In this document: in pieces, positions 1 to 64,000 of the stretch | Layout: the number at the start of each line of letters is the position of its first letter | Numbering within the stretch: the first letter of the stretch is position 1 | DNA from: Rhodopseudomonas boonkerdii | GTDB lineage: Bacteria; Pseudomonadota; Alphaproteobacteria; Rhizobiales; Xanthobacteraceae | Assembly: GCF_021184025.1 (NCBI RefSeq) | Contig: NZ_CP036537.1 | Coordinates: forward strand, 4,278,001 to 4,342,000 | Direction: 5' to 3' | DNA length: 64,000 bases | Position numbers and translations under genes: made by a program | Notes under the pieces: model-generated | Told to the model about the DNA's origin: nothing | The model's input: only the letters and a program-made list of their open reading frames with translations | Databases searched by the model: none

Positions 1-3000
1 ATTTTCCCTGTTGCCGGACGCGACGGAATCCAATCGGCAGCGAGCGTTTCGTCGCGGAGGGCTACGTTGCTCGTGCCGATCGTCTCGCCGGGCTTCGCAA
101 CAGTGGTGACGTAGCTGTAATCGACCGGCAGGACATCGCCAGCCTTGACCTGATAATCCTGCAACAGCACCAGATCGGTCGGTGCCTTCTCACCCGCGCC
201 GAGAACACCGTCATTGGCGAGTAGTTTGCCGCCGATCCCGATCGCCGTTCCGGATTCGATCCGGAGCGTGCCTCCACCGGTCACGCCGTAGCCGCGGATG
301 TTGCCATCGAGGGTCAGGAGGCCGTTGACCTGGACCTGGGAGATCTCCTGGTCCGCGATCAGGGTGACATCACCACCCTTACCGCCCCTGGTCTTGCCGT
401 TGGCGAGGATCGCGCCGCCCGACGAGACATCGATCACACTGCCGGTCTTCAGCGTCACGTCATGGGTCGATTTCAGGGTGACCGTGCCGCCGTTCAGATA
501 AGCCAGCTTGTTGCTGTCATCCCTGTTCAGCAGTGCGTTGACCCACAATCCGCGCAGATCGAGCGTCACACCGTCATGCAGGGCGATCGACGACGCGCCG
601 TTCTTGAGCAATGTCTGCGAAGCGCCACGATCGCCACCGCCCTTGAAGTAGTTGTCCACGGTGAGCGAGCCGCCGCGCGCGGTCACATCGGCCTTGATAT
701 CGACCACCGCCGCGTTGAGATTGATCCGGCCGCCCTCGGCCACGGTCAGCGCACGTTCGATGGTGATCGTCTCGGTCGTGCCGATATCGAGCCCGCCCAG
801 ATGCAGCTTATTGATGTGGGGGACGTCGAACCAGGCGGTGTCCTTACGGGCCAACGGCAGCGCATCTGTGGCGGACATCCCGGCGGTGATATCGGCAATA
901 TCGCCGAATCGGACATCCGATGCGTGCAGGCCGGCGCCGCCGACCACAGCGCCATAACGGCCGAGGCCGAGCGTGCCTTCCAGCGGCGCGGCATTCTGCA
1001 CCTGCTTGTAGCCATCGGCGACATTGGCGGCGCGCACCGAGGTCTGGCGCGCGCCCTTGACGACATCGGCGATGATGTCGGCTTCCATGAGCGCGGTCGG
1101 CGTCGACAGGTTGAGGCGGCCGGCATCGCGGCCGACCGTGTAGCCGTCCTCCCAGCGCCGCGACGTGGTGCGGTCGAAGATCGAGGTCCACACTTCGGTG
1201 AGCTGGTCGGAGACCTTGCCCTGGATGTTGTGCGTGCGCACGAAGCCGCCGGCTGCGGCAATAAGCTTCATGTCGGCCGGGGCGGTATCGAAGCTGTAGA
1301 TGCGACCGTCGGTGCCGATCAGCTTGCTGGAATAGATCCAGCCGCCATCGTAGTTCACCGAGCCGCCGGCGATGTTGAATTTCGCACCTTGCTGCGCGAC
1401 GACCTCCGGCCCCGCCAGCGTGATGGTGCCGCCGACCGCGGCCCATTCGCCGATGGTGTGCGCGGCATTGGCGAGATAGCCGCCGACTTCCAGAAGCCCG
1501 CCTTTGGTGTAGTAGCGGTCACCGGGATAGCCGCCGGTGCCGGCGGCGACGAAGACGAGATCGCGGATGTCGATCCACACATTCTTGCTGATCAGCGCGC
1601 CGCTGTCGCGATTGACCGGACTGTCGCGCAGCTCGTTGCCCTGGACATTGACCTGCACCTGATTGGCCGACATCGGCCGCACCGCGCCCTGCACGCCGGA
1701 GACATCGATGACGGAGCCGGCCCCGGCGAACACGCGCGTGCCGGCGCTGACCGCGATCTGGCCGCCTTGCGCCGCGGTGTAGGAACCGCTCCTGAAGTCG
1801 ACCAGACCGCCGGTGACGATCTCGATGCGTGACTGGTCGCGGCGATCCGTCAGCACCGACAGATTGTCGAACTGCGCAAGGGCCAGCAGGTTCAGCCCCG
1901 ACGCGGCGATCAGCACATCGCGCTGCGCGTTGAGCGCAGTATCCTTGGAATCCAGTTCCGGCGTGATCGCACTGACGCTCCTGCCCGTCATGGTGACGCC
2001 ACCACTGCTGTCGCTCGCTGCGTTCAGCAAATGGATCGTGCCGCGCTGATGGACCGAGGTGGTGGCGAGCAGAATGCCGTCCTGCATCACGCTGCGGCCG
2101 GCCAGCGTGATATCGCCGCGCTGCGCCAGCACGATGCCCATATTGGTCACTTTGCCCGCAGAACTACCGGCACGGATCACCGGCGCGATCTCGCTGCCAT
2201 TGGTGGTCGAGAGCTGGTTGGCATCGGTGCTATAACCGCTGCGCAGGATGAAGTCGTCGCCCCCCGCCAGGATCGTCTGCCCCTTCGGCGTCGCGATGGC
2301 GCCGGCATTGACCACCTCGCTGCCAATCATCAGCACGGCGCCGCCGCCCACCGTCACAGAGGACGGCGCATGCGTTGATATCGACGCACCGGCCTCGACG
2401 ACGACCTTGCCGCCCGACGCAGTGAAGCTCGGCAGATAGGTCGCGCCGGTCTGGGTCGAATAGATGCCGTTAGTCCGGAATTGCTGATCGGTGATGCCGG
2501 CGGTCGATGCGATCAAGGCGCCGACATTCACCTGGCTGTTGCCGCCGAAAATGATGCCGCTCTGGTTGATCACATAGACCTGACCGTCGGCCTTGATATT
2601 GCCAAGGATCTGGCTCGGCCCGGTTACCGCAGTGACGCGGTTGAGCGCAGTCCAGTTGCTATTGCCTTGCTGGTCGAAGGTCAGCGTCGTGCGCGCCCCG
2701 ACATTGAAGCTCTGCCAGTTCAGGATCGCCTGCTGGGTGGTCTGGCGAATATTGACCTGGGTCTGCCCGGAGCCATCGACGTTCTGCGTCGGCGCATTGG
2801 CGCCGCTCCAGCCCGCCGGCATGTTCGGCAGCAGACCGCCGGCACCGAGACCGTTCGGCACCAAGACTGGTGCCGTGGCCGAGACCTGCGCAGCTGCGGC
2901 CGCCGCACGCGCTGCGGCTTGCACCGCCTGGATGTCCTGGACGGCACGTGCCGCGCGCGCCAACGAATCCTGCGACTGCCGCGCCGCCGCAGCGGCCTGC

Positions 3001-3185
3001 TGCGCCGCCTGCGCAGCGGCTTCCGACGCAATGTTCGGCGCTGAGACGGAGCCGGCGCTGCCGCCGCCATTCAATGCGCGGGCATAAACCAGTGGCGACG
3101 ACATCAGGAGCGCAACGGTGCTGACCGTCGTCAGCAGAGCGCCGGAACGCGAGAACACCTGAAGCTTGTTGAAGTTCGACGCCAT
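1..3185 (-). CDS. Filamentous haemagglutinin-type two-partner-secretion adhesin (N-terminal part)
   Basis: The frame is open from an ATG at 3185 down to base 1 (about 1060 residues) with no stop, so the 3' end is outside the window. A GAGGGGC ribosome site precedes the ATG. The first ~36 residues form a long hydrophobic signal peptide ending near VYARA. Residues ~55-100 are an Ala/Gln-rich helix. Residues ~140-260 read as the TPS/haemagglutination-activity domain (AILNWQSFNVG, NRVTAVTGPSQILG, YVINQSGIIFGG). The rest is beta-helix-like repeats rich in G, T, V and N. Such proteins are exported by a TpsB/FhaC-type pore, which is not seen here and may lie to the left. It is the last gene of the STN-sigma-FecR cluster, separated from fecR by ~230 bp, so it is the likely target of that regulator. 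Family call is firm; the ligand is unknown. Confidence 0.85.
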   Translation of the reverse strand, partial: MASNFNKLQVFSRSGALLTTVSTVALLMSSPLVYARALNGGGSAGSVSAPNIASEAAAQAAQQAAAAARQSQDSLARAARAVQDIQAVQAAARAAAAAAQVSATAPVLVPNGLGAGGLLPNMPAGWSGANAPTQNVDGSGQTQVNIRQTTQQAILNWQSFNVGARTTLTFDQQGNSNWTALNRVTAVTGPSQILGNIKADGQVYVINQSGIIFGGNSQVNVGALIASTAGITDQQFRTNGIYSTQTGATYLPSFTASGGKVVVEAGASISTHAPSSVTVGGGAVLMIGSEVVNAGAIATPKGQTILAGGDDFILRSGYSTDANQLSTTNGSEIAPVIRAGSSAGKVTNMGIVLAQRGDITLAGRSVMQDGILLATTSVHQRGTIHLLNAASDSSGGVTMTGRSVSAITPELDSKDTALNAQRDVLIAASGLNLLALAQFDNLSVLTDRRDQSRIEIVTGGLVDFRSGSYTAAQGGQIAVSAGTRVFAGAGSVIDVSGVQGAVRPMSANQVQVNVQGNELRDSPVNRDSGALISKNVWIDIRDLVFVAAGTGGYPGDRYYTKGGLLEVGGYLANAAHTIGEWAAVGGTITLAGPEVVAQQGAKFNIAGGSVNYDGGWIYSSKLIGTDGRIYSFDTAPADMKLIAAAGGFVRTHNIQGKVSDQLTEVWTSIFDRTTSRRWEDGYTVGRDAGRLNLSTPTALMEADIIADVVKGARQTSVRAANVADGYKQVQNAAPLEGTLGLGRYGAVVGGAGLHASDVRFGDIADITAGMSATDALPLARKDTAWFDVPHINKLHLGGLDIGTTETITIERALTVAEGGRINLNAAVVDIKADVTARGGSLTVDNYFKGGGDRGASQTLLKNGASSIALHDGVTLDLRGLWVNALLNRDDSNKLAYLNGGTVTLKSTHDVTLKTGSVIDVSSGGAILANGKTRGGKGGDVTLIADQEISQVQVNGLLTLDGNIRGYGVTGGGTLRIESGTAIGIGGKLLANDGVLGAGEKAPTDLVLLQDYQVKAGDVLPVDYSYVTTVAKPGETIGTSNVALRDETLAADWIPSRPATGK

Positions 3186-3416
3186 GATTGCCCCTCAAAC
3201 GGTGCGACAGAAACGCACCGAGACCGTTCCAGCGAAGGGACCGAGGCAGAACACATCGAACATCCACGACTGCCGCCGGCAATTCCTATTGCCGAACCGT
3301 CACTCGCGGATGACACACACGCCCCTGCTTTCCGTCTCTTCTCGTGATTGCCCGTAAGACGGTTGGAGGCAGGGCGGGACTGAACCGTGTCACAAATATT
3401 TCGTACGAAATTTGGC
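3186..3416. promoter_or_regulatory. fecR-adhesin intergenic region with a 14-bp palindrome
   Basis: This 231-bp spacer separates the FecR gene from the adhesin gene on the same strand and probably holds the adhesin promoter. Directly after the fecR stop, 3398-3411 is a perfect 14-bp palindrome (ATTTCGTACGAAAT), which could be a regulator site or part of a transcript end. I could not assign a convincing -35/-10 pair for an ECF sigma factor. Confidence 0.35.
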
Positions 3417-4382
3417 TCAGGACAGCACAACGATGCCGGGCAATGCCGTGACTTTAGCGCCATAGGCTTCCCGGACCAGCGCGATCAGATCGTCCACGCG
3501 ATCGATCGGAATCCGTGCATCGACCGGACGCCGGCCCAGCGCCTCATTCATCAGCACGATGCGTCCGGTCCGATAGCGGTTGACCTCATCCACGACCTCG
3601 GCAAGCGGCATCTGCCGGAATACCAGTTGTCCGTCTCGCCACGCCATCACGACGGCCGGATCGACCGTCACGGGCGCGCCAACCGCACCATCGGCATAGG
3701 CAAGCTGCCGGCCAGCATCCAGTTCGATCGATAGTCCCGCATAGTCGATCGCAAGGGTTCCGCAATGACAGGTCACCACCGAACGGCCGGCATCGCATCG
3801 CAGATTGAACTGCGCGTCGGCGGCATGAACGAGGCCACCCGCCGCCCGCACCGTCAGCGCTCCCGTGTGCCGTGGCCACACCGATATGGCTGCCTCCCCC
3901 GCGATGAGTTCGACTTGGCGCTCGCCTGTCGTCTGGCTCACATTGAGGCTGCTGCGTGTGTTCAGCTCGATGCTGACGCCCTCGCCCACTGCGATTTCGC
4001 GGCGTTCGGCCGTACGGGTTCGATAGTCGGCCGCGAATTCGCGCGGCGACGGCCAGAGCTCCATGGGCGGGCGCGCCACCAGATAGCCGGCACCGGCGAC
4101 CGAGGCGGCGATCGCTCCGCCGAGGAACCAACGCCGCGATGGCCGGCTTTGTGGCGACGCACCGCTTGGCAAAGCCGGCGCCGCAGTCGGTCGCCGGGCT
4201 ACGTCATCGAGACGGTCCCACAGCAAATTCGCCTCGGCAAAAGCCCTGGCATGGGCGGGGCTGCGCTCGCACCACGCCCTTAGCGCCCGCGCATCCCCGG
4301 CGGTCGCGTCGCCTGAGGTCAGGCGCATGAGCCAGGCCCGCGCCTCGCCGTCCAGCGTGTCCGCCGCGCTTGCGTCCGTCAT
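3417..4382 (-). CDS. FecR-family anti-sigma factor / sigma regulator
   Basis: This 321-residue protein has the usual FecR layout. Residues ~12-58 form the cytoplasmic DUF4880-type region (EARAWLMRLTSGD, W..R). A single membrane segment lies at ~86-104 (RRWFLGGAIAASVAGAGYLV). The periplasmic FecR domain spans ~110-235 (EIAVGEGVSIELNTRSSL, VELIAGEAAISV), and the C-terminal STN-like/DUF4974 piece (AEVVDEVNRY) spans ~255-321. The start at 4382 is chosen because it lies 20 bp after the sigma-factor stop (4403-4405) with GAGAAAG before it; the frame extends further upstream inside the sigma gene. It should bind the preceding sigma factor in the cytoplasm and receive a periplasmic signal from the STN protein. 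Confidence 0.88.
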   Translation of the reverse strand: MTDASAADTLDGEARAWLMRLTSGDATAGDARALRAWCERSPAHARAFAEANLLWDRLDDVARRPTAAPALPSGASPQSRPSRRWFLGGAIAASVAGAGYLVARPPMELWPSPREFAADYRTRTAERREIAVGEGVSIELNTRSSLNVSQTTGERQVELIAGEAAISVWPRHTGALTVRAAGGLVHAADAQFNLRCDAGRSVVTCHCGTLAIDYAGLSIELDAGRQLAYADGAVGAPVTVDPAVVMAWRDGQLVFRQMPLAEVVDEVNRYRTGRIVLMNEALGRRPVDARIPIDRVDDLIALVREAYGAKVTALPGIVVLS

Positions 4383-4402
4383 TGGGGTATCTTTCTCAGC
4401 CA

Positions 4403-4957
4403 CTATCCCCCCCATGACTCTTTTGCGATGCCGGGACCGAACCGGCGAACGACTTTTCTTCCGAGCCGCTGCGCGCAATGCTGCAAGGCCTGCACAAGCT
4501 CCTTCTCGACCATGCGGGGGGAGATGCCGAAACGCGCGGCGATATCGGCATGTTTCATTTCGTCGATCCGCGCGAGCAGGAAGATCGCCTTGCGCCGCGG
4601 CGTCAGTTCGTTCAGCGCCGCGGCGAGCGCGTCCATCTCACGCCGTGCCTCGGCGATCCGTTCCGGATCGAGCGTATGGTCCATCATGTGGCGCAGGACT
4701 TCGACCTCGGCCGCGGACAGTTTGCGATTGTCGGCTTCCTTGCGGTCAGCAGCCTCGTTGAGCGCCATCCGGAACAAATAGGATTCCGGTTTCTGGATGG
4801 CGCTGGCGTCGCCAATCCGCTCCAGCCGCAGCCAAGTCTCGTGCAGCACCTCGATCGCCAGCGCGTCGGAACCCAACCGGCGGCGCAGGCGCTCGCGAAA
4901 GCGTTGATACTTGTCCTCGAAAATCGCCCGCATGCGGGCGGTCGAGTTCTCCGTCAT
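4403..4957 (-). CDS. ECF RNA polymerase sigma factor (FecI-like)
   Basis: This 184-residue protein shows sigma region 2 (residues ~10-75, YQRFRERLRRRL ... PESYLFRMALNEAADR) and region 4 helix-turn-helix (residues ~120-170, LTPRRKAIFLLARIDEMKHADIAARFGIS). There is no extra domain, as expected for iron-starvation-type ECF factors. The ATG at 4957 overlaps the TGA of the upstream STN gene as ATGA, which fixes the start and implies translational coupling. Gene order STN-sigma-FecR matches cell-surface signalling systems. The likely target is the adhesin gene downstream, which is an inference from position. Confidence 0.88.
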   Translation of the reverse strand: MTENSTARMRAIFEDKYQRFRERLRRRLGSDALAIEVLHETWLRLERIGDASAIQKPESYLFRMALNEAADRKEADNRKLSAAEVEVLRHMMDHTLDPERIAEARREMDALAAALNELTPRRKAIFLLARIDEMKHADIAARFGISPRMVEKELVQALQHCAQRLGRKVVRRFGPGIAKESWGG

Positions 4958-5628
4958 GGCGCCGCCGATCGTCCATTGGCGCAACGCCGCGCGGCTCGGT
5001 CGCCGCTCAGGATCATGGTCACCGGCTGCGGCAACCCGACCGGCGGTGGCGCCAACCGGGTCCGCAGCAACCGCTCGGTCAGGGCGGCAGCTTGTTCATC
5101 GATATGAACACTGACGGCGTGGACCGCATCGACCTCACCAGCCGCGCTAATCCAAACCTGAACCACCGCTCGCTTTGGGCCGAGGTCAATTCGCGGGTCA
5201 CTGCAAAATGATCGTTCAGACGAATTCTGAATGCGCGCGAAATAAGTCTCGTACTCACCACGGCGGCGATGATCGGAAGAACTTCCGATCGCTTGACCCG
5301 ATGTGTTCGGGCCGACCGCGAAGGCGGAATCGTTGACGCGGCGGAACGAAAGGCCCGTGCCGGCCAAAAGAATGCGCAAGGCGTCATGCGGCGCGAGCCG
5401 TCCCTTCACCATTGAGGACGTCTTGCCGCTTGCGACCTCGGCGTCGATGAGCGCGGACATACCGGTCTGGTGAGCGAAAACGGCGAGCGCCACCGCAAGG
5501 GGCTGCACCGGAATATCGAAACGCCGCATATCGTTCGAAGCCGACACAGCCCCGCCAAACATCAGAACTAAAAGCATTGCCGCAAGACGACTAACAATGC
5601 CCTGACGCGCAAGATACGGCGCGGGCAT
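4954..5628 (-). CDS. Periplasmic STN-domain protein with TonB-like C-terminus (VreA-like signalling receptor)
   Basis: This 224-residue protein begins with a signal peptide/anchor (residues ~12-32, hydrophobic, ending near GAVSAS). A secretin/TonB short N-terminal (STN) domain follows at ~36-108 (FDIPVQPLAVALAVFAHQTG, LIDAEVASG, ALRILLAGTGLSFR). The C-terminal ~90 residues (AVVQVWISAAGEVDAV ... LTERLLRTRLAPPP) resemble the TonB C-terminal fold. There is no outer-membrane barrel, so this is not a TonB-dependent receptor. The same architecture is known for VreA of the P. aeruginosa PUMA3 system. It is the first gene of the unit and overlaps the sigma gene by 4 bp. Confidence 0.8.
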   Translation of the reverse strand: MPAPYLARQGIVSRLAAMLLVLMFGGAVSASNDMRRFDIPVQPLAVALAVFAHQTGMSALIDAEVASGKTSSMVKGRLAPHDALRILLAGTGLSFRRVNDSAFAVGPNTSGQAIGSSSDHRRRGEYETYFARIQNSSERSFCSDPRIDLGPKRAVVQVWISAAGEVDAVHAVSVHIDEQAAALTERLLRTRLAPPPVGLPQPVTMILSGDRAARRCANGRSAAP

Positions 5629-5792
5629 AGATCTCTCACCCTTGCGTTAGGCGACACCGCAACTGGAACTACGTAGCTATGGCACAATTGTAACAATTGG
5701 ATGTCAGAGATTTGGTCCGTCCGTAGACAGCGCAACGTCCGCTTTGCGCCAAGAGGAACTCTCTGATGGCAGCTCCTGAAAGCGAGTAGCTT

Positions 5793-5990
5793 TCAGTCTA
5801 CCAATGATAATTCCGCAGCATCCGGTCTTTGGTGGAGGATGTGCCGCGTACCTTTGTCACTTTTCGTCGAGGCCATCTTTGCCGCAAGCACATGGCCGTC
5901 GGCGTTCAGTATGAACGTTTCCGATAGCAAAGAGAACGATAAGACAATGCCTACCCACAGCTTCGGCAGAAGCTTTCCGCATCGGGTCAT
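5793..5990 (-). CDS. Possible small exported protein, unknown
   Basis: A 65-codon frame starts at an ATG (5990) directly after a strong GGAAGGGGA ribosome site. Its first ~30 residues are a basic stretch followed by a hydrophobic segment (LWVGIVLSFSLLSETFIL) that could be a signal peptide or anchor. The frame is also open upstream to 6137. I do not recognise the product. The neighbourhood to the right is decayed, so this may be a remnant rather than a working gene. Confidence 0.3.
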   Translation of the reverse strand: MTRCGKLLPKLWVGIVLSFSLLSETFILNADGHVLAAKMASTKSDKGTRHILHQRPDAAELSLVD

Positions 5991-6171
5991 ATTCCCCTTC
6001 CCCCCCTCAAACTGAAACGTACCCGGCTGTTTCACAACAGCAAGCTTCAGCTCCGGAGCGGGCGTAAGTTGGAATCGATCTTTCCGAACATTTCCAAGAC
6101 AATCAAAGTTAGTACCGATGATACCAAAGCATCGCACCCAGGTTACGCGACTTCTGATCTATCTCGGCCGA

Positions 6172-6621
6172 TCACATTGTCATTAACGACGGCAGATCGA
6201 CAATCTGAATGAGACCGCCATCCGGGCCATTTCTTATCGCGATATCGCCGGCCGCCTCGCGAATGATTTCCGCGAAATTGTGAGACCAAGCCCAGCTCAG
6301 GGAACGTTCTGCGCACGAGCAGGATCGGCTCGGACAAACGGTTCCAATACCTGATCCAACAAGTCGGGCGCTACGCGAGGACCTTCGTCACTGATCGTGA
6401 TCTTTGCAGTTTTGCCTCCGGTTACGCGGACCGTACCGAATCCCCCTGCGCGTCGCTGCGTCGATGAGCAAATTTCGAAGTGCCCGTTTTAGCGCAACAC
6501 GACTTCCCATTACGACCGCATCGACGGTACCGGAAATCTGGATCTGAATTTCGGGGAACTCTCGGCTTTCGACACCCGATCTTCGGCCAAAGACTTTCCG
6601 GAATCTACGAAAGGCCGCCAA
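6172..6621 (-). pseudogene. Sensor histidine kinase ATPase-domain remnant
   Basis: Three frames read on the minus strand together spell a HATPase domain. The first gives the N-box-like ALRNLLIDAATRRG with its upstream strand. A second frame then gives TAKITISDEGPRVAPDLLDQ and FVRADPARAQNVP, followed by a stop. A third gives NFAEIIREAAGDIAIRNGPD and ends at 6172. At least two frameshifts (near 6440 and 6290) and a stop interrupt it, and the receiver, dimerisation and sensor parts are missing. It lies just outside the tRNA-Gln-like end at 6591-6685, so the far part may have been lost in the event that created that junction. Confidence 0.6.
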
Positions 6622-6685
6622 ATCGGGGGCCCTTCTCGGCTGGCAGGGCGGCCTCGACTAATGCCCCGACTGCCTGGCTGGGGCG
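6591..6685 (-). repeat. Degenerate copy of the tRNA-Gln 3' end and downstream terminator (putative island end)
   Basis: Bases 6675-6685 (TGGCTGGGGCG) are identical to the 3' acceptor strand plus discriminator and CCA of tRNA-Gln at 22428-22438. The match continues outward for ~85 bp at roughly 70% identity by eye (6591-6674 against 22345-22427), including an imperfect hairpin equivalent to the tRNA's terminator. Homology stops inside the tRNA. This is what an attachment-site copy left by integration into the tRNA 3' end would look like; the alternative is an old duplication of the tRNA region. Confidence 0.5.
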
Positions 6686-6716
6686 ACAGTAGTACTCGTA
6701 CCCGTCTCTCATACCT

Positions 6717-6869
6717 TTCCCTGCAAACAGGGAATTTTACAGGGAAAATAGCTTTTCAGCTCCCGAAAAGGTCTAGATGCGGCTTCTTTTCCGCTTGGAT
6801 TTGCCCCATGTGCGCTTTATTCCCTGTGAACTGAGCAGGGAATTATTTCTGCCTTGCAGGGATTTTTGA
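6717..6869. repeat. Cluster of CAGGGAA / TTCCCTG motifs
   Basis: Within ~150 bp the hexamer CAGGGA or its complement occurs six times. Two inverted pairs stand out: TTCCCTGCAAACAGGGAA (6717-6734) and ATTCCCTG...CAGGGAAT (6821-6845). A further CAGGGA lies at 6740-6745 and another at 6858-6864. No gene is seen from 6686 to 6998. The stretch sits immediately inside the putative left island end and could be a protein-binding array or mobile-element remnant. Confidence 0.45.
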
Positions 6870-6998
6870 CGCCCGATCAGCGATCAGTTCGAAGGCTCTG
6901 GCATCGCCACCCTGGGCCAGCAAAGCGCCTACTTCTGGTGACGCGGCTACTGCATGAGCTGGAGCTTCAGGTTTCACGACACGGCTTCCTCGCTGGTT

Positions 6999-7541
6999 TC
7001 AACCCGCAAGCTTCAAGACGATATTCGCGACCCGCTTGCCAAGTGAAGCCGCCGCATCCAGATCAGTGGCATTGAAGGCCTCATCCGGTAAACAGATTGC
7101 CGACACTCCAACGCCTCCAGCAGCCCATCCTCCACCAAACGCGCTCTCGCCCACGGTACCTATCCAGATGTAGGCGTGTTGCTGCGATAGCAGGAATAGG
7201 TAGGTAAGGGTCGCCAGACCATCGCCCTTGGCAGAGGTTGACGTCGTGAAGCCGGCGGAAACCGTTCGGACCTTCTTTCGATCGGCACGGTGCGTCGCAA
7301 AAGCGTCAGAAAATTTCTTGAACTGCCACGCAGGCCCTCCCGCGTGGGTCGGTGATCCGAAGACAATCCCGTCCGCACTCGCAAAAACTTTGAGGGCGTC
7401 CTCGTCTAATTCGCCGTTGGCATCTATTCGACACATCACCGCTTCCACCCCTGCAACAGACGCGATACCGCGCTGCACCGAGTCCGCCAGTTTGGCTGTG
7501 TGGCCGTATCCGCTGAAGTAGACGATTGCGATCTTCGTCAC
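6999..7541 (-). CDS. Flavodoxin-like NAD(P)H:quinone/FMN reductase (WrbA-like)
   Basis: This 180-residue protein has a flavodoxin fold. The N-terminal FMN-phosphate loop is visible (IAIVYFSGYGHTAKLADSVQ), then DGIVFGSPTHAGGPAWQFK, which is the second FMN loop of WrbA/NmrA-type reductases, and KVRTVSAGFTTST near residue 95. Length fits the family. Translation starts at a GTG (7541) with a strong GGGAGGAG site upstream. It probably reduces quinones by two electrons in the cytoplasm, which fits the oxidative-stress flavour of the neighbouring genes. Confidence 0.75.
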   Translation of the reverse strand: MTKIAIVYFSGYGHTAKLADSVQRGIASVAGVEAVMCRIDANGELDEDALKVFASADGIVFGSPTHAGGPAWQFKKFSDAFATHRADRKKVRTVSAGFTTSTSAKGDGLATLTYLFLLSQQHAYIWIGTVGESAFGGGWAAGGVGVSAICLPDEAFNATDLDAAASLGKRVANIVLKLAG

Positions 7542-7590
7542 GACGCTCCTCCCGCATCTCGATCTTGACGATCATGCGACTCGCCCGACA

Positions 7591-7827
7591 CTAATCGGCT
7601 TGCCCACTACGCAACGACTGGATAGCTGCCAACCAATCGTCCCACATGATCGGATCGTTGGGAGCGCCATCCGCCCACATCATTCCTCCCAGAATGAACT
7701 CGACTTCGCCATCTTGTTTCCCGTGGCGCTTCAGTACCGATCTTAGAAAGAGCCTCGCCGCATCGAAGCCTTCCATGACCGAGATATTGTCGTCCTGGCC
7801 TAGCGTGCGGGTGTCAGAAACCATCAT
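7591..7827 (-). CDS. Small conserved-looking hypothetical protein
   Basis: A 78-residue acidic frame with AAGGAG placed just before two adjacent ATGs (7827 or 7824). It contains EGFDAARLFLRSVLKRHG and a tryptophan-rich C-terminal half (MMWADGAPNDPIMWDDWLAA). I do not recognise a domain. It lies 68 bp downstream of the superoxide dismutase gene on the same strand and 49 bp upstream of the flavodoxin-like gene, so all three may be co-transcribed. Confidence 0.6.
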   Translation of the reverse strand: MMVSDTRTLGQDDNISVMEGFDAARLFLRSVLKRHGKQDGEVEFILGGMMWADGAPNDPIMWDDWLAAIQSLRSGQAD

Positions 7828-7895
7828 CCGCTCTCCTTACGATTTCGATCAGGCATCGCCGAAGATTGTAGTCGTCCAAACGCGCACTTCGCCGA

Positions 7896-8491
7896 TCAGA
7901 CCGCCGCCTCGTATAAGTCCGCCACATAATCCCAGTTCACGAGATGGTCCAGGAAGGCTTTGATGTAGTCGGAGCGGCGATTCCGATAGTCGATATAGTA
8001 GGAGTGCTCCCAGACATCGCAACCGAGGATCGGGACGCTCCCCCTTACCAGCGGATTTTCCCCGTTTGGTGTCTTCATCACCTCTATCTTCCGGTCTCGC
8101 ACCGCAAGCCAACACCACCCAGAGCCGAACTGCCCGATACCCGCGTTCGTAAAACTCTCTTTCATCCGTTCTACAGACCCAAGTCCTCCACAATCCTCTC
8201 CTCTAGTCTCGTCGGCATGAGACCTCCGCCGCCGGGCTTCATCCATTCCCAGAAGAGAGTGTGGTTGTAGTCCTGAGCGGCATTGTTGAACACTGACGCA
8301 TCCTTGCCGAAAGATGCTGTCACGATGTCTTCTAGGCTCTTACCTTCCCATTCCGTTCCAGCGATGAGCTTGTTCAGCGTCGCAACGTAACCCGCATGAT
8401 GCTTGTCGTGGTGATATTCGAGCGTCTTCGCCGACATGAGCGGAGCAAGTGCGTCATAGGCGTATGGGAGATCGGGCAGCGAAAATGTCAT
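7896..8491 (-). pseudogene. sodB: Fe/Mn superoxide dismutase, split by a single-base frameshift
   Basis: The 5' part (8491-8171) reads MTFSLPDLPYAYDALAPLMS, EYHHDKHHAGYV and NHTLFWEWMKP. It then runs into a TAG just after EDLGL. The 3' part in another frame (to 7896) continues GSVERMKESFTNAGIGQFGS, CDVWEHSYYIDY and WDYVADLYEAA. Together they make a complete ~198-residue enzyme with all four metal ligands (two His, one Asp, one His). Adding one G to the GGG run at ~8178-8180 would restore the frame. It is therefore either a very recent inactivation or a sequencing error. Start at 8491 is supported by GGAGGG upstream. Confidence 0.85.
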
Positions 8492-9002
8492 CTTTCCCTC
8501 CATTCCTCGGGGCGGTCGCGACGGTTCCTCTCGTCATGCCAGCGGTCTCTCCTTGGCCCTGGCGAACTGATAACATCTGGATCGTCCCACGAGCAGCAAC
8601 CTACGTGCCAGAAGTCCGATCCATTAGATTCAACAGATTATGGCTCGCAACCGACTACCATCGGACAAAATGTCGGAATGACGCTGGACAATTTGTCCCG
8701 AATGAACCCTCCTTGCTGGATCGCGTGCCTCGGCAACATCAGCCTCTTTCTTTACCAATCATTGAACTACATCCAGTAGGCACCAACCGATTATCTATTC
8801 GACTTCAATGACCTCTTGCGTCGCGACCTCGTGCGGAGAATTGAAAGATGCCATTCTGTCGCGAGAATTGTCCGTTACAGAGGTGACTGTCGATGCATCC
8901 GTCAACGGCGCCTGAGCGGATAAGCCATCGCGATACCGGGAAGGCAAACCCTAACCGGAAGGGTGTCGTTTCCGCCGTGATCATGAACCGGAAGGCGTCG
9001 TC
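8492..9002. promoter_or_regulatory. Divergent intergenic region sodB / cation exporter
   Basis: This ~510-bp stretch lies between the minus-strand sodB and the plus-strand CDF gene and must hold promoters for both. Frames in it have no good ribosome sites or recognisable products. I see no clear regulator motif. Confidence 0.3.
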
Positions 9003-9989
9003 TTGGTAGCTGCGATAACCACCCCAGACGCGCGACATAGCCCCTCGCAGCGCCGCCTCGTCGTCTATGTGGCTCTGGCCGGCAATATCGCCGTCGCCAT
9101 CGTGAAACTGATCGCCGCCGTCGTCACCGGAAGTGCGGCCATGTTCAGCGAGGCCGTCCATTCGGCCGTCGATTGCGGCAACGAAGGCCTTCTGCTGTAC
9201 GGATATCATCGGGCGGCACGTCGGCCGGATCTCGTCCATCCATTCGGTTACGGAAGGGAGCTCTACTTCTGGAGCTTCATCGTCGCGCTTCTTCTTTTTG
9301 GTTTGGGCGCTGGGGTTTCTATCTATCAGGGCATCGCTCACGTTATCGCGCCGCAACCTATCGAAAACCCGTTAGTGAGCTACGTCGTTCTCGGTTTCTC
9401 CTTCGTGTTCGAAGGTTCCTCCTGGATCGTCGCGTGGCGAGCGGTGAAACGGGCACGAGGCGAGCTAAGTTTCTGGACCGCGTTTCGCCGCAGCAAGGAC
9501 CCGCCAACTTTCGTGGTGCTGTTCGAAGATAGCGCGGCGCTTATCGGAATTCTCATCGCCATTCTGGGAATCTTCGTGGCAATTGAGCTGGAGATGCCCG
9601 TACTCGATGGCGTCGCATCAATACTAATTGGCCTTGTCCTCGCCGTCATCGCCGTCCTTCTCGCCATCGAAAGCAAGAGCCTGCTTATCGGAGAACGGGC
9701 GTCCCCGGCGCTTGTCGAGACCATCTGCGCCATCGCCGAGAGGGAAGCCGGGGTTGTTCACGCAAATAGCGCCCTCACCGCACAGCTGTCGCCCGACCAG
9801 GCCGTCGTCGCGCTCAGCATCGAGTTCGAGCGTGACCTGCGGACCGACGACATAGAGCGATGCGTCGCATCTATCGAGAGGGCCGTCCGCGCTTCACATC
9901 CCGAAGTCATCGCCCTATTCGTTAAGCCGGAGAAAATCGTTGATTCTCGCGCTGCGAGCGAACGACGTTTCACGATCCTCTCCAAATAG
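9003..9989 (+). CDS. Cation diffusion facilitator (CDF) family exporter
   Basis: This 328-residue inner-membrane protein has the CDF pattern: helices starting VVYVALAGNIAVAIVKLIAA, the metal-site helix MFSEAVHSAVDCGNEGLLL (H..D), the loop HPFGYGRELYFWSFI, and a later helix with FEDSAALIGILIA. A cytoplasmic C-terminal domain covers ~240-315. It should export divalent metal (zinc, iron or manganese) in exchange for protons. The start is a TTG at 9003; a stop lies upstream in the other frame and no ATG fits better. Its place among stress genes suggests a metal-stress role, an inference. Confidence 0.82.
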   Translation: MVAAITTPDARHSPSQRRLVVYVALAGNIAVAIVKLIAAVVTGSAAMFSEAVHSAVDCGNEGLLLYGYHRAARRPDLVHPFGYGRELYFWSFIVALLLFGLGAGVSIYQGIAHVIAPQPIENPLVSYVVLGFSFVFEGSSWIVAWRAVKRARGELSFWTAFRRSKDPPTFVVLFEDSAALIGILIAILGIFVAIELEMPVLDGVASILIGLVLAVIAVLLAIESKSLLIGERASPALVETICAIAEREAGVVHANSALTAQLSPDQAVVALSIEFERDLRTDDIERCVASIERAVRASHPEVIALFVKPEKIVDSRAASERRFTILSK

Positions 9990-10153
9990 CGCGCCAGACC
10001 GCGAGACAAACTGTCGGCTTCGGATCGACAGATTGTCTCGTGAGGAGATACTTCGTCTCGCAACTACTTGAATTTGCTCGCCCCGCAATTTGGCATGACG
10101 ATTGCGTAGCCGGTTCCTCGACAAATCGTCGTCACCGAACGCGGGAGTTTTTC

Positions 10154-10777
10154 ATGACTGACGCCGGTAAGGCCCATTCTGCCGATGCCAATTCAAACGG
10201 ATCCCGCTCCGTAGGCGACGTCACAAAGAATGCTCGCGAGAAGTGGGCGTGGTTCGTAGCACTAGGAGCGCTAATGGTTCTACTAGGTGCCGTAGCAATG
10301 ATAAATTTAGCCGTGACCACAATCGCGACCGTAATCTATATCGGTGTCCTCATGCTGATTGGCGGCGCATTCCAGTGCGCACAGGCTTTCAAGATCAAGA
10401 CATGGTCCGGTTTCGGATGGTGGCTCTTAAGCGGTGCCCTATATGGAACTGCCGGCATTACCACAGTCGCTAATCCATTGCTTGCCTCCTACATCCTCAC
10501 CCTCATTCTTGCAGCCTTCACTCTCGCCGCCGGCATCTCTCGAATAATCGTCGGTCTGCGAACGAAGCCAAACGACGGGTGGACAATTCACGCGGCGTCG
10601 GGACTGATCACCACCGTGGTCGGTTTCATCTTCCTGCTCGGCTGGCCGGTAAATAGTCTGTGGCTATTGGGTCTGCTTTTGTCGGTAGACCTCTTGTTCC
10701 AGGGCTGCATGTGCCTCGCCTTCGGCATGCGCCTTAAATTGCCGCCGCATTCCGCTTTTCCCCCAGGAGCGACGTAA
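10154..10777 (+). CDS. HdeD-family membrane protein (acid-stress type)
   Basis: A 207-residue protein with a hydrophilic ~30-residue N-terminus and six evenly spaced hydrophobic helices (for example WFVALGALMVLLGAVAMI, VIYIGVLMLIGGAFQCAQAF, ILTLILAAFTLAAGISRI). This is the HdeD/DUF308 pattern. The ATG at 10154 follows GGGAG. HdeD proteins protect against acid and appear in transmissible protein-quality-control islands; a GrpE gene follows 94 bp downstream here. Molecular function is not established for the family. Confidence 0.75.
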   Translation: MTDAGKAHSADANSNGSRSVGDVTKNAREKWAWFVALGALMVLLGAVAMINLAVTTIATVIYIGVLMLIGGAFQCAQAFKIKTWSGFGWWLLSGALYGTAGITTVANPLLASYILTLILAAFTLAAGISRIIVGLRTKPNDGWTIHAASGLITTVVGFIFLLGWPVNSLWLLGLLLSVDLLFQGCMCLAFGMRLKLPPHSAFPPGAT

Positions 10778-10870
10778 GCACCCCAACCCGAATGGTTTGC
10801 CAACCGGTCGCGCGCGCGTCATAATTGACGCGCGGGCTCCGGTCGATCTTTGGAAGAGGACCTTCGCACA

Positions 10871-11473
10871 ATGAACAATAGACATGGCTATCCGAGCGAC
10901 CGTCGGTTCCCGTCGCAGCAGCAGCCCTCCGATTCCGGACGAGTCGTACCAAGCGAGCCCGCTGCGGAAATTACAGAAACTGAGGCTGCAGCGCTCCCTT
11001 CAACGGAGCAATTGCAGATGGACAACGCTGACTTGAAAGACAGACTGCTGCGGGCTTTGGCCGAGGTCGAGAACATGCGACGCCGCAGCGAGCGTGACGT
11101 TGCGGATGCGAGCAAATACGCGATCAGCAAGTTTGCGAAAGACATGATCGCAGTCGCGGACAACATGGAACGCGCCGTGGCCAGCGTTCCGCAGGCCGAA
11201 CGAGAACGGGACGCAAATGCGACGGCTGTCCTGCATGGCATCGAATTGACCGCCAAGGCGATGCGAGACGCTCTTGCGCGCAACGGGATCGAGAAACTCG
11301 AACCTGTGGGACATCGCTTCGATCCGAACTTTCACGAGGCGATGTTCGAGGTGGTCGATCCGTCGAAGCCGAATGGCACGGTCGCCGACGTGCTGGAACC
11401 CGGTTACTCGATCGGCTCCCGGCCTCTTCGACCCGCAAAAGTCGCAGTCACCCGAGACAAACCCCTTCAGTGA
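10871..11473 (+). CDS. grpE: GrpE nucleotide-exchange factor (accessory copy)
   Basis: This 200-residue protein has a disordered, Gln/Ser/Pro-rich head, a long coiled coil (~40-110, LLRALAEVENMRRRSERDV, YAISKFAKDMIAVADNMERA) and the beta-domain signature FDPNFHEAMFEVVDPSKPNG followed by VLEPGYSIGSRPLRPAKVAV. GrpE drives ADP release from DnaK. No dnaK or dnaJ lies next to it, and the gene sits in an accessory stretch with hdeD-like and sod genes. It is therefore probably a second, stress-island copy in addition to the housekeeping grpE, which would be elsewhere in the genome. Confidence 0.88.
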   Translation: MNNRHGYPSDRRFPSQQQPSDSGRVVPSEPAAEITETEAAALPSTEQLQMDNADLKDRLLRALAEVENMRRRSERDVADASKYAISKFAKDMIAVADNMERAVASVPQAERERDANATAVLHGIELTAKAMRDALARNGIEKLEPVGHRFDPNFHEAMFEVVDPSKPNGTVADVLEPGYSIGSRPLRPAKVAVTRDKPLQ

Positions 11474-11545
11474 TACGCATGAAACTGATTGTGCTGGTCG
11501 GGATATTGCCACTTCACAGTTCTTCCATCCACAATTCGCGAGAAT

Positions 11546-11716
11546 ATGATCATGACGAAGAAGTTCGATCCCGCTCCGAGAGACAAGCTTGCCGTCGATC
11601 CGAAGAAGGCCATGGAATTGGACGAAAAATTTAGCCAGCTTGAAAAAGGTCTGGAAGAGACTTTTCCGGCTTCAGACCCCGTCAGCGAGACGCAGCCCAA
11701 GCCCTCAAGATATTGA
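11546..11716 (+). CDS. Small hypothetical protein with LEETFPASDP motif
   Basis: A 56-residue charged protein starting at ATG 11546 (or ATG 11552), with GAGA shortly upstream. The C-terminal half carries EKGLEETFPASDPVSETQ, a motif I recognise from many short uncharacterised rhizobial proteins. No function is known. It follows grpE by 72 bp and may be in the same transcript. Confidence 0.55.
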   Translation: MIMTKKFDPAPRDKLAVDPKKAMELDEKFSQLEKGLEETFPASDPVSETQPKPSRY

Positions 11717-11775
11717 AGTCGACGTCCGCTGCTGCGCATCGCAACCCGTGCGTATATCGGCAGCATTGAATAGCC

Positions 11776-12258
11776 ATGCGGTACTATCTGGATGCGGAGT
11801 TCAACGGATTCGGGGGTGAACTTCTCGCGCTTGCGCTGGCACCCGAGGATCAGTCGTTGCCGGCCTTCTATCAGGCGATCACTTGCGCAAGTCCGACGCC
11901 GTGGGTACGCGAGCACGTCATCCCGGCTCTCGCTACCGTGCCGATTGCGCGGGAGCGAGTCGCCGAACTCTTCTTTCTCTACCTTCACAATGACGAGAAC
12001 CCGACGTTGATCTCAGATTGGCCCGAGGATATCGCCAATGTCGCGTGACTTCTCATCACTGGCCCGGGAAAGATGCTGCCGATACGGCGCCTCAGGTTCG
12101 AATTGGTCGATTCGGCGATCATCACGCCCTACGTTGCATCGGACATGCAGCATAATGCGCTTCGCGATGCGGAAGCCCTGCGCGCGACCGTCCTTGCTTA
12201 CGAGGAACGATCGCAGTGGGAAGCATTCGACCGCGCCCCGTACCACAGCTCACCTTGA
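11776..12258 (+). pseudogene. DEDDh-type 3'-5' exonuclease (Rv2179c-like), interrupted by an in-frame TGA
   Basis: One continuous frame of 160 codons is interrupted only by a TGA at 12046-12048. Before the stop it reads MRYYLDAEFNGFGGELLALA (the D.E pair of exonuclease motif I) and LISDWPEDIANVA (motif II Asp). After the stop the same frame continues LLITGPGKMLPIRRLRFELV and HNALRDAEALRATVLAYEE (motif III His and Asp). All catalytic residues are present across the stop, so a single CGA-to-TGA type change is the likely cause. The upstream 90-codon piece alone lacks motif III and should be inactive. Programmed readthrough is possible but unlikely. Confidence 0.7.
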
Positions 12259-12290
12259 ACATCGTGTTCGACGGGTTAGGCTGAGCCGCC

Positions 12291-12506
12291 TCACTTCGGC
12301 GGTAGCTGGGGCGGTCCACGCCAAATGGGTAAGCATAACTGATCGTCTTGATCGGGTTTACCGCCACGACTGATCGCCAAGACGAGACGCGTAATCGCGC
12401 ATTCGAGAGCTTCGACAGCGTCAGAAAAGCCGAATCGAAGTGCTTTGGCCCGTGCCATGACCAAATCTCGACGAAGTAGATCTAGACTAGTTTCTTTAAG
12501 ATTCAT
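12291..12506 (-). CDS. Short hypothetical protein
   Basis: A 71-codon frame with a plausible amphipathic helix (DLVMARAKALRFGFSDAVEA) and a proline-rich tail. There is no strong ribosome site before the ATG at 12506. I do not recognise it. It is placed between the broken exonuclease gene and another small gene. It could be a chance frame. Confidence 0.35.
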   Translation of the reverse strand: MNLKETSLDLLRRDLVMARAKALRFGFSDAVEALECAITRLVLAISRGGKPDQDDQLCLPIWRGPPQLPPK

Positions 12507-12704
12507 ATTTGCGACCTGCCCGCAGCTCTAACGAGCAACGAATTCTCGGGGGTGATGTTCGCCTATGTCATCAAGACAGATTGCGCAGTACCCGAGCGGC
12601 TACTGCGTTTATCCTATCCGCAATGCAGACGACGATTAGGCGATGCCCGTTAGCTGCGGACATGAAGACCTTCAAGTCCGATATCGAGCGCCCCAGCAGA
12701 GCTA

Positions 12705-12902
12705 TTACTTCACTCTGCGGCCCCTGTAAAAGCCTTCATTGGTGGTGTTCTGCTTAATGTTAGCTGTCTCACCTTGCTCTGCCGCATTGTCGACTCTTTC
12801 CTGTCGAGAAGCATTTCTCGCTTCCTCGTTCGCGGATCCTCCCGGTCCCTTCGTGCTGCGACTGGCAGGTGGAATCGGAGGCATTTCGTTATGACGCGAC
12901 AT
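12705..12902 (-). CDS. Small hydrophilic hypothetical protein
   Basis: A 65-residue, strongly hydrophilic and probably disordered protein. The ATG at 12902 is chosen because GGGAG lies ~8 bp upstream. It has a Pro/Ser-rich start (MSRHNEMPPIPPASRSTKGP) and an Asn/Gln-rich end (NIKQNTTNEGFYRGR), a composition I associate with short uncharacterised rhizobial proteins induced by stress. Function unknown. Confidence 0.55.
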   Translation of the reverse strand: MSRHNEMPPIPPASRSTKGPGGSANEEARNASRQERVDNAAEQGETANIKQNTTNEGFYRGRRVK

Positions 12903-12999
12903 TCTCGATCTCCCTTCGCTCAATTAATTCCGATAGCACTGACTAATTTGATGATCGGATTGTTCGATCAACACCAAAGGCTCGTCACAATGTGATCAA

Positions 13000-14277
13000 T
13001 TACCGCAAGATCGTACCGTCTTTCGCCTCACCTTGCGTGATCAGGCGAGCACTGCGTTGACCGGTGCTGTGGATCCACAGCCAGCTTAGCGCGACCGCGA
13101 GGCGATGCTTCAGTCCGATCAAAAAGTAAATGTGAGCGACGCCCCAGATCCACCATGCCAAGCGCCCCTTAAGTCGGGTCCATCCGAAATCGATCACAGC
13201 CGCCCGCTTGCCGATGGTCGCCAAACTACCGACATTACTATAGCTAAATGCTCCTATCGTGCCGCCAGCGAGCCTAGCCGACACGAGCTTAGCAACGTAG
13301 CACCCCTCTTGCTTCGCCACAGGTGCGATGCCGGGGAGTAACTTTCCGTCGCGTGTTTCGACATGAGCGGTATCTCCGATTACGAAAACTTCCGGATGAC
13401 CCGGCACAGATAAATCGGGTTCGACCATTACGCGCCCAGCACGATCGGAAGTCACTCCTAACCATTCCGCGGCAGGCGACGCCGCAACTCCCGCCGCCCA
13501 GATGATCGTCCCCGCAGGAAGTAGCTCGCCGTCAGTCTCTACACCGCCGTTCCTACAGTCGGTCACCGCATGTCCAAGCCGGATCTCAACACCGAGAGCT
13601 TCCAGCGCTCGTTGAGCATAGGCTGAGAGCTCTTCGACAAAACCCGGCAAGATGCGTGCACCAGCTTCGATCAAAATCACAACGGCCTTCTGCGTATCGT
13701 AGTTGCGAAAATCGTCCTTTAACGTCTCCTTCGCGAGCTCGGCGATCGTCCCGGCAAGTTCGACACCCGTCGGTCCCGCACCTATGACGACAAATGTGAG
13801 CCACTTCGCCCGCTCCTTCTCGTCGCGTGCCCGCTCAGCGGCCTCGAATGCCGTCAGGATCTTCCTGCGGATGTAAGTCGCATCCTCCAAGGTCTTCAGG
13901 CCAGGAGCGAACTTTTCCCATTCGTCATGCCCGAAATACGAATGACGCGCTCCAGTGGCAAGAATGAGCACGTCGTAGTCAATGCTTCCCCCGTCTTCGA
14001 GCCGGACCTTCCTCTCGACGAGATCGACGCCAGTCACGTGTCCGAGTAGCGTCGTCACGTTTTTATATCGGCTCAGCAGCGACCGGATCGGCCAAGCTAT
14101 TTCCGAAGTCCCGAGCGACGCCGTGGCAACCTGGTAGAGAAGCGGTTGAAACAAGTGATGGTTGCGCTGATCTATCACTACGATCGGTATCATCGTCTCC
14201 GCCAGATTTCGGACGGCCTCAAGCCCTCCGAAACCTGCTCCGACCACCACAATCCGCTTAATTGCCGAGGCAGTCAT
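13000..14277 (-). CDS. ndh: Type II NADH dehydrogenase (NDH-2)
   Basis: This 425-residue flavoprotein starts with the FAD dinucleotide fold RIVVVGAGFGGLEAVRNLAE. It carries the quinone-site segment HHLFQPLLYQVATASLG typical of NDH-2, a second dinucleotide fold for NADH (FVVIGAGPTGVELAGTIAEL) and the FAD motif VFVIGDTAHV. The C-terminal tail (WWIWGVAHIYFLIGLKHR) is the membrane-anchoring region. It passes electrons from NADH to quinone without pumping protons. The start at 14277 is the ATG just before the FAD fold. It is a monocistronic-looking gene in the accessory region, probably an extra copy that helps dispose of reductant under stress. Confidence 0.9.
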   Translation of the reverse strand: MTASAIKRIVVVGAGFGGLEAVRNLAETMIPIVVIDQRNHHLFQPLLYQVATASLGTSEIAWPIRSLLSRYKNVTTLLGHVTGVDLVERKVRLEDGGSIDYDVLILATGARHSYFGHDEWEKFAPGLKTLEDATYIRRKILTAFEAAERARDEKERAKWLTFVVIGAGPTGVELAGTIAELAKETLKDDFRNYDTQKAVVILIEAGARILPGFVEELSAYAQRALEALGVEIRLGHAVTDCRNGGVETDGELLPAGTIIWAAGVAASPAAEWLGVTSDRAGRVMVEPDLSVPGHPEVFVIGDTAHVETRDGKLLPGIAPVAKQEGCYVAKLVSARLAGGTIGAFSYSNVGSLATIGKRAAVIDFGWTRLKGRLAWWIWGVAHIYFLIGLKHRLAVALSWLWIHSTGQRSARLITQGEAKDGTILR

Positions 14278-14401
14278 GATCGACCACCGACGTATCCATG
14301 GACTGCGAGTCTCGCCGCATCGACGGCATCGCATCGGTATCGGCAAACCTCCAGACCACAGCTTAAAGAGCGACCGTGAGCCCGAGACATCGCCACCGTA
14401 T

Positions 14402-14563
14402 CTACTCGCCTGATCGCAATGCGACCGAAGCTTCCGCGGTCAACATTCGGAAAGTGAACGTCTCCTGGAAGTAGAGATCGATATCAGTGGCCGAATGGGC
14501 AGTGTAACCGATCGAGAGATCCTGCCCCAGGTGCAATTCGTAATTGTTCGGCGTCATCGCCTC
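14402..14563 (-). pseudogene. 3' remnant of an unknown gene cut by the IS3 element
   Basis: The last ~52 codons of a minus-strand frame (PNNYELHLGQDLSIGYTAHS, DLYFQETFTFRM) remain. The frame continues to an ATG at 14608, but its first ~15 codons come from the IS terminal repeat, so the present reading frame is a chimera. The original 5' end is gone; the far side of the IS carries a different gene. The parent family is not recognised. Confidence 0.4.
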
Positions 14564-14628
14564 TGAGACCAAATGAGGGACTTCACGAAAGGAGGATTTC
14601 TGGTTCATCGTAGCCGTCAGGAGCGAAG

Positions 14629-15003
14629 ATGAAGCAGAAATCCGAACTGGGCAAAGCGCCCGCAGAACAAGTGCTAAAAGATATCCGGCGGCAGACGCGT
14701 CGGCAGTATTCGGCGGAAGAGAAGATCCGTATCGTGCTGGAAGGACTGCGCGGCGAGGAGAACATCTCCGAGCTGTGCCGCCGCGAAGGCATTGCCGCCT
14801 CGATGTATTACGGTTGGTCGAAGGAGTTTCTGGAGGCCGGCAAACGCCGCCTGGCGGGTGACACGGCCCGTTCCGCCACGTCCGGTGAGGTGAAAGACCT
14901 TCGCCGCGAAGCCTCCGAATTGAAGGAGGTGGTGGCCGACCTGACCCTGGAGAACCGCCTGCTCAAAAAAAGCATGAACGGGGCTGGGGAAAACGAGGCA
15001 TGA
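14629..15003 (+). CDS. IS3-family transposase OrfA (helix-turn-helix subunit)
   Basis: This 124-residue protein carries the IS3/IS911-type helix-turn-helix (YSAEEKIRIVLEGLRGEENI, SELCRREGIAASMYYGWSKE) and a C-terminal leucine-zipper-like coil (EASELKEVVADLTLENRLLK). A run of seven A at 14965-14971 near the 3' end is a plausible -1 slippage site. Slippage there would enter the orfB frame and give the OrfAB transposase usual for this family. Confidence 0.88.
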   Translation: MKQKSELGKAPAEQVLKDIRRQTRRQYSAEEKIRIVLEGLRGEENISELCRREGIAASMYYGWSKEFLEAGKRRLAGDTARSATSGEVKDLRREASELKEVVADLTLENRLLKKSMNGAGENEA

Positions 15004-15980
15004 GGTATCCAGCATCCGAGAAATCCGAAATAATCGCGCTGGTCGAGCAATCGCATCTGCCTGCCAGGCGCACGTTGGAAAAGCTCGGCATCCCGCGAGC
15101 CACCTTTTATAGATGGTACGATCGCTATCGCGAGGGTGGCATCGAGGCGCTGGCCGATCACCGCTCCAAGCCGGACCGGGTCTGGAATCGCATCCCGGAC
15201 GATGTCCGCGGTCAGATCGTCGATCTGGCACTGGAACACCCCGAGCTGTCGCCGCGAGAGCTGGCGGTGCGCTTCACCGACGAGAGAAAATACTTTGTCT
15301 CCGAGGCTTCGGTCTATCGGCTGCTGAAGGCGCACGACCTGATCACCAGCCCCGCCTATGTGGTGATCAAGGCGGCTAATGAGTTCAAGGACAAGACCAC
15401 GGCGATCAACCAGCTTTGGCAGACCGACTTCACCTACCTCAAGATCACTGGCTGGGGCTGGTACTATCTATCGACGGTGCTCGACGACTTCTCTCGTTAC
15501 ATTGTGGCCTGGAGGCTTGGTCCCACCATGTGCGCCTCCGACGTCACGGCCACGCTCGATCAGGCGCTTGCCGCCTCAGGCCTGGACCACGTCAATATAA
15601 AGCAGCGGCCACGGCTTCTGAGCGACAACGGATCAAGTTACGTCGCGGAAGATCTGGCCACCTGGCTCAAGGGCAAGGATATGCAGCATGTGCGCGGTGC
15701 GCCGTATCATCCCCAGACCCAAGGCAAGATCGAGCGCTGGCATCAGACCTTGAAGAACCGCATCCTGCTCGAGAATTACCATTTACCGAGGGACCTCGAA
15801 CGTCAGGTCAGCGGCTTCGTCGAACACTACAACCATCACCGCTATCATGAGAGCATCGACAACCTCACGCCTGCGGATGTTTACTTCGGCCGAGCCGAAA
15901 CCATCCTGACTGAGCGTGCGCGCATCAAACGTGAAACCATTGCAAACCGCCGCTTGCAGCATCGATTGCAAGCCGCTTAA
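15000..15980 (+). CDS. IS3-family transposase OrfB (DDE integrase catalytic subunit)
   Basis: This 326-residue protein is a complete IS3-type integrase. It has an N-terminal HTH_21-like part (RRTLEKLGIPRATFYRWYDR), then the rve core with the DDE residues in WQTDFTYLKITGWGWYYLST (first Asp), LLSDNGSSYVA (second Asp) and HPQTQGKIERWHQTLKNRI (Glu). The start ATG overlaps the orfA TGA as ATGA, in the -1 frame relative to orfA. Confidence 0.9.
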   Translation: MRYPASEKSEIIALVEQSHLPARRTLEKLGIPRATFYRWYDRYREGGIEALADHRSKPDRVWNRIPDDVRGQIVDLALEHPELSPRELAVRFTDERKYFVSEASVYRLLKAHDLITSPAYVVIKAANEFKDKTTAINQLWQTDFTYLKITGWGWYYLSTVLDDFSRYIVAWRLGPTMCASDVTATLDQALAASGLDHVNIKQRPRLLSDNGSSYVAEDLATWLKGKDMQHVRGAPYHPQTQGKIERWHQTLKNRILLENYHLPRDLERQVSGFVEHYNHHRYHESIDNLTPADVYFGRAETILTERARIKRETIANRRLQHRLQAA

Positions 15981-16035
15981 ACTTTAACCCTAGATGAGCC
16001 AGATCCTCCCTTCTCGAAATGCCTGAGCGGTCTCA

Positions 16036-16712
16036 AATTATCTGACGACGAACAGTGGGAGGGGCGGAAGCTCTGGGGCCATATGATCGTCGCGTGCAGA
16101 TCGATTGGCCGCCAGATTTCGCTTCTAGATCAAGTCGACAGAGATTTCATAATACGCTGTCTCTGTGCATTTTCCGGAGGGCTCGTCGCCCGCTTGCGCA
16201 ACAGGGACGAACGGGCTGCGATCAAACACTGGCTTGACGAAGACAACTTGACCAACTGCGATGACTGCAACGAAGTATTGAATCAGATCGGATTACGATG
16301 TCTCGCACTGATGCAGCAGGGCACTATCACTCCGATCCACTATTCTGTCATCGAAGGGCAGCTCACTTCGCTCTCCCGCGTCCAAGCGGGCTGCGAACGG
16401 ATTGTAAAGACGCCAGTCCCCTTCGCCTATTCGCTTCTCTTGCACAGAACTGCGCTCATCTTCTGTCTTACTCTTCCGTTCTCCCTAGCGGGCTCCCTGG
16501 ATTGGTGGACTTTTCTTCCAGTACTGCTCGTCGCCTACACGTTCTTCGGGCTGGATGCCTTGGGTCACGAACTCGAAGATCCATTCAGTTTGGAGCCCAA
16601 CGGCCTTCCGCTCGGCGCGATCCAGCGCACCATCGAGCGCGAGTTGCTTTCGCTACTCGGCAAGAACGAGCTCCCGGAACATATCGAACCGCACGATAGC
16701 GTCCTCCTGTAG
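16036..16712 (+). pseudogene. Bestrophin-family anion channel, 5' end removed by the IS3 element
   Basis: The frame begins straight after the IS right end (LSDDEQWEGRKLWGHMIVAC, the conserved RWWEGRKLWG-type segment of bestrophins) and continues for ~220 residues through two membrane segments (ALIFCLTLPFSLAGSLDWWT, LPVLLVAYTFFGLDALGHEL) to a stop at 16712. The Glu/Asp-rich GHELEDPFSLEPN motif of the family is present. The first ~60 residues, including the first membrane helix, are missing. A short frame could start at ATG 16083 but would lack the channel's N-terminus. Confidence 0.75.
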
Positions 16713-16745
16713 AGGCGCTCAAGCTTGCCTACAGACCATCTACAC

Positions 16746-17045
16746 TCACGGAGCCATCAAGGATAATCTCGACCGAGTAACCGCGTTCGGCTCGCGACAT
16801 CGCTCGACAAAGAGGTCGAATTGGTCATTCGCTCGTCCGGAATGGAGGAGCATCGTGCGGCCGTCAGGGCATAACGACGTTACCCCCGATGTTGCAACGA
16901 TTTGGTGCTTGCGCAGTTCAGCGCGCATCAGGGCGGCGCGGGTTTTCGTTTGCTCCTCCCGCGCGCGTATTTGGAAGTTGAAACGACAAAGATCGGAAGA
17001 AATTTTGATCAACAGCTGGTCAACCGCTCGGCTTAAATGCGTCAC
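16746..17045 (-). CDS. Hypothetical protein, doubtful
   Basis: A 99-codon frame between the truncated bestrophin gene and the IS1182-like element (start 17045, only ~15 bp from the element's edge). It has a helical first half (FQIRAREEQTKTRAALMRAE) and no recognised domain. If real it may itself be truncated by the element. Nothing else is seen in 16713-17059. Confidence 0.25.
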   Translation of the reverse strand: MTHLSRAVDQLLIKISSDLCRFNFQIRAREEQTKTRAALMRAELRKHQIVATSGVTSLCPDGRTMLLHSGRANDQFDLFVERCREPNAVTRSRLSLMAP

Positions 17046-17059
17046 GGAGGTCCGCTTTG

Positions 17060-18583
17060 CGCCGATTGTGTTGACGAAGTCGGCGAGTTGGCTTTTGGCC
17101 CGCGGAAAGGGATCGAGGGCGCAAGTGTCTATCCCGTTTCAGATGGGCATTGGAGCCGGTGCCGAGATCAGTTTTGCCAGCTTCCGAAGGTTCTGAGCAG
17201 TGGCGGCGAGCAAGAACTCGTCGCGAGCGCCGCATGGACCTCTCAGACGAAGCCGATCGAGGCGCAGAATGCGCTTCAGATGCGCGAACAACATCTCGAT
17301 CTTCTTGCGTTCGCGCCGCTAGGTTACATACGCCTCTGTCTTGGCAATCCCACGCGCTACGTCCCTGGCGCTCTCGTAGATCGAGCGCGGCACCTTGCGG
17401 GCTGGCATCTTCGGGCAACACCGCTGTTTGAGGTCGCAGATGTCTCGCAGTCGCGTTTGCTGGCGCGGTAGAGAAGCGTCGCTCCGTCATTCACCAGTGT
17501 CCCGGTTGAAGTCAGCACCTTGCCTGCCGGACAGCGATAGATGTCCGTCCTCGGATCGTAGGCAAAGTCGTCGCGGGCGAATGTCTCATCCTCGCGAGCC
17601 GACTTGTCGAACACAGGTATATGCGGCTCGATTCCACGCTGGTTGACCAACCAACCCAGCATGTCGGCTGATCCATACGCGCTGTCGGCAGCGAGGCGCT
17701 CGGGATGAATGCCAAAGCGCTCCTCCGTTCGCGCGATCATCGTCCGGGCCGCACCGACTTCAACTTGCCTGATGGCGCGCGTCGCCTCGACATCGACGAT
17801 CACCGCAGCCTTCAGATCGATCAGGTAGTTATCGGCGTAGGCAAAAAAGGCGTGGCCTTTGTGAGCTCCGGTCCATTGCGCAGCCGGATCGGATCGGGAG
17901 ACGAACTTCGGTACCGTCTCGCTTGCCGCGCCCCAGGCCGCTTCGTCCAGCGTCTCAAGGTATTCGCGGACAGACCGCTGCGTCCGGGCAAGCACTTCCC
18001 AGTCATGGCTGTCGGTGCCCGCAGCAGAACGCTGCTTATTGGCGTCGGCAGCGATCAGGCTGGCATCGACAGCGAAGGCCGTTCCATCGACCAGCCCCTC
18101 CGCCATGCAACGCCGCACAACCGTCTCGAACAACTTGCGCAGAAGATCGCAGTCGCGGAAGCGGCCGTGTCTGTTTTTTGAGAAAGTCGAGTGATCCGGC
18201 ACCTCGCCATCCAGCCCCAGACGGCAAAACCAGCGATAAGCGAGGTTCAAGTGAACCTCCTCGCACAACCGGCGCTCCGACCGGATGCCGTAACAGTAGC
18301 CGACCAGCAGCATCCGGACGAGCAGCTCAGGATCAATCCATGGCCGTCCAGTCGAACTGTAGAAGGGCGCCAAATCACGCCGAATGACTGACAGATCGAC
18401 GAACCGGTCGATGTTCCGCAGCATGTGAGCCGCTGGTACGTGTCGCTCCAGCGAGAATTCGTAGAACAGAGCCGCCTGATCAGTCTGCTGTGGACCCATC
18501 ATCGATTCAGCCTCCGCCGATATCGAGATTGAATCAGCGATGGCGCGCCGCTTCAACAGGGGACTTTTTCAACACAATCCGCC
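17060..18583 (-). mobile_element. Decayed IS1182-like insertion sequence
   Basis: The outer ends carry inverted repeats: GATTGTGTTGA.GAAGTC at 17063-17080 and its counterpart GACTTTTTCAACACAATC at 18563-18580. The interior encodes one minus-strand transposase that is broken (see the transposase entry). About 1.5 kb in total, which fits the family. Exact end bases are uncertain by a few positions. Confidence 0.65.
17139..18502 (-). pseudogene. IS1182-family transposase, frameshift plus stop
   Basis: From MMGPQQTDQAALFYEFSLER at 18502 the frame shows the N-terminal DUF772-type region (DPELLVRMLLVGYCYGIRSE) and the DDE core (GTAFAVDASLIAADANKQRS, ERLAADSAYGSADMLGWLVN). Near 17437-17442 the frame shifts, because the expected cysteine-rich CDLKQRCCPKMPARKVPRS lies in the next frame. 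That frame then holds a TAG at 17319-17321 before the conserved RRERKKIEMLFAHLKRIL (catalytic Glu region), ending at 17139. The element cannot move by itself. Confidence 0.75.
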
Positions 18584-18949
18584 ATGAGCGGCCATTCCAT
18601 ATCGCCCATTACGCGAATAAGGCGCGCTGCAGTGCTAACGGTGACTTCATTGTGGCCAACGGCTGTCATGCATTGACGTAAACTCGTTCGTGCCTATTCT
18701 CAGTCTGTGGTTGACGCCTGCCGGACTTTGAGCGGAAACTATTTTCGTTCGCACCCCCGGCCCGCCTCTTTGGGCAAGATTCCCATGGAATCGCAAATGA
18801 GCCCCGAAGACTAATCTCTCAAGGCCAATCACAGCGTCTGGCGGCAAGCGATAGCGGTTCTCGCTCAGCACAACGCACCCTTTTCACCTTGATCGGGTGG
18901 GATTCGTGCGTCCTGCACAACCTTCCCGACTTCGGAAGGAGTCGTACAT
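18584..18949. other. Gene-poor gap between the IS1182-like element and the orphan gene
   Basis: No convincing gene is seen in these ~365 bp. It contains the left copy of a 16-bp direct repeat (18885-18900) and the GGAAGGAG ribosome site (~18935) of the following gene. Confidence 0.4.
18885..18900 (+). repeat. 16-bp direct repeat, left copy
   Basis: CACCTTGATCGGGTGG here matches CACCTTGATCGGGCGG at 22135-22150 with one mismatch. The pair brackets the orphan gene and the methylase/HsdS-like fusion, 3250 bp apart. It may mark the ends of a mobile segment or may be coincidence. Confidence 0.35.
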
Positions 18950-19585
18950 ATGAAGCGCCGAAACCAATCACCTTCCAAGCAATTCACGGATTCCATCGAG
19001 GAATACTACGCAACAAAAATCCTGAAAGCGCTGGGTATGACAGACGACCAGCTTTCACAGTGCCGCTTTCTGCCCAAGCATATGGATACGCGATTTGACC
19101 GCTGGGCATTTACTTGGGCCGCCAACCTGCCTAGCGCTATAGAGCAAAATGCTATTCCTTTTCTAAAGCCTTATTTGACTTATCGGTGGGTCACGCAAGA
19201 TGCTCCGCCAGAGCATCATAGCATTGCCGATGCATGGGAAGAACTCTCGCAGCTTGCGGCGGAGTCCACCATTCAAATGGGCCTCCGATGGAGATCAGCT
19301 CAGCAGAAAAACAGCAGAAGATCGCGCAAACGCCATTATATCTCATCTCTTAAGATGACGATGGCCCAATTTGTGGATCGGTTCTCGCGAGAAATCGAAG
19401 TTCCTCAGCTGTCATACGCAGACGCTTGGGTCCGCTTTTATGCGTATCTCGAAACGAAAGATCTGGACCCCAAAGAAGTAGATGGACATTATGAATACTT
19501 TGCAAGTTTAGATGATCGCGCAGTGCTTAAGTTTGCGACTTTCAAACGCTACTTGCTTATCGCTCGCAAGGCGGCGCGCAGATAG
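18950..19585 (+). CDS. Orphan protein of unknown function upstream of the methylase-HsdS fusion
   Basis: A 211-residue basic protein with an excellent GGAAGGAG site 8 bp before the ATG. It is mostly predicted helical with several aromatic residues (MKRRNQSPSKQFTDSIEEYY, WVRFYAYLETKDLDPKEVDG) and a basic patch (KNSRRSRKRHYISSLK), which could bind nucleic acid. No domain is recognised. It ends 74 bp before the fusion gene on the same strand, so the two may form one unit. Codon use is less GC-biased than in the flanking core genes, consistent with transfer. Confidence 0.65.
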   Translation: MKRRNQSPSKQFTDSIEEYYATKILKALGMTDDQLSQCRFLPKHMDTRFDRWAFTWAANLPSAIEQNAIPFLKPYLTYRWVTQDAPPEHHSIADAWEELSQLAAESTIQMGLRWRSAQQKNSRRSRKRHYISSLKMTMAQFVDRFSREIEVPQLSYADAWVRFYAYLETKDLDPKEVDGHYEYFASLDDRAVLKFATFKRYLLIARKAARR

Positions 19586-19659
19586 CCCGGCAATTTGAAT
19601 GGCTGCTTTTACGCTCCGAACTCTTGGCTGCCCCACGGCAGTCGTTCAATGGAGTTCAC

Positions 19660-21840
19660 ATGCAAACAGAGCGGCTAAATCACATTGTCACCGACATAGA
19701 GGCAATCGAGCGACTGCCCATCGGCAGCATTAAAACGAGTCGATCGTTTCGGATTTTTAGGAAGGAAACCGTACGCAAAGCAGCCCGATTCCTTGAGGAG
19801 TTCGGTCTTCGCCTGCCCATTGTTTTGGATGCCAAGGATGAGATCGTGGAGGGTGAGATCTGGTTTCACGCAGCCAAACACCTGGAATTGACCGACGTCC
19901 CGATTGTTCGGGTTGGCGGCCTCACGCCTCATCAATTAAATGCCTATCGCATCGGCATTCAGCGTATCCCGCAATCCGCCCAGTGGGACGACGCGGCTCT
20001 TGCCGACGTCTTCAAGCACTGGACCGTCGAAGATATTACCTTTGATATCGAGTTGACCGGCTTTTCGGCCGCTGAGATTGACATACTGATCGAAACCAGC
20101 GACGCCAAGGTCAAAGCTCCGACAACGACAGACATCACGACAGCCGATGCCGGCGCCCGCATCTCACGATTGGGTGACCTCTGGCTTGCGGGTGACCACC
20201 GTATCCTCTGCGGCAACTCCTTAGAGAGCGACTCGTTTAAGATACTTCTCGGCAGCGAGACGGCATCCGTCGTCAGAACCGATCCTCCTTACAACGTCGC
20301 AGTTCAAGGCCACGTTGGAGGAAAAGGAAAGCTAAAGCACCGCGAATTCGCGATGGCATCCGGGGAGATGAAAGGAGCTCAATTTACTGAGTTCTTACTC
20401 GGTGCATTTAGGCAGTTGGCAGCTGCTAGTGCTGACGGGTCGATCCATTACATCTTCATGGACTGGCGTCACGCGCAGGAACTTCTCGCGGCCGGTAGCT
20501 CCATCTATAGTGAGCTCAAGAATGTCGTGGTCTGGGTAAAGGCCAACGGAGGCATGGGCTCATTCTACAGGTCACGGCACGAGTTCGTATTCGTCTACAA
20601 GAAGGGCAAGAGCAAGCAACGCAATAATGTCGAGCTCGGTAAACACGGGCGTAACCGCACCAACGTGTGGGAGTATGCAGGAGCCAACGGATTTGATGGT
20701 CGTCATACCCTCTCGGGGCTAGATGTCGGCAGCAAGCGCCTTTTTGAGATTCACAATGGGGATCTTCTGTTCAACATAGTTTTTGCTTGGGAAGGTGCGA
20801 TTGCCGTTCCGGGTGAGAAGGATCATCTGCGCGTCGGATCACACCGCTTTTTGACATTTGTTCCAGAAGTGGAGCAAGCAACTGCGAAATTCCTTCGCTT
20901 TTATCTTTTAAGTGCTGAGGGGTTAGAGAAGGTCGGCAATGCCTCTCCGGGCGGCGCGGGCCGAAACCGAACTTTGGGCATCGCGAAGGCAGAGGCAATC
21001 ACAGTTCCAGTCCCAAAGATTCACGAACAGAGGAAGTTTGACCAACTTTGTGAGTATATTCGTGAGATTCGCGAAATCCGCGCTGCAACGGCAAAAGATG
21101 CGGAAGCGCTGATCCCGGCGATGCTTCACGACATATTCGAGCGCAATGCCAAAACCGTTCGTGCAGACAACGGTATCAACGTCACTCTACTTCGAGAAAA
21201 ACAGTCCGCCGCTATCGGTGTCCCCCACGAAGAGGCTGTGCTCGTGGCGGCCGTGATTCAAGCTTTCCATGAAGATGGTGGTCAGCCCTTGGGAAATTTC
21301 CGACTCCAAAAGGCTGTGTACTTCGCACGCCGCTTTTTGGGTGATCGCGAACTTGACAGGCAGTACCTACGGAAAGCTGCCGGACCTTACAATCCGTCGC
21401 TGCGTTACTCTGGTGGAATGAAGGTCGCTTTGGAGAGAAATTGGATCAAGACTGCTACTGGCAAGTTCGGTCCCGGGCATTCGCCCGGTACAGCTCGCGA
21501 TGATGCAAACGCATGGATTAAGAAGCTCGATTTTTGTAGAGCTGCTTCATGGGTGCGCGACAGATTTAAGTTCAAGCACAACGATATTTGGGAGCTTTTG
21601 GCGACAGTTGATTACGCAATGCTTGCGCTTGTGCGTAGCGGAAAAGCCGCAACAGCCACGAACGTCTTGTCTTTCATCAGCAACGACAACGAGTGGCGTC
21701 CGAAAGTGGAAAAGCTAAAGCTCTCGGAAGCATCTATCCAAAACGCGATAGTCGAGCTCCAGAGTTTGTTTGTCGATCCGGTGAATTCGAAAACATCGAA
21801 GGCGGCATCAAAGAAGGCTGGACTACGCTTGTCGAAATAA
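19660..21840 (+). CDS. Chimeric ParB-like / DNA methylase N-terminus fused to an HsdS-like specificity C-terminus
   Basis: A single 726-residue frame. Residues ~15-120 resemble the ParB-like domain of ParB-methylase proteins, but the G.GR motif is degenerate (VEGEIWFHAAKHLELTDVPI). Residues ~168-345 are a beta-type N4/N6 methylase with the catalytic DPPY at 208-211 (VVRTDPPYNV), HYIFMDWRHAQELLAAG and HGRNRTNVWEYAG. In this family the next part should be HPTVKP and the SAM-binding D.F.GSGTT; both are absent. Instead, from ~350 the chain reads as the second half of a type I specificity subunit (NGDLLFNIVFAWEGAIAVPG, GAGRNRTLGIAKAEAITVPV, IHEQRKFD, coiled coil to ~498). It ends with the module often found at HsdS C-termini (FRLQKAVYFARRFLG, YLRKAAGPYNPSLRY). 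Start ATG 19660 has GGAG upstream. Probably an in-frame deletion hybrid lacking methylase activity; an intact hybrid function cannot be excluded. Confidence 0.8.
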   Translation: MQTERLNHIVTDIEAIERLPIGSIKTSRSFRIFRKETVRKAARFLEEFGLRLPIVLDAKDEIVEGEIWFHAAKHLELTDVPIVRVGGLTPHQLNAYRIGIQRIPQSAQWDDAALADVFKHWTVEDITFDIELTGFSAAEIDILIETSDAKVKAPTTTDITTADAGARISRLGDLWLAGDHRILCGNSLESDSFKILLGSETASVVRTDPPYNVAVQGHVGGKGKLKHREFAMASGEMKGAQFTEFLLGAFRQLAAASADGSIHYIFMDWRHAQELLAAGSSIYSELKNVVVWVKANGGMGSFYRSRHEFVFVYKKGKSKQRNNVELGKHGRNRTNVWEYAGANGFDGRHTLSGLDVGSKRLFEIHNGDLLFNIVFAWEGAIAVPGEKDHLRVGSHRFLTFVPEVEQATAKFLRFYLLSAEGLEKVGNASPGGAGRNRTLGIAKAEAITVPVPKIHEQRKFDQLCEYIREIREIRAATAKDAEALIPAMLHDIFERNAKTVRADNGINVTLLREKQSAAIGVPHEEAVLVAAVIQAFHEDGGQPLGNFRLQKAVYFARRFLGDRELDRQYLRKAAGPYNPSLRYSGGMKVALERNWIKTATGKFGPGHSPGTARDDANAWIKKLDFCRAASWVRDRFKFKHNDIWELLATVDYAMLALVRSGKAATATNVLSFISNDNEWRPKVEKLKLSEASIQNAIVELQSLFVDPVNSKTSKAASKKAGLRLSK

Positions 21841-22361
21841 CGGCTCGTTGCCAATCAAAGGCGGTGCCACGGCGAAGCGAACAACCAACAAATAACCAAC
21901 GATATAGGCAAACCAACGCTTCGCAAACGTTTCCAAAATTAACCCGGATCGTTGATTTTATACGCTTTTACCCGAATTCGAGGCGTCCTTTCCCCGCTCA
22001 TAACGGCCTGCTCGCGGGTCGCATCTATAGAGAGAGCCAAGCGCTTCGGGTGCTTCTCGATTGTGACCGTGGATACGCGAATTGCTCCCAATTGGTGCCG
22101 TCGCGCCTCCTCCCTGGAGTGCGCCAAAGCCAAGCACCTTGATCGGGCGGCAGTCCGGGAAGCGAGATTCCCAACCCCTCGCATTCAGACCCAGAAAATA
22201 GTCGGCGACCGAGTGCCAGGATTAGGCCGCATTGGTGATCGAACCGGGTCTCCAACCGCAAACTCCCAAAAATGGTAATTTCCAAACTGTCGGCCAGAGA
22301 CTTTCGGGATTTTGGCGGTGTACGGGGTCGGTTGCGCCAGCCGGAGACTTTCCAGAGTGCG
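21841..22361. other. Non-coding or decayed stretch between the fusion gene and tRNA-Gln
   Basis: About 520 bp with only short frames and no recognisable product or good ribosome site. This is where an island integrase would normally sit next to the tRNA, but none is seen. It contains the right copy of the 16-bp direct repeat (22135-22150). Confidence 0.4.
22135..22150 (+). repeat. 16-bp direct repeat, right copy
   Basis: CACCTTGATCGGGCGG, 15 of 16 bases identical to 18885-18900 in the same orientation. See the left copy for interpretation. Confidence 0.35.
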
Positions 22362-22391
22362 CGAAAGCCCGCCGAATGCGGGCCTTTCTCG
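22362..22391 (-). terminator. Terminator of tRNA-Gln
   Basis: A GCCCGC/GCGGGC stem with a 5-base loop (22367-22383) followed on the minus strand by TTTCG, 45 bp after the 3' end of tRNA-Gln. An imperfect homologous hairpin lies in the copy near 6610. Confidence 0.6.
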
Positions 22392-22427
22392 GCAAATCGG
22401 GCAGCTTGGTCGAATGCCCGTACTGCG

Positions 22428-22502
22428 TGGCTGGGGCGGGAGGGGTCGAACCTCCGCATGGGGGAATCAAAATCCCCTGCCTTACCACTTGGCTACGCCC
22501 CA
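22428..22502 (-). tRNA. tRNA-Gln (anticodon TTG)
   Basis: A 75-nt cloverleaf: 7-bp acceptor TGGGGCG/CGCCCCA, D arm GCC..GGC, anticodon stem GGGGA/TCCCC with loop TTTTGAT (anticodon TTG), T arm with GGTTCGACCC, discriminator G and an encoded CCA. It is intact. Its last 11 bases are repeated at 6675-6685, which makes it the probable integration site of the accessory region to its left. Confidence 0.93.
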
Positions 22503-22743
22503 ACAGCAGCGGCGCGAGACGATCGGAACCTGCAGCGCGCGCCGGCTCCGCCGGTCTATAGAGAGACGTTCACGATTTCAACCACCTGAGGCCAATGTTC
22601 CACGGCTCCTCCGGTCTTTCGGGGAGCCGCAGAGCACGTCCGGCCGAAATGCGCCCTTTGGCGTGTTGAGAGCCATCTCAAATCATGGGAAGACGGCAGA
22701 AAGCTGAAGAGTGTACCCAAAGAAGACCCGGGAGCGAGATGCC

Positions 22744-24519
22744 ATGACCTACCGTGCGCCAATCAACGACATTCTGCTCGCCCTGAACCACGGTGCCGGG
22801 CTCCAGGCCGCGCTCAAAGCCGGCCATTATGGCGATTTCGACGCCGAGATGACCGCCCAGGTGCTGGAAGAGGCCGGCCGCTTCGCCACCGACGTGCTCG
22901 CCCCCCTGAACCGCATCGGCGACCAGAACGGAATCAAGCTCAAGGACAACAAGGTCACCACCGCGCCGGGCTGGCCGGAGGCCTATAAGCGCTGGACCGA
23001 AGCGGGCTGGAACGCGGTCTCCGGCCCCGAAGCCTTTGGCGGCCAGGGCCTGCCGCTGGCCGTGAACGCCGCCTGCACCGAGATCTGGAGCGCCTCGAAC
23101 ATGGCATTCGGGCTCTGCCCGCTGCTCACCCTCTCCGCCATCGAGGCGCTCGACGCCCATGGCAGCGAGGAGCTCAAGAAGATCTATCTCGAAAAGCTTG
23201 TGACCGGCGAATGGACCGGCACCATGCAACTCACCGAGCCGCAAGCGGGCTCTGACGTAGGCGCCCTGCGCTCCCGCACGGAACGGCATGCGGACGGCAC
23301 CTATCGCGTGTTCGGCACCAAGATCTTCATCACCTATGGCGATCACGACATGACCGACAACATCGTGCATTTCGTGCTCGCGCGACTGCCCGATGCGCCC
23401 GCCGGCACCAAGGGCCTCTCCCTGTTCCTGATCCCCAAATTCCTCGTCAATGCCGACGGCTCGCTGGGCGCGCGCAACGACATCTATCCGTCCGGCGTCG
23501 AACACAAGCTCGGCATGCATGCCTCGCCGACCTGCACCATGACCATGGGCGATGCCGGCGGCGCTATCGGCTATTTGATCGGCGAGGAAAATCGCGGCAT
23601 GCTCTGCATGTTCACGATGATGAATCAGGCCCGCCTCGGCGTCGGCCTCGAGGGCGTCGGCATCGCCGATCGTGCCTATCAGCAGGCCCTCGCTTTTGCG
23701 CAGGAGCGCAAGCAGGGCCGCGGCATCGGCAGCAAAACGCAGGGCATGGACCCGATCATGGTGCATCCCGACGTCAAGCGCATGCTGATGCAGATGCGCT
23801 CGCTCACGGCTGCCGCGCGCACCATCTGCTATGCCACCGCGGTCGCGCTGGATATCGCCGCACGCGCGCCCGATGCAGAGACACGCACCAAGGCCGCCGC
23901 CCGCGGCGCGTTGCTGACACCGATCGCCAAGGCCTTCTCCACCGATATCGGTAACGAGGTGACATCGCTCGGCGTGCAGATCCATGGCGGCATGGGCTTT
24001 ATCGAGGAAACTGGCGCTGCGCAGCATTATCGCGATGCGCGCATCGCCTCGATCTACGAAGGCACCAACGGCATCCAGTCCATCGACCTCGTGACGCGCA
24101 AACTGGCCGCCGGCGGCGGTGCGGCTGTCTGGGTCCTGCTCGACGAACTGAACGGCATCGTCGCAAGGATCGAAGCATCGAACGACCCTGCATTCGGCAC
24201 CACCGGCGCCAAACTGCGCGACGCGCTGGGCAGCCTGGAACGTTCGAGCAAATGGCTGCTGGAGAAAATGGCTTCGGCGCCGAACGACGCATTGGCTGGC
24301 GCCACGCCTTATCTGCGCCTGTTCGGCTCGGCGCTGGGCGGCTGCATGCTGGCCCAAGAAGCTCTGGCGGCCCGTGAGAGCGAAGGCAATTCCACACGCT
24401 ATGTCTCCGTTGCCCGCTTCTTCGCCGAGAATGTCGCTGTCCAGGCCGGTGCACTGGAACGCACGGTGATGGATTCCGCCGAAGCCGTGATGGCCGCCGA
24501 CGCTGCTCTGCTCGATTGA
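22744..24519 (+). CDS. Acyl-CoA dehydrogenase (long, C-terminally extended DmdC-type)
   Basis: This 591-residue flavoenzyme has the extended form of the family. The N-terminal helical domain (~40-160) is followed by the beta domain motif MQLTEPQAGSDVGALRSRTE, and the C-terminal domain carries GVQIHGGMGFIEETGAAQHY and IYEGTNGIQSIDLVTRKLA. Glu in the IYEGTNGIQ loop region is the usual base position. It oxidises an acyl-CoA to the 2-enoyl-CoA and passes electrons to ETF. The ATG at 22744 follows GGGAG. A crotonase gene follows 115 bp downstream and may catalyse the next step, so both probably serve fatty-acid or aromatic-acid beta-oxidation. Substrate is not predictable. Confidence 0.9.
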   Translation: MTYRAPINDILLALNHGAGLQAALKAGHYGDFDAEMTAQVLEEAGRFATDVLAPLNRIGDQNGIKLKDNKVTTAPGWPEAYKRWTEAGWNAVSGPEAFGGQGLPLAVNAACTEIWSASNMAFGLCPLLTLSAIEALDAHGSEELKKIYLEKLVTGEWTGTMQLTEPQAGSDVGALRSRTERHADGTYRVFGTKIFITYGDHDMTDNIVHFVLARLPDAPAGTKGLSLFLIPKFLVNADGSLGARNDIYPSGVEHKLGMHASPTCTMTMGDAGGAIGYLIGEENRGMLCMFTMMNQARLGVGLEGVGIADRAYQQALAFAQERKQGRGIGSKTQGMDPIMVHPDVKRMLMQMRSLTAAARTICYATAVALDIAARAPDAETRTKAAARGALLTPIAKAFSTDIGNEVTSLGVQIHGGMGFIEETGAAQHYRDARIASIYEGTNGIQSIDLVTRKLAAGGGAAVWVLLDELNGIVARIEASNDPAFGTTGAKLRDALGSLERSSKWLLEKMASAPNDALAGATPYLRLFGSALGGCMLAQEALAARESEGNSTRYVSVARFFAENVAVQAGALERTVMDSAEAVMAADAALLD

Positions 24520-24634
24520 TCGGTATTCATTTCCAGCTATCCGCCGGTTCGGATTGATGTAACATCCGACCGTAAGACGTTGATGCACGCAGTGCCGCGC
24601 GCATCGTGACAACGCGAGGAGCCAAGGGGGCCGC

Positions 24635-25399
24635 ATGACCGAACACCTCATCGTGACCGATGAAGAGGCGACGCGCGTGATTACGCTGCGACGGCCGGAA
24701 AAGAAGAATGCGCTCACGCAGGACATGTATCGCGCCATGTCGGACGCCATCGACACGGCGCAGAACAATCCGGACATCCGCTGCTTCATCATCACCGGCG
24801 GCTCCGGCGTCTTCACGGCAGGCAACGACCTGCAGGACTTTCTGAAGGACGGCACCGACACGCGCTCGGCGGAATTCCGCTCGTCGAACGCGATCAAGTT
24901 CCTTTATTCGCTGGCCCACAACACCAAACCGATCATCGCCGCCGTGGACGGCATCGCCATCGGCATCGGCACGACCATGTTGTTCCACTGCGATTACGTG
25001 CTGGCCTCTACCACCGCTACCTTCACAACGCCCTTCATCCATCTCGGTCTGGTGCCGGAGGGCGCCTCAAGCCTGTTGTTCCCGCGCACCATGGGCCACC
25101 AGCGTGCTTTCGCCACGCTGGTGATGGGCCGCACCATGCATGCGGAAGACGCCCGTACGGCCGGCTTCGTCAATGAGGTCGTCGCGCCCGGCCATACGGA
25201 AGTCGAGGCGCGCAAGGTCGCGCGCGACATCTGCGCCCTGCCGCCGGAGGCCGTTGCCATTTCGCGCAAGCTGTTGAAGCTGCCGCCGGAGGATCTCACC
25301 CGCCGCATCGATCAGGAAAGCCACCTGTTCGGCGAACGCATGAAATCGCAGGAGGCAATCGCCGCGTTCCAGGCATTTTTCGCGCGCAAGAAGGCGTAA
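24635..25399 (+). CDS. Enoyl-CoA hydratase/isomerase family (crotonase)
   Basis: A 254-residue crotonase. It has the N-terminal strand ATRVITLRRPEKKNAL, the first oxyanion-hole loop FTAGNDLQDF and the second HNTKPIIAAVDGIAIGIGTT. The catalytic Glu region at LGLVPEGASSLLFPRTMG keeps a Glu. The family hydrates or isomerises enoyl-CoA thioesters in the cytoplasm. It lies 115 bp after the acyl-CoA dehydrogenase and is probably co-transcribed; AAGGGGG precedes the ATG. Confidence 0.88.
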   Translation: MTEHLIVTDEEATRVITLRRPEKKNALTQDMYRAMSDAIDTAQNNPDIRCFIITGGSGVFTAGNDLQDFLKDGTDTRSAEFRSSNAIKFLYSLAHNTKPIIAAVDGIAIGIGTTMLFHCDYVLASTTATFTTPFIHLGLVPEGASSLLFPRTMGHQRAFATLVMGRTMHAEDARTAGFVNEVVAPGHTEVEARKVARDICALPPEAVAISRKLLKLPPEDLTRRIDQESHLFGERMKSQEAIAAFQAFFARKKA

Positions 25400-25423
25400 C
25401 ATTCCTGCGTTAAACGAGACGGC

Positions 25424-27085
25424 ATGCCCCGACTTCACGCCATCCTCGCTGCTGCCTCTCTGCTCTGCGCCCCGCTCGCCCATGCCCAGACATCGGCCGA
25501 ACCGGTCGATGTCACGCTACTCGCGATCAACGACTTTCATGGCTATCTGCGTCCTGCCCCCGGTGGCATCACCATAGACGATCCCGCCGACCGGACGAAA
25601 AAGATCACCGTGCCTGCGGGCGGCGCCGAGCATCTGGCAACGCTGGTGAAGCAGCTGCGTGCTGGAAAAAAGAACACCGCCTTCGTCGCTGCCGGCGATC
25701 TGATCGGCGCGAGCCCGTTTCTCTCCGCGCTGTTTCACGACGAACCGACCATCGAGGCACTGTCCATGATGGGGCTGGACATCGCATCCGTTGGCAACCA
25801 CGAATTCGACGAAGGCCGCGACGAACTTCTGCGCATGCAGAACGGCGGCTGTCATCCCATCGATGGTTGCAAGGGACCACATCCGTTCAAGGGCGCAACA
25901 TTCCGGTATCTCGCCGCCAGCACCATCGATACGCAGACCGGCAAGCCACTGCTGCCGCCATACGAGATTCGGGATTTCGAAGGCGTCCCGATTGCTTTCA
26001 TCGGCCTGACGCTGAAAGGCACGCCCGGCCTCGTCGCGCCTCCCGGCATTGTCGGCCTCGAATTCCGCGACGAAGCGGATACGGTGAACGCGCTGGTGCC
26101 AGAACTCAGGAGCAAGGGCGTCGAGGCCATCGTGGCTTTGATCCACGAAGGTGGTTTCCCCGCCGGCGACTACAACGAATGTCCGGGCATTTCTGGCCCC
26201 ATCGTCGATATCGTCAAGAAGTTCGACAAGGCGGTGGATGTCGTCGTGAGCGGCCATACACACCGCGCCTATACATGCGAGATCGACGGCCGCCTCGTCA
26301 CTTCCGGCGACAAGTACGGCACTCTCATCACCAACATCGATCTCAAGCTCGACCGCAGCACGCGCGACATCGTCAGCGCCAAGGCAAACAACGTCATCGT
26401 ACACACGTCCCTGCCCGCGGATCCCGCGCAGACGGCGCTGCTCACCGCCTATGACAAGGTCGCGGGCCCGATCGCCGCACAGCCCGCGGGTGGCATCACT
26501 GCGACGCTGTCGCGGATGCCGAATACGGAGACCGGCGAAAGCCCGCTCGGCGATGTCATTGCCGATTCCCATCTAGCCGCCACCTCTGCGAGGGATCGTG
26601 GAGGAGCCGTCATCGCCTTCACCAATCCCGGTGGCATTCGCAGCGACATCATCAAGAAACCGGACGCCGACGTCTCCTACGGGGATGTTTTCGCGGCGCA
26701 GCCTTTCCGCAACCAGCTCGTGACATTGACGCTGACAGGAGCGCAGATCAGAACCATGCTGGAGCAGCAATGGCGCGATCCGAAGCGCCCGCGCATCCTG
26801 CAGGTCTCCAGGGGCTTCAGCTATACATGGGACAATGCCGCCGGCGATGGAAACCGGGTCGTCGCCGACAGTATGAAGCTCGGCAGCGTGCCGATCGATC
26901 TTGCCAGCCCCTATCGCATCACGGTCAACAACTTCCTCGCCGTCGGCGGCGATGGCTTCACCGTGCTGAAGGATGGCAAGGACCCGGTGATCGGTGTCTA
27001 TGACGTCGATGCGCTCAGCGGCTATCTGCGTAGCAACAGCCCAGTATCACCCGGACCTGTGGATCGGATTTCACGGGTGAACTGA
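25424..27085 (+). CDS. Periplasmic 5'-nucleotidase / UshA-like bifunctional metallophosphatase
   Basis: This 553-residue protein has a Sec signal peptide (cleavage near AHAQ). The calcineurin-like domain supplies all metal motifs (LLAINDFHGYL, VAAGDLIGASPF, VGNHEFDEG, VVVSGHTHRAY). The C-terminal 5_nucleotid_C substrate domain has FTNPGGIRSDI and the base-stacking segment FSYTWDN. It should hydrolyse nucleotides, and possibly UDP-sugars, in the periplasm for phosphate or nucleoside recovery. It starts 24 bp after the crotonase gene but is functionally unrelated. It ends at a palindromic repeat shared with the convergent dehydratase gene. Confidence 0.88.
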   Translation: MPRLHAILAAASLLCAPLAHAQTSAEPVDVTLLAINDFHGYLRPAPGGITIDDPADRTKKITVPAGGAEHLATLVKQLRAGKKNTAFVAAGDLIGASPFLSALFHDEPTIEALSMMGLDIASVGNHEFDEGRDELLRMQNGGCHPIDGCKGPHPFKGATFRYLAASTIDTQTGKPLLPPYEIRDFEGVPIAFIGLTLKGTPGLVAPPGIVGLEFRDEADTVNALVPELRSKGVEAIVALIHEGGFPAGDYNECPGISGPIVDIVKKFDKAVDVVVSGHTHRAYTCEIDGRLVTSGDKYGTLITNIDLKLDRSTRDIVSAKANNVIVHTSLPADPAQTALLTAYDKVAGPIAAQPAGGITATLSRMPNTETGESPLGDVIADSHLAATSARDRGGAVIAFTNPGGIRSDIIKKPDADVSYGDVFAAQPFRNQLVTLTLTGAQIRTMLEQQWRDPKRPRILQVSRGFSYTWDNAAGDGNRVVADSMKLGSVPIDLASPYRITVNNFLAVGGDGFTVLKDGKDPVIGVYDVDALSGYLRSNSPVSPGPVDRISRVN

Positions 27086-27113
27086 AGCGTCCGACTATTC
27101 GCACGACCTTGCC

Positions 27114-27199
27114 GTAAGGTGGATTAGCGTAGCGTAATCCGCCGGCCGAAGCTGCGTTCCGAAGAACGGCGGATTACGCCTTCGGCTAATCCGCCTTAC
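27114..27199. repeat. Palindromic intergenic repeat between convergent genes
   Basis: An ~86-bp inverted repeat: GTAAGGTGGATTAGC near 27114 pairs with GCTAATCCGCCTTAC ending at 27199, with inner arms GTAATCCGCC/GGCGGATTAC. This GGCGGATTA-type palindrome is common in Bradyrhizobium-like genomes. It lies between two convergent stops and can act as a two-way terminator. Confidence 0.65.
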
Positions 27200-28941
27200 T
27201 AATAGATCGACGGCTCCTTCACCGGCCCGCCAAAATCGCTGCGCAGGAAATCGAAATCGCAGCCTTCATTGGCTTGCTGGATATGTTTTGAGAACATCCA
27301 GCCATAGCCGCGCTCGTAATTTTTCTCCGGCGCTTTCCAGGCGGCACGGCGCTTCGCCATCTCCTCGTCGGAAATATCGAGATTGATGGTACGCGCGTTC
27401 ACATCGAGCGTAATCATGTCGCCGTTCTGCACCAGCGCCAACGGCCCGCCGATGAAGGATTCCGGCGCCACATGCAGAATGCAGGCACCATAGCTGGTGC
27501 CGCTCATGCGTGCATCGGAAATTCGCACCATGTCGCGCACACCCTGCTTCACCAGCTTCTTCGGGATCGGCAGCATCCCCCATTCCGGCATGCCCGGACC
27601 GCCCTGCGGGCCGGCATTGCGCAGGATCAGCACATGATCGGCCGACACATCGAGGCTTTCGTCGTCGATCGCTTTCTTCATGCTGGGATAGTCGTCGAAC
27701 ACCAGCGCCGGACCGGTATGTTTGAGAAAACGCGGATCGCAGGCGGATGGTTTGATCACACAGCCATCGGGCGCGAGATTCCCCTTCAGCACGGCCAGCG
27801 CGCCTTCGGCATAGATCGCTTTCTCCACGGTACGGATGACGTCGTCGTTATGCACTTCAGCACCCGCGATATTTTCGCCAAGCGTCTTTCCCGTCACGGT
27901 GATCTGGTCGAGATGCAGATGATCCTTGATGCGGTTCATCAGAGCCGGGAGGCCGCCGGCATAGAAGAAATCCTCCATCAGATAGGTGTCGCCGGATGGT
28001 CGTACATTGGCAATGACGGGCACCTTGCGGCTGGCGCGCTCGAAATCGTCGAGGCTGATATCCTGCCCGGCGCGACGCGCCTGCGCGATCAGGTGAATGA
28101 TCGCATTGGTGGAGCAGCCCATCGCCATTGCCACGGTGATGGCGTTTTCGAACGCCTTTCGCGTTTGGATCTTGGCGGGCGTGAGATCCTCCCACACCAT
28201 CTCGACGATACGGCGCCCGCAGGCGGATGCCATGCGGATATGGCCTGCATCAGCCGCGGGGATCGACGATGCGCCGGGCAGCGACATGCCGATACTTTCC
28301 GCGATTGCGGTCATCGTTGAGGCCGTCCCCATGGTCATGCACGTGCCATAGCTGCGGGCGATGCCACCTTCGACTTCCAGCCATTCCTTTTCGGAGATGT
28401 TGCCGGCGCGGCGCTCATCCCAGTATTTCCAGCCGTCGGAGCCGGAACCGAGCGTCTTGCCCTTCCAGTTGCCACGCAACATCGGCCCGGCGGGCAAATA
28501 GATCGCGGGATAGCCGGCGGACGTGGCACCCAGCAACAGGCCCGGCGTAGTCTTGTCGCATCCGCCCATCAGCACGACACCGTCGACGGGATGACCACGC
28601 AGCAGCTCCTCCGCGTCCATCGCCAGCATGTTGCGATAGAGCATGGTCGTCGGCTTGAGGAAACTCTCCGACAGCGACAGCGCCGGCAGCTCCATCGGAA
28701 AACCACCGGCCATCAGGATGCCGCGCTTCACATCGTCCACGCGCGTCTTGAAATGCATGTGGCACGGCTGGGCTTCCGACCAGGTGTTCAGGATCGCGAT
28801 GACCGGCCGTCCCTTCCACTCCTCGGGCGCATAGCCCTGCTGCATCGCGCGCGAGCGATGACCGAAGGAGCGCAGATCGTCCGGCGCAAACCAACGGGCG
28901 CTGCGGAGTTGGTCGGGGGTCTTCTTGTGGTCCGGCATCAT
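27199..28941 (-). CDS. IlvD/Edd-family dehydratase (sugar-acid or dihydroxy-acid dehydratase)
   Basis: This 580-residue enzyme has Cys-containing Fe-S cluster motifs (VVLMGGCDKTTPGLLLGATS near residue 125 and SYGTCMTMGTASTMTAIAES near 195), MGCSTNAIIHLIA and the C-terminal RISDARMSGTSYGACILHVA. The family removes water from 2,3-dihydroxy acids. The TCMTMGTASTM form and the long C-terminus are closer to L-arabinonate/pentonate dehydratases than to biosynthetic IlvD, so a sugar-acid substrate is my preferred guess. It is transcribed alone and converges with the nucleotidase gene. Starts at the first of two ATGs. Confidence 0.85.
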   Translation of the reverse strand: MMPDHKKTPDQLRSARWFAPDDLRSFGHRSRAMQQGYAPEEWKGRPVIAILNTWSEAQPCHMHFKTRVDDVKRGILMAGGFPMELPALSLSESFLKPTTMLYRNMLAMDAEELLRGHPVDGVVLMGGCDKTTPGLLLGATSAGYPAIYLPAGPMLRGNWKGKTLGSGSDGWKYWDERRAGNISEKEWLEVEGGIARSYGTCMTMGTASTMTAIAESIGMSLPGASSIPAADAGHIRMASACGRRIVEMVWEDLTPAKIQTRKAFENAITVAMAMGCSTNAIIHLIAQARRAGQDISLDDFERASRKVPVIANVRPSGDTYLMEDFFYAGGLPALMNRIKDHLHLDQITVTGKTLGENIAGAEVHNDDVIRTVEKAIYAEGALAVLKGNLAPDGCVIKPSACDPRFLKHTGPALVFDDYPSMKKAIDDESLDVSADHVLILRNAGPQGGPGMPEWGMLPIPKKLVKQGVRDMVRISDARMSGTSYGACILHVAPESFIGGPLALVQNGDMITLDVNARTINLDISDEEMAKRRAAWKAPEKNYERGYGWMFSKHIQQANEGCDFDFLRSDFGGPVKEPSIY

Positions 28942-29035
28942 TCCATCCCTGTTTCTTTTTGCTTTGGCACGACTTGTTTTTGCTCAGTGCGAACCGGACA
29001 AGCTTGTTACATATGCAGCATTCGACTGTAGCGGT

Positions 29036-29521
29036 TCAAGACCGCCTGGCCAATGTTCGATCCAGCGTCTGCGTGTCCGCCAACCGATGCGCTTCCAGTG
29101 CCTTGGCATAGAGCCCGAGACCTTCGGCCACCTTCTGACGCTGGGCCGGCGTAAGTTGTTGCAGGGCGTTGACGACCTGCCGCTGCCCGTAGGCCGCGAT
29201 CGCGTCGCGCGTGCGCCGCCCCTTGGCCGTGAGCAGCAGTCGCTTGACGCGGCCGTCGCCGGCGCTGGCGGCTTCCTTCAGCTCGCCGGCGTCGATCAGC
29301 TTGCGGATCATCCGGCTGACACTGGATTTTTCCAGACCGAGAAATGCCGACAGCTCGACCGCAGTCATCGCCTCGCGGGCACCAATTTCCAGCAGCGCAT
29401 GCACCGCCGATGGCGGATAGTCGGTCGCTGCAACCGTTGCCTGCATGAAGCCGAGTTCGCGCACCATCAGACGCGACGCGGCGCGGATGTGATCGATCAA
29501 ATCGGCGTCAATATCGGACAA
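29036..29521 (-). CDS. MarR-family transcriptional regulator
   Basis: A 161-residue MarR protein with the winged helix at ~35-105 (PPSAVHALLEIGAREAMTAV, LSAFLGLEKSSVSRMIRKLI, wing AGDGRVKRLLLTAKG) and flanking dimerisation helices. The N-terminal and wing residues resemble the MarR half of MarR-GNAT fusions, but no acetyltransferase domain follows. The start is a TTG at 29521 with AAGGAG upstream; the open frame extends further but crosses the divergent promoter. It faces the SDR gene, with a perfect palindrome between them, so it probably represses itself and the SDR. Confidence 0.82.
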   Translation of the reverse strand: MSDIDADLIDHIRAASRLMVRELGFMQATVAATDYPPSAVHALLEIGAREAMTAVELSAFLGLEKSSVSRMIRKLIDAGELKEAASAGDGRVKRLLLTAKGRRTRDAIAAYGQRQVVNALQQLTPAQRQKVAEGLGLYAKALEAHRLADTQTLDRTLARRS

Positions 29522-29538
29522 TCGCGGGCTCCTTGACG

Positions 29539-29559
29539 ATAGTTGCACGATACAACTAT
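29539..29559. promoter_or_regulatory. Probable MarR operator (perfect inverted repeat)
   Basis: ATAGTTG-CACGATA-CAACTAT is a perfect 7+7 inverted repeat with a 7-bp spacer. It lies in the 91-bp divergent region 17 bp upstream of the marR start and 53 bp upstream of the SDR start. Geometry fits a MarR dimer that controls both genes. Confidence 0.7.
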
Positions 29560-29612
29560 ATTGCTGGCAACGAACAAAGACCGTGTTAGCACGATCCATG
29601 CAAGGAATGACC

Positions 29613-30398
29613 ATGACAACCAGCGCAGCCCAGTTCCGCGCGCGCGACCGCATGGCCGGACGCATCTGCCTCGTGACCGGCGGCGGCACCGGTATCGGCC
29701 GGGCGGCTGCGTTGCTGATGGCGCAGGAAGGCGCGGCGGCGGTGGTGATCGCAGGCCGTCGCGAAGCCGAGGGACAGGCCGCCGCCGAAGACTGCGGCCG
29801 GCTCGGCGCCAAGGCGCTGTTCGTGCGCACCGATGTGACCGAAGAAGCCGAGGTCGCCAGTCTGGTTCAGGCCGTGATGTCCCGTTTCGGGCGGCTCGAC
29901 GTGGCCTTCAACAATGCCGGCTATCAGGAACGGCGCGCGCCGATCGAGCAGCAGACCAGCACGGTCTACGACACCGTGTTCGACGCCAATGTCCGCTCGG
30001 TGTTTCTTGGCCTGAAGCATCAGATCCAGGCCATGGAGCAGAACGGAGGCGGGCGCATCGTCGTCAACGCCTCGGTCAGCGGCATGCGCAATCCGAATCC
30101 TGGCCTTTCGCTCTATTCGGCCTCGAAAGCCGCGGTGATTTCGCTGATGCGCTCGGCGGCGATGGAATGTGGACCGCGCGGCATTCGCATCAATGCGGTG
30201 GCGCCGGGCCGCGTCGTCACCGACATGATGCTGGCCTCGGGCATCGCGGACATGTCGGCGGTGGCCGCCGGCCTGCCGATCCGCCGGATGGGCCAGCCGG
30301 AGGAAGTCGCCGAGGCGGTGGTATGGCTCGCCTCGGACGACGCCGGCTATATCGTCGGCCACGTGCTGGCCGCCGATGGCGGCTTCAGCGCATCGTGA
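29613..30398 (+). CDS. Short-chain dehydrogenase/reductase
   Basis: A 261-residue classical SDR with cofactor motif VTGGGTGIGRAAALLM, NNAG (AFNNAGYQERRAP), catalytic Ser in VVNASVSGM and YSASKAA, plus the C-terminal GHVLAADGGF. It oxidises or reduces a hydroxyl/carbonyl group using NAD(P). Three ATGs lie close together; 29613 is chosen because AAGGA sits 7 bp before it. Divergent from marR and probably under its control, so its substrate may be related to the MarR ligand. Confidence 0.87.
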   Translation: MTTSAAQFRARDRMAGRICLVTGGGTGIGRAAALLMAQEGAAAVVIAGRREAEGQAAAEDCGRLGAKALFVRTDVTEEAEVASLVQAVMSRFGRLDVAFNNAGYQERRAPIEQQTSTVYDTVFDANVRSVFLGLKHQIQAMEQNGGGRIVVNASVSGMRNPNPGLSLYSASKAAVISLMRSAAMECGPRGIRINAVAPGRVVTDMMLASGIADMSAVAAGLPIRRMGQPEEVAEAVVWLASDDAGYIVGHVLAADGGFSAS

Positions 30399-30417
30399 GC
30401 GAGCCGCCGTTTCAGCC

Positions 30418-32070
<1,653 letters not shown>

Positions 32071-32404
32071 GAATTCTCCTTCGATACAACGGACGAGAGT
32101 CATGGCACGTTTCGGGAGACAAAGCAGCCCGGTCCCGTTTTCTTCCCCTTGCGGGAAGACGTTCCGAACACGTCGCAAGCAATTCGATTGCGCGCCTCCC
32201 CACACAATCGAACAGCGGCTCGAACTGCGCCGAACGCGCCGCTAGCGAAGGAGCCCACCACCGCTTGAGAGAGCTCGCCCGCCCCATTGCCGGCCTAACG
32301 TGGCTGGACAGCAGGCTCCGATACGATAGTGTGGTATACAGTATCCACAAGGGCGCCGGACCGCTTGGAACCGACGCACCGCAATTCCATGGGACGGAAA
32401 CATC
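32071..32404. promoter_or_regulatory. Divergent intergenic region pgm / KPR-like gene
   Basis: About 330 bp without a convincing gene, between the minus-strand pgm and the plus-strand reductase-like gene. It should hold both promoters. I see no clear motif. Confidence 0.3.
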
Positions 32405-33463
32405 GTGGCGCGTAATATCCTCATTCTCGGAGCTTCCTACGGCTCGCTGCTGGCAACCAAGCTGCTGATGGCCGGTCACAACGTGACTCTGGTCTGCCGC
32501 AAGAAGACCGCCGAACTGATCAACCGCGACGGCACCGAAGTCCGCATCAAGCTGCGCGATGAAAAGGACCATCGTTCGATTCTTTCCCGCGATCTTCCGG
32601 GCAGGCTGGACGCGACGTCGCCCGATCAGGTGGACCTCAAGCGCTACGACCTCGTCGGCCTGGCGATGCAGGAGCCGCAATACACCAATCACACCATCCG
32701 CGTGCTGATGATCAAGATCGCCACGGCCAGGCTGCCGTGCCTGTCGATCATGAACATGCCGCCGCTGCCCTATCTGAAGCGCATCCCGGCGCTGCAGGGC
32801 ATGGATCTCGAAGAGGCCTATACGAACGCCTCCGTATGGGAGCGCTTCGAGCCCGGCCTGGTGACGCTTTGCTCGCCCGACCCGCAAGCGTTCCGTCCGC
32901 CGGAGGAAGCGGCCAATGTGCTGCATGTCGGCCTGCCCACCAATTTCAAGGCTGCTGCGTTCGCGGACGCAGCCCACAACAAGATTCTGCGCGAGCTGGA
33001 AGCGGATATCGACGCCGTAAGGCTCGACGGCCAGGACGTGCCGGTGAAACTCAAGGTGTTCGACTCGCTGTTCGTGCCGCTGGCGAAATGGTCGATGCTG
33101 CTCACCGGCAACTATCGCTGCATCACGCCGGAAGAACCGCAATCGATCCGCGAGGCCGTGCATGGCGATATCGCGGTGTCGCAATCGATTTACGATCACG
33201 TCGATGCCATCGCGCGAAAACTGGGTGCCGATCCCGGAGATCAGGTGCCGTTCGCGAAATATGCCAAGGCGGCGGAAAGCCTGCTGAAGCCGTCATCTGC
33301 GGCGCGCGCCGTCGCCGCGGGTGCCCCGTTCATCGAACGCGTCGATTTGCTGGTGAAGCTGATCTCGCATCAGCTCGGCATGACCAATCCCAATATCGAC
33401 CGCACGGTCGATGTGGTGGATCAGAAGCTCAACGAGCGGCTGGAATCAAGCACCGGGATCTGA
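32405..33463 (+). CDS. Ketopantoate reductase-like / Rossmann-fold oxidoreductase
   Basis: A 352-residue protein starting at a GTG (32405). It opens with the Rossmann motif ILILGASYGSLLATKLLMAG followed by NVTLVCRKKTAELI, the ApbA/PanE N-terminal pattern. The C-terminal half is helical but does not match the canonical PanE C-terminal domain, and the protein is longer than PanE (~300). It is therefore a KPR-related oxidoreductase of unknown substrate rather than panE itself. The gene converges with the HPP-CBS gene. Confidence 0.65.
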   Translation: MARNILILGASYGSLLATKLLMAGHNVTLVCRKKTAELINRDGTEVRIKLRDEKDHRSILSRDLPGRLDATSPDQVDLKRYDLVGLAMQEPQYTNHTIRVLMIKIATARLPCLSIMNMPPLPYLKRIPALQGMDLEEAYTNASVWERFEPGLVTLCSPDPQAFRPPEEAANVLHVGLPTNFKAAAFADAAHNKILRELEADIDAVRLDGQDVPVKLKVFDSLFVPLAKWSMLLTGNYRCITPEEPQSIREAVHGDIAVSQSIYDHVDAIARKLGADPGDQVPFAKYAKAAESLLKPSSAARAVAAGAPFIERVDLLVKLISHQLGMTNPNIDRTVDVVDQKLNERLESSTGI

Positions 33464-33469
33464 CGGCGC

Positions 33470-34582
33470 TCACGCCGCGGTTGGCACCAGTTTCGCGATT
33501 GCATTGAGAAGATCGGTCTGCGTGATCAGGCCAGCAATGGTCCGGTCGTGATCGACGACGATGACCGCATGGGTTCGCCCATCGGTCAATGTCGGCAGCA
33601 GGGCCACGGCTTGGGTATGCTTCGACACGGCAGAAGCCGGCGACATCCGGATACTGATGTCGCCCGTCTTGCTCAGAATCTCGCGCAGGCCGATCGTGCC
33701 GACGAGATGTCCCTGCCGGTCGATCACCGGCAACGCACGCACATTGTGCTTCAACAGCCGCATGCGCGCGAGCTCGACATCGTCCCATGCACCTACAGTC
33801 ACCACGTCGCGCGACATGATGTCTTCGCAGAGAATGTCGCCATGGGTTCGCAGCATCGCCTGCAATTCGACCTGCCTGACCAAGCTTTCGATATCCGAAG
33901 GGCTGATGTCGAACGTCTCTTTCAGACTCTCCAGCGCCCTGTCGATATCTCCCGGTGTGAAGCCGCCGCGCAGCGCGGAACTGATATCGGAGGTCTGATG
34001 CGTATTCGGCGCAGGCGTGGCCGCCCGATACGGATAGGTGTGCCGTGACACCTTGTGAAACAACAGACCGAGCGCCACCAGCAACAGCGAGTTCAGACCG
34101 ACAGGCACGAAGGGAAACAGAAAGCCGGCCGACGTCACAGCTGGACCGCCGATGATGGCCGTGAGCGCCGTCGCGCCACCGGGAGGATGCAGGCAACGCG
34201 TAAAAGACATGGCAGCGATGGCGGTGGAAACGCCAAAGCCGATCGCCAGGATCTGGTCGCTCACGAGATGCGCAACGATGACACCGATCAAGGCCGAGAT
34301 CGTATTGCCGCCGATGATCGACCATGGCTGCGCCAGCGGGCTTGCCGGCACGGCGAATAGCAGCACCGCAGAGGCCCCCAGCGGCGCAACGATCAGTGGC
34401 AGGCTGGTGTGACCGCCGAGCACGAAGCGGCAGATCACCCCTGTCAGCGCAATGCCGACCAGCGCGCCGACACAGGCGACCATACGCTCACGCAGACTGG
34501 CGCCGGCGAGGATCGGAGCAAACAGCCGGAAGCCACGGCGCGGCTGCGCCAAGGCCCGACGGGGACTTTCGGATTTCGACAT
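33470..34582 (-). CDS. HPP-family membrane protein with CBS domain pair
   Basis: A 370-residue protein. Residues ~25-170 contain the HPP domain with four membrane helices and the name motif LHPPGGATALTAIIGGPAV. Residues ~230-370 hold two CBS motifs (IMSRDVVTVGAWDDVELARM, HAVIVVDHDRTIAGLITQTD). HPP proteins are thought to be anion transporters (nitrite in plants and cyanobacteria); CBS pairs bind adenine nucleotides and usually gate activity. The start at 34582 is the ATG before the first basic stretch, without an obvious ribosome site, so it is less certain. Transcribed alone. Confidence 0.82.
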   Translation of the reverse strand: MSKSESPRRALAQPRRGFRLFAPILAGASLRERMVACVGALVGIALTGVICRFVLGGHTSLPLIVAPLGASAVLLFAVPASPLAQPWSIIGGNTISALIGVIVAHLVSDQILAIGFGVSTAIAAMSFTRCLHPPGGATALTAIIGGPAVTSAGFLFPFVPVGLNSLLLVALGLLFHKVSRHTYPYRAATPAPNTHQTSDISSALRGGFTPGDIDRALESLKETFDISPSDIESLVRQVELQAMLRTHGDILCEDIMSRDVVTVGAWDDVELARMRLLKHNVRALPVIDRQGHLVGTIGLREILSKTGDISIRMSPASAVSKHTQAVALLPTLTDGRTHAVIVVDHDRTIAGLITQTDLLNAIAKLVPTAA

Positions 34583-34732
34583 CGATGTGGACCGGAAATG
34601 CGCGGGGGAGAATGAAAGCGCGATCACCGTTGACCACGATGGACCCGCCTGCGACATCGCGGGCGGCGCAGCTCGTGGAAGAGCGAGCTTGGGCTGTTCT
34701 AACTGGTTCCGTGCCCAAGGCAAGCCGGTCGG

Positions 34733-36241
34733 CTATGCCCCCTCGTCCAGCGCCACCATCTCACGCTTTCGCCGCAATACCGGCAACAACGGTGCAATCA
34801 GGAGGACCACAGCGAGTGCGAGGCAGGCTGCCGAGATCGGGCGCTCGATGAACGTCGTCAGGCTCCCCTGCGACAGGATCAGCGACTTGCGCAGGTTGTT
34901 CTCCAGCAGCGGACCCAGCACGAAAGCCAACACAAGCGGCGCCGGCTCGTAGCCGAACTTGCGCATGAAATAGCCGATGATGCCGAAGGCGATCATCACA
35001 TGCACGTCGAACACATTGTTGCTGCTGCAATAGACGCCGATGATGGTGAACAGCACGATCAACGGAAACAGCACGTTGTAAGGCAGCTTGAGCAGCCGCA
35101 CCCACATGCCGATCAACGGCAGGTTCAGCACCAGCAGCATCGCATTGCCGATATACATGCTGGCCACGATGCCCCAGAACAGACCCGCATTCTGGGTGAT
35201 CAGGAGCGGCCCCGGCTGCAAACCGTGAATCACAAAGGCACCGAGCAACAGCGCCATCACGACATTCGGCGGAATGCCGAGCGTCATCAGCGGAATGAAG
35301 GCGCCGCCGGCCGCTGAGTTGTTCGCGGCTTCCGGCCCTGCCACGCCCTCGATGGCGCCATGGCCGAATTCCTGCGGCCTCTTCGACAATCGTTTTTCCA
35401 GCGCATAGGACGCGAATGACGCCACCACCGCACCGCCGCCTGGCAGGATACCGAGGAAGAAACCGAGAATGGTTCCGCGGCCGATCGGTCCGGCACTCCG
35501 CTTCCAGTCCTCCTTGTTCGGCAACAGCTGCGTGATTTTCGCATTGATGATGTCGCGCTTGATGGCCTGCTCGGTGTTGAGCAGCACTTCGGCAAGGCCG
35601 AACAGCCCCATCACCACGGGTACGAGACCGATGCCGTCGATCAGTTCGATGCGGCCGAAAGTAAGTCGCGGCTGCGCGGTGATGCTGTCGAGACCGACAA
35701 GGCCGAGCACGATGCCGATACAGGCCATCAACAGCGCCTTGGCCATCGAACCTTGCGTCAGGAAGGTGAGCACGACGAGGCCGAGCACCATCAGACTGGC
35801 ATATTCAGCCGGCCCGAAGGCGATGGCGACCGCTGCCAGCGACGGCGCGACGAGCATCAGCGCAACGAGCGCGAAGGTGCCGGCGATGAAGGAACCGAGT
35901 GCGGAAATGCCGAGCGCCGGACCGGCGCGGCCTTTCTTCGCCATCTGGTGACCATCGATACAGGTGACGACCGACGCCGCTTCGCCGGGAATGTTGACGA
36001 GAATCGAAGTGGTCGAACCACCATACATGGAGCCGTAGTAAATGCCGGCCATCATGATGATGCCGCTCTCCGGCGTGCCGGACAACGTCACCGGCAGCAG
36101 CAGCGACATCGCCGAGATCGGGCCGATACCGGGCAGCACACCGACCAGCGTGCCGATGAATACACCGATAAAGCAGTAGATCAGATTGACCGGCTGCAGC
36201 GCGACGCCGAAGCCATGAAACACGTTGGCGAGAACGTCCAT
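34733..36241 (-). CDS. tctA: Tripartite tricarboxylate transporter, large permease TctA
   Basis: This 502-residue protein has about 11-12 membrane helices and family motifs: [20 protein letters not shown] and the strongly conserved [20 protein letters not shown], with the mirrored [17 protein letters not shown] in the second half. TctA forms the sodium- or proton-driven permease with TctB, fed by the periplasmic TctC receptor. It is third in the minus-strand order tctC-tctB-tctA, 13 bp after tctB, with GAGGGGGA before the ATG. Confidence 0.93.
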
Positions 36242-36254
36242 GATGTCGTCCCCC

Positions 36255-36737
36255 TCAACCGATCTCGAATACGCCGGACGGCAGCATGATCGCGAGGCCG
36301 TGCTTCAAGACCCACCACACCCCGAATGGCGCGGCGATGGCGAGCGGAATCGCCAGCGTCCAGCGCACGGGATCGACGATGCGCAGCAGCAGCAACATCA
36401 GGGGTATCGTTGCGATCAGGAAGCCGAGCGGCTCGAGCGCGAAGGCATAGGCGATCAGGCAGGCGATGATCAGCACCGGCTTGCTCCAGCGCGCGTCTTC
36501 CCAGCGCGAGCCGAAAGTCGGTCCCCCCTCGGTGACGGAGGCCAGCACGATGGTGACGGCGAAGGCGCACATCAGGATGCCGATATAGAACAGCATGAAG
36601 CCTGAGCCGGGATCGTTGATGGTACCGAGCTTCAGCTTGAGCCCGGCATTGATCACGAAGGCCCCGAGCGCGAGTCCAATCACGCCGGTCCAGAATTCAG
36701 AATTGTTGAGACGAAAAGGAGGACGGGTGGCGGACAT
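36255..36737 (-). CDS. tctB: Tripartite tricarboxylate transporter, small permease TctB
   Basis: A 160-residue protein with four hydrophobic segments (EFWTGVIGLALGAFVINAGL, GSGFMLFYIGILMCAFAVTI, PVLIIACLIAYAFALEPLGF, WTLAIPLAIAAPFGVWWVLK), the TctB pattern. It is the small membrane partner of TctA. Separated from the upstream receptor gene tctC by 165 bp that include a palindromic repeat, which probably lowers permease expression relative to the receptor. Confidence 0.88.
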   Translation of the reverse strand: MSATRPPFRLNNSEFWTGVIGLALGAFVINAGLKLKLGTINDPGSGFMLFYIGILMCAFAVTIVLASVTEGGPTFGSRWEDARWSKPVLIIACLIAYAFALEPLGFLIATIPLMLLLLRIVDPVRWTLAIPLAIAAPFGVWWVLKHGLAIMLPSGVFEIG

Positions 36738-36766
36738 CGAAAGCTTTCGGTCGCATCAGGAAGTCG

Positions 36767-36895
36767 TGTCCCGGATGCAGCGCGTCGCACTTGCGACGTG
36801 ATGCGCTGCTGATCCGGAACCGTAGCGGACTGCAGAGTTCGTGACGGTCCTGGCTCTGCGGAGCAGCGCAAGAACGCGGCACCGCATCCGGGACA
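36767..36895. repeat. Palindromic element between tctC and tctB
   Basis: A 129-bp stretch bounded by TGTCCCGGATGC (36767-36778) and its exact complement GCATCCGGGACA (36884-36895), with further pairing inside. Similar TCCCGGATGC-bounded elements are frequent intergenic repeats in this family of genomes. As RNA it would fold into a long hairpin between two genes of one operon. Confidence 0.65.
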
Positions 36896-36902
36896 AGGAG
36901 GA

Positions 36903-37895
36903 CTATTTCTTCCCGAGCCCGATGCTCTCGATCACCTTGCGCTCCGAATTGGTCACCTCCACCACAAACTTCTTGTAGTCTTCGGTGTTCTTGTAGTTCG
37001 GCACCATGTCATATTTCGCCAGCGTCGCGACCACTGCCGGATCCTCGATGGCCTTCTTGAAGGCGTCGTGCAGCTTGGCGACGATCTTCGGATCCATCCC
37101 CTTCGGGCCGGCGATACCGAATGGTGAGTCATACACCATCGGGTAGCCGCTCTCCTTCAGTGTCGGCGCATCCGGGAAATTCGGCGAGCGCTTGTCGGTC
37201 CACACCATCAGGAGCCGCAGCTTGCCGGCATCGACCAGCGGCCGCCAGCCAGTGGAATCGGCCTGCAGCATGGTGTGATTGCCGAGCACGGCGGCGTTCG
37301 TCTCGGCACCGCCCTTGAACGGCACCTGCGTCAGCTTGATGCCGGCCATGGCCGCGATCTGCTCCATACCCACATGCAGCGAAGTGCCGGTGCCAGGCGT
37401 CGCATAGGTCACCTTGCCGGGATTGGCCTTGGCGAAATCCACCACGTCCTTCCAGGTTTTGAACTGCGATTCCGCATTGGTGGTGATGCCGAAAGTATAG
37501 CCGGTGAGGTGAATGATATAGGAGAAATCCTTGTCCGGATTCCACGACACCTCCTGCATCAGGGGCAGACGGAATACCGTGATCGGAATCTGCGAGATCG
37601 TATAGCCGTCCGGCTTCGCGGCCGCCGCCATGGTCGCAGGGCCGACCGTACCGCCGCCCCCGGCCTTGTTGTCGATGGCGATGGGCTGGCCAAGATGCTT
37701 CGAGGCCGCATCGGCAATCGCGCGCATCGAGATATCGGTGGAGCCGCCCGCCGGCCAGGGCACGATCAAGGTGATCGGCTTTGTCGGATATTCCTGCGCG
37801 CGGACAATGGTCGTCGTGCCAAGCGTGGCAATCGCGGCAGCCCCCAAGGCGCATGAAAAGGCGAATGAAAACGCGAAACAATTGCGCTGCAGCAT
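36903..37895 (-). CDS. tctC: Tripartite tricarboxylate transporter receptor TctC (Bug family)
   Basis: A 330-residue periplasmic binding protein with a signal peptide ending near IVRAQEYP. It shows the Bug-family pattern: YPTKPITLIVPWPAGGSTDI, the IDNKAGGGGTVGPATMA loop and VTYATPGTGTSLHVGMEQIA. It captures a carboxylate (citrate, benzoate or similar) for TctAB. First gene of the transporter operon. Confidence 0.92.
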   Translation of the reverse strand: MLQRNCFAFSFAFSCALGAAAIATLGTTTIVRAQEYPTKPITLIVPWPAGGSTDISMRAIADAASKHLGQPIAIDNKAGGGGTVGPATMAAAAKPDGYTISQIPITVFRLPLMQEVSWNPDKDFSYIIHLTGYTFGITTNAESQFKTWKDVVDFAKANPGKVTYATPGTGTSLHVGMEQIAAMAGIKLTQVPFKGGAETNAAVLGNHTMLQADSTGWRPLVDAGKLRLLMVWTDKRSPNFPDAPTLKESGYPMVYDSPFGIAGPKGMDPKIVAKLHDAFKKAIEDPAVVATLAKYDMVPNYKNTEDYKKFVVEVTNSERKVIESIGLGKK

Positions 37896-38215
37896 CTGGA
37901 TTCTCCCCCAATTTCATTCTTTGGGCCGCGGCGCTTGTCCGGACCTTTTTGTTATGGGCAGTGTAACGCGGAAATCGTCGCCGCAAAGTGCGTCTTCCGT
38001 CGTAACGCTGCCAGCTTGACAATGAACGATGATTTGCGCGCCGTCGCAATTCCGATGGACAACCGCGCATGCGACAAACCGTCCGCACGCCACGGCATCA
38101 TGGCGGGCATCGCGACAACGACAGGTGGATGAAATTTTCCAGGAGACGCGTGTCGGATCGCCGGCACCGGCATCGTCCTTGGTGCAGAACCACTGCCAAT
38201 CGAGAGGGAATATCC
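37896..38215. promoter_or_regulatory. Divergent intergenic region tctC / VOC gene
   Basis: About 320 bp between divergent genes, without a supported coding frame. No regulator gene sits beside the tct operon and I see no clear operator. Confidence 0.3.
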
Positions 38216-38635
38216 ATGAGCAAGATGATTTTCGTAAACCTGCCGGTCCGCGACCTGCCACGCGCCGTCGCATTCTATGAAGCGGTCGGCGCAAGCAAGA
38301 ACCCGCAGTTCTCCGACGACACCGCCGCCTGCATGGTGTTTTCCGACACCATCCACGCGATGCTGCTGACGCATGACAAGTACAAGCAGTTCACCTCGAA
38401 AACGATCGTCGATGCGAAGACATCCAGCGAAGTGCTGATCTGCCTCTCGGCCGACAGCCGCGATGAGGTCGATAACCTCGTGAAAAAGGCCGTCGGCGCC
38501 GGCGGCAATGCCGATCCGACACCCACGCAGGACTTCGGTTTCATGTATGGCCGCAGCTACGAGGATCCCGACGGTCACATCTGGGAAGTGATGTGGATGG
38601 ACATGGCCGCCGCCCAGGCCGCGATGGCATCCTGA
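38216..38635 (+). CDS. VOC (glyoxalase/bleomycin-resistance-like) family protein
   Basis: A 139-residue vicinal-oxygen-chelate protein: MSKMIFVNLPVRDLPRAVAF, FSDTIHAMLLTHDKY and the C-terminal GRSYEDPDGHIWEVMWMD with His and Glu metal-type ligands. Family members include glyoxalases, dioxygenases and antibiotic-binding proteins; the specific role is unknown. GAGAGGGA precedes the ATG at 38216. It is followed after 15 bp by a second, different VOC gene. Confidence 0.82.
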   Translation: MSKMIFVNLPVRDLPRAVAFYEAVGASKNPQFSDDTAACMVFSDTIHAMLLTHDKYKQFTSKTIVDAKTSSEVLICLSADSRDEVDNLVKKAVGAGGNADPTPTQDFGFMYGRSYEDPDGHIWEVMWMDMAAAQAAMAS

Positions 38636-38650
38636 GCCGGAGATCGCGCG

Positions 38651-39130
38651 ATGTCGAAGATTTCCCCCTGCATCTGGTACGAGACCGAGGCCGAAGACGC
38701 CGCCCGGTTCTACTGCTCGCTGGTGCCCAACTCCTCCATCGACCGCGTGCAGCGCGCGCCGATCGATTATCCCGGCGGCAAAGCCGGCAACGTACTGGTG
38801 GTCGGCTTCACGCTGGCCGGGCAGAGCTTCATCGGCCTCAACGGCGGCAGCCCCGCCACATTCAGCACCGCCGTATCCTTCACCATCCATTGCGAGGACC
38901 AGGCCGAGGTCGATCGCGTGTGGGACGCCATTCTGGCGAATGGCGGCAAGGCGAACGCCTGCGGCTGGATCAACGATCGCTGGGGCGTGCCCTGGCAGAT
39001 CGTCCCGAACGGATTCACGGAAATGCTCGCCAGTGAGAATGGCGAAGGCGCCAAGCGGGCCATGACCGCGATGATGGGCATGGTGAAGCTCGACCTGGCC
39101 GCGCTGAAGAAGGCCTTCGACGGCGGCTAG
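38651..39130 (+). CDS. VOC-family protein of the PhnB / 3-dmu-9_3-mt type
   Basis: A 159-residue protein with the PhnB-like signature: ISPCIWYETEAEDAARFYCS at the start, FIGLNGGSPATFSTAVSFTI in the middle and CGWINDRWGVPWQIVPNGF near the end, which is diagnostic for this group. The function of the group is unsettled, although some are annotated as 3-demethylubiquinone methyltransferases on weak grounds. It is co-directional with the preceding VOC gene (15 bp gap). Confidence 0.85.
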   Translation: MSKISPCIWYETEAEDAARFYCSLVPNSSIDRVQRAPIDYPGGKAGNVLVVGFTLAGQSFIGLNGGSPATFSTAVSFTIHCEDQAEVDRVWDAILANGGKANACGWINDRWGVPWQIVPNGFTEMLASENGEGAKRAMTAMMGMVKLDLAALKKAFDGG

Positions 39131-39337
39131 CGCCCGTTTCTGGGCTGCCAAGTCCTTGGCTCCTGAGTCCTTGCCTCCAAGCCCTTGGCGGAGCGCCGCA
39201 ATCGGCGCTCTGCCGGAGCTCCACTAACCGAATGGCGGAAAAGCGGATTTCCGGCAACGGCTTGCTTGACAGGGAGTCCTCTGCGTCCTTATAAGCGGCC
39301 CGTTCGCGATGCGGCATCTTGGCCGCCGCGGCCCTGT

Positions 39338-39414
39338 GGCGGGGTAGCTCAGCTGGTTAGAGCACGGGAATCATAATCCTGGGGTCGGGGGTTCGAGTCC
39401 CTCTCCCGCTACCA
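39338..39414 (+). tRNA. tRNA-Met (anticodon CAT)
   Basis: A 77-nt cloverleaf with acceptor GGCGGGG/TCCCGCT, D arm GCTCAGCTGGTTAGAGC, anticodon stem CGGGA/TCCTG with loop ATCATAA (anticodon CAT), T arm GGGGGTTCGAGTCCC, discriminator A and encoded CCA. Elongator Met is most likely. The lysidine-modified tRNA-Ile(CAT) cannot be fully excluded by eye. The initiator is less likely because the acceptor starts with a G:T pair rather than a mismatch. Confidence 0.92.
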
Positions 39415-40242
39415 CCTATCCCCCGACAGATTGCACCCTTTAGTTTGGATTGCTCTGCTCTAGGTAGCCGCAGCTGAGTCGGGGCACGAGCTCTCATCAA
39501 ATTTTCCGATCCAGCCGCCTCTCCCGCCCCTATTGCATCTCCAAGCCCGGTCCAGTTACGGCCCAGGGATGAAGAAGCGGCGCAATATCCTGACCTCCCA
39601 GATGCGCGACCGCCGCCGCGGCTACCGCCGAGGAAACTCGCGATGACGTCCCATCAAGGCGGCCGTGAGGGGCTTGTGACCGAGCACGGCTGAACCTGCG
39701 TGCCCTGTCGACGGCGAGCAATTCGACGGCCGGCACAGTGGCGCTGATCTCGACTCCCGCCAACTTCAGATAAAGCTCGATGAAACTCTGACAGCCGAGC
39801 CGGGTATCCGTGTCCAGACACCAAACAATGAGGTCTTGAGTGTGACGGGTTAGGATGCCTGGGGACCTTAGAGCTTGGAGCCCACGTTCTTCAAGAATTG
39901 ACGCTCGAACGCATCAAGGCGCGGATCATCAACGCTTGCCACAACGATCCTCTGATCCTTGAAAGCATGAGCTTTGATGGCGTGATGATCGACAGAACGA
40001 CCGATTGCTCAGGTTGGATAGTGGGTGTGCAGCGACATGACATAGCTGTGCCCATAGATGGGAAAACCCGCCGTGGCGCGCCGGACGGGTTACTCATTCG
40101 TCGAATTTTGGATGGTCCGCACCATTTCAATGATCTGCCCCAAGGTAGCGATATTGGCAGTCCACAGGTAAAAATTGTACCAGAGCGTCTTGCCACCCAT
40201 CATACGCGCGCTAAAGTTGCATTTTTCTTTGGAACTTTATCG
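39415..40242. other. Islet between tRNA-Met and the membrane protein gene
   Basis: No confident gene in ~830 bp. The frame of the next gene is open upstream to a TTG at 39898, but those ~115 residues are unlike a membrane-protein start and are not recognised. A minus-strand frame around 39530-39840 (CLDTDTRLGCQSFIELYLKL ...) lacks a proper start and may be a gene remnant. Confidence 0.35.
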
Positions 40243-41439
40243 ATGAACCCGCGCCTTATAGTCGCCCGTGTCGGCCGTTCAATGATGGCCGTAGGGTTCG
40301 GATTTTTTCTTTTCGATTTGATTGCATTCCGAGTTGGAAAGGTCTGGTCCCCACTCCCGTTGGGTGGCGTGCTAGCGGCGTTACATCTCGTACCACCGCA
40401 GCCTCCGTGGCTCTGGCTACAAGCCGTTTACGCCTATGTAGGCTCATCTTCCGTCGCCGCAGTGATCGGGCTTTCTGGTCTCGCCATCTACACCGCTTTT
40501 GGCAAGCCTCCAACATTGACGTGGCGCGCCTTTATTACTTCGATTGCACTGTTTCCCTATCGGATTGCCACCTCCATCTTCACCGACACGCTGAAAACTG
40601 TCCGATACATCGTCTCTTCGATCTTAATATTCGTCTTCGCCGTTACGGCTCTGGTGGGAACTTGGTTTGGCGTAGAGTACGCGCTCCGCTCACACCTATT
40701 TTCTCGATCGCAGAGCTGTGATCTTCGAAACGAAATCTTCTCGGCTGTTCAGTTCGACTTCTTCTATCAGTGCATAGACGCTTCAGGCACTCAAGCTGAT
40801 GAACCCGAGCGTTTCTTTGCCTTTTTCATTGCAAGCGAGAGATATCCAGACGCAGCGGCGCGAAGGACGGGGCATGCGTGGTTTGGTCGCCTAGCACTGC
40901 GAAAAGTGGAATCAAGCTACTTGCTAACCGAGTACAAAATAACAGGATATGGATATCGAATTATCGGCGGTGCAAGCTGCCAGCGATGGATTGAAGGACC
41001 TTACTCAATCATTCAGCCTTTCGTGCCGACGTCTGTCCACCAGCTACTTAGCGCCTGGTATTGCAACGCCCCGGTTATCGGAGCAGAGGGCCCTCAAATT
41101 GAAGTTCCGGCAGGACAGCCTCTTCCAAAGGTCTCTACGCCTGCGGAAGTTAACAAGATGCTTGGCGTGAACAAACCAGAAGTTCTGCTGGCCGTTGCTA
41201 TCAATAAAGAACAGTTCAACAACATCCAGTTCCTGGTCGACAAACAGATAAAAGACCCTCGTCCCTATCAGCTATTGTATCACGATTGCACAACCTTCGT
41301 CCGAGAGCTCGCTGCTTCAATCGGCCTATACGTCAGACCTCGCATCCTGGCGGCATTCCCCTCCGAAACTGTCTATGCACTCATGCTGGACAATCTTCGA
41401 AGTGATGAGATCCCTAGTGGGCTCGATGCCAAACAGTGA
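40243..41439 (+). CDS. Membrane protein with C-terminal papain-like Cys/His domain, unknown function
   Basis: From ATG 40243 the protein is 398 residues (513 if the TTG at 39898 is used). The first ~155 residues hold four to five hydrophobic segments (SMMAVGFGFFLFDLIAF, AVYAYVGSSSVAAVIGLSGL, YIVSSILIFVFAVTALVGTW). The C-terminal ~220 residues look like a circularly ordered papain/NlpC-LRAT-like fold: a His in RRTGHAWFGRLALRKVE, then GYGYRIIGG, and a Cys in QLLYHDCTTFVRELAASIGL, which resembles the NC..F / DC..F motif of such domains. No close family is recognised. The base composition is visibly AT-richer than in neighbours, and it lies beside a tRNA, so recent acquisition is likely. Confidence 0.6.
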   Translation: MNPRLIVARVGRSMMAVGFGFFLFDLIAFRVGKVWSPLPLGGVLAALHLVPPQPPWLWLQAVYAYVGSSSVAAVIGLSGLAIYTAFGKPPTLTWRAFITSIALFPYRIATSIFTDTLKTVRYIVSSILIFVFAVTALVGTWFGVEYALRSHLFSRSQSCDLRNEIFSAVQFDFFYQCIDASGTQADEPERFFAFFIASERYPDAAARRTGHAWFGRLALRKVESSYLLTEYKITGYGYRIIGGASCQRWIEGPYSIIQPFVPTSVHQLLSAWYCNAPVIGAEGPQIEVPAGQPLPKVSTPAEVNKMLGVNKPEVLLAVAINKEQFNNIQFLVDKQIKDPRPYQLLYHDCTTFVRELAASIGLYVRPRILAAFPSETVYALMLDNLRSDEIPSGLDAKQ

Positions 41440-41653
41440 TGTGTTTTAGAGCGATCATTTCCTTTGGAGATCACGGCAGGCGCATGTACTGGACGGCACG
41501 ATCGACCTGAGGGATTCCGCGCCTGGAGCGCCTATTTGCTCCTGTCGCTCCTGAGTCTCACCATGCTCAGTGCGTCCACACCGATTAGCGCCGCCTGGCT
41601 CGCCCTGAAGCTCATATAGCTGCGCGACCACGCCGGCTCCGCCCGGCAACGGC

Positions 41654-43408
41654 TTACGCCGTCACCAGCCTCCCCGCTTCCGCCATGCTCACATCGCGCT
41701 CGCCGAGCAGATGCGTGACGATGGCCTTCTGTGTGTCGCTCTCCACCACTGCAAAAGGATCCGGCGCCAGCAGCCGATGCTCGATGACGAGGCGTGACAT
41801 CAGCAGGCGGCGCGCATCGCCGCGCTGGAAGTGGATGCGATGCGCTTCCCACGCCATCGCGACGGCACTGGCCACATGATACAGCGCGCTGGTGGCACGC
41901 CGCGCATCGCCTTCACGATCCGTGCTCGCGGCAACCTCGCGTGCAAATGAAATTGCCCGATCGGACAACGCATGCAGCCGATCGCGCCACGCTTGCGGCA
42001 CGCTCTGCGATTCGTTGAGCCGGTTGTGCAGATCGGCAGCGAGTGCCGCTTCCGCGCCATGCCGCCCGACCGCGCGCATCAGCGCGTCGAGGGCGACGAT
42101 GTTGCCGGTGCCTTCCCAGATCGAACCGAGATGCGCATCGCGTAACAACCGCGCCGTGGCGAATTCCTCGATATAGCCGACGCCGCCGCGCATCTCCATC
42201 GCATCGCCGCAGACCTTGCGAGCATCGCGCGTGGCGCGGAACTTCAATGTCGGCGTCAGAATACGCAGCAACGCCGCCGCGTCCTGGCTGCCCGCTTCCG
42301 CACGGTCAAGCGCATCGGCGGTGAGGAAGCTCATGGAAAGCCCCTGCTCCGTCGCCAGCAGGATCTTCATCAGCTGCCGCCGCGCCAGCGGCATGTCGAT
42401 GATGCGTTGGCCGAACACCACGCGATTGCGCGCCACCGTGATCGCATCGTGCCACGCCCGGCGCATCAGCGCGGTGGACTTCACGCCGTTGGAGAGGCGC
42501 GACGAATTCACCATCTCCGCCATCTGCACGAAGCCGCGGTCGAGCTTGCCGACGGAGTAAGCGATGGCACCTTCCAGCTTGATCTCGCCCGATGCCATCG
42601 AGCGCGTGCCGAGCTTGTCCTTCAGGCGCACGATCCGGTAGCGGTTCTGCGTGCCATCGTCGAGGAAGCGCGGCATCAGGAACAGGCCGACGCCCTTGGT
42701 GCCGCCCACCGCGCCTTCCGGCCGCGCCAGCAGCATTACGACTTTCGCATCCGCATTGGAGCAGAACCACTTCTCGCCATAGAGGCGCCAGTGATCGCCC
42801 TCCCGCACCGCGCGCGCGGTCAATTTACCCACGTCCGAGCCGCCTTCCTTCTCGGTCATGAACTGCCCCCCCTGGGTCAGTTTGCTCATGTCGGTCTGCG
42901 TCAGCCCGTCCAGATATTTCGCCTGCAGCGCGTCGTCACCGAATTTCGACAGCAGCTTCGCCGCGCCATCGGTGACATTGATCGGGCAGCCCATGCCGAA
43001 TTCGGACTGATTGAACAGAAACGTGAACGCGTGCTTCGCAGCTACCGGATAGGTTGACGGCCAGCCCATGATGCCCTTGCGATGCGACAGCGCGTGGATG
43101 CCGAACTGGCCGAAAGCCGCATTCTCGAGCTCGCGATAGGCGGGATGGTATTCCACCCACTGCACGTCCTGACCGAACTTGTCGCGTTGATGGAGCACCG
43201 GCCCATGCCGATCGGCCATGCGCCCGGCTTCATCGAGCGGACCACCAACGAGTTCGCCCAGCTTTTCGAGATGCGGCTCGATATGCTTGAACAGATCGGC
43301 TGGCAGGTGAATGCGGAGCAAATCACGCAGCGCCGGATCGGCGTGGTAGAAATTCATCCCGGACGTATCCGGCGCGATCAGATTTTCTATTTGCGCATGG
43401 GCGTTCAT
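41654..43408 (-). CDS. AidB-like acyl-CoA dehydrogenase family protein
   Basis: This 584-residue flavoprotein is larger than classical acyl-CoA dehydrogenases. It has FLFNQSEFGMGCPINVTDGA, GGQFMTEKEGGSDVGKLTAR (FAD-facing loop) and GDAMEMRGGVGYIEEFATAR followed by the AidB-typical RLLRDAHLGSIWEGTGNIVA. AidB of E. coli responds to DNA alkylation; homologues elsewhere may be ordinary dehydrogenases. The ATG at 43408 is used; the frame extends upstream to 43501. It is divergent from an SDR-crotonase pair, suggesting a role in acyl-CoA metabolism. Confidence 0.85.
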   Translation of the reverse strand: MNAHAQIENLIAPDTSGMNFYHADPALRDLLRIHLPADLFKHIEPHLEKLGELVGGPLDEAGRMADRHGPVLHQRDKFGQDVQWVEYHPAYRELENAAFGQFGIHALSHRKGIMGWPSTYPVAAKHAFTFLFNQSEFGMGCPINVTDGAAKLLSKFGDDALQAKYLDGLTQTDMSKLTQGGQFMTEKEGGSDVGKLTARAVREGDHWRLYGEKWFCSNADAKVVMLLARPEGAVGGTKGVGLFLMPRFLDDGTQNRYRIVRLKDKLGTRSMASGEIKLEGAIAYSVGKLDRGFVQMAEMVNSSRLSNGVKSTALMRRAWHDAITVARNRVVFGQRIIDMPLARRQLMKILLATEQGLSMSFLTADALDRAEAGSQDAAALLRILTPTLKFRATRDARKVCGDAMEMRGGVGYIEEFATARLLRDAHLGSIWEGTGNIVALDALMRAVGRHGAEAALAADLHNRLNESQSVPQAWRDRLHALSDRAISFAREVAASTDREGDARRATSALYHVASAVAMAWEAHRIHFQRGDARRLLMSRLVIEHRLLAPDPFAVVESDTQKAIVTHLLGERDVSMAEAGRLVTA

Positions 43409-43499
43409 GGCGGCCTCTTGTGATGGGCTGACGGCGTTTCCATCTGCATCATGCACCCGTAACCCATGCGGATAAAGTGCCGAGCCGGAGGTTCTTTCC

Positions 43500-44201
43500 A
43501 TGGATATCCCGCACTACGAAACGGCCCTGATCGTCGGCGCCGGTGAAGGCATCAGCGCATCGCTCGCGCGCCTGTTGTCCCAGCAAGGCATTCGTATCGC
43601 CCTCGCCGCGCGCAATACCGGCAAGCTCGATGCGCTCTGCCGCGAGACCGGCGCAAAAGCCTTCACAAGCGACGCCACGCAAGCGCACGACGTGGCCAAG
43701 CTGTTCAAGGATGTCGAAGCGCAGATCGGCGCACCCGATATCGTCGTCTACAACGCCAGCCAGCGTGCCCGCGGTCCTTTCATTGAACTTGCACCGAATG
43801 ACGTCGCGCAATCCATCGCGGTCAGCGCCTTTGGCGGTTTCCTTGTTGCGCAGCAGGCGTTGCAACGCATGTTGCCGCACAAGCGCGGCGCCATCCTGTT
43901 CACCGGCGCCTCCGCCAGCATCAAGGGTTTTGCACAGTCGGCGCCCTTCGCCATGGGAAAATTCGCGCTGCGCGGCCTCGCGCAATCGCTGGCTCGCGAA
44001 TTCGCGCCGCAAGGAATCCATGTCGCGCATTTCGTGATCGACGGCGGCATCCGCAGCTCGATCCGCACCGAGCCCGCGGACAAGCCGGATTCGTTGCTCG
44101 ATCCCGATGCCATCGCGGCAAATTACTGGCATGTCCTGCAGCAACCGCGTACGGCTTGGAGCTCGGAACTCGAAATCCGGCCATGGGTCGAGAAATTCTG
44201 A
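43500..44201 (+). CDS. SDR-family protein with Phe in place of the catalytic Tyr
   Basis: A 233-residue SDR. The cofactor loop reads LIVGAGEGISASLARLL, and the acidic residue of the adenine pocket and VVYNASQRARGPFIEL occupy the usual places. The Ser region is present (ILFTGASASIKG), but the Y...K motif reads FAMGK (SAPFAMGKFALRGLAQSLAR), so the proton-donating Tyr is Phe. The C-terminal VAHFVIDGGIRSSIRTE is typical of a widespread subgroup with this change. Activity may be altered or lost. The gene is 21 bp upstream of a crotonase gene on the same strand, suggesting a joint role. Confidence 0.82.
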   Translation: MDIPHYETALIVGAGEGISASLARLLSQQGIRIALAARNTGKLDALCRETGAKAFTSDATQAHDVAKLFKDVEAQIGAPDIVVYNASQRARGPFIELAPNDVAQSIAVSAFGGFLVAQQALQRMLPHKRGAILFTGASASIKGFAQSAPFAMGKFALRGLAQSLAREFAPQGIHVAHFVIDGGIRSSIRTEPADKPDSLLDPDAIAANYWHVLQQPRTAWSSELEIRPWVEKF

Positions 44202-44222
44202 GCCGACAACAGGAGACGAAAG

Positions 44223-45056
44223 ATGAGCGATAGCGGCGTGACCGTCGACACCGGCACCAACGAACTGCTTTGCGAGATCCGCGAGCGCGTCGCCGTCATT
44301 ACGCTCAACCGGCCGGAAGCCCGCAACGCGCTGTCGGATCATCTAACCCCCGCGCTGCGCACCATGATCCGCGTGTGCGGCGAGAATCCGGAGGTCGGCG
44401 CCCTGCTGATCACCGGCGCCGGCACCGCCTTCTGTTCCGGCGGCGACGTCAAGGGCATGGGTGCCCATCGCAAGCAGTCCACCCTCGACATGTCATTCGA
44501 CGAGCGTGTGGCCGATCTGCAGGAGCGCCAGCGCCTGCTCACCGGCGCGCTGGTGGCCGTGCGCAAGCCGACCATTGCAGCGCTGCCCGGCCCTGCCGCT
44601 GGTGCTGGCCTTGCGATCGCCATGGCTTGCGACATCCGCATCGCCGCGCAATCCGCTTTCATTTCCACCGGCTATCTGCGCGTCGGCCTCAGCGGCGACT
44701 ATGGCATTGCGTGGTTGCTGACTCGCCTGGTCGGAACCGCACGCGCCCGCGAACTGATGTTTACCGCGGAGAAGGTCGATGCGGAACGTGCCGAACGCAT
44801 CGGCCTGTTCAATCGCGTGGTGCCGGACGCCGAACTGCGCGGCGCCGCTTTCGCTCTTGCCCGCGACATGGCGCAAGGCCCGACGCTGGCGCTGCGCTAC
44901 ATGAAGGACAATCTCGACGAAGCCCTCGCTTTCGATTTCGCCACCGCGCGCGATCACGAAGCCGAGCGCCTGATCCGCGGCACCATGACCGCCGATCATC
45001 GCGAAGCCGTGCAGGCATTCATCGAGAAGCGCAAGCCGAATTTCACGGGGAGCTAG
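44223..45056 (+). CDS. Enoyl-CoA hydratase/isomerase family (crotonase)
   Basis: A 277-residue crotonase with RVAVITLNRPEARNALSD, the oxyanion loop AGTAFCSGGDVKGMG and the second loop VRKPTIAALPGPAAGAGLAI. At the position where typical hydratases carry the second Glu it reads LRVGLSGDYGIAWLLTRLVG, with Asp rather than Glu, so a non-hydratase reaction is possible. AGGAGA precedes the ATG. Co-transcribed with the SDR just upstream. Confidence 0.87.
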   Translation: MSDSGVTVDTGTNELLCEIRERVAVITLNRPEARNALSDHLTPALRTMIRVCGENPEVGALLITGAGTAFCSGGDVKGMGAHRKQSTLDMSFDERVADLQERQRLLTGALVAVRKPTIAALPGPAAGAGLAIAMACDIRIAAQSAFISTGYLRVGLSGDYGIAWLLTRLVGTARARELMFTAEKVDAERAERIGLFNRVVPDAELRGAAFALARDMAQGPTLALRYMKDNLDEALAFDFATARDHEAERLIRGTMTADHREAVQAFIEKRKPNFTGS

Positions 45057-45085
45057 CAAGCCGCAGAATGGGTCAAGCGCGACGG

Positions 45086-45697
45086 CTACGCAGCATGTAC
45101 ATTGGCGGCGATCGCCGCCAATCGCCAGCTCGCACACGGAATATCCACGGGCGCGAACGCAACCCTCTTTTCGAAACGGATCTGCTTCCAGTCGTCCGGC
45201 GTGGGCGAGAGGGCAAAGCCCGCCTTCCGTGCCAGCGCCAGCATCGCATCATTGGATCGCAGCGTGTCGCCGAACAGACGACCTGCACCGAGCGCCGTAG
45301 CCAGACATGCGAGATTACCCAATAGCGCCGCGCCGATGCCCTGCCCCTGCATCTTATCATCCACCGACAGACCAATCTCGAGGCTGTTGGTCTCATCGTC
45401 AATCGCGTAACGCGCCTCGCCGATGATCACTTCGGCGCCGTTGCGCTTTGTCGTGGCGACCAGCGAAAAGCCGTTGTCCTCGCCGATATGGGTGAAGCGA
45501 TCGAGTTGGCTCTCCGGCAGCTCACTCGCCGCACCCATCAGCCGGTTGTAGCGGGAGCCCGGCGACAGTCCGCGAAAATAGCATTGCAGCGCGCCGGCGT
45601 CGGCGACTTCGGCGAAGCGGAGGGCGACCACCTCACCGGAGCGCGACAGCAGGACATCGGAATATCGCTCGAGATCGTGCAGATCGATGTGTTTCAT
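45086..45697 (-). CDS. GNAT-family N-acetyltransferase
   Basis: A 203-residue protein with GNAT strand-loop motifs: VALRFAEVADAGALQCYFRG at the N-terminal side, the acetyl-CoA loop VDDKMQGQGIGAALLGNLAC (Q..G.G) and LRSNDAMLALARKAGFALSP. The first part resembles the GNAT domain found at the end of acyl-CoA synthetase-like protein acetyltransferases. Substrate unknown. ATG 45697 follows GGGAGG; the upstream extension overlaps the DUF1127 gene in another frame and is rejected. Confidence 0.82.
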   Translation of the reverse strand: MKHIDLHDLERYSDVLLSRSGEVVALRFAEVADAGALQCYFRGLSPGSRYNRLMGAASELPESQLDRFTHIGEDNGFSLVATTKRNGAEVIIGEARYAIDDETNSLEIGLSVDDKMQGQGIGAALLGNLACLATALGAGRLFGDTLRSNDAMLALARKAGFALSPTPDDWKQIRFEKRVAFAPVDIPCASWRLAAIAANVHAA

Positions 45698-45725
45698 GAC
45701 AACCTCCCGCGCTGGCTGACGGGCC

Positions 45726-45929
45726 TCAGGCCCGCCAGAACGGCTTGTCGACTTCCGCCTGCATCTCCGACCAGCTGAGGCCGAGATCGTGCAGATCGCG
45801 TTCGGTCCATTGCGCCAATTCGCGGCGCTGCTGATGGCGCTGCCACCACATCCTGAGCGTATCGGCCGTGCTGGACGGGCGGGTGGAAACATGATGATTT
45901 GTCATCGATTCCTGAGTGCAAATGGACAT
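45726..45929 (-). CDS. DUF1127 small protein (YjiS-like)
   Basis: A 67-residue protein whose C-terminal half is the DUF1127 motif (WWQRHQQRRELAQWTERDLH, DLGLSWSEMQAEVDKPFWR). These basic small proteins are common in alphaproteobacteria; some act in RNA turnover and in phosphate or virulence regulation. The ATG at 45929 has AGGAGAG upstream. It lies 28 bp before the GNAT gene on the same strand and is divergent from lysR. Confidence 0.82.
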   Translation of the reverse strand: MSICTQESMTNHHVSTRPSSTADTLRMWWQRHQQRRELAQWTERDLHDLGLSWSEMQAEVDKPFWRA

Positions 45930-46055
45930 TTCGCTCTCCTGCGACCAGATTTGGGGATACAGATATCGACCCGAACGGCGGCGGCGACAAACGACATTGT
46001 GCATCGCAATATATGAGATAAACTCATGCGTTGAGCTGGCTGACGGAGAGCAGCG

Positions 46056-46955
46056 ATGAGTCCCAGACTGCCGTCCCTGAACGGCCTGCGCGCCTTCGAG
46101 GCCGCAGCGCGGCATCTCAGCTTCACCCTTGCGGCGGACGAGCTCAACGTCACGCAAACCGCCATCAGTCATCAGATCAAGCGGCTGGAGGAAGAACTCG
46201 GCGTCAAACTCTTCGTTCGCCAGAACCGCACTCTGACACTCACCGAACAGGGCCGCGATTACCTGCCGGGTATACGCGCGGCATTTAACGACCTGCGATT
46301 GGCAACGGATCGTCTACTGCATCGCGACCGTGATCATGTCCTGACGGTCAGCACGCTCGCATCCTTCGCCTCGAAATGGCTGCTGCCGCGGCTTTCCACA
46401 TTCCAGCAGGCACATCCGCATATCGACGTACGCATCACGACGTCGTCGACATTGGTGGACTTCAAGAGCGGCGACGTGGATGCCGCGATCCGCTACGGCC
46501 GCGGCCAGTGGGCCGGCCTGCGCGCCGACTGGCTGACGGCGGATCAACTGTTTCCGGTGTGCAGCCCCAAACTGCTGATGGGCGATCGTCCCCTTCGCAA
46601 ACCCGAAGATCTCGCGCGCTACACATTGCTCCACACCAATGCCAGCCACGACGACGATTGGCGTCTCTGGCTGACCGCCGCAGGATTGCCCCTCACGATT
46701 TCGAGGCAGCCCGCACTCGGCTTCGATCTGATCTTCATGACCCTGCAAGCCGCCATTGACGGCCTCGGCGTTGCGGTCGGCCGTACGACCTATGTGGAAG
46801 GCGACCTCGCCTCCGGCCGCCTTGTGATGCCGTTCGACATCACGTTGCCGGCCGATGCCGGCTTCTATCTCGTCTCGCCTGAAGCGAGTGCGGATACCCC
46901 CAATCTCCGCGCCTTCCGAATGTGGCTGCTGACGCAAGTTCCGTCTAAAGCCTGA
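46056..46955 (+). CDS. LysR-family transcriptional regulator (GcvA-like)
   Basis: A 299-residue LysR regulator. The N-terminal helix-turn-helix reads SLNGLRAFEAAARHLSFTLA and ELNVTQTAISHQIKRLEEEL. The periplasmic-binding-like effector domain begins near residue 90 (LTVSTLASFASKWLLPRLST), with the GcvA-subgroup segment GDVDAAIRYGRGQWAGL. It is divergent from the DUF1127-GNAT pair (126-bp gap) and upstream of an MFS transporter, either of which could be its target. Confidence 0.88.
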   Translation: MSPRLPSLNGLRAFEAAARHLSFTLAADELNVTQTAISHQIKRLEEELGVKLFVRQNRTLTLTEQGRDYLPGIRAAFNDLRLATDRLLHRDRDHVLTVSTLASFASKWLLPRLSTFQQAHPHIDVRITTSSTLVDFKSGDVDAAIRYGRGQWAGLRADWLTADQLFPVCSPKLLMGDRPLRKPEDLARYTLLHTNASHDDDWRLWLTAAGLPLTISRQPALGFDLIFMTLQAAIDGLGVAVGRTTYVEGDLASGRLVMPFDITLPADAGFYLVSPEASADTPNLRAFRMWLLTQVPSKA

Positions 46956-47068
46956 TCCGTTTCGGCTTGGCCCACCCCGACCAACTGTGGCAGATTGCCG
47001 CATATTGGTAGCCTCGAGCTGCCCGGCCGCGCATCTCGCCGGTCGCAAGGATGCCGGGAGAACGCCAC

Positions 47069-48394
47069 ATGGATGCCACACGAAATGCCGCGCCGGACGC
47101 GGTTTCGACACCCCAGATCAAGTCTCGCCTTGCGGCAATTCTGCGGGCAACCAGCGGCAATTTTCTGGAGCAATTCGACTTCTTCCTGTTCGGATTCTAC
47201 GCCAGCGCCATCGCAAAGGCCTTTTTTCCATCCGACAACGAGACCGCCTCGCTGCTCAACACCTTCGGCGTTTTCTGGCTCGGCGCCCTGATGCGCCCGG
47301 TCGGGGCCATCGTGCTCGGCGCGTATATCGATCAGATCGGCCGCCGGAAGGGACTGATCGTCACCCTCGCAATCATGGCGGTGGGTACCGTGACTATCGC
47401 GGTCTGCCCGACCTATGCGAGCATCGGCGTTGCGGCGCCGATCATCGTGCTGATCGGGCGGCTGCTGCAGGGCTTCTCCGCCGGCGTCGAGCTTGGCGGC
47501 GTATCGGTTTATCTGTCGGAGATTTCGACCCCCGGCAATCGCGGCTTCTATACGTCGTTCCAGTCATCGAGCCAGCAGGTTGCGATCCTGGTCGCGGCGA
47601 TCATCGGCTTCGTGCTCAGCGAGATGATGCCGAAGGATGTCGTCGACGCATGGGGCTGGCGTATTCCGTTCTTTATCGGCTGCATCATCATTCCATTCCT
47701 GTTCTTCCTGCGCCGTACGCTGGAAGAGACGCCGGAATTCCTGAAGATGAAAAAGCATCCGACGGCCGGTGAAGTGTTTGCTTCCGCGGCCGCCAACTGG
47801 CGCATCGTGCTGCTCGGCATGATGCTCGCCACGATGACCACCGTGACCTTCTATTTCGTCACAGTCTACACGCCGACCTTTGGCAAGAACGTGTTGAAAC
47901 TGACGACGCAGGACAGCCTGATCGTGACCTGTCTCATCGCGATAACGAACTTCTTCTGGAACCCGGTGGGCGGCGCCCTATCGGATCGTATCGGCCGCAA
48001 GCCCGTGCTGCTCACGATCACCTGTCTCGCTTTCCTCACCGCCTATCCCGCGCTGAGCTGGCTGGTGAGCGCGCCGACATTCGGCAAAATGCTCGCGGTC
48101 GAGATGCTGTTCTCGTTCTACTTCGGCATCTACAGCGGCACGATGCTGGGCGCGCTGGTCGAGGTGGTTCCGCCTCATGTGCGAACGACCTGCTTCTCGC
48201 TCGCATTCGCGCTCGCTGCCGGCCTGCTCGGCACTTTCACGCCATTCGCTTCAACCTGGCTGATCGAAAACACGGGCAACCGCGCCTCACCCGGCTTCTG
48301 GCTGATGGCGGCCGCCGCCAGCGGCGCAATTGCTGCACTTGCGATCTATCGCAACCGCGGTGAGGTCACCGCGCAAAAACCTGTGGCCGCATGA
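47069..48394 (+). CDS. MFS transporter, metabolite:H+ symporter (MHS) family, citrate-symporter-like
   Basis: A 441-residue, 12-helix carrier. The opening [20 protein letters not shown] is typical of the CitA/TcuC branch. It has the MFS loop [40 protein letters not shown] and the second-half loop [20 protein letters not shown]. It probably imports citrate, tricarballylate or another organic acid with protons. ATG 47069 follows GGGAGA. Preceded by lysR with a ~110-bp gap, so LysR control is plausible. Confidence 0.87.
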
Positions 48395-48477
48395 GGCACG
48401 CTGAAGTGAACATATCGAAGGATTGACGGGAACGCCGATGTGCTAAGACATCGGCGTTCGACTTCCTGGAGTGCCTC

Positions 48478-49419
48478 ATGCGTCGTCTCGCGATCCTTCT
48501 TGCCGGCTCACTTCTGGCCTTTACCACGCATGCGTTCGCACAACAGACGCCCCAAACGCCAGCGCCGCCGGATTTCTCCAAAGTGGAGATCAAGACCACC
48601 GATCTCGGCGACGGCGTCTACATGCTGGAAGGCATGGGCGGCAACATGACCCTCGCAACCGCCAAATCCGGAGCCATCCTTGTCGACAGCCAATTCGCGC
48701 CGCTGCACGACAAGATCAAAGCCGCGATCGCCAAGCTGACCCCGCAGCCGGTGAAATACGTCGTCAACACGCATTTCCATGGCGACCATACCGGCGGCAA
48801 CGAAGCATTTGCCAATGAAGGCGCGACCATCGTTGCGAATATCAAGGTGCGGACGCGCCTCGCCAAGGGAACGGCGAACTTCCTGACTGGCGGACAGAAC
48901 CCGCCCGCGCCGAAGGCGGCACTGCCGACACGCACTTATCCGAACCGTCTATCGCTCAGCCTGCGGGGCCGCATCGCCGAACTGCACCACATCAAGAATG
49001 CGCATACCGACGGCGACACCTATGTCTATTTCAAGAGCGCCAATGTGCTCGCAACCGGCGATACCTTCACCAACGGCCGCTATCCGAATATCGACGTCCT
49101 CAACGGCGGGAACATCAAAGGCATGATCGCCGCGGCAGACACCTATCTGAAGATGACCAACGACAGGACCAAAATCGTCCCCGGCCACGGCCCACTCGGC
49201 GACAGGACTGCACTCACCGCCTATCGCGACATGCTGGTCACCGCACGCGACCGAATGGCGAAACTGGTCAAGGAAGGCAAGACCGAGGACGAGGTGATGG
49301 CGGCGAAGCCGTTCGCCGATTTCGATGCAAAATGGGCACCGAACGAGACGGCGAGCAAGAACTTCATCCGCGCCGTCTATGGTTCATTGGTGCCGAAGAA
49401 GGTGGGAGTCAAGTCGTGA
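48478..49419 (+). CDS. Exported metallo-beta-lactamase-fold hydrolase
   Basis: A 313-residue protein with a Sec signal peptide (cleavage near HAFAQQ). The MBL zinc site is complete: THFHGDHTGGNEAF (H.H.DH), the His in HIKNAHTDGDTYVYF, the Asp in VLATGDTFTNGRYPN and the His in KIVPGHGPLGD. It is similar to the cyclase/hydrolase group that includes quorum-quenching and aromatic-hydrolase enzymes. Substrate unknown; periplasmic. The stop overlaps the GTG of the following pncC-like gene. Confidence 0.85.
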   Translation: MRRLAILLAGSLLAFTTHAFAQQTPQTPAPPDFSKVEIKTTDLGDGVYMLEGMGGNMTLATAKSGAILVDSQFAPLHDKIKAAIAKLTPQPVKYVVNTHFHGDHTGGNEAFANEGATIVANIKVRTRLAKGTANFLTGGQNPPAPKAALPTRTYPNRLSLSLRGRIAELHHIKNAHTDGDTYVYFKSANVLATGDTFTNGRYPNIDVLNGGNIKGMIAAADTYLKMTNDRTKIVPGHGPLGDRTALTAYRDMLVTARDRMAKLVKEGKTEDEVMAAKPFADFDAKWAPNETASKNFIRAVYGSLVPKKVGVKS

Positions 49420-49904
49420 AGGACCTGCTTCCCCTGGCCGAGAAAGTCGCGGTCGAGCTCATCGCACGCAAGCAGACGATCGGTGTCGCGGAATCCTCGA
49501 CAGGCGGGCTGCTCTCTGCGGCTCTGCTCGCAGTGCCCGGCGCATCCGCCTATTTCATCGGTGGCGGCGTGATCTATACGCGCGATGCGCGACGTGCGCT
49601 GATGGAGATTCCCGACGACGCGTTTCGGGTGCCGGGCATGCGTTCGTCATCCGAGCCCTATGCGCAACTGCTTGCATCGCAGATCCGCGAGCGGCTGGGC
49701 TGCGACTGGGGATTGTCGGAAACGGGCGCTGCCGGGCCCTCAGGCAATCGCTATGGCGATGCCGCCGGGCATAGCTGTATCGCTGTAGCGGGGCCGGCCA
49801 ATGACGTCATGACGCTGGAAACCGGCAGCAGCGACCGACAAGAGAACATGCAGGTGTTCGCGCAGACGGCACTGACGTTCTTGCTGAAGAATTTGAAAAA
49901 TTAA
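49416..49904 (+). CDS. pncC: CinA C-terminal family, nicotinamide-nucleotide amidohydrolase PncC
   Basis: A 162-residue stand-alone CinA_C domain: IGVAESSTGGLLSAALLAVP, AYFIGGGVIYTRDARRALM, CDWGLSETGAAGPSGNRYG and SCIAVAGPANDVMT. PncC converts nicotinamide mononucleotide to nicotinic acid mononucleotide, recycling NAD. The start is a GTG that overlaps the TGA of the upstream gene as GTGA, so the two genes are translationally coupled. The lone CinA_C version without the N-terminal MocF domain is common. Confidence 0.83.
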   Translation: MKDLLPLAEKVAVELIARKQTIGVAESSTGGLLSAALLAVPGASAYFIGGGVIYTRDARRALMEIPDDAFRVPGMRSSSEPYAQLLASQIRERLGCDWGLSETGAAGPSGNRYGDAAGHSCIAVAGPANDVMTLETGSSDRQENMQVFAQTALTFLLKNLKN

Positions 49905-49918
49905 CAGCGCCACTCTTT

Positions 49919-49945
49919 TCACCTCTCCCCACCGGGGAGAGGTGA
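49919..49945. terminator. Bidirectional hairpin between pncC and the Dpp-type operon
   Basis: TCACCTCTCCCC and GGGGAGAGGTGA form a perfect stem with a very short loop, between two convergent stops (49904 and 49972). T-rich on the left arm's outer side. Similar CCTCTCCC palindromes recur near 55620. Confidence 0.6.
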
Positions 49946-49971
49946 AGGAAGCGCGACTGCGCATGCCGGGA

Positions 49972-50943
49972 CTATGCCATCACCGCTTCCGCCCTGATAC
50001 AGCGCACCACGCGATCACCCGCGAGCTCCACATTCGGCGGCGGACCTTCGACGCAGCGTGGCTCGGCGAACTTGCAACGCGGAGCGAAGGAACAGCTCGT
50101 TGGCGGCTTGTCGAGCGAGGGCGGCGTACCAGGGATGGTCTCCAGCCGCTTACCGCGCCTGGCACCGTGGACGGTCGAGGACAGCAACCCCTTCGGATAA
50201 GGATGCACGGCCGAACGGACGATCTGACTCAGCGTGCCCTGCTCCACGATCTGGCCGGCATACATGACCGCGACACGGTCGCAAATTTCGATGGCAACGC
50301 CGATATCGTGGGTGACGAAAATGATCGACATACCGAACTCGCGCTGCAGCTCACGCAGCAGCAGGAGAACCTGGATCTGCACGGTGGCGTCCAGTGCGGT
50401 GGTCGGCTCATCCGCCAGCAGGATTTTTGGCTTGCAGGCGAGCGCAAGCGCAATCATGGCGCGCTGGCGCATGCCGCCCGACATCTCGTGCGGATAGGCG
50501 TCGAGACGGCGCTTGGCCGAGGGAATGCGCACGACTTCGAGCATGTCGAGTGCGCGCTTCATCCCTTCCGCATAGGTCTTGCCCTCATGTCGCACCACAC
50601 TCTCGGCTATCTGCTGACCGATGGTGTAGACGGGATCGAGCGCCAGCGCCGGTTCCTGAAAGATCATGGACACGCTCTGGCCGCGAAACTTCGACAGCTC
50701 CTCGTCATCCAGCGCGAGCACGTCCTTACCGAGCACGTTGATGGTGCCGGTGATCTGCGTGCGCTTCTTCGGCAACAGACGCATCAGCGCACGCAAGGTG
50801 ACACTCTTGCCGGAGCCGGACTCGCCGAGCAGGCCGAGCACCTCTCCCTCTTTCACGGACAGACTGAGATCGTTGACCGCATAAACGGTGCGCTCGCCGC
50901 CGAAGCGGACATTGAGATTGCGAACGTCGATCAGATTGGTCAT
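49972..50943 (-). CDS. Peptide/amide ABC transporter ATP-binding protein (DppD/OppD type)
   Basis: A 323-residue ATPase: Walker A GLLGESGSGKSVTLRALMRL, Q-loop FQEPALALDPV, signature MSGGMRQRAMIALALACKP, Walker B ILLADEPTTALDATVQ, His switch FVTHDIGVAIEI. The C-terminal oligopeptide-transporter Cys cluster CSFAPRCKFAEPRC is present. It pairs with the OppF-type ATPase in the same operon to drive import. ATG 50943 overlaps the TGA of the upstream amidase (ATGA). It is the last gene of the operon, separated from the other transporter genes by the amidase pair. Confidence 0.92.
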   Translation of the reverse strand: MTNLIDVRNLNVRFGGERTVYAVNDLSLSVKEGEVLGLLGESGSGKSVTLRALMRLLPKKRTQITGTINVLGKDVLALDDEELSKFRGQSVSMIFQEPALALDPVYTIGQQIAESVVRHEGKTYAEGMKRALDMLEVVRIPSAKRRLDAYPHEMSGGMRQRAMIALALACKPKILLADEPTTALDATVQIQVLLLLRELQREFGMSIIFVTHDIGVAIEICDRVAVMYAGQIVEQGTLSQIVRSAVHPYPKGLLSSTVHGARRGKRLETIPGTPPSLDKPPTSCSFAPRCKFAEPRCVEGPPPNVELAGDRVVRCIRAEAVMA

Positions 50944-52355
50944 GGCAGGTCCGGGCATTTCGTATGGTGATCGGTCGCGCGCTGGAACGCCGCACCGATC
51001 GTCAGGATCGTCGTCTCTTCGAACGGGCGGCCGACGAGCTGCATGCCGACCGGCAGGTTCGCTTTGGTGAAACCGGCCGGAATCGAAAGCGCGGGCAGAC
51101 CGAGATAATTGATCGGACGCGTAAAGCGCGTGACACGCTGGATCAGCGCCTCGGCACCCGGACCGTTGCCGATGTCGGTCTCATCGATGCGCGGCGCTGC
51201 CATCGGCGAGACCGGCGCCAGAATGGCGTCGACACCCGTAACAGCGGCCAAATGTGCGGCAAGCGCCGGACCGCGCCATCGCAGAGCTTCGAGATAGGCA
51301 ACGCCGGTAACAGCGAGGCCGTTCTCGAGGCGCATCAGGACCTGCGGGCCGTAATCCTGCGGGCGCTCGATCATCCAGCGCTTGTGCAGGGCCGCGGCTT
51401 CCGTGGCGAGCACGAGCTGCGACGCACCGCTCAGCTGAAGCTGGTTCGGAAGATCGACTTCGACGATCGCAATCCCCTCGTCCCTCAACGCCGCGATGGT
51501 GTTCTGCAGGATCGCGGCGACCTCGGGATCGAGATCGTCCACGTAGAAGGCCTTCGGGACGCCGACGGTCATGCCCCTGGCGGACGCCCTGGTGGCCGCC
51601 ATGTAGTCCGGCACCTCGCGAGAGCTGGCGGTCGGATCGAGCGGATCGGCACCCGCCATCAGGCCGGTGACCAGTGCACAGTCCTCGACCGTGCGCGCCA
51701 GCGGGCCGACCGTGTCGAGCGACTGCGACAATGGCATCGCACCCGCACGGCTGATAAGGCCAACGGTCGTCTTCAGGCCGGAGACGCCGCAGAAATGCGC
51801 GGGCATACGGATCGAGCCGCCGGTGTCGGAACCAAGCGCAGCGAAGGTCAAGCGCGCGGCCACCGCCGAGCCGGAGCCCGAAGACGAACCGCCGGTCGCA
51901 TGAGCGACGTTCCAGGGATTGCGGACCGGCCCGTAGTGCGTGTTGTGACCGAGGGGGCCGAAGGCAAATTCGACCATCTGCAGCGAACCCAGTCTGACCG
52001 TGCCGGCGTCCTTCAGGCGTTGTAGCGAGGTGGCAGTGCTCTTGGCGACCCAGTCCTTGCGGATTTTGGAGCCACAGGTCACTACGTGACCTTCGTCGTA
52101 ATACATATCCTTATGCGCCATCGGCACGCCATGCAGTGGACCGCAGCTCTCGCCCTTGGCAAGAGCCGCATCGGCTGCTTCAGCCGCCGCAAGCGCGGTC
52201 TCGGCCTCGATGGACATGTAGGCGTTGAGATGCGGCTGCCATTTGGCAACACGGTCGAGGCAGGATTGCGTCGCCTCGCGCGAGGACAGCTTCCTCGCCG
52301 CGATTGCGCCCGCAACCTCGGTCACCGAGAGCAATGCAGGTTCGGTACCGCTCAT
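50940..52355 (-). CDS. Amidase-signature hydrolase (AtzE-like, partner of the preceding small subunit)
   Basis: A 471-residue amidase with the Ser-cisSer-Lys triad: Lys in GVPMAHKDMYYDEG, the Gly/Ser-rich HATGGSSSGSGSAVAARLTF and the nucleophile loop GSDTGGSIRMPAHFCG. It hydrolyses an amide. AtzE, 1-carboxybiuret hydrolase, works with the ~68-residue AtzG; here a 65-residue AtzG-like gene overlaps the start by 4 bp (ATGA). The pair lies inside an oligopeptide-type ABC operon, so the transporter probably imports the amide substrate. Calling it a biuret enzyme would be too specific, because the same pair occurs in other amidases. Confidence 0.85.
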   Translation of the reverse strand: MSGTEPALLSVTEVAGAIAARKLSSREATQSCLDRVAKWQPHLNAYMSIEAETALAAAEAADAALAKGESCGPLHGVPMAHKDMYYDEGHVVTCGSKIRKDWVAKSTATSLQRLKDAGTVRLGSLQMVEFAFGPLGHNTHYGPVRNPWNVAHATGGSSSGSGSAVAARLTFAALGSDTGGSIRMPAHFCGVSGLKTTVGLISRAGAMPLSQSLDTVGPLARTVEDCALVTGLMAGADPLDPTASSREVPDYMAATRASARGMTVGVPKAFYVDDLDPEVAAILQNTIAALRDEGIAIVEVDLPNQLQLSGASQLVLATEAAALHKRWMIERPQDYGPQVLMRLENGLAVTGVAYLEALRWRGPALAAHLAAVTGVDAILAPVSPMAAPRIDETDIGNGPGAEALIQRVTRFTRPINYLGLPALSIPAGFTKANLPVGMQLVGRPFEETTILTIGAAFQRATDHHTKCPDLP

Positions 52356-52549
52356 TTGCCGACCTTTCCGTTCTGGACCGCGACATAGGTCGCAGGCTCG
52401 AGATCGAGCGGCAACGTACCGGCAATGGCGGCGAAGTTGTCGAAGGCCGGGCCCATGGAGACGGCGATACGCTCGGCCACTTCATCGGAGGCTGGCAATC
52501 CCGTCACTTCGGACAGAACCTTGATCTGCTTCGCATTGGGTTTCGCCAT
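52352..52549 (-). CDS. AtzG-like small amidase subunit (DUF4089 type)
   Basis: A 65-residue protein that reads VLSEVTGLPASDEVAERIAV and GPAFDNFAAIAGTLPLDLEP. Length, sequence style (LPLDLEP.. end) and its overlap with an amidase gene match AtzG/DUF4089 proteins, which bind and stabilise their amidase. The TGA overlaps the amidase ATG (ATGA) and its own start comes immediately after the OppF-type gene stop. The ATG at 52549 is chosen; the frame is open further upstream but overlaps that gene. Confidence 0.75.
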   Translation of the reverse strand: MAKPNAKQIKVLSEVTGLPASDEVAERIAVSMGPAFDNFAAIAGTLPLDLEPATYVAVQNGKVGK

Positions 52550-52550
52550 C

Positions 52551-53615
52551 TTACTGTACTCCTGCGGCTGGCGCCTTGCTGTGACCGGAGCCGGGAATCG
52601 CCATGAAACATGCCGCCTGATGACCACCGGCAGTGATCTCCGTCAGCGCCGGCTTGCTCTCGCCGCACATGGCTTCCGCAAAGGCGCAGCGGGTATGGAA
52701 GCGGCAGCCGGACGGCGGATCGATCGGATTCGGCGGATCGCCGGTGATCGGCGGGGTCTGGGTACGGTTGTCAGGATCGGTGGACGGCATGGCTGCGAGC
52801 AGCGCACGCGTGTAGGGATGCGCCGGCGCATCCCAGACCTCATCGACGGGACCGAGTTCGACCACCTCGCCAAGATACATGACCAGCACGCGGTCGGAGA
52901 TGTAGCGGACAACATTGAGATCGTGGCTGATGAAGAGATAGGTCAAGCCGAATTCGCGCTTGAGATCGACGAGCAGATTGAGCACCTGCGCCTCGACCGA
53001 CTTGTCGAGCGCCGACACGGCCTCGTCGAGAATGACGAGGCGCGGCGACAAGGCGAGCGCGCGCGCGATGTTGACGCGCTGACGCTGGCCACCGGAGACT
53101 TCGTGGGGATAGCGATTGGCGAATATTTCCGGTCGCAGCCCGACTTTGCCGAGCAGATCGCGGGCCAGCGCGCGGGCGGCCTTGTCGGCCATGCCATGAA
53201 CCTTCGGGCCAAAGGCGATGGATTCCTCGACGGTGAGGCGCGGATTCAGCGAGGCGTAACTGTCCTGAAACACCATCTGCATGCCGCGGCGCAACTCGCG
53301 CAGCGTCAGCTCACGACCAACCATGCGGCCGTCGAAAATGATGTCGCCGGAATTGCGCGGCATCAGATGCATCAGAAGACGCGCCGTGGTGGACTTGCCG
53401 CAACCGGACTCGCCGACGATGCCGACCGTCTCGCCCTTGCCGATGGCGAAGGTGACGTCGTCGACCGCGCGGACGGTCTTGCCGGGAGAGAACAGGCCGC
53501 CGCGCACCGGGAAGTGCTTTGTCAGGCCCCTCACATGCAGCAGCGGCTGCATTTCGCCACCGAGGTCCTCGATGGGATCGAGCATCTTGTCGGTGATTTC
53601 GAGCGTATCTGTCAT
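52551..53615 (-). CDS. Peptide/amide ABC transporter ATP-binding protein (DppF/OppF type)
   Basis: A 354-residue ATPase: Walker A VGIVGESGCGKSTTARLLMH, FQDSYASLNPRLTV Q-loop, signature VSGGQRQRVNIARALALSP, Walker B VILDEAVSALDKSVQ-like (ALDKSVEAQV) and FISHDLNVVRYI. The terminal Cys motif RFHTRCAFAEAMC is present. Between the permease gene dppC-like (4-bp gap) and the AtzG-like gene. Works with the DppD-type ATPase at the end of the operon. Confidence 0.92.
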   Translation of the reverse strand: MTDTLEITDKMLDPIEDLGGEMQPLLHVRGLTKHFPVRGGLFSPGKTVRAVDDVTFAIGKGETVGIVGESGCGKSTTARLLMHLMPRNSGDIIFDGRMVGRELTLRELRRGMQMVFQDSYASLNPRLTVEESIAFGPKVHGMADKAARALARDLLGKVGLRPEIFANRYPHEVSGGQRQRVNIARALALSPRLVILDEAVSALDKSVEAQVLNLLVDLKREFGLTYLFISHDLNVVRYISDRVLVMYLGEVVELGPVDEVWDAPAHPYTRALLAAMPSTDPDNRTQTPPITGDPPNPIDPPSGCRFHTRCAFAEAMCGESKPALTEITAGGHQAACFMAIPGSGHSKAPAAGVQ

Positions 53616-53619
53616 GGCG

Positions 53620-54507
53620 TCAGTTCCGGATATCCATGGCGCTGCGCATGCCGTCGCTCAGCAGGTTGAAGCAGATCGACACGGCGAAGATCATCACGCC
53701 GGGCAGCGCGGCCACCCACGGATTGACATAGATCGCGGTGCGCAACGTGTTGAGCATCAGACCCCATTCCGGCTCCGGCGGCTTGGTGCCGAGGCCGAGA
53801 AAGGAGAGACCGGCGGCGAGGATCATCGACACCGAGATCAGGCCCGTCGCATAGACGAAGATGGAACCCAGCACATTGCCGAGCATGTGAACGCGCATGA
53901 TGGTGAAGGCATCGGCGCCCGAAGCACGGGCCGCTTCCACATAATCCATATTGCGTACGCCGGTGGTGACGCTCTCCGCCACGCGGGTGATCTGTGGAAC
54001 GAAGACGATCGTGAGTGAGACGATGGAGTTAACGATGCCCGCACCGAGCGCGCCGGAGATCGCGATCGCCAGCAACACCGAAGGAAAGGCATAGAACACG
54101 TCCACCGTCCGCATGATGGCGGTGTTGAGCTTGCCGCCGACATAGCCTGCCACGAGACCAAGTCCGGTGCCGATGATGAAAGCGAAGATCACCGGCAGGA
54201 TGCCGATGAGCAGCGACAGCCGGCCGCCATAGATCAGGCGTGCCAGCATGTCGCGACCGAGCTCGTCGGTACCGAGCGGATAGTTGGGCGTACCGACGGC
54301 CCGCAGGCGGCGGATCATCGAGCCCTGATAGGGATCGGCAAGACCGAGATAGGGTGCGAAGATCGCAGCGAGCAGGATCAGCAGCAGGATCGCGGCGCAG
54401 GCCATGGAGACCTTGTCACGGACGATGCGGCGGCCGACCGTCGCCCAATAGCCGCGGGCTTTGGTGGCGGGTGCTGCCTGGAGGGCAGTATCTGTGATCA
54501 CAGTCAT
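53620..54507 (-). CDS. Peptide/amide ABC transporter permease (DppC type)
   Basis: A 295-residue inner-membrane permease with the OppC_N head (VSMACAAILLLILLAAIFAP), GTDELGRDMLARLIYGGRLS and the EAA loop DYVEAARASGADAFTIMRVH. Six helices expected. It pairs with the DppB-type permease, 4 bp downstream of it in the operon. Confidence 0.92.
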   Translation of the reverse strand: MTVITDTALQAAPATKARGYWATVGRRIVRDKVSMACAAILLLILLAAIFAPYLGLADPYQGSMIRRLRAVGTPNYPLGTDELGRDMLARLIYGGRLSLLIGILPVIFAFIIGTGLGLVAGYVGGKLNTAIMRTVDVFYAFPSVLLAIAISGALGAGIVNSIVSLTIVFVPQITRVAESVTTGVRNMDYVEAARASGADAFTIMRVHMLGNVLGSIFVYATGLISVSMILAAGLSFLGLGTKPPEPEWGLMLNTLRTAIYVNPWVAALPGVMIFAVSICFNLLSDGMRSAMDIRN

Positions 54508-54511
54508 GGCG

Positions 54512-55465
54512 TCAGGCCCGCTTGATGCGCGGATCGATGGACGCCTGCGCGATATCGACCAGAAGATTGAGGAAAACGAAGAACAACGCCAGCACCAGAA
54601 TCGTGCCCTGCAACAGCGGCAGGTCGCGCTGGAAAATTGCCGAGTTCAGCAACAGGCCCGAACCGGGCCAGGAAAATACGGTCTCGATCAGGATCGAACC
54701 GCCGAGCATGTAGCCGAGTTGCAGGCCCATCACCGCGAGGGCCGTGGGTGCGGCGTTCTTGATGACATGCTTGAACACCTTGAATTCCTGCAAACCCTTT
54801 GCGCGCAGCGCCTCGACAAAGTCCTGCGAGAGAATGTCGCCGGTGAGCGCACGCACGGTGCGGGTGACGATACCCATGGGGATAACCGACGTCGTGACCG
54901 CAGGCAGGATCAGATACTTGATGTGCTCCCAGTCCCACGCCCAGGCACCGGAACCGCCGGGGCCGGCACCGACTGCGGGCAGCCAGTTGAGCTGGACCGA
55001 AAAGATGATGACCAGCACCATGCCAAGCCAGTAATGCGGCACGGAGACGCCGGCGATGGCGATAGAGGTTGCGACCTTGTCGACCCAGGTATCGCGGAAA
55101 TAACCGGCGACCAGACCGAAGAACAGGCCGAGCGTGAAGCCGATGGCTGCGGCGAAGATCGCGAGCATCACGGTGTTGCGGACGGCATTCATGACTTCGG
55201 CGAGCACCGGACGGCCCGTCGCGATGGAGGCGCCGAGATCACCATGCAGCGCACGCCAAACCCAGAGGCCGAACTGCACCGGCAGCGGCTTGTCGAATCC
55301 ATAGGCCACGCGCAGCTGTTGCGCCAACTCCTGAGAAGCATCGGCGGGGAGAACGGCCACCAGCGGATCGCCCGGCGTGATGTGCACGAGCAGGAAGCAC
55401 ACCAGCGCGACGCTGAGAATGATGGGGATCGCATAGACGATGCGACGGGCAACATAAGCGAACAA
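54512..55465 (-). CDS. Peptide/amide ABC transporter permease (DppB type)
   Basis: A 317-residue permease with N-terminal helix VYAIPIILSVALVCFLLVHI, HITPGDPL motif and EAA loop DFVEALRAKGLQEFKVFKHV. Starts at a TTG (55465) with AAAGG upstream. It is first of the permease-ATPase-amidase block and lies 211 bp after the first binding-protein gene, with strong hairpins between. Confidence 0.92.
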   Translation of the reverse strand: MFAYVARRIVYAIPIILSVALVCFLLVHITPGDPLVAVLPADASQELAQQLRVAYGFDKPLPVQFGLWVWRALHGDLGASIATGRPVLAEVMNAVRNTVMLAIFAAAIGFTLGLFFGLVAGYFRDTWVDKVATSIAIAGVSVPHYWLGMVLVIIFSVQLNWLPAVGAGPGGSGAWAWDWEHIKYLILPAVTTSVIPMGIVTRTVRALTGDILSQDFVEALRAKGLQEFKVFKHVIKNAAPTALAVMGLQLGYMLGGSILIETVFSWPGSGLLLNSAIFQRDLPLLQGTILVLALFFVFLNLLVDIAQASIDPRIKRA

Positions 55466-55484
55466 GGGGCACCTTTACTTTCTT

Positions 55485-55664
55485 CCCCGCGCCCTTGGCC
55501 GGAGCGGAGCTCCGGACGGGGAGAGGGTGGATCGATCGAGCAGAGCGAGATCGAGACAGGAGGGGATGGTTCGGCTGGTCGCCTGCTAACAGGCCCTCTC
55601 CCGCCTTCGCTTCGCTCAGGTCCCCTCTCCCGCTCTAGCGAAGCTTCGCCTGACGGGAGAGGGG
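55485..55664. repeat. Hairpin-forming repeats between binding-protein gene and permease genes
   Basis: 55622-55632 (CCCCTCTCCCG) pairs exactly with 55654-55664 (CGGGAGAGGGG), an 11-bp stem whose loop contains the palindrome GCGAAGCTTCGC. A second GC-rich inverted pair (CCGGAGCGGAGCTCCGG) lies near 55500. The hairpins may cap the binding-protein mRNA or partly stop transcription, so that receptor is made in excess over permease. Confidence 0.6.
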
Positions 55665-55676
55665 TAGAGAAGCGCC

Positions 55677-57344
55677 TTACGGCGTCATGGTCATGGTCGA
55701 GAAATCGACGAACCAGCTCTTCGGCTGCACGAAGTTCTTGATCTTCGGGCTGAGCGCGCGAGGACCCACGTCATGCGCCACATAGAGGAACGCCGCATCA
55801 TCCACCGACGCTGCGTGCAACTCGGCAAGGGCCTTGTCGCGCTCGGCCGCGTCGAACGTGGTGCGTGCCTTCTTCACCAGTTCGTCGAACTTGGGATTGT
55901 TGATGAAGCCCCAATTGTTCGATAGCGGCGGCGCCATACCCGATTGCAGGAAGCGGACCAGAGCGAAGAACGGATCCATTGCCGCATAAGTGACGTTGGT
56001 GGCATGCGAACCGTTGGCGGTCGGATCCTTGGCGCCGCGGCGCCAGTTGGTGAACAACGTGTTCCACTCGATGACGTCGAGCTTGACGTCAAAATAGCAT
56101 TCCGCCAGCGCCTGCTGCAGGTATTCGTTCATTGGCAGCGGCTGCATCTGGCCGGAGCCAGAAGCAGAGGTCTGCGTCTTCACGGTGAGCTTCTTGTTGG
56201 GGCCGTAGCCGGCTTCCGCCATCAGCTTCTGCGCTTCCTTCAGATCGTATTTGATCTTGAAGGACGGATTGCCATACCAGGGATGGCCGGGCTCGAAGGT
56301 GCCGGTGGCAGGAACCATCAGACCGGCAAGCAGACCGTCGCGCAGACCTTCGCGATCGATGCAGAGATTGGCGGCCTTACGAACACGAATGTCGTTCCAT
56401 GGCGAGCCCTCGATACGCGAAAACTGCCAAGGCCATACATGCGGCTGCTCGTTCTTCTCGATCTTGAAACCCCGCGCGGTGATCTCCTTCACCGCATCCG
56501 GCGCCGGCGCTTCGGCCCAGTCGATCTGGCCGGACAGCAGCGCCGCGGTGCGTGCATTGGCTTCCGGCATGGGTAGCAACACCAGACGATCGACCTTCGG
56601 CACACGCGCCTTGTCCCAGTAGGCTTCGTTCTTCACCAGTTCGAGACGCTCGCGCGGCGTGAATTTGGACATCTTCCATGCACCGGTGCCCGATGCGTCC
56701 TTGGAAAACGCATCCCACGCGGCAGCCGACTTTGCCTTGGCGTCGGCGCCTTGCGCCTTGTCATAGAAAGACTGCCACTTGGTCGGACTTGCCATGAAGA
56801 GGTTAGTCAGATTGATCGGCAGGAAGGAATCCGGCTCTTTCGTCGTCAGCTCGACGGTCATGTCGTCGATCTTCTTTGCCGAGACCAGCGTTGGCATGCG
56901 CGAGGCGGTGACACCGACCTGGCTTGCATCGAATTGCGGCGCATCCTGCTTCAGCACCTTCTCGACGTTCCATACCACGGCGTCGGCATTGAAATCGCTA
57001 CCGTCGTGAAATTTGACGCCAGGACGCAGCTTGAAGATCCACTTGGTCTTGTCGCTGTCGTTAACTGCCCATTCCGTAGCCAATCCAGGGATCACAACGC
57101 TCGGCTTGGTGGCAGAGGAAAGATCCCACAGGGTGAGACCCTCATACATTGTATTGCCGGTGAAGCGATTGCCTTCAAAGCCCTGATCGGGTTGACCGAG
57201 CGTGCGCGGAATATCCGCGGCAGTCATGCCGATCTTCACCACGATTTCGGCTTGCGCGAATTGCGGCAGCGTCAGCGTCGTCGCGACGGTGAGCATGGCA
57301 AGAGCCGTCTTCAGACGGCCGGCGGCCGGTTTGTTGATACGCAT
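55677..57344 (-). CDS. ABC transporter substrate-binding protein, family 5 (first paralogue)
   Basis: A 555-residue periplasmic binding protein with signal peptide (TLTLPQFAQAE). SBP_bac_5 features: LATEWAVNDSDKTKWIFKLR, GVKFHDGSDFNADAVVWNVE and IDREGLRDGLLAGLMVPATG. First gene of the Dpp-type operon, with a -24/-12 promoter 60 bp upstream (57404-57418). It is clearly paralogous to the divergent gene at 57555 (shared ADIP.T.GQPD, PGLATEW and VKFHDGSDFNADAV). Ligand probably an oligopeptide or amide. Confidence 0.92.
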   Translation of the reverse strand: MRINKPAAGRLKTALAMLTVATTLTLPQFAQAEIVVKIGMTAADIPRTLGQPDQGFEGNRFTGNTMYEGLTLWDLSSATKPSVVIPGLATEWAVNDSDKTKWIFKLRPGVKFHDGSDFNADAVVWNVEKVLKQDAPQFDASQVGVTASRMPTLVSAKKIDDMTVELTTKEPDSFLPINLTNLFMASPTKWQSFYDKAQGADAKAKSAAAWDAFSKDASGTGAWKMSKFTPRERLELVKNEAYWDKARVPKVDRLVLLPMPEANARTAALLSGQIDWAEAPAPDAVKEITARGFKIEKNEQPHVWPWQFSRIEGSPWNDIRVRKAANLCIDREGLRDGLLAGLMVPATGTFEPGHPWYGNPSFKIKYDLKEAQKLMAEAGYGPNKKLTVKTQTSASGSGQMQPLPMNEYLQQALAECYFDVKLDVIEWNTLFTNWRRGAKDPTANGSHATNVTYAAMDPFFALVRFLQSGMAPPLSNNWGFINNPKFDELVKKARTTFDAAERDKALAELHAASVDDAAFLYVAHDVGPRALSPKIKNFVQPKSWFVDFSTMTMTP

Positions 57345-57403
57345 TCTAACTAGTCCCCTTCTTCCTAAACGAATTCAGTTGGCTAATTCTGATGCAGAGC
57401 AAT

Positions 57404-57418
57404 GCAACGCCTGTGCCA
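57404..57418 (-). promoter_or_regulatory. Sigma-54 (-24/-12) promoter of the first binding-protein gene
   Basis: Read on the minus strand: TGGCACAGGCGTTGC. It matches the RpoN consensus TGGCACG-N4-TTGC at 10 of 11 fixed positions with exact spacing. The predicted start of transcription is ~12 bases further on (near 57392), giving a ~48-base leader to the ATG at 57344. Confidence 0.75.
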
Positions 57419-57442
57419 CAAATCAGAGCAACGTGCGCTTGT

Positions 57443-57452
57443 GGTGTACACC
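57443..57452. promoter_or_regulatory. 10-bp palindrome midway between the divergent sigma-54 promoters
   Basis: GGTGTACACC is a perfect palindrome at almost the exact centre of the 210-bp divergent region. It lies 25-30 bp from the -24 boxes on each side. It could be a regulator or half-site for an enhancer-binding protein. It is short, so chance is possible. Confidence 0.35.
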
Positions 57453-57500
57453 CCTTTCACCCGCGACCGACTGGCACATGCCACGCAAGCGGTATGAGTG

Positions 57501-57515
57501 TGGCATTAAGCTTGC
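57501..57515 (+). promoter_or_regulatory. Sigma-54 (-24/-12) promoter of the second binding-protein gene
   Basis: TGGCATTAAGCTTGC matches the RpoN consensus at 9 of 11 fixed positions, with exact GG-N10-GC spacing and a perfect TTGC. The ATG is 40 bp downstream. A second, weaker candidate (TGGCACATGCCACGC, 57472-57486) lies just upstream. Confidence 0.68.
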
Positions 57516-57554
57516 TTGCATGCCAGCGACTGTTGTTCACGTCAGGAGCTGGGG

Positions 57555-59153
57555 ATGAGTTTGAAGTTTTCTTTCGTTGGTGCGGCACTTGCGGCCGTTG
57601 TCGGCCTCGCTGCACCCGCGAAAGCCGAGAGCGTTGTGCGTTACGGCATTTCAATGGCGGACATTCCGCTAACGACCGGCCAACCCGATCGCGGCGCCGG
57701 CGGCTATCAATTTACCGGTTACACCATCTACGACCCGCTGGTCGCATGGGAAATGGACGTGGCCGATCGTCCCGGCAAACTGATCCCCGGCCTTGCCACA
57801 GAATGGAAGGTCGACGACACGGACAAGACCAAATGGCGTTTCACCCTGCGCAAGGGCGTCAAGTTTCACGACGGCAGCGACTTCAATGCCGATGCGGTGA
57901 TCTGGAATCTGGACAAGGTGCTGAATGAAAAGGCACCGCAGTTCGACAAGCGCCAGAGTGCGCAGGTGAAGACCCGCCTGCCGTCGGTCGCGAGTTACGC
58001 CAAGATCGACGACGGCACGGTGGAGATCACCACCAAGACAGTCGATTCATTTTTCCCCTATCAGATGCTCTGGTTCCTCGTCTCCAGCCCGGCGCAATAT
58101 GAAAAAGTCGGCAAGGACTGGGACAAATTCGCGTCGCAACCTTCGGGCACCGGCCCGTTCAAGCTGACCAGGCTGGTGCCGCGCGAACTCGCCGAGCTCA
58201 GCAAGAACGCTGATTACTGGGACAAGAAGCGTTTGCCGAAAACCGACAAGCTGGTGCTGATCCCGATGCCGGAAGCGCTCACCCGCACCAACGCGCTGCT
58301 CGCCGGCCAGGTGGATCTGATCGAAACCCCTGCTCCCGATGCCGTGCCACAACTCAAGGGCGCCGGCATGAAGATCGTGGACAACGTTACGCCGCATGTC
58401 TGGAACTATCATCTCAGCGTGCTTCCGGGTTCGCCCTGGACTGACGTCCGCCTGCGCAAGGCACTTAACCTCGCCATCGACCGCGATGGCGTCGTTGCAC
58501 TCATGAACGGTCTCGCCAAGCCGGCGATCGGTCAGGTCGATCCGTCGAGCCCGTGGTTCGGCAAGCCGAGCTTCAAGATCAAATACGATCTCGCCGAAGC
58601 CAAGAAGCTGGTGAAAGAGGCGGGCTATGGCCCGGACAAGCCGCTGAAGGCGACTTTCATCATCGCCAATGGCGGCACCGGCCAGATGCTCTCGCTGCCG
58701 ATCAATGAATTCTTGCAGCAGAGCTTCAAGGAAATTGGCATCGAGATCGAGTTCAAGGTGGTCGAGCTCGAAGTGCTCTACACCGCGTGGCGCAAGGGCG
58801 CCGCCGACGACAGCATGAAGGGCATCACGTCGAACAATATTGCCTACGTCACCTCGGACCCACTCTACGCCATCGTTCGCTTCTTCCATTCCGGCCAGAT
58901 CGCGCCAGTCGGTGTGAACTGGGGCGGCTACAAGAATCCGAAGGTCGATGCCCTGATCGACGAGGCCAAGAACAATTTCGATCAGAAGAAGCAGGACGAA
59001 CTCCTGGCCGAAGCTCATGCGCAGATTGTCGACGATGCCGTTCTGGTCTGGGTGGTGCACGACACCAACCCGCATGCGTTGTCGCCGAAGGTCAAGAAGT
59101 TCGTGCAGGCGCAGCACTGGTTCCAGGATCTGACGACGATCGGCCTGGACTGA
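57555..59153 (+). CDS. ABC transporter substrate-binding protein, family 5 (second paralogue)
   Basis: A 532-residue periplasmic binding protein with signal peptide (AVVGLAAPAKAES). SBP_bac_5 motifs: ATEWKVDDTDKTKWRFTLRK, GVKFHDGSDFNADAVIWNLD, RKALNLAIDRDGVVALMNGL. ATG 57555 follows AGGAG. It has no permease genes of its own, so it most likely feeds the single permease-ATPase set encoded divergently. It is a paralogue of the gene ending at 57344 and gives the transporter a second specificity. Confidence 0.92.
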   Translation: MSLKFSFVGAALAAVVGLAAPAKAESVVRYGISMADIPLTTGQPDRGAGGYQFTGYTIYDPLVAWEMDVADRPGKLIPGLATEWKVDDTDKTKWRFTLRKGVKFHDGSDFNADAVIWNLDKVLNEKAPQFDKRQSAQVKTRLPSVASYAKIDDGTVEITTKTVDSFFPYQMLWFLVSSPAQYEKVGKDWDKFASQPSGTGPFKLTRLVPRELAELSKNADYWDKKRLPKTDKLVLIPMPEALTRTNALLAGQVDLIETPAPDAVPQLKGAGMKIVDNVTPHVWNYHLSVLPGSPWTDVRLRKALNLAIDRDGVVALMNGLAKPAIGQVDPSSPWFGKPSFKIKYDLAEAKKLVKEAGYGPDKPLKATFIIANGGTGQMLSLPINEFLQQSFKEIGIEIEFKVVELEVLYTAWRKGAADDSMKGITSNNIAYVTSDPLYAIVRFFHSGQIAPVGVNWGGYKNPKVDALIDEAKNNFDQKKQDELLAEAHAQIVDDAVLVWVVHDTNPHALSPKVKKFVQAQHWFQDLTTIGLD

Positions 59154-59173
59154 TCCGATACTCACAACTGTCG

Positions 59174-59264
59174 CCACCCGGCTTGACCGGGTGGCCCAAT
59201 ATACGCGCTGCCGGTGGTTGTTCGCCGACGTCGGTGTCTGCTGGATTCCCCGCTTTTGCGGGGG
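59174..59264. repeat. Paired hairpins between convergent genes
   Basis: CCACCCGG-CTTGA-CCGGGTGG (59174-59194) is a perfect 8-bp stem. 53 bp later TCCCCGC-TTTT-GCGGGGA (59247-59264) is another. The first follows the binding-protein stop by 20 bp and can serve as terminator. The second is of the GATTCCCCGC..GCGGGG type found as dispersed repeats in many Proteobacteria. Confidence 0.6.
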
Positions 59265-59284
59265 ACGACAAATGCGCCGTCAAA

Positions 59285-60886
59285 CTACCGCAACCGCACG
59301 ATCACGCCTTCGTTGCCACTCAACTCCAGCGGTCCGGCGACATTCTCTCCTTGGCGATCGAGCTTCGTCGAGATCAGCACCTCCCCGGCCCTGACATGAA
59401 GTGATGCGGGCTCGCCCGTGAAATTCAGCGCGACCAGAATCGACTGCTCGTCATAGGTCCGCCGATAAGCGAGAATCGCATCCTGCGTCTCCACCTGATC
59501 GTAGGTGCCGAATACCAATTCCGGTGTGCGCTTCCGCAAGGCAATCAGCTTCACATAGAGGCTGAGGATGGAATACGGATCAGCGGCCAGCGCAGCCGCA
59601 TTTTTCTCATGGTAATCGTCATCGAGCGGCAGCCACGGCATGCCCGTGGTGAAGCCGGCATTCTCGCCTGCCGACCACTGCATCGGCGTGCGGCAGCCGT
59701 CGCGGCCAACACCGATCCCCGGCACATTCTTCTCGAACGGATCCTGCACCTGATCCGGCGCAATCGGCACCTGCTTCATGCCGATTTCGTCACCGTAGTA
59801 GAGCGTCGGCGTGCCCCGCAGCGTCAGCAGCAGCACCGCCGCGACACGCGCCTGCGCTTCGCCTAAGCGCGTCGCGACCCGCGGCCGGTCGTGGTTGCCG
59901 AGCACCCAATTCGGCCAAGCGCCGAGCGGCAACGCGGCCTCATAGCGCGCAATCAGATCGGCGATGTCAGGCGCATGCCACGGCGCCGACAGCAGCGCGA
60001 AATTGAACGGCAGATGGGCGCCGGAAAGGTCCTTGCCGTAATAGGCCACGAGCCGGTCGATCGGCAGATAGATCTCGCCGATCAGCACGCGATCCTCGAA
60101 TTGATCGACGACCTGGCGCATCTCCGCGACGATCTCCTGCGTCTCCGGGCGATCGGCGGAGTAGAGGGAGACCAGCTTCTCATGCGGCGGGCGGCCTGCA
60201 ATATAGTTGGGATTAACCGGGTTATCGCGATACTGGTCATCCTTGATCAGGTGCCAGATCACGTCGACGCGAAAGCCATCAACCCCGCGGCGCATCCAGA
60301 AGCGCATCGCCTCATAGATGGCATCGCGTACATCGGGATTGCGCCAGTTGAGATCGGGCTGCCGGTCGAGGAAGGCGTGATAGTAGCACTGCCCCGTGGC
60401 CTCGTCATACTGCCACGAACTGCCGCCGAATTCGGATAGCCAGTTGGTCGGCGCACTGCCGTCCGACTTAGGATCGCGCCAGATGTACCAGTCGCGTTTC
60501 GGATTGTCGCGCGACGACCGGCTCTCGACGAACCAAGGATGCTCGTCGGAGGTATGGTTCGGCACAAGATCGAGGATGACCCGCAATCCGTTGGCATGCG
60601 CCGCTTCCACCAGCCTGTCGAAATCCGTGAGCGAGCCGAACAGCGGATGGATGTCCACGTAATTCGAGATGTCGTAACCGAAATCAGCCATCGGCGATGG
60701 GAAGATCGGCGAAATCCAGACGGCATCGATGCCGAGCTGACGCAGATAGGGCAGACGCTGAACGATACCGGCAAGATCGCCAACACCATCTCCGTTTGAA
60801 TCCTGAAATGAGCGGGGATAGATCTGATAGATCGTCCCAGCCTGCCACCAGATCGATGCTGCAGGCGCGTTGCTTGAAAAGGTCAT
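59285..60886 (-). CDS. GH13 alpha-glucosidase (oligo-1,6-glucosidase / sucrase type)
   Basis: A 533-residue enzyme with the GH13 conserved regions: DLVPNHTSDEHPWF, GFRVDVIWHL (nucleophile Asp), LIGEIYLP (acid/base Glu) and GNHDRPRVATR (Asp). The opening WWQAGTIYQIYPRSFQDSNG and GDLAGIVQRLPYL are typical of GH13 alpha-glucosidases of subfamilies 17/23/30/31. No signal peptide, so cytoplasmic. It should release glucose from malto- or isomalto-oligosaccharides, trehalose-like sugars or sucrose; the exact bond is not predictable by eye. Together with pgm and glgX it fits alpha-glucan use. Confidence 0.88.
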   Translation of the reverse strand: MTFSSNAPAASIWWQAGTIYQIYPRSFQDSNGDGVGDLAGIVQRLPYLRQLGIDAVWISPIFPSPMADFGYDISNYVDIHPLFGSLTDFDRLVEAAHANGLRVILDLVPNHTSDEHPWFVESRSSRDNPKRDWYIWRDPKSDGSAPTNWLSEFGGSSWQYDEATGQCYYHAFLDRQPDLNWRNPDVRDAIYEAMRFWMRRGVDGFRVDVIWHLIKDDQYRDNPVNPNYIAGRPPHEKLVSLYSADRPETQEIVAEMRQVVDQFEDRVLIGEIYLPIDRLVAYYGKDLSGAHLPFNFALLSAPWHAPDIADLIARYEAALPLGAWPNWVLGNHDRPRVATRLGEAQARVAAVLLLTLRGTPTLYYGDEIGMKQVPIAPDQVQDPFEKNVPGIGVGRDGCRTPMQWSAGENAGFTTGMPWLPLDDDYHEKNAAALAADPYSILSLYVKLIALRKRTPELVFGTYDQVETQDAILAYRRTYDEQSILVALNFTGEPASLHVRAGEVLISTKLDRQGENVAGPLELSGNEGVIVRLR

Positions 60887-60976
60887 GAGGCGGATTGAAC
60901 CCGACGGAATGAGCTAAAATCGGCACGAAAAAGCGGCCCTTCCAAGGAAGAGCCGCCGAATCGCACGCTCCGGATT

Positions 60977-61258
60977 CTAGTAGCGTTCGATGACAGTTCG
61001 ACGCTCGACGCCGCCGTCATAGTACCCGCGATCGCGGTCACGGTTGCGCTTGATGATGACCGTCTCGTCGCGGTCGCGGCGATCGCGATAGTAATCGCGG
61101 TCATAGTCGCGATAGTAACGATCGCGACCCACCGCGCCTACGGTGACACCGCCCGGCCCCACGCCCACGCCGATTTCCTGCGCACTTGCGGAGGTAACCG
61201 GAAGTGCCGTACCGATAGCCGCCGCCGCAACGGCGATAATGGCAACATGTTTGATCAT
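60977..61258 (-). CDS. Small exported Arg/Asp/Tyr-rich protein
   Basis: A 93-residue protein with a clear signal peptide (MIKHVAIIAVAAAAIGTALP, cleavage near SASAQE), a short Gly/Val stretch, and a tail of alternating Arg, Asp and Tyr (RDRYYRDYDRDYYRDRRDRD). AGGAG precedes the ATG at 61258. Similar low-complexity periplasmic proteins occur in Bradyrhizobium-like genomes, but I know no function. Transcribed alone. Confidence 0.7.
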   Translation of the reverse strand: MIKHVAIIAVAAAAIGTALPVTSASAQEIGVGVGPGGVTVGAVGRDRYYRDYDRDYYRDRRDRDETVIIKRNRDRDRGYYDGGVERRTVIERY

Positions 61259-61392
61259 GACCTGCTCCTCAGTTGCGTAACGATGAAGAAGCAATCCGGC
61301 GTCCCGGTGTTCGTTCCGGCACTTTGTGGCTAAATCACGCGATAAACCGCGATCGCAAAGGAACCAAATGCGTGCTCGTTGCGCGGAGACAA

Positions 61393-62355
61393 CTATTCGG
61401 CAGGCGTGATGGCATTGGTCGGCGTCGGCCGATCGGTGATCTGTTGGCCGAACAGGCTGCCGACCAGCTCCACCATCACCCGCGCGGTGCGGCCGCGCTC
61501 GTCGAGGAAGGGATTGAGTTCGACCACATCGAGCGAGCACAGCAGACCGGAATCGTGGAGCAGCTCCATGATGAGATGAGCTTCGCGATAGGTCGCACCG
61601 CCCTGCACCGTAGTACCGACACCGGGTGCGGTAATCGGATCGAGGAAATCCACATCCAGCGAGACATGCAGTACGCCGTTACGAGCCTTGACGCGATCAA
61701 TAACCCGGCGGATCAGCACACCGACGCCGAATTCATCGATCTGGCGCATATCGATCAGCGAGACCTTGCGTTGTCTCACCAGCTCCTTTTCAAGCTTATC
61801 GATCGAGCGGATACCGAACAGGTCGAGATGATCGGGCGTGATCGCCGCGCGCGGCTCGCTGTCGAGCAGTCCGTCGAGGCCCGGCTCGCCGCACAGGAAG
61901 GCGGCGGACATGCCGTGCATGTTGCCGGTAATGGTGGTGTGCGGCGTGTTGTAGTCGGCATGGGCATCGAGCCACAGCACGAACAGCTCACGCCCTTGCG
62001 CGTGCCAGTGGCGGGCGACACCGTTCACGGACCCCATCGACAGACTATGGTCGCCGCCGATGAAGATCGGAAGCGCGCCGGACGCGGACAGCCCATAGGC
62101 GCGTGCACTGAGCGCCTGAACATAGGCCTGGATGTCACGATAATGTTTCGCATTGTCCGGCGGCGGATCCTCGCTCACCGGCTTCGGCGGGGCGAGATTG
62201 CCGTGGTCCTCGACGACGAAGCCCAACTCTTCCAGAAGCGGTTTGAGCCCGGCCGTCCGCATCGCATCCGGCCCCATCAGCGTGCCGAGTTGCGATGCGC
62301 CAATCTCCACCGGCGCCCCGAGCAAGGCAATACGATTCGAACGAAAACGGCTCAT
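61393..62355 (-). CDS. rocF: Arginase (ureohydrolase family)
   Basis: A 320-residue ureohydrolase with all manganese-site motifs: GGDHSLSMGSVNG, WLDAHADYNTPHTTITGNMH and SLDVDFLDPITAPGVGT, plus the arginase-type VVELNPFLDERGRTARV. It splits arginine to ornithine and urea. The pattern (NTP... TTTGN-like loop, GTTVQGG) favours arginase over agmatinase. Monocistronic; divergent from glgX. Fits the nitrogen-scavenging theme of the amidase-transporter operon, although it is not linked to it. Confidence 0.9.
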   Translation of the reverse strand: MSRFRSNRIALLGAPVEIGASQLGTLMGPDAMRTAGLKPLLEELGFVVEDHGNLAPPKPVSEDPPPDNAKHYRDIQAYVQALSARAYGLSASGALPIFIGGDHSLSMGSVNGVARHWHAQGRELFVLWLDAHADYNTPHTTITGNMHGMSAAFLCGEPGLDGLLDSEPRAAITPDHLDLFGIRSIDKLEKELVRQRKVSLIDMRQIDEFGVGVLIRRVIDRVKARNGVLHVSLDVDFLDPITAPGVGTTVQGGATYREAHLIMELLHDSGLLCSLDVVELNPFLDERGRTARVMVELVGSLFGQQITDRPTPTNAITPAE

Positions 62356-62463
62356 GCATCAGCTCCTGAAACGCCACGCGCCCGTCATCGCGGCGCGGCA
62401 GGATCGTGAAAATAATCTCCGAAATGCGCGTGCCGCAGCGCAACGCAATCGAACGCCCGCCGT

Positions 62464-62469
62464 TATAAT
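62464..62469 (+). promoter_or_regulatory. Possible -10 box of glgX
   Basis: A perfect TATAAT in the 153-bp divergent region, ~40 bp upstream of the glgX GTG. No good -35 hexamer is obvious 17 bp upstream, so this is tentative. Confidence 0.35.
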
Positions 62470-62508
62470 GCGCGTTTCATTTCATCATTTTAACCGAATG
62501 GGGCAATC

Positions 62509-64000
62509 GTGAGCAAAGCTGTCGAGGAAGGCCTCCCCTATCCGCTGGGCGCGCATTGGGATGGCAACGGGACCAATTTTGCACTGTTCTCGGCCAACGC
62601 TACCAGGGTCGAAGTCTGCCTGTTCGACGGCGACAAGGAAACCCGAATCGAACTGCCGGAATATACCGACGAAATCTTCCACGGCTATCTGCCCGAAGTC
62701 GGCCCGGGTCAATTCTACGGTTACCGCGTTCACGGTCCCTACGAGCCGGAGAAAGGCCACCGCTTCAATCCGAACAAGCTGCTGCTCGATCCCTACGCGC
62801 GTGCCCATGCGGGCACGCTGACATGGGACCCCGCCGTGTTCGGATACAAGATGGAGACCGGTAACGATCTCACTTTCGACGAGCGTGACTCCGCGCCCTT
62901 CATGCCGAAATGCGTGGTGGTCGATCGCGATTTCGACTGGACCGGTGAAGCTGGCCGCCAGCCTGTGCCATGGGATCGCACCATCGTCTACGAGACGCAT
63001 GTGAAGGGCTTCACCAAACTTAACCCGAACGTGCCGGAGACGCTGCGTGGAACCTATGCCGGATTCGGCAGCAAGGCCGTCGTCGATTATCTCTGCGATC
63101 TCGGCATCACCTCGGTCGAGCTTCTGCCGGTCCACACCTTCATCAACGACGACTATCTGCTGAAAAAGAAGCTGGTCAACTACTGGGGTTACAACACCAT
63201 CGGCTTCTTCGCGCCAGATCCGCGTTACGCCGCGGATGTGCCGAATTCGTTGCGCGAATTCAAGGAAATGGTGGCGGCGCTGCATGCCGGCGGCCTCGAG
63301 GTGATCCTCGACGTGGTCTATAACCACACTGCCGAAGGCAATGAGCTCGGCCCGACACTCTCCTTCAAGGGGATCGACAATGCCAGCTATTACCGGCTGA
63401 TGCCGGACAAACCGCGCTACTACATCAACGACACCGGCACGGGTAACACCGTCAATCTCTCCCATGCGAATGTCATTCGCATGGTGACGGACAGCCTGCG
63501 ATACTGGGTCCGCGAGATGCATATCGACGGTTTCCGCTTCGATCTCGGCACCATTCTCGCTCGTGAAGTCTATGGCTTCACCGAACAGAGCGGTTTCTTG
63601 AAAGCGGTCAATCAGGATCCGCTGCTCACCACCGTCAAGCTGATCGCGGAGCCGTGGGATATCGGCCCCGGCGGCTATCAGGTCGGCGGCTTCCCGCCCG
63701 GCTGGGCGGAATGGAATGACAAGTTTCGCGACACGATCCGGGATTTCTGGCGCGGAGAGGCGCCGGTTTCAGCGCTCGCACCACGGCTCTCGGCATCGGC
63801 CGACCTGTTCAACCATCAGGGCCGCCGCGCCTGGGCCAGCGTCAATTTCGTCACCGCCCATGACGGCTTCACGCTGAACGACTGCGTCAGCTACAACGAG
63901 AAGCACAACGAAGCCAATGGCGAGAACAACAAGGACGGTCAGTCGGATAACCGCTCGTGGAATTGCGGAGCGGAAGGGCCGACCGACAACAAGGACATCG
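62509..64000 (+). CDS. glgX: Glycogen debranching enzyme GlgX (N-terminal ~497 residues)
   Basis: Open from a GTG at 62509 to the window edge; the 3' end is outside. It starts with the isoamylase N-terminal CBM48 domain (YPLGAHWDGNGTNFALFSAN). The GH13 core follows: YNTIGFFAPDPRYAADVPNS, DVVYNHTAEGNELGPTLSFK, DGFRFDLGTILARE (nucleophile Asp), IAEPWDIGPGGYQVGGFPPG (acid/base Glu) and TAHDGFTLNDCVSYNEKHNE. GlgX removes alpha-1,6 branches from phosphorylase-limit glycogen. The upstream ATG at 62498 hits a stop at once, so GTG is the best start. In this group glgX often heads a trehalose/glycogen cluster, which would lie to the right. Confidence 0.92.
   Translation, partial: MSKAVEEGLPYPLGAHWDGNGTNFALFSANATRVEVCLFDGDKETRIELPEYTDEIFHGYLPEVGPGQFYGYRVHGPYEPEKGHRFNPNKLLLDPYARAHAGTLTWDPAVFGYKMETGNDLTFDERDSAPFMPKCVVVDRDFDWTGEAGRQPVPWDRTIVYETHVKGFTKLNPNVPETLRGTYAGFGSKAVVDYLCDLGITSVELLPVHTFINDDYLLKKKLVNYWGYNTIGFFAPDPRYAADVPNSLREFKEMVAALHAGGLEVILDVVYNHTAEGNELGPTLSFKGIDNASYYRLMPDKPRYYINDTGTGNTVNLSHANVIRMVTDSLRYWVREMHIDGFRFDLGTILAREVYGFTEQSGFLKAVNQDPLLTTVKLIAEPWDIGPGGYQVGGFPPGWAEWNDKFRDTIRDFWRGEAPVSALAPRLSASADLFNHQGRRAWASVNFVTAHDGFTLNDCVSYNEKHNEANGENNKDGQSDNRSWNCGAEGPTDNKDI

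Follow-up and report, generated by a model that had tools for sequence, protein, structure and literature searches.

Several described systems combine, or separately contain, the parts of the gene analyzed here, a single open reading frame in a 64-kb stretch of DNA (the window). Type IIG enzymes carry a methylase followed by a specificity unit in one chain. The gene has the same order, as do the fusions of a Type I methylase to its specificity subunit (M-S fusions), but its methylase is a cut beta-class enzyme of another family and is followed by a cut target domain. In contrast, the active EcoKI M-S fusion (PMC3510504) and the active HsdM-half-HsdS fusions (PMC6158711) have a complete HsdM as the methylase. 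The ParB-type orphan DNA methylases (PHROG 498; PADLOC MTase_II PDLC03229) resemble the gene in their ParB-like start and DPPY motif; however, the gene is without motifs X and I and the remaining methylase. From the Type I HsdS proteins with a C-terminal extra module (PADLOC Specificity_I PDLC03141), it keeps part of target domain 2, the long helix, and the tail, but not target domain 1, the central region, or about 40 residues of domain 2, and neither HsdM nor HsdR was found in its genome.

The original prediction was that a methylase front and an HsdS back lie here in one frame. We confirmed this: a ParB-type DNA methylase front, 72% identical to the protein P0003, and a Type I HsdS back, 73% identical to the protein P0002, are joined in a frame that is open throughout, and the combination is real. 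We consider it most probable (about 0.87) that the gene is a private chimera, made by either a deletion or a join of two elements in a tRNA-Gln island, and that it is probably dead. This reading is directly supported by homology that covers one half only, by the two cut domains, by the lack of detected Type I partners, and by the island setting. The features of the gene are as follows.

19660..21840, plus strand: chimeric ORF of 726 codons, an open frame from the ATG at 19660 to the stop at 21840.
19660..20706, plus strand: front, the first 349 residues of a ParB-type beta-class DNA methylase, from the 72% identity to P0003 (Tardiphaga, locus L033).
19705..19908, plus strand: ParB_N-like domain, residues 16-83 (Pfam E 0.0013, below the cut-off; best Foldseek matches ParB/Noc).
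20269..20682, plus strand: first half of the N6_N4_Mtase domain (Pfam profile positions 3-132 of 221).
20707..20709, plus strand: the joint, Thr350 codon ACC, a Thr codon in frame in both parent families.
20707..21018, plus strand: remnant of HsdS target-recognition domain 2 without its first ~40 residues (alignment to HsdS; model of P0002).
21019..21153, plus strand: second conserved region of HsdS, a long helix, residues 454-498 (HsdS alignment and AlphaFold model).
21223..21777, plus strand: C-terminal module of the HsdS subfamily, residues 522-706 (HsdS alignment; weak match to the DarG C-terminal profile).

The sequence GGAG lies directly 5' of the ATG, and an alternative upstream start, TTG at 19624, would extend the frame to 738 codons.

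The front is collinear with P0003 (467 residues), its nearest relative among the matches listed, and the 72% identity applies to fusion residues 1 to 353 as aligned. The ParB-like domain that belongs to a beta-class ParB-type methylase is present, with ParB/Noc proteins as the best Foldseek matches; DNA methylases came next in the Foldseek results, which also included 5ybb_D, the chain of a Type I S subunit, at E 4.1e-3. The N6_N4_Mtase domain of the fusion stops at profile position 132 of 221, and that of P0003 runs from 3 to 220. As originally described, DPPY (motif IV) is kept, at 20281-20292, and the SAM-binding GSG part is gone at the joint. A regular-expression scan found neither HPTxKP nor DxFxGSGxT in the fusion, and the same expressions matched 100/102 and 91/102 front relatives, respectively. 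We take these two to be motif X and motif I, which together form the AdoMet site.

The back half, fusion residues ~348 to 706, is collinear with HsdS proteins, and P0002 (595 residues) is the nearest among the matches listed. The long helix of the second conserved region is present, and the tail module stands as predicted. However, the claim of an HsdS-like target-recognition domain overlooked that this domain is itself truncated. A Type I HsdS has two whole target-recognition domains and a central conserved region; of these, the fusion keeps only part of domain 2, having lost target domain 1, the central conserved region, and ~40 residues of domain 2. The lost part of domain 2 corresponds to strands 194-197, 219-222, and 229-231 in the AlphaFold model of intact P0002, and a block of the YPELGVRSF type that is kept in 37 of the 42 long back relatives is lost in the fusion. 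We did not count the missing Pfam Methylase_S match of the fusion as a sign of truncation, since that profile covers only target domain 1 in intact P0002. The tail module is genuine and a feature of this HsdS subfamily.

Two observations concern HsdS proteins more widely. The C-terminal module (fusion residues 522 to 706) also occurs with different target domains, as in a 732-codon HsdS at 9678-11876 of locus L163, and two profiles match it weakly, one for a Type I methylase (E 1.8e-4) and the other the PADLOC DarG profile, at the C-terminal end of that profile (E 3.7e-6, positions 163-326 of 329). Defence proteins may share it as an accessory module. The HsdS proteins P0121 and P0122 each have two target domains of like type (52%/52% and 50%/48% identity to the remnant in the fusion), and this pairing suggests near-palindromic targets.

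To map the joint, we aligned the fusion by local BLAST to the 179 other proteins that two protein searches listed. The front alignments end at residue 353 in 73/102 cases, and the back alignments, from 76 proteins, start at residue 348 in 72/106. At this place, R-N-T in the L033 methylase and K-P-T-L in the HsdS family share one frame, so that a few bases around the ACC codon may be common to both break points. The earlier estimate of 20690-20705 was near, with the actual joint a few bases downstream. Both domains are severed inside their folds. In the AlphaFold model of the fusion, the pLDDT is about 30 at the joint, with blocks of 27 to 36 over residues 321 to 360, and ~65 over the target-domain remnant (residues 351 to 440), versus 89 for the matching stretch of intact P0002. 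Confidence is high for the ParB-like part (mean pLDDT 88) and for the tail module (mean 89). The model is supportive only, as its mean pLDDT is 74, its pTM is 0.39, and its alignment mixes two unrelated families.

We searched for the same joint in other proteins and genomes. The search with the whole protein gave 7776 matches, with the best 120 listed and only the 7998 candidates sharing most words scored; the search with residues 290 to 430, across the joint, gave 1228 matches, again with the best 120 listed. Among the protein matches listed, only the window's own protein (P0001) spans the joint. The 179 other proteins divide into 102 that cover the front, 76 that cover the back, and P0167, which covers only residues 274 to 353; none covers both halves. 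Eleven local alignments cross residues 335 to 365, one in the methylase P0176 and ten in HsdS-type proteins. P0176 was rejected as a spanning relative since its own motif X/I tail is aligned by chance, and the HsdS-type protein P0163 was also rejected as aligned across the joint by chance. The nine further alignments, weak or internal to HsdS, were judged by coordinates and names only.

Matches, including that of the source genome, were obtained in 116/397 genomes of an order sample, 128/391 of a family sample, and 71/385 of a class sample; the samples overlap, and at most two candidates were scored per genome. Among the matches listed for these samples, only those of the source genome span the joint, apart from one in G790 (residues 17 to 391), which was rejected as a complete methylase with HPTVKP and a GSG motif. 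The named genome contigs gave 74 loci, and viral contigs gave 17. In the 145 loci with a match, four alignments besides that of the gene itself cross the joint. Those in L045, L062, and L106 are ordinary HsdS proteins aligned across their own target-domain start; that in L035 (24% identity, E 4e-4) was judged by coordinates and names, and its locus holds an ordinary HsdS. A plasmid record of the locus was not found; the only hits were two Rhizobium records with 66.8% identity over 6% of the query. Among the open-access papers listed, no title or start of an abstract describes such a methylase-HsdS fusion, with subscription journals mostly outside this scope. The sequences searched thus do not support a recurrent new architecture with the same joint in independent genomes.

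The original prediction had offered a second reading, a genuine new architecture in which an inactive methylase-fold DNA reader is fused to a specificity unit. With its ParB-like domain, such a protein would act in DNA binding or regulation. The 726-codon open frame, the small number of changes at conserved sites, and the confident models of the ParB-like part and tail module speak for it. However, no second example appeared among the listed matches of the protein searches or of the three genome samples, nor was the joint found in the loci, and both DNA-contacting domains are cut inside the fold, with very low model confidence at the joint. In addition, the fusion has an arginine (R206) directly before TDPPY, a residue found there in 0/47 other rows (38 Ile, 6 Val, 2 Phe, and 1 Met). 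We therefore regard a genuine architecture as highly unlikely.

A joint confined to one genome would also be expected if two separate genes had been wrongly joined in the contig. However, the genome is a single 5.63-Mb contig that is 99.97% complete, the fusion is the single match to the protein in it, and no second copy of either half was found that could have misled the assembly. An assembly artefact is accordingly very improbable.

We additionally compared the two halves with their relatives at conserved sites. At columns at least 90% conserved, the front differs at 3/108 (rank 10 of 48) and the back at 12/168 (rank 6 of 43), and the back ranks 3 for radical changes at its 90%-conserved columns. 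At columns 97% conserved, the differences are 1/77 (rank 4) in the front and 5/112 (rank 3) in the back. The rows were the 47/102 front and 42/106 back alignments that passed length and identity filters, a biased set of best-scoring matches. By these ranks, conserved-site changes appear mildly raised, and decay is not clear. Such a pattern agrees with a recent joint or with weak constraint and is no indication of selection for the fusion. The long open frame had been taken to argue against fast decay, and this argument proved weak because a recent in-frame joint, a chance of ~1 in 3, inherits two open halves.

A Type I HsdS is expected to have cognate HsdM and HsdR proteins in the same genome, and these were not found here. 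The Methylase_S and HSDR_N profiles, which found their families in 9/14 control genomes, had no match in the complete 5.63-Mb genome; the fusion itself has no Methylase_S match either. A relative of the L042 HsdM was not found in the complete genome, in a search that had no positive control. The L042 HsdR matched one stretch only, over its residues 299 to 556 (25% identical, E 3.7e-4). The only two N6_Mtase matches (38.6 and 24.8 bits) are in frames of 739 and 1107 codons near 5.36 Mb, and these genes seem unlike HsdM partners. The statement that the window contains no hsdM or hsdR also held: tblastn of the window with HsdR, HsdM, and HsdS of L042 and L162, and with the methylase tail, gave no convincing remnant elsewhere in it. 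The methylase tail gave one weak hit, at 3834-4088 (E 0.031), and the start of HsdS another, at 36826-36930 (E 0.05); both were taken as chance. The fusion also differs from functional methylase-specificity fusions in having neither a complete methylase nor a complete target domain. Judged from its sequence, methylation or restriction by the fusion is very unlikely because the AdoMet site, a complete target domain, and the partners are missing.

Activity of the half-HsdS in trans with an HsdM was considered as well. Engineered half-HsdS proteins and HsdM-half-HsdS fusions dimerise and methylate, according to PMC6158711. However, the construct names in PMC6158711 indicate that the engineered forms carry target domain 1, and the only target domain left in the fusion is without ~40 residues. 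In the genome, no relative of the L042 HsdM was found in the search without a positive control, and the only N6_Mtase matches are the two described above. We consider such activity exceedingly improbable.

The fusion locus adjoins a tRNA-Gln gene that is an island insertion site in the genus, with the following features.

22428..22502, minus strand: tRNA-Gln(ttg), the island insertion site.
22143..22475, no strand assigned: conserved island-end segment beside and into tRNA-Gln, matching island ends in the genus.

In G540 and G608, the tRNA end and the common end segment are separated by other DNA, and sequence comparison indicates that islands enter at tRNA-Gln(ttg) in several genomes of the genus. 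The closest methylase has a similar setting. In locus L033, a Tardiphaga MAG contig that belongs to genome G622 of the same genus, the full methylase occupies 10001-11404 and ends ~9.5 kb from tRNA-Gln(ttg), which lies at 20864-20938. The tRNA stretch is 80% identical to that of the window, and this kinship suggests that the window is itself from Tardiphaga.

These data bear on how the two halves came together. Most simply, a single deletion would have started from an island with a ParB-type orphan methylase, followed by hsdR-hsdM-hsdS further toward the tRNA gene on the same strand. Everything between a point within the methylase gene and a point within hsdS would then have been lost, which accounts precisely for the absent parts; by the gene lengths in L042, one such deletion would have taken out ~5 kb or more. 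Its two ends may have had a few bases in common around the ACC codon, where the two frames coincide, so that the hsdS tail could be transcribed and translated from the methylase start. The resulting protein would combine the ParB-like domain with one half of a methylase fold that has no AdoMet site and one half of an HsdS that has neither target domain 1 nor HsdM/HsdR partners, and it most likely would methylate and restrict nothing. In all four loci inspected (L042, L162, L163, and L045), hsdR, hsdM, and hsdS are codirectional with hsdS last; the R and M labels are from PADLOC for L042 and from a reading of the sequences for the others.

An intact methylase and an intact HsdS of these kinds, side by side in the needed order, were found in none of the loci or genomes searched. 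L049, L061, and L116 hold both kinds of gene on opposite strands, about 5, 9, and 9 kb apart, respectively (L061 and L116 give equal scores and may be one sequence). Both kinds also occur in G118 (opposite strand, ~21 kb) and in G384 (same strand, hsdS first, ~21 kb). The methylases of the loci with both kinds are distant, with 26 to 30% identity over the front. Because no genome was found with the methylase and HsdS adjacent in the needed order, the simple deletion is an inference; so are the former presence of hsdR and hsdM at the locus and the loss of function. The original suggestion of a deletion scar that kept the frame is nevertheless favored by the one-half homologues, the two cut domains, and the full methylase of the same genus near the same tRNA-Gln. 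A private deletion had been expected to leave homologues that cover one half only and relatives with both genes intact at this place; the former were found, but not the latter.

The same dead chimera could instead have arisen by illegitimate recombination between two separate elements. In favor of this route, no locus was found that has the two genes intact and in the order required. Within the genus, G622 has the closest methylase, and a different genome, G564, has a related hsdS that lies ~1.1 Mb away from its tRNA-Gln region. In addition, GC3 differs somewhat between the front (0.63) and the back (0.54). However, a deletion requires one event, both halves share a G+C content (0.54 in the front and 0.52 in the back) lower than that of the 64-kb window (0.61), and hsdS is last in the operon at the inspected loci, which is the position needed for a deletion. 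We consider a two-element join unlikely, if well above the other alternatives in probability, and it is included in the figure given for the private chimera.

As a private chimera by either route, the gene illustrates cleanly that a convincing fusion ORF can result when a defence island undergoes a deletion or an illegitimate join. It also calls for caution in annotation, as the fusion could be filed as a DNA methylase (PF01555 above the cut-off) or as an S subunit, and it is complete as neither. There is a very small chance that it is instead a very young chimeric gene that may be expressed, in which the ParB-like DNA-clamp part and the HsdS tail act as a binding or dominant-negative factor. 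This case would illustrate that DNA-reader fusions can arise by deletion between neighbouring defence genes, and a functional product would show restriction-enzyme evolution by fusion in a raw, natural form.

The surroundings of the locus showed further features. In contig C205 of G608, a 48-base tRNA-end core occurs three times, suggesting that islands lie there in tandem. In the window, 95 bases at 6591-6685 are 76% identical to 22345-22438 beside tRNA-Gln and are possibly the far end of an old island. Directly upstream of the fusion, at 18950-19585, lies an almost orphan ORF of 211 codons; only two proteins at E <= 0.001 were found among 77 candidates, one being the ORF itself and the other a protein of 131 residues with 73% identity over 54% of the query. 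It was rejected as a partner, being a near-orphan with no significant similarity (best E 5.7) to the 246-codon gene ahead of the L033 methylase. Farther upstream, at 15000-18556, two transposase genes, of IS481/IS3 type and DUF772/DDE, and a bestrophin gene that is missing ~88 profile positions at its start are signs of an eroding region.
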